Notes under the pieces: generated by a model
The model's database searches: none
What the model was told of the DNA's origin: nothing
What the model saw: the letters and a program-made list of their open reading frames with translations, nothing else
Source: Paenibacillaceae bacterium UBA6304
GTDB lineage: Bacteria; Bacillota; Bacilli; Paenibacillales; Paenibacillaceae
Direction: 5' to 3'
Assembly: GCA_002439285.1 (NCBI GenBank)
Contig: DJTQ01000073.1
Location: forward strand, 1 to 10,030
DNA: 10,030 nt
Translations under genes and position numbers: made by a program
In this document: one piece after another, positions 1 through 10,030 of the stretch
How positions within the stretch are numbered: position 1 is the first letter of the stretch
Layout: each line of letters opens with the position of its first letter

Positions 1-72
1 GTTGAAGTAACTGTAGCGGTTGGAGTAACTGAAGTGGCTGAAGTAACCGAAGTGTTTGAAGTAAGTGTAGCG
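1..72. repeat. Degenerate tandem repeat, four 18-base units
   Basis: Four consecutive 18-base units (1-18, 19-36, 37-54, 55-72) align without gaps. Each unit divides into two 9-base halves resembling NYTGAAGTR, such as GTTGAAGTA and ACTGAAGTG. Frame 1 is open from the window edge through the repeat to a TAA at 127-129 and would read as a six-residue V/E/T-rich repeat (VEVTVA, VGVTEV, AEVTEV, FEVSVA). This could therefore be the tail of a truncated upstream gene. A non-coding minisatellite is equally possible, because a 9-base repeat of similar style occurs in the non-coding DNA at 9129-9252. The array is cut by the window edge, so its full length is unknown. Confidence 0.8.
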
Positions 73-111
73 GCAAAGGCCGCATGGGACGCATTAATTT
101 CGCGAAGGCGT

Positions 112-141
112 TTGTTTTCATGTCTTTAATGGCAGTATAAT
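112..141 (+). promoter_or_regulatory. Candidate sigma-A promoter of the alcohol dehydrogenase gene
   Basis: A perfect TATAAT lies at 136-141, with TTGTTT at 112-117 separated by 18 bases. The -10 matches consensus fully and the -35 only in its TTG. A short palindrome, GATG-TGTT-CATC (149-160), sits just downstream where a regulator could bind, but it matches no operator I know. I saw no clear Rex or CcpA operator. Confidence 0.5.
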
Positions 142-189
142 CAAAGGTGATGTGTTCATCTTATTTTAAGAATCAGGAGGGAACGAGGA

Positions 190-1353
190 ATGGATCGTTT
201 TCAATTTCATAATCCAACTAAGCTGATTTTCGGGAAGGATCAATTGCAAGCATTAAAACAAGAGGTGCCCCGTTTCGGGCGTAAGGTGTTGCTCGTCTAT
301 GGCGGTGGCAGCATCAAACGTAGTGGGCTCTACGACCGAGTGACGGCAATTTTGAAAGAAATCGGAGCAGAGGTTACTGAGCTGTCCGGCGTGGAACCGA
401 ATCCGCGTTTGTCCACGGTGCATCGCGGCGTTGAGTTGTGCAAAACGCAAGGCATTGAGCTTGTGCTTGCCGTCGGAGGCGGGAGCGTGCTTGACTGCTC
501 GAAGGCCATTGCTGTCGGCGCCAAGTATGACGGCGATATGTGGGATTTTGCAGAGCGGAAAGCCGCCCCGAAAGACGCGCTTCCGCTGGGGACCGTGCTG
601 ACCATGGCGGCAACGGGTTCAGAAATGAATGGCAGCTCGGTTATTTCCAATCAAGATACGCAAGAGAAGCTGGGCTGGGGCAGTAAATTCGCCTATCCTG
701 TGTTTTCGATTCTTGAGCCGGAGAACACGGTATCCTTGCCGAAGGACCAAACTGTATACGGCATGGTCGACATCATGTCGCATGTGTTCGAACATTATTT
801 TCATAAAGAAACCAACACCCCTGTACAAGACGGATTTTGTGAAACCATACTTCGTACGGTGATTGAAACGGCACCTAAACTGATCGCTGATCTTGAAAAT
901 ACGGTATACCGCGAAACGATTCTTTATTGTGGTACGATGGCATTGAACGGCGTTTTAAATATGGGGCTGTCCGGTGACTGGGCGACCCATAACATCGAGC
1001 ATGCGGTTTCAGCGGTACACGATATCCCCCATGGTGGCGGACTTGCTATCCTGTTCCCGAACTGGATGAAGCATGTCATGGATCATGATATTGCCCGGTT
1101 CAAACGGTTGGCCGTCAACGTATTCGATGTGAATCCGGAAGGTAAAAGCGATCAGGCAATTGCCGCGGAAGGTATCGAAGCTCTCCGGGCATTCTGGAAT
1201 TCTATCGGTGCGCCGAGCCGACTTGCTGATTATGACATCGATGGAAGCAGCTTGGATATTATGGCCGATAAGGCGGTTCGTTTCGGATCATTCGGTAATT
1301 TTGCCCTGCTTGATAAGCAGGATGTCTTGAATATTTATAAGAGTTCGTTATAA
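190..1353 (+). CDS. yugJ: Iron-containing alcohol dehydrogenase, YugJ-like (NAD(P)H-dependent butanol dehydrogenase type)
   Basis: This is a soluble cytoplasmic group III alcohol dehydrogenase of 387 residues, the usual length, and it resembles B. subtilis YugJ along its whole length. Members reduce aldehydes to alcohols with NADH or NADPH, so a role in fermentation or aldehyde detoxification is likely; the actual substrate cannot be read from sequence. The N-terminal half is the nucleotide-binding domain, with GGGS at 38-41 and a second glycine-rich motif, [12 protein letters not shown], at 94-105. The C-terminal helical domain carries the metal ligands Asp194, His198, His267 and His281, in the spacing known from E. 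coli YqhD, plus the conserved His271. AGGAGG at 175-180 lies 9 bases before the ATG, which settles the start. The gene has its own candidate promoter and a strong terminator, so it appears monocistronic. Family assignment is firm; the yugJ name is by resemblance, since related paralogs such as yugK exist. Confidence 0.93.
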
Positions 1354-1368
1354 GGCTTATTCGACATT

Positions 1369-1403
1369 AAACCTCTCTTTTTTGGACAAAGAGAGGTTTT
1401 TTT
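1369..1403 (+). terminator. Rho-independent terminator after the alcohol dehydrogenase gene
   Basis: A perfect 12-base-pair stem (1369-1380 with 1388-1399) has a 7-base loop and is followed by a T run to 1403. Its A-rich 5' foot could give some termination from the other strand as well. It separates yugJ from the yuaF-floT operon, which must then have its own promoter. Confidence 0.95.
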
Positions 1404-1425
1404 CTGTCCAAAGCAGGGAAATTAT

Positions 1426-1451
1426 TGAAACAATGGAGAAGTATTAACGTA
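1426..1451 (+). promoter_or_regulatory. Sigma-W-type promoter of the yuaF-floT operon
   Basis: TGAAAC (1426-1431) and CGTA (1448-1451) are separated by 16 bases. This is the -35/-10 arrangement of the extracytoplasmic-function sigma factor SigW in Bacillus. It lies in the 97-base gap between the yugJ terminator and the yuaF start, with transcription expected to begin near 1458. In B. subtilis the yuaF-floT operon belongs to the SigW envelope-stress regulon, so the match is expected on biological grounds too. I have not excluded another ECF sigma factor with a similar -35. Confidence 0.8.
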
Positions 1452-1499
1452 ACAATTACATATAGTGAAAGATTGAAGCAGAAAGGGAGGGGGGACGGT

Positions 1500-2042
1500 T
1501 TGGAGGTTTTGTTCTGGAGCTGTTTTGCAGGCGGCGCGTTGTTCGCATTGGTCAGTGCTATTTTGGGAGACGTCGTCGGGAGCTGGCTGGACGGGATATT
1601 TGACGCCTTCGCGGTGGATTTCTTGAAGCCGGTAGTGACGGCATCCGCAATTACCACGTTTGGGGGTGCCGGGATATTGCTAATTCGTTACACTCATCTG
1701 GGCTCTTTCGCTGTGATAATACTGGCGATTCTGATTTCGCTCAGCTTCTCGGCGCTTATCTATTTTGCCTATGTGAAGCCGATGGAGAACAGCGAGAATT
1801 CAATCGGCTATTCCCATTCCGAACTTCCCGGTAAGATCGGTGAGGTAACCGTGCCGATTCCCTCTAAAGGCTTTGGGGAAATCATGGTCAAATTTGTCGC
1901 CGGCAATACGTTACATACGGCCGCAAGTTGGGACCGGCGGGATATTCCCGCCGGAGCGCTGGTTGTGATCGTGGATTCCAAGGATGGCGTCGTTCATGTA
2001 ACCGAGCTTTACGAAACCGAACTAAAAAAGGAGATGGTGTAA
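1500..2042 (+). CDS. yuaF: NfeD-like membrane protein, flotillin partner (YuaF type)
   Basis: This is a 180-residue membrane protein of the short NfeD family, close in length to B. subtilis YuaF. Three hydrophobic segments lie at about residues 3-23, 45-62 and 68-91. A soluble C-terminal region (about 105-172) rich in short beta strands fits the OB-fold typical of NfeD proteins. The TTG at 1500 is chosen as start because a strong purine-rich site (GGGAGG, around 1485-1494) lies just before it. An in-frame TTG at 1425 has no ribosome binding site and overlaps the promoter -35, so it should not be in the transcript. The stop codon directly abuts the floT start. In Bacillus, YuaF associates with flotillin in membrane microdomains; its biochemical role is poorly defined. 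Assignment rests on topology, the C-terminal domain and the neighbouring flotillin gene. Confidence 0.85.
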   Translation: MEVLFWSCFAGGALFALVSAILGDVVGSWLDGIFDAFAVDFLKPVVTASAITTFGGAGILLIRYTHLGSFAVIILAILISLSFSALIYFAYVKPMENSENSIGYSHSELPGKIGEVTVPIPSKGFGEIMVKFVAGNTLHTAASWDRRDIPAGALVVIVDSKDGVVHVTELYETELKKEMV

Positions 2043-3584
2043 TTGTTGGAAGCGGTACCTGATTTCTTACTCATTCCTATCGTTGTAATTGCTGTTATTA
2101 TTGTGCTGGGTCTAGCGTTCTGGACGCGCTATAAAACGGTGAGTCCGGATGAAGCGATGATCGTGACAGGTTCTTTTCTTGGAAGCCGCAATATATCTGA
2201 TGATGAATCGGGACGCAAGATCAAGATCGTCCGCGGGGGCGGCGCCTTTATCTGGCCGATATTCCAGAAGGCCGAGTTCATGTCTTTACTGTCTCACAAA
2301 CTGGATGTTATGACACCGGAGGTATATACCGAGCAAGGGGTTCCCGTTTCGGCGGATGGTGTAGCAATCATTAAAGTGGGCAGTTCGGTAGAGGATGTGG
2401 CGACAGCGGCGGAACAATTCATGGGTAAGCCGATCGAGTCACTGAAAGGCGAAGCGCAAGAAGTGCTTGAAGGCCATTTGCGTTCTATACTCGGCTCCAT
2501 GACGGTAGAGGAAGTGTACCGGAACCGTGACAAGTTTGCCCAAGAGGTTCAAGGTGTTGCGGCGCGGGATTTGAAAAAAATGGGGCTGCAGATTGTTTCC
2601 TTCACTATTAAAGACGTCCGCGACAAACACGGTTATCTGGAAGCGCTAGGGAAGCCGCGGATTGCGGCGGTTAAGCGGGATGCTGATATTGCTGAGGCGG
2701 AAGCGCTACGGGATTCGCGGATCCAAAAAGCGCTGGCCGAGGAATCGGGTCAGAAGGCGGAACTTTTGCGGGATACGAATATCGCGGAAGCTTCCAAGGA
2801 GAAGGAACTGAAGGTAGCCTCCTTTAAGAAAGAACAGGATACCGCCAAAGCAGAGGCGGATCAGGCTTACCACATTCAGGAGGCACGGGCCAAGCAGACG
2901 ATGGTTGAGGAGCAAATGAAGGTTGAACTGGTCCGTAAAGAGCGGGAAATCGATTTGCAGGATAAAGAAATTATGGTCCGCCAGAAACAATATGACGCTG
3001 AAGTGAAGAAGAAAGCGGATGCCGACCGATACGCGGTAGAACAGGCGGCGGAGGCGGACAAAGCCCGTAAAATGCGTGAAGCCGATGCGGTTCAGTATTC
3101 TATCGAGACTCAAGCAAGAGCATCCGCCGAACAAAAACGGCTGGAAGGCCTAGCAATCGCCGATGCCGAACGGGCCAAAGGGACGGCGGATGCGGAGATC
3201 ATCCGGTTAAGGGGTCTTGCGGAGGCGGAGGCTAAGGAAAAGCTGGCTGAAGCCTTCCAGAAATTCGGCGAGGCCGCTATTCTGGATATCGTCGTGAAAA
3301 TGCTGCCTGACCTGGCCGGAAAAATCGCGGCTCCGATTTCATCGATCGACAAGCTTACAGTGGTGGATACCGGAAAAGGAGAAGGGGCCGCCCGGGTCAG
3401 CAATTATGTGACAGAGCTGATGGCGACCGCCCCGGAAATGTTGAAGAATGTATCAGGCATCGAATTGGATCAGCTTATCAAAGGTTTAACAAAGGGCAAA
3501 ATCTCGGTTCCTGCGCCTGAATCTTCCCCGGCAGCCAAAGCTTCCGTGCTGCTTGAAAGTGCGGTTTCACAGGAAACTCCATAA
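2043..3584 (+). CDS. floT: Flotillin (SPFH-domain membrane microdomain scaffold)
   Basis: This 513-residue protein is close in length to B. subtilis FloT (YuaG). Flotillins sit on the inner face of the membrane, oligomerise, and organise lipid and protein microdomains that influence fluidity, secretion and signalling. A hydrophobic segment at residues 9-27 anchors the N-terminus. The SPFH/band-7 domain follows at about 30-210. A long charged region rich in Glu, Ala and Lys (about 212-390) is the flotillin coiled coil, with repeated EA-type motifs such as AEAEA. The C-terminal ~120 residues are less charged, including a hydrophobic stretch near ILDIVVKMLPDLAGK. The TTG at 2043 is preferred over the adjacent TTG at 2046 because AAGGAG at 2028-2033 is 9 bases from the first. 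Direct abutment with yuaF suggests translational coupling. Pairing with a YuaF-like gene and the SigW-type promoter favour FloT over the paralog FloA. No yuaI-like third gene follows. Confidence 0.93.
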   Translation: MLEAVPDFLLIPIVVIAVIIVLGLAFWTRYKTVSPDEAMIVTGSFLGSRNISDDESGRKIKIVRGGGAFIWPIFQKAEFMSLLSHKLDVMTPEVYTEQGVPVSADGVAIIKVGSSVEDVATAAEQFMGKPIESLKGEAQEVLEGHLRSILGSMTVEEVYRNRDKFAQEVQGVAARDLKKMGLQIVSFTIKDVRDKHGYLEALGKPRIAAVKRDADIAEAEALRDSRIQKALAEESGQKAELLRDTNIAEASKEKELKVASFKKEQDTAKAEADQAYHIQEARAKQTMVEEQMKVELVRKEREIDLQDKEIMVRQKQYDAEVKKKADADRYAVEQAAEADKARKMREADAVQYSIETQARASAEQKRLEGLAIADAERAKGTADAEIIRLRGLAEAEAKEKLAEAFQKFGEAAILDIVVKMLPDLAGKIAAPISSIDKLTVVDTGKGEGAARVSNYVTELMATAPEMLKNVSGIELDQLIKGLTKGKISVPAPESSPAAKASVLLESAVSQETP

Positions 3585-3613
3585 TCCCGACCGTATGCGC
3601 GAGATTAATAATA

Positions 3614-3643
3614 AAACATCCCTCTATCCGGAGGGATGTTTTT
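3614..3643 (+). terminator. Rho-independent terminator of the yuaF-floT operon
   Basis: A perfect 11-base-pair stem (3614-3624 with 3631-3641) has a 6-base loop, and its 3' arm runs into a short T run ending at 3643. It lies 30 bases after the floT stop codon and isolates the operon from glcT. Confidence 0.93.
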
Positions 3644-3684
3644 CTATAATCGGGGGATGCTTTTGTATTATTTGAGGTTTATGT

Positions 3685-3714
3685 ATGGCAAGTAGAACGG
3701 ACGTGGATTATAAT
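3685..3714 (+). promoter_or_regulatory. Candidate sigma-A promoter of glcT
   Basis: TATAAT at 3709-3714 matches consensus fully. ATGGCA at 3685-3690, 18 bases upstream, matches the -35 consensus in four of six positions. Transcription would start near 3721, about 50 bases before the GTG start. No RAT-like element or terminator is visible in this short leader, so glcT itself does not look antiterminator-controlled. Confidence 0.6.
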
Positions 3715-3769
3715 AGGGTGCGTAAGCGTTCCGGAGAACAGAATAATGCAGTTTAAATGAGGTGCAATT

Positions 3770-4615
3770 GTGAATAGCCTTCAAGTGGCCAAAGTGTTGA
3801 ATAACAACGTCATCATTGCCCATCATCCCGAACATGGCGAAGTCGTCGTGATCGGTAAAGGCATTGGTTTTAACCGGAAAACAAGCGATACTATTCCTCT
3901 CGAATCAGTAGAAAAGATGTTCATTCTGACCAACCAGCACGAACAGGAACAGTACAAACAACTCGTTCCGCAAGTGGATGAGCAATTGATCGAGATTATC
4001 GGCGAGATCATTATGTATATTTCAAGGAAAACACAAACCGAGCTGAATGAGCATATACATATCGCGCTCACGGATCACCTCGCTTTTGCCATCAAAAGAG
4101 CGGAACAGGATCTCGCTTTCCACAATCCGTTCCTGTATGAAACGAAGGAAATCTACCCTGTCGAATATGAATTGGCAGAATACGCGATCAAGTTGATTCA
4201 TCAGAAATTGGGAGTTGATTTGGGGGAAGATGAAATTGGATTTGTAGCCCTTCATATCAACAGCGCGATGACGAATCGGCATATCAGCGAAGTGCGTGGG
4301 CATGCTCAATTAATCGCGGATCTGGTCTCTACCATTGAGGAAGAACTGAAGTTCACGGTTTTGCGGAATTCATTGGACTATTCCCGTCTTCTTACGCATT
4401 TGCGGTTTGCGATTGAACGTATCCGCCGTGGTGAGCAAGTCGGTGAAGTGGAGAAGCTGGATACTTTGTTGAAACAGGAATATCCCTTGCTTTATTCCCT
4501 TGCCGGGAAACTTACGATGATTATGGAAAAACGCTTGAACAAACCTGTTTACCCGGCTGAGGTCAGTTATTTGACGATGCATCTGCACCGGGTGGCTCCT
4601 CCTAGTATTCAGTGA
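3770..4615 (+). CDS. glcT: BglG/SacY-family transcriptional antiterminator GlcT
   Basis: This 281-residue cytoplasmic RNA-binding regulator controls the glucose phosphotransferase genes. It has an N-terminal CAT RNA-binding domain (about residues 1-60) and two PTS regulation domains (PRD1 about 65-170, PRD2 about 175-280). Candidate phosphorylation histidines sit in the expected places: His103 (TDHLAFAI) and His162 (ALHINSA) in PRD1, and His210 (THLRFAIERI) and His271/His273 (TMHLHRV) in PRD2. In the family, the glucose permease phosphorylates one PRD and inactivates the protein when glucose is absent. The GTG start has a nearby GAGGTG (3759-3764) as ribosome binding site. The gene lies just upstream of a ptsG leader containing a matching RAT element, which supports GlcT over the related LicT, SacT or SacY. 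All expected domains are present. Confidence 0.94.
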   Translation: MNSLQVAKVLNNNVIIAHHPEHGEVVVIGKGIGFNRKTSDTIPLESVEKMFILTNQHEQEQYKQLVPQVDEQLIEIIGEIIMYISRKTQTELNEHIHIALTDHLAFAIKRAEQDLAFHNPFLYETKEIYPVEYELAEYAIKLIHQKLGVDLGEDEIGFVALHINSAMTNRHISEVRGHAQLIADLVSTIEEELKFTVLRNSLDYSRLLTHLRFAIERIRRGEQVGEVEKLDTLLKQEYPLLYSLAGKLTMIMEKRLNKPVYPAEVSYLTMHLHRVAPPSIQ

Positions 4616-4621
4616 CATGAC

Positions 4622-4650
4622 TTGCGCTTGTTAGGCAGGTTTGTTATAAT
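4622..4650 (+). promoter_or_regulatory. ptsG promoter with extended -10
   Basis: TATAAT at 4645-4650 is preceded by TGT (4642-4644), giving an extended -10. TTGCGC at 4622-4627 sits at the ideal 17-base spacing. It begins only 7 bases after the glcT stop. A start near 4657 would give a leader of about 187 bases, long enough to hold the RAT and terminator. No clear CcpA site is visible around it. Confidence 0.8.
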
Positions 4651-4679
4651 CTTTGAGATGAACAACAATATATATCACA

Positions 4680-4709
4680 ATGTGTGACTGATTCGATCAG
4701 GCATGAGTT
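4680..4709 (+). promoter_or_regulatory. RAT: RNA binding site for GlcT in the ptsG leader
   Basis: This 30-base stretch closely resembles the ribonucleic antiterminator element of ptsG leaders as I know it. Its core contains CTGAT-TCG-ATCAG (4688-4700), a 5-base-pair stem with a 3-base loop, followed by GCATGAG. Its last nine bases (4701-4709) are also the start of the 5' arm of the downstream terminator, so the two structures exclude each other. GlcT bound here would stabilise the antiterminator and allow transcription into ptsG. Confidence 0.85.
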
Positions 4710-4802
4710 GATAAAAGCTTTTGATTGTATCGCCGGTTTACGGGGTATTATAACCGTAAATAAGGACGTACAGTTGGAAACTTTATTGGCTCATGCTTTT
4801 TT
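4701..4802 (+). terminator. Regulated leader terminator of ptsG, overlapping the RAT
   Basis: The arms GCATGAGTTGATAAA (4701-4715) and TTTATTGGCTCATGC (4782-4796) form a 15-pair stem, with 12 Watson-Crick and three G-U pairs, followed by six T residues (4797-4802). The arms are 66 bases apart. The intervening loop contains its own 7-pair hairpin, TTTACGG (4737-4743) with CCGTAAA (4754-4760). The 5' arm shares bases with the RAT, as expected for GlcT-controlled antitermination. The wide separation of the arms is unusual for a simple terminator, though the inner hairpin would bring them together. Confidence 0.85.
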
Positions 4803-4843
4803 GTTGTTTAAGTACTTCAAAGATTCTGCGTAGGAGGATGTTT

Positions 4844-6919
4844 ATGTTCAAGAGGTTATTCGGCGTCTTACAGAGAGTCGGTAAAGCGCTAATGTTACCT
4901 GTGGCACTGCTGCCTGCAGCCGGTCTGCTTCTTGGGATCGGGAATATGCTGGTTAGCCCCGAGTTCCTTGATCTCGTGCCGGTTCTGGATAACCAAACAG
5001 TGCACGCTATCGCGACTGTAATGATGAATGCAGGGCAAATCGTCTTTACGAACTTGGCTTTGCTATTTGCAGTCGGCGTAGCGGTCGGCTTAGCCGGAGG
5101 CGAGGGCGTAGCAGGTCTGGCTGCGATTATCGGTTACCTCGTCATGAATGTGACGATGGGTTCGGTGCTCGGCGTCGTTCCGTCCATGATCGGTACGGAT
5201 CCCGCGTATGCAAACGTACTGGGGATTCCAACGTTGGCAACCGGTGTGTTCGGCGGGATTATCGTCGGTATATTAGCGGCTAGTATGTACAACCGTTTTT
5301 TCAAAATCGAGTTGCCGTCTTATTTAGGTTTCTTTGCAGGTAAACGATTTGTTCCGATTATGACAGCTGCAACTTCGGTTATTCTCGGTTTGCTGATGGT
5401 GGTGATCTGGCCGCCGATACAGACCGGCCTTAATTCGGTTTCCCACTTTATGCTGGAGCAGAATCGGACGTTGTCCGCATTCATCTTCGGGACCGTGGAG
5501 CGGGCGCTGATACCATTCGGTCTCCATCATATTTTCTATTCACCGTTCTGGTTCGAATTCGGAGAGTATGTAAACAGTGCAGGACAACTGGTTCGTGGCG
5601 ATCAGCAGATTTTTATGGCCCAACTACGCGATGGCGAACCGTTTACTGCAGGTACGTTTATGACAGGAAAATTCCCGTTCATGATGTTCGGTCTGCCGGC
5701 TGCGGCACTTGCTATCTATCACGAGGCCAAGCCCCAGCATAAAAAGTATGTGGCGGGTATTATGGGTTCTGCGGCATTGACTTCGTTTTTGACGGGGATC
5801 ACGGAACCGCTTGAATTCTCGTTCCTGTTCGTGGCACCAGTACTTTTTGCCGTACACTGTGTGTTTGCGGGTTTATCCTTTATGACCATGCAAATTCTCC
5901 AGGTCAAAATCGGGATGACATTTTCCGGCGGATTGATCGACTATCTGATCTTTGGGGTTATTCCGGGACGCACCCCATGGTGGTATGTAATCATCGTCGG
6001 TTTAATTCTCGCCGTAATTTACTACTTCGGCTTCCGGTTTGTAATCCGAAAATTTAATTTGAAAACGCCAGGGCGTGACGACGCAGCGACGGATGATGAG
6101 AATGACTCCAATCCAGGGAAAAGCGTAACACAGGATGAGCTTCCCCATAATATATTGACCGCACTTGGCGGCGGGGCGAACATCGCTCATCTGGATGCCT
6201 GCATTACCCGTTTGCGGGTGGAAGTCAAGGACAAAGGCAACGTCGATAAAGACCGCCTTAAGAAGCTTGGCGCTTCCGGCGTATTGGAAGTAGGTAACAA
6301 CATCCAGGCTATTTTCGGGACTCGTTCGGATACGATCAAATCCCAGATTGCGGACATCATGAGCGGCAAGACGCCGAAGATTGAAGCAAAGCCGGATGCA
6401 CCTGCCGTGGAACAAAAACCAGCCGTTGTAGAGCAGGAAGCTGCTAAGGACGGAGATGCGATCATTCAGGAGGATATCGTGATGCCGGTAAACGGCGAGC
6501 TTATGGATATCACCCAAGTTCCTGACCCCGTATTTTCCGAAAAAATGACCGGTGACGGTTTTGCGGTTCTGCCTCATGATGGAACGATTTGTTCTCCGGT
6601 TTATGGTAAAGTATTCAACGTATTCCCGAGTAAGCATGCCGTGGGGATCATGTCCGACGGCGGCAAAGAAGTGCTCGTGCATATCGGAGTAAACACGGTC
6701 AAACTGAAGGGCCAAGGATTTAATGTCCTTGTCAATGAAGGAGATTTGGTCTCTGCAGGGCAACCGATTATGGAAGTAGACCTTGAATATGTGAAAGAGC
6801 ATGCTCCTTCCATCATTTCGCCGATTATTTTCTCCAATCTTCCGGAAGGCTCGGCTGTAACGTTGAACAAATCCGGTAAGCTGAAAAAGGGCGAAGAGGA
6901 TATTATAACGATCCGCTAG
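4844..6919 (+). CDS. ptsG: PTS glucose-specific permease EIICBA
   Basis: This 691-residue inner-membrane transporter imports glucose and phosphorylates it to glucose 6-phosphate. The domain order is EIIC (about 1-403, multiple membrane segments, with the PTS signature GITEP at 318-322), EIIB (about 431-510) and EIIA (about 543-690). The EIIB phospho-cysteine is Cys453 (LDACITRLRVEV). In EIIA the phospho-histidine is His613 (VLVHIGVNTVKLKG), with its partner His598 (SKHAV). Two hydrophilic linkers join the domains: about 404-430, rich in Asp and Asn, and about 512-542, rich in Ala, Pro, Glu and Lys. The ATG at 4844 is chosen because AGGAGG (4832-4837) lies 6 bases upstream; an ATG at 4838 abuts that site too closely. 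The length is near the 699 residues of B. subtilis PtsG, and no essential residue is missing. Glucose specificity is inferred from GlcT, the RAT and the three-domain fusion. Confidence 0.95.
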   Translation: MFKRLFGVLQRVGKALMLPVALLPAAGLLLGIGNMLVSPEFLDLVPVLDNQTVHAIATVMMNAGQIVFTNLALLFAVGVAVGLAGGEGVAGLAAIIGYLVMNVTMGSVLGVVPSMIGTDPAYANVLGIPTLATGVFGGIIVGILAASMYNRFFKIELPSYLGFFAGKRFVPIMTAATSVILGLLMVVIWPPIQTGLNSVSHFMLEQNRTLSAFIFGTVERALIPFGLHHIFYSPFWFEFGEYVNSAGQLVRGDQQIFMAQLRDGEPFTAGTFMTGKFPFMMFGLPAAALAIYHEAKPQHKKYVAGIMGSAALTSFLTGITEPLEFSFLFVAPVLFAVHCVFAGLSFMTMQILQVKIGMTFSGGLIDYLIFGVIPGRTPWWYVIIVGLILAVIYYFGFRFVIRKFNLKTPGRDDAATDDENDSNPGKSVTQDELPHNILTALGGGANIAHLDACITRLRVEVKDKGNVDKDRLKKLGASGVLEVGNNIQAIFGTRSDTIKSQIADIMSGKTPKIEAKPDAPAVEQKPAVVEQEAAKDGDAIIQEDIVMPVNGELMDITQVPDPVFSEKMTGDGFAVLPHDGTICSPVYGKVFNVFPSKHAVGIMSDGGKEVLVHIGVNTVKLKGQGFNVLVNEGDLVSAGQPIMEVDLEYVKEHAPSIISPIIFSNLPEGSAVTLNKSGKLKKGEEDIITIR

Positions 6920-6939
6920 AACTGGGATAGAGACAGATA

Positions 6940-6969
6940 TTGGATTTGGTTATGACAATCCCTTAAAAT
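6940..6969 (+). promoter_or_regulatory. Weak candidate promoter ahead of ptsH
   Basis: TTGGAT (6940-6945) and TAAAAT (6964-6969) are 18 bases apart in the 91-base gap between ptsG and ptsH. A separate promoter for ptsHI is known in B. subtilis, which makes it plausible. The -35 matches only three positions. No terminator lies between ptsG and ptsH, so read-through from the ptsG promoter should also occur. Confidence 0.35.
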
Positions 6970-7010
6970 AAAAGGGAGAATTCCTAATAAGAAAGTGAGA
7001 TGTATTTAAA

Positions 7011-7286
7011 ATGGAGAAAAATTTCAGAATTACAGATGAAGACGGTATCCATGCACGTCCGGCAACAGCTTTGGTCAATACCGCTAATAAATTTAAAGAT
7101 GCTGAAGCCTTTGCAGAGGCAAACGGTAAAAAAGTAACACTTAAATCGATTTTGGGCGTTCTTTCCCTCGGTTTGGAAAAAGGGGATGCGATCAAACTGA
7201 TCGTAGAAGGCGATAGTGCGGCGGATGCTATTCAAGCGCTCACGGATGTGATGATTAACGAAGGGTTAGGCGAAGTGAATGCTTAA
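7011..7286 (+). CDS. ptsH: Phosphocarrier protein HPr
   Basis: This 91-residue cytoplasmic protein carries phosphate from enzyme I to the sugar permeases. The phospho-histidine is His14 in [10 protein letters not shown]. The regulatory serine is Ser46 in [15 protein letters not shown]; in Gram-positive bacteria HPr kinase phosphorylates it so that HPr can act with CcpA in carbon catabolite repression. HPr proteins usually number the histidine as 15. Here the N-terminus is one residue shorter and one residue is added between the two sites, so the serine remains 46. The ribosome binding site is weak (AAGTGAG, 6993-6999, 11 bases from ATG), which is odd for a protein normally made in large amounts. 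The gene overlaps ptsI by 8 bases. Confidence 0.96.
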
Positions 7287-8991
7287 CATCACCGGCATTG
7301 CCGCATCGGCCGGGGTTGCAATAGCCCCCGCTTTTAAACTGGAGCATCCCGATTATACGGTGAAGAATAAGAATGCTGCCGACCCGGCTGCCGAATTGGC
7401 CCGCTTGGAGGAAGCTTTGGCAACCTCCCAGCAGGAGCTTGAAGCCATCAAAGAGCGCACGCTTCAGGAGCTAGGGGAGAAGAAAGCGGAAATCTTCGAA
7501 TCTCATCTGTTGATTTTGAACGATCCGGAGCTATTAACTCCGGTTCGCGATAAAATCTCGAGTGAGAATGCAACGGCTGAATATGCGTTGGATGAAACGT
7601 CCAAGCAGTTTATCAGCATGTTCGAGAATATGAAGAGCGCGTACCTTCAGGAGCGCGCCGCGGATATGCGGGATGTTACCAAACGGGTGCTGACGCACCT
7701 GCTTGGTCTCACCTACGTGAATCCCGCGGAGATTAGTCAGGAAGTCATCGTCATCGCCGAAGATTTGACCCCTTCCGATACGGCGCAACTAAACCGGAAA
7801 TACGTAAAGGGATTTACGACGAATATCGGGGGCAGAACCTCCCATTCGGCCATCATGGCGCGTTCTCTTGAAATTCCGGCGGTTGTGGGTACGAAGAATG
7901 TGTTATCCCAAGTGAATTCGGGTGACATGGTCATCGTCGACGGACTGGACGGAACGGTTATCGTTAATCCTTCGGCGGAAGTGATTGAGGAATATAAGAG
8001 CAAACGCGACAACCATCTTCGCCAAATCGAAGAATGGAAGAAACTCCGTGAGGTTCCTACCGTCTCGAAAGATGGCGTTCACGTCGAGTTGGCGGCCAAT
8101 ATCGGCACGCCGAACGATGTTACCGGCGTTCTGGAGAACGGTGGTGAGGGCGTAGGATTGTACCGTACGGAATTCCTCTATATGGGCCGGACGGAGCTGC
8201 CTTCGGAAGAGGTCCAGTTTAACGCTTATAAGACAGTCCTGGAAAAGATGGAGGGTAAGCCTGTTGTCGTCAGAACGCTCGATATCGGCGGTGACAAGGA
8301 GCTTCCGTATCTGGATCTGCCGAAGGAAATGAACCCTTTTCTCGGGTTCCGTGCCGTACGGCTTTGTCTGGACCGGACGGATATATTCCGGACCCAGCTT
8401 CGTGCGCTGCTGCGGGCAAGTACCTACGGGAACCTGCGAATTATGTTCCCGATGATCGCTACCTTGGATGAATTCCGCCAAGCTAAGGCGCTTTTGCTTG
8501 AAGAGCAGGAGAAACTGGCTGCGGAGGGCATCGCCGTATCCGACTCCATCCAGCTCGGTATCATGGTAGAAATTCCATCGACGGCCGTCCTTGCGGACCA
8601 ATTCGCCAAGGAAGTCGATTTCTTTAGCATCGGAACCAATGATCTCATTCAATATACGATGGCGGCCGACCGGATGAACGAACGCGTCTCTTATTTGTAT
8701 CAACCATATAACCCGGCGATTCTTCGTCTGGTAAAAATGGTGATCGATGCTGCACACAAAGAAGGCCGTTGGGCCGGAATGTGCGGAGAAATGGCAGGAG
8801 ACACCACGGCGATTCCGTTGCTTCTGGGTCTTGGCCTCGATGAATTCAGTATGAGCGCGACCTCCATTCTTCCGGCTCGTTCGCAAATCTCCAAGCTCTC
8901 CAAAGCGGAGATGAAGGAGCTCGCGGAACAGGCACTGCAAATGCAGACAGCGGAACAAGTCGTACAGCTTGTCCGGGGAATCGGACAATAA
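7279..8991 (+). CDS. ptsI: Phosphoenolpyruvate-protein phosphotransferase (PTS enzyme I)
   Basis: This 570-residue cytoplasmic enzyme, the standard length, catalyses the first step of the phosphotransferase system: phosphate moves from phosphoenolpyruvate to its own histidine and then to HPr. The N-terminal HPr-binding and phosphohistidine domains contain the active His189 in [25 protein letters not shown] sequence. The C-terminal PEP-binding barrel contains [13 protein letters not shown], the [14 protein letters not shown] signature, and the catalytic Cys502 in GMCGEMAGD. The ATG lies within the last codons of ptsH (8-base overlap, ATGcTTAA), so translation is probably coupled to ptsH. All catalytic motifs are intact. 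It serves every PTS permease in the cell, not only PtsG. Confidence 0.97.
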
Positions 8992-9083
8992 GCTAGCTAA
9001 CAGTTTACGGAGGACCAATGCTGTTCTTCGTTCTGCAACCATTATGAAACAGCTTCTTTTCCAACATTTTGGTTTCTCCTCTT

Positions 9084-9109
9084 CCGGTGCCTTTGGGCAC
9101 CGGTTTTTT
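9084..9109 (+). terminator. Rho-independent terminator of the ptsGHI operon
   Basis: CCGGTGCC (9084-9091) pairs perfectly with GGCACCGG (9096-9103) around a TTTG loop, followed by six T residues (9104-9109). It lies 92 bases after the ptsI stop and is the strongest terminator in the window by GC content. Confidence 0.95.
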
Positions 9110-9128
9110 AGTTATTGCCTGGTTATAA

Positions 9129-9252
9129 GCTGCCTGTGCTGTATGCGCTGAATGCGTTGTCTGCTCTGTTTGCATTATCTACGTTGTCTCGGCTGTCTAC
9201 GCTGTCCTATTTGCGCATTATCTGTGCTGTCAATGCTGTATGCGTTGTTTGC
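9129..9252. repeat. Degenerate 9-base tandem repeat, about 13-14 units
   Basis: Consecutive 9-base units resemble GYTGTMTGC, for example GCTGTATGC (9138-9146), GCTGAATGC (9147-9155), GTTGTCTGC (9156-9164), GCTGTCTAC (9192-9200), and again GCTGTATGC and GTTGTTTGC (9235-9252). The register holds except for one short unit near 9210-9216. It begins about 20 bases after the ptsI operon terminator. I see no gene here; the 9-base period keeps a reading frame open by chance. The copies are diverged, suggesting an old or fast-changing array. Confidence 0.8.
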
Positions 9253-9275
9253 GAAATGAACCAGTAGCTTCATAT

Positions 9276-9462
9276 TCTTACGGACATGAGAGACGTTAAA
9301 CCTCTCGAAAACGAGGGTTTAATATTCTAACGGACACCAGAGCCCTTAATCGTACGAAACTTCGATGAAAAGAGCATATTTAGCGCGAATAAAGGCTCCT
9401 GTGTCCGTTAGATTTCTTGGGAGGCCAATAATAGCTAGTTAAGGTCTCCTATGTCCGTTAGA
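9276..9462. repeat. Nested inverted repeat of four motif copies at 50-base pitch
   Basis: A motif of about 23 bases, beginning TCTAACGGACA and ending GAG-N3-TTA, occurs four times. Two copies lie on the + strand (9276-9298 and 9326-9348) and two on the - strand (9390-9412 and 9440-9462). Within each pair the copies are exactly 50 bases apart. The inner copies match at 19 of 22 positions (9327-9348 against 9390-9411) and the outer copies at 19 of 23, so the whole stretch can fold as a nested palindrome. Between the first two copies lies a separate hairpin with arms AAACC/CTCG and CGAG/GGTTT around AAAA (9298-9320). No transposase is present. It could be a non-autonomous mobile element, a REP-like intergenic element or a structured RNA; I cannot choose among these. 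Confidence 0.8.
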
Positions 9463-9524
9463 GTTTCCACCCGTGCCCCAATTTCCACAACGACTCATCA
9501 CCCCCCTCACAACACTCTACTCAG

Positions 9525-9588
9525 CACCCACGTTACTCACCACCCACGATATTCACCACCCACGATATTCACCATTCACATTATTCAC
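9525..9588. repeat. 16-base tandem repeat, four units
   Basis: Four adjoining 16-base units lie at 9525-9540, 9541-9556, 9557-9572 and 9573-9588. The second and third are identical (CACCCACGATATTCAC), and the first and fourth differ at a few positions. The flanks from about 9480 to 9660 are also strongly biased to C, A and T on this strand, with repeated CACC and TACTCACC, suggesting decayed further copies. Open frames through here are His-, Thr- and Pro-rich products of the repeat and do not look like genes. Confidence 0.85.
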
Positions 9589-9959
9589 CACACACCATCA
9601 TATCCTCGACATTGCTCGCCATTCCTCATTACTAACCCCTCCTTACTCACCACCAATATCGCATTTCGCCGGACAAGCCTTGTTACAAACTAGTTCATCC
9701 CTTATCCGCCACCTGGTTAAAGGATTGGTCGAATATTCTTCTGAGCTCTAATTGCCAACGGTTCATTAGAAGATTATGCTTTATCGAAAACTTAAGGTAG
9801 GCATCTGTTGGGTCCTAATCTTTATTGTTTCTCTCCTCGGTCTCTTCTCAATTAAGAGCGCCTAAGGCTATGAGCTCCTTTTTATTCCACTGCCGTTAAG
9901 GAATGGTCCAAATTGGGTAAGATAGTTACATGGCGTAAATATCAGGAGGTTGATGCATA
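9589..9959. other. Non-coding stretch before the last gene
   Basis: Apart from C/A/T-rich decayed repeat sequence up to about 9660, I see no gene, RNA or convincing promoter here. A GAGC/GCTC pairing near 9857-9876 with a following T run is too short to call a terminator. The promoter for the gene at 9960 is probably somewhere in this stretch but has no clear match to consensus. Confidence 0.5.
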
Positions 9960-10030
9960 ATGGCAAATAACCAGCATACTCAACAATTGGATGCTTCACG
10001 GAGAGAGGACTTTACCCGGGCGTCGCTGCG
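9960..10030 (+). CDS. Start of an unidentified gene, truncated by the window end
   Basis: An ATG at 9960 is preceded by a strong AGGAGG (9944-9949) at 10-base spacing, and the frame stays open to the window edge (23 full codons). The visible N-terminus, MANNQHTQQLDASRREDFTR, is hydrophilic with no signal peptide. An ATG at 9952 in another frame closes after five codons and is not a better choice. I do not recognise the product and assign no function. It begins a new transcription unit, separated from ptsI by a terminator and the repeat island. Confidence 0.75.
   Translation, partial: MANNQHTQQLDASRREDFTRASL

Follow-up and report, generated by a model that had tools for sequence, protein, structure and literature searches.

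The window, the 10-kb stretch of Paenibacillaceae chromosome that was analysed here, encodes an iron-type alcohol dehydrogenase, a flotillin-like protein, an antiterminator, a glucose PTS transporter, HPr and enzyme I. The nearest match to the host that was found is Fontibacillus phaseoli, with 83% DNA identity at the ptsI end. The enzyme I gene stops at position 8991 and is followed by a terminator-like hairpin at 9084-9109 (identified by eye) and then by the element at 9276-9462 that is the subject of this work. The gene on the 3' side of the element starts at approximately 9961 and continues beyond the end of the window; its 23 in-window residues had no matches in Pfam, and we take it to resemble the gene for ribosomal protein L25. 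Tandem repeats are present on both sides of the element, imperfect 9-bp repeats to the left (9125-9261) and 16-bp repeats to the right (9513-9592).

Positions 9276-9462 hold a single copy of a 187-bp non-coding element that is dispersed and lies between genes. It consists of four motifs of about 25 bp each, in the order +,+,-,-, with the core TAACGGACA; the cores are spaced by 50 bp within either pair and by 74 bp over the centre. The parts of the window copy are as follows:

9276-9462, no strand: the whole 187-bp element, in the 0/50/137/187 frame that fits 13 of the 16 host loci examined
9276-9300, plus strand: motif 1, outer left, carrying the core with one change (TTACGGACA)
9301-9325, no strand: filler 1, with A/T triplets at 9308-9310 and 9318-9320, recognized by the A/T phase over copies
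9326-9350, plus strand: motif 2, inner left, from the motif search and the frame
9351-9387, no strand: central filler of 37 bp, recognized by the A/T phase over copies
9388-9412, minus strand: motif 3, inner right, from the motif search and the frame
9413-9437, no strand: filler 3, 25 bp, recognized by the A/T phase over copies
9438-9462, minus strand: motif 4, outer right, from the motif search and the frame

These coordinates reproduce exactly the four motifs of the preliminary description of this DNA, with plus-strand starts at 9276 and 9326, minus-strand ends at 9412 and 9462, and a 50-bp pitch in both pairs. A compact hairpin that had been noticed in the first unit is indeed present (about 9302-9316), but is not a feature of the family, because the filler letters vary among copies. 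In 35 Fontibacillus elements, the consensus of the motif is NYTAACGGACAYVRSRGMCSTTAW, with a near-invariant left half and a right half that is degenerate within fixed base classes. The motif, about 22 bp in this form, is an imperfect dyad of 6+9+6 bases, TAACGG-N9-[CA]C[GC]TTA. The centres of the TAA steps fall on element positions 3, 53, 133 and 183 and are thus 50, 80 and 50 bp apart. A reading of the motif as a CsrA or sigma factor site was considered and dropped. In two genomes from another family of the order (G042 and G051), the motif looks nearer to palindromic, e.g., TAACGGACATCGGTGACCGTTA, and neighbouring pairs are 111 bp apart on the same strand rather than inverted.

The preliminary description had proposed a search for the motif across the host genome and its relatives. 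In the host genome, the single motif with up to two mismatches yielded 39 matches spread over 21 contigs (9 with the reversed control), and two cores at the 50-bp pitch yielded 43 (none with the control). Across 40 genomes of the genus, the two-core 50-bp pattern was found in 25, with 1467 matches against 18 in the control (summed). A pattern combining the six-base core with the centre matched in 28 of these 40 genomes, with at least seven matches in 25 and one or two in three; the remaining twelve had none, so the element is no basic need of the group. Some genomes without two-core matches carry another core class (in G001, the count rises from 0 to 19). Order-wide, at least one match was detected in 144 of 296 genomes, many of these at the control level and others, representing several families, with tens to hundreds of matches; the named genera among the matches listed are Paenibacillus, Fontibacillus and Cohnella. 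The impression that such repeats occur between Paenibacillus genes was thus correct, as the genus and order scans and the positions relative to ORFs demonstrate.

The geometry of the element is conserved along with the motif. Sixteen host loci were retrieved with the single motif and no spacing rule; there, the distances between same-strand cores (up to two mismatches) were 50 bp in 32 cases, 49 bp in one, 51 bp in two, and another value between 40 and 60 bp in nine. Sixteen of the 21 host places were examined for the complete frame; apart from the 13 that fit, two were off frame and one was partial. With the correct centre gap, the numbers of matches were 50, 61, 408 and 329 in, respectively, G000, F. 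phaseoli CECT 8333 (G017), Paenibacillus oralis KCOM 3021 (G015) and Paenibacillus macerans MER 50.2 (G013); lengthening the gap by one base reduced these to 2, 2, 7 and 33. Several variants on the standard arrangement were observed. In Paenibacillus sp. MAHUQ-63, elements occur in tandem, by twos or threes, at distances of about 225-281 bp (L187 6610-7350, L209 and L163), and F. phaseoli has two elements 537 bp apart (C3:397583 and C3:398120; L124 and L126) where the host locus, L005, has one. A locus in Paenibacillus antibioticophila GD11 (G002; L364, C1:78866-79666) has an additional degenerate motif in its left flank, some 48-50 bp beyond motif 1, suggesting that certain arrays may exceed four sites.

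The cores within an element are coherent, as found in one genome, G003, where all four cores are GGAC in 12 of the 20 elements examined (L329-L348) and GGAA in the other 8. None of the 20 is mixed, compared with at least nine mixed elements in each of 20,000 shuffles of the cores. GGTT cores were found in G012, G013, G015 and G036. The unmixed cores fit an arrangement in which each element would be served by a single type of putative protein, and related proteins would coexist in a genome.

The filler letters vary from copy to copy, yet their A/T content oscillates with a period of 10.1 bp, the favoured element positions being 32-34, 42-44, 82-84, 92-94, 102-104, 142-144 and 152-154. Filler letters were absent from every search pattern. 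All 80 non-redundant copies (less than 60% filler identity) fall within 1.5 bp of a common phase, with a coherence of 0.97, against 0.05-0.24 in four stretches of the flanks. The window copy has an A/T amplitude of 0.110 and a phase of 3.48, compared with the family mean of 2.94. By position modulo 10, the A/T fraction spans 0.38-0.93 in Fontibacillus and 0.34-0.88 in a set drawn mostly from outside Fontibacillus, and the profiles of 27 Fontibacillus copies and of 53 copies from other species, with relatives of Fontibacillus removed, correlate at 0.89. In G003, the period is 10.2 bp over 20 copies with a mean filler identity of 35%. The filler is accordingly variable in its letters, as initially noted, but it is not free, because A/T is kept at a fixed helical phase. 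The four TAA steps would lie on one face of the helix and, given an A/T step every 10.1 bp, the whole 187 bp should curve or wrap easily; from this base phase, we predict that the element is a curved or wrappable double strand. In G003 and G015, the filler of one arm contains direct repeats, ATTTCCCGG-N-ATTTCCC, 10 bp apart, in which ATTTCCCGGG presumably resembles half of the Bacillus subtilis Noc site.

To follow the element at fixed sites, we compared 10 pairs of loci that are orthologous, by their flanking genes, between the host and F. phaseoli. The counts include one pair that is doubtful (L027/L116, 61% identity). In this one species pair, motif sites changed at 126 of 999 positions (12.6%) and filler at 281 of 860 (33%). 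The set favours conserved motifs and spacing, since the motif led us to the host loci and to most of the F. phaseoli ones, 7 of the 10 partners having in addition been located via the exact 50-bp pitch in one arm. The spacing is exact in nine of the 10 F. phaseoli partners; the exception, with 49 and 51 bp, is the partner of the window copy. Only the pair that includes the window copy was found by position alone, and there, 8 of 100 motif positions and 26 of 85 filler positions have changed. This selection by motif bears less on the A/T phase and on the scarcity of gaps elsewhere in the element: A/T was lost at 15 of 187 phase sites against 99 of 333 sites elsewhere in the filler, and the elements contain 22 gap columns (12 openings), against 419 (113) in left and 389 (103) in right flanks of equal length. 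The low rate of motif change and the few gaps at orthologous sites support the original suggestion of selection on the motif or a mechanism acting on it. A DNA search of the 40 genus genomes gave a match to the element next to ptsI in F. phaseoli only. A motif-free screen for the geometry at 29 ptsI loci did no better than shuffles; since the known F. phaseoli copy, in which the spacing is shifted by 1 bp, escaped it too, this null result proves little.

With ORFs called mechanically, an ORF of at least 100 aa is overlapped by only 3 of 137 elements (named loci, many of them from two species). Among the 108 elements with both neighbours visible, 31 lie between convergent genes, 64 between genes of the same direction and 13 between divergent genes, compared with 19, 57 and 26, respectively, of 102 comparison gaps (convergent against divergent, p 0.01). 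The elements thus show a mild bias to gene ends.

On contig C1 of P. oralis, 99 places (among them loci L041-L070 and L279-L318) are occupied by a subfamily whose copies have near-identical filler. Its copies are on the plus strand up to 1.722 Mb and from 5.640 Mb, and on the minus strand from 1.898 to 5.210 Mb, with one exception at 1.932 Mb. The dnaA gene is located at 1.852 Mb, and the G-C skew, calculated over 67 fetched loci, switches sign at the same two borders as the element strand; thus, 98 of the 99 copies are polarised with replication. Both neighbours are visible for 56 of the 61 copies examined, and in 49 of these the right-hand gene points at the element; because six of the other seven still follow the replication rule, the genes do not fully explain the polarity. 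Replication polarity was not supported as a rule for the whole family: the subfamily is not polarised in P. antibioticophila, a species with tens of copies with near-identical filler, where one arm type flips strand repeatedly along contig C1, with six copies on the plus and three on the minus strand.

In both P. oralis and P. antibioticophila, the unit that is copied extends beyond 187 bp, with flanks that differ between the two species. An A-run follows the unit in 48 of the 61 P. oralis copies, and in 42 of these 48 it is followed by a hairpin below -12 kcal/mol, against 121 of 445 random pieces anchored at an A-run; a cut-off of -8 kcal/mol was too lax, accepting 47 of 61 copies but also 236 of 445 random pieces. 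Many P. oralis copies thus adjoin a host terminator. The longer unit appears, by eye, to have an A-run at both sides, and one P. oralis site has a counterpart in G012 (89% identity nearby) with the terminator and a single A-run but without the element (by eye, in a poorly aligned region). A similar unit is present in an IMG/VR contig, filed as viral. No target duplication was found for the 187-bp element itself, and no ORF-bearing parent was found in P. oralis, where all 40 right-end copies scored, from 80 candidates, adjoin the 187-bp element.

We considered several explanations for these observations. Local duplication or a chance pattern is refuted: the consistent pitch elsewhere, in the host as well as in its relatives, identifies a dispersed family of fixed geometry, and we found no point in favour of a merely local origin. 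A structured RNA or hairpin, with the outer two and the inner two arms pairing in a transcript or a single strand, was among the three candidates of the preliminary description, and the predicted fold of 9272-9465 is indeed very stable (z -8.8; none of 200 shuffles was as stable). Every array with the motif order +,+,-,- would fold likewise, however, and in the covariance analysis that the same description had proposed, run on 35 aligned elements, some of them orthologous, the facing arms did not covary at variable positions any more than shuffled pairs did (z -0.68 for the outer and -1.63 for the inner arms; from -1.63 to +1.42 over six arm pairings). The nested palindrome therefore stems from the order of the sites, and a selected long hairpin is unlikely. 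The 10.1-bp filler phase belongs to double-stranded DNA and has no meaning for RNA, and Rfam, with two sub-threshold matches in the window, neither of them at 9276-9462, does not reach the element, so that the RNA reading is weakened and appears very improbable. An operator array, in which a global regulator would loop DNA to control adjacent promoters, is hardly better placed, and we regard it as improbable as well. A looping repressor would be consistent with the dyad sites, with their helical phasing and with the fixed-site conservation, but the divergent gaps, where promoters face each other, are under-used, the copy number reaches tens to hundreds per genome, and no recurring family beyond common ones was detected among flanking proteins (90 scanned of 152 collected; the commonest, Response_reg, 4 of 90).

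A more serious contender is that the element is purely a miniature transposon with two transposase sites per end (left 1 and left 2, right 2 and right 1), the curved DNA being needed merely to join the ends of so short an element. Mobility as such, one of the candidates proposed initially, holds for one lineage, the P. oralis subfamily, where the near-identical copies, the site lacking the unit in G012 and the copy in the IMG/VR contig all point to it. The transposon reading accounts for the layout as an inverted end-array and for the tens of near-identical copies in P. oralis and P. antibioticophila, and it gains from the patchy distribution and the tandem copies in Paenibacillus sp. MAHUQ-63. 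The near-identical filler in these two species, as in a mobile element, also speaks against a nucleoprotein function. Mobility alone, however, leaves unexplained why fixed sites preserve the motif, the spacing and the A/T phase even as the filler letters change. The extension of the copied unit beyond 187 bp with differing flanks, the lack of an ORF-bearing parent among the scored right ends in P. oralis, and the failure to establish a target duplication weigh against it further, and we consider a pure transposon unlikely, although not to be dismissed lightly. Of the three original candidates, an array of protein-binding sites is the best fit.

The element can be counted among the interspersed palindromic repeats. 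It resembles REP/REPIN sequences and MITEs in habit, and its probable mode of action would resemble the wrapping of DNA by LrpC or RemA. No description of it was found in the portions of the open-licence PubMed Central literature consulted, and PMC3733652 does not mention Paenibacillus. Like REP, BIME and REPIN sequences, the element is short, present in high copy number between genes, and organised in inverted pairs with a less conserved spacer. In those systems, which are GTAG- or CGTC-tagged and RAYT-linked, every REP is a hairpin and doublets fold as hairpins in single strands; in Pseudomonas fluorescens SBW25, 71 and 110 bp are common spacings of REP doublets (PMC3116915). The element differs in having four sites, an exact core spacing of 50, 74 and 50 bp and a helically phased filler. 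The GTAG or CGTC tag is absent from its motif consensus, and its fold, stable as it is, has arms without the covariation that selection on pairing would leave.

With MITEs, for which Bcr1, RUP and NEMIS are given as examples (PMC3733652), the element shares short length, the absence of an ORF, dispersal in multiple copies, inverted ends and, in some genomes, near-identical copies. It differs in that a terminal inverted repeat with target duplication was not found, in that a related autonomous transposon was not found (in P. oralis only, by the right end), and in its conservation at fixed sites. Octamers of LrpC/AsnC and rings of RemA wrap DNA (PMC8481266), and, by analogy, the layout of the element would suit four dimers on bent DNA. 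The RemA sites are described there as poorly conserved repeats upstream of promoters (PMC8481266), whereas the sites of the element are sharp and avoid promoter gaps. The A/T runs in helix phase resemble genome-wide A-tract periodicity, which has been linked to curvature and nucleoid compaction in bacteria (PMC3940949). That periodicity is a diffuse statistical signal, whereas the element has one fixed phase that is tied to four motifs and absent from the flanks. The 50-bp pitch seems wide for an LrpC octamer. We know of no parallel for the phase-constrained filler.

The reading that we favour, with a probability of about 0.58, is that the element provides four dimer-type sites on bent DNA for a putative protein, having spread as a mobile unit and then been held in place. 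The fixed distances between motifs, together with an A/T step at each helix turn, suggest that such a protein bends or wraps the DNA. Each motif, as an imperfect dyad, has the form expected for one protein dimer; four dimers would bind the four sites on one helix face, and the putative protein would fold the 187 bp into a single looped or wrapped particle. More tentatively, this particle may be a landmark with a structural or insulating role, frequently at the 3' ends of genes, acting perhaps as a barrier to supercoils or read-through, or in nucleoid organisation. The unit would have originated as a mobile one that is still spreading in some lineages and has been kept by the host in Fontibacillus.

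A bolder form of this proposal, which we advance tentatively and regard as possible rather than probable, is that the element represents a new class: a 187-bp nucleosome-like cassette defined by its geometry, in which four dimers of a dedicated putative protein, with GGAC, GGAA and GGTT classes, wrap one particle. Such cassettes would have spread through Paenibacillales, in one lineage replication-polarised beside terminators, and would then have been kept as landmarks of the chromosome. If the protein-binding reading is right, many Paenibacillales chromosomes would carry protein-DNA particles of a single geometry, in numbers from tens to hundreds, with a built-in record of DNA bending, given that only the helical phase is constrained between the sites. 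With the replication-polarised subfamily of P. oralis, it would become possible to test directly how insertion is connected to the replication fork, and the family at large would offer a natural, countable system for the study of how bent, protein-bound DNA is placed in chromosomes and how a repeat becomes a landmark.
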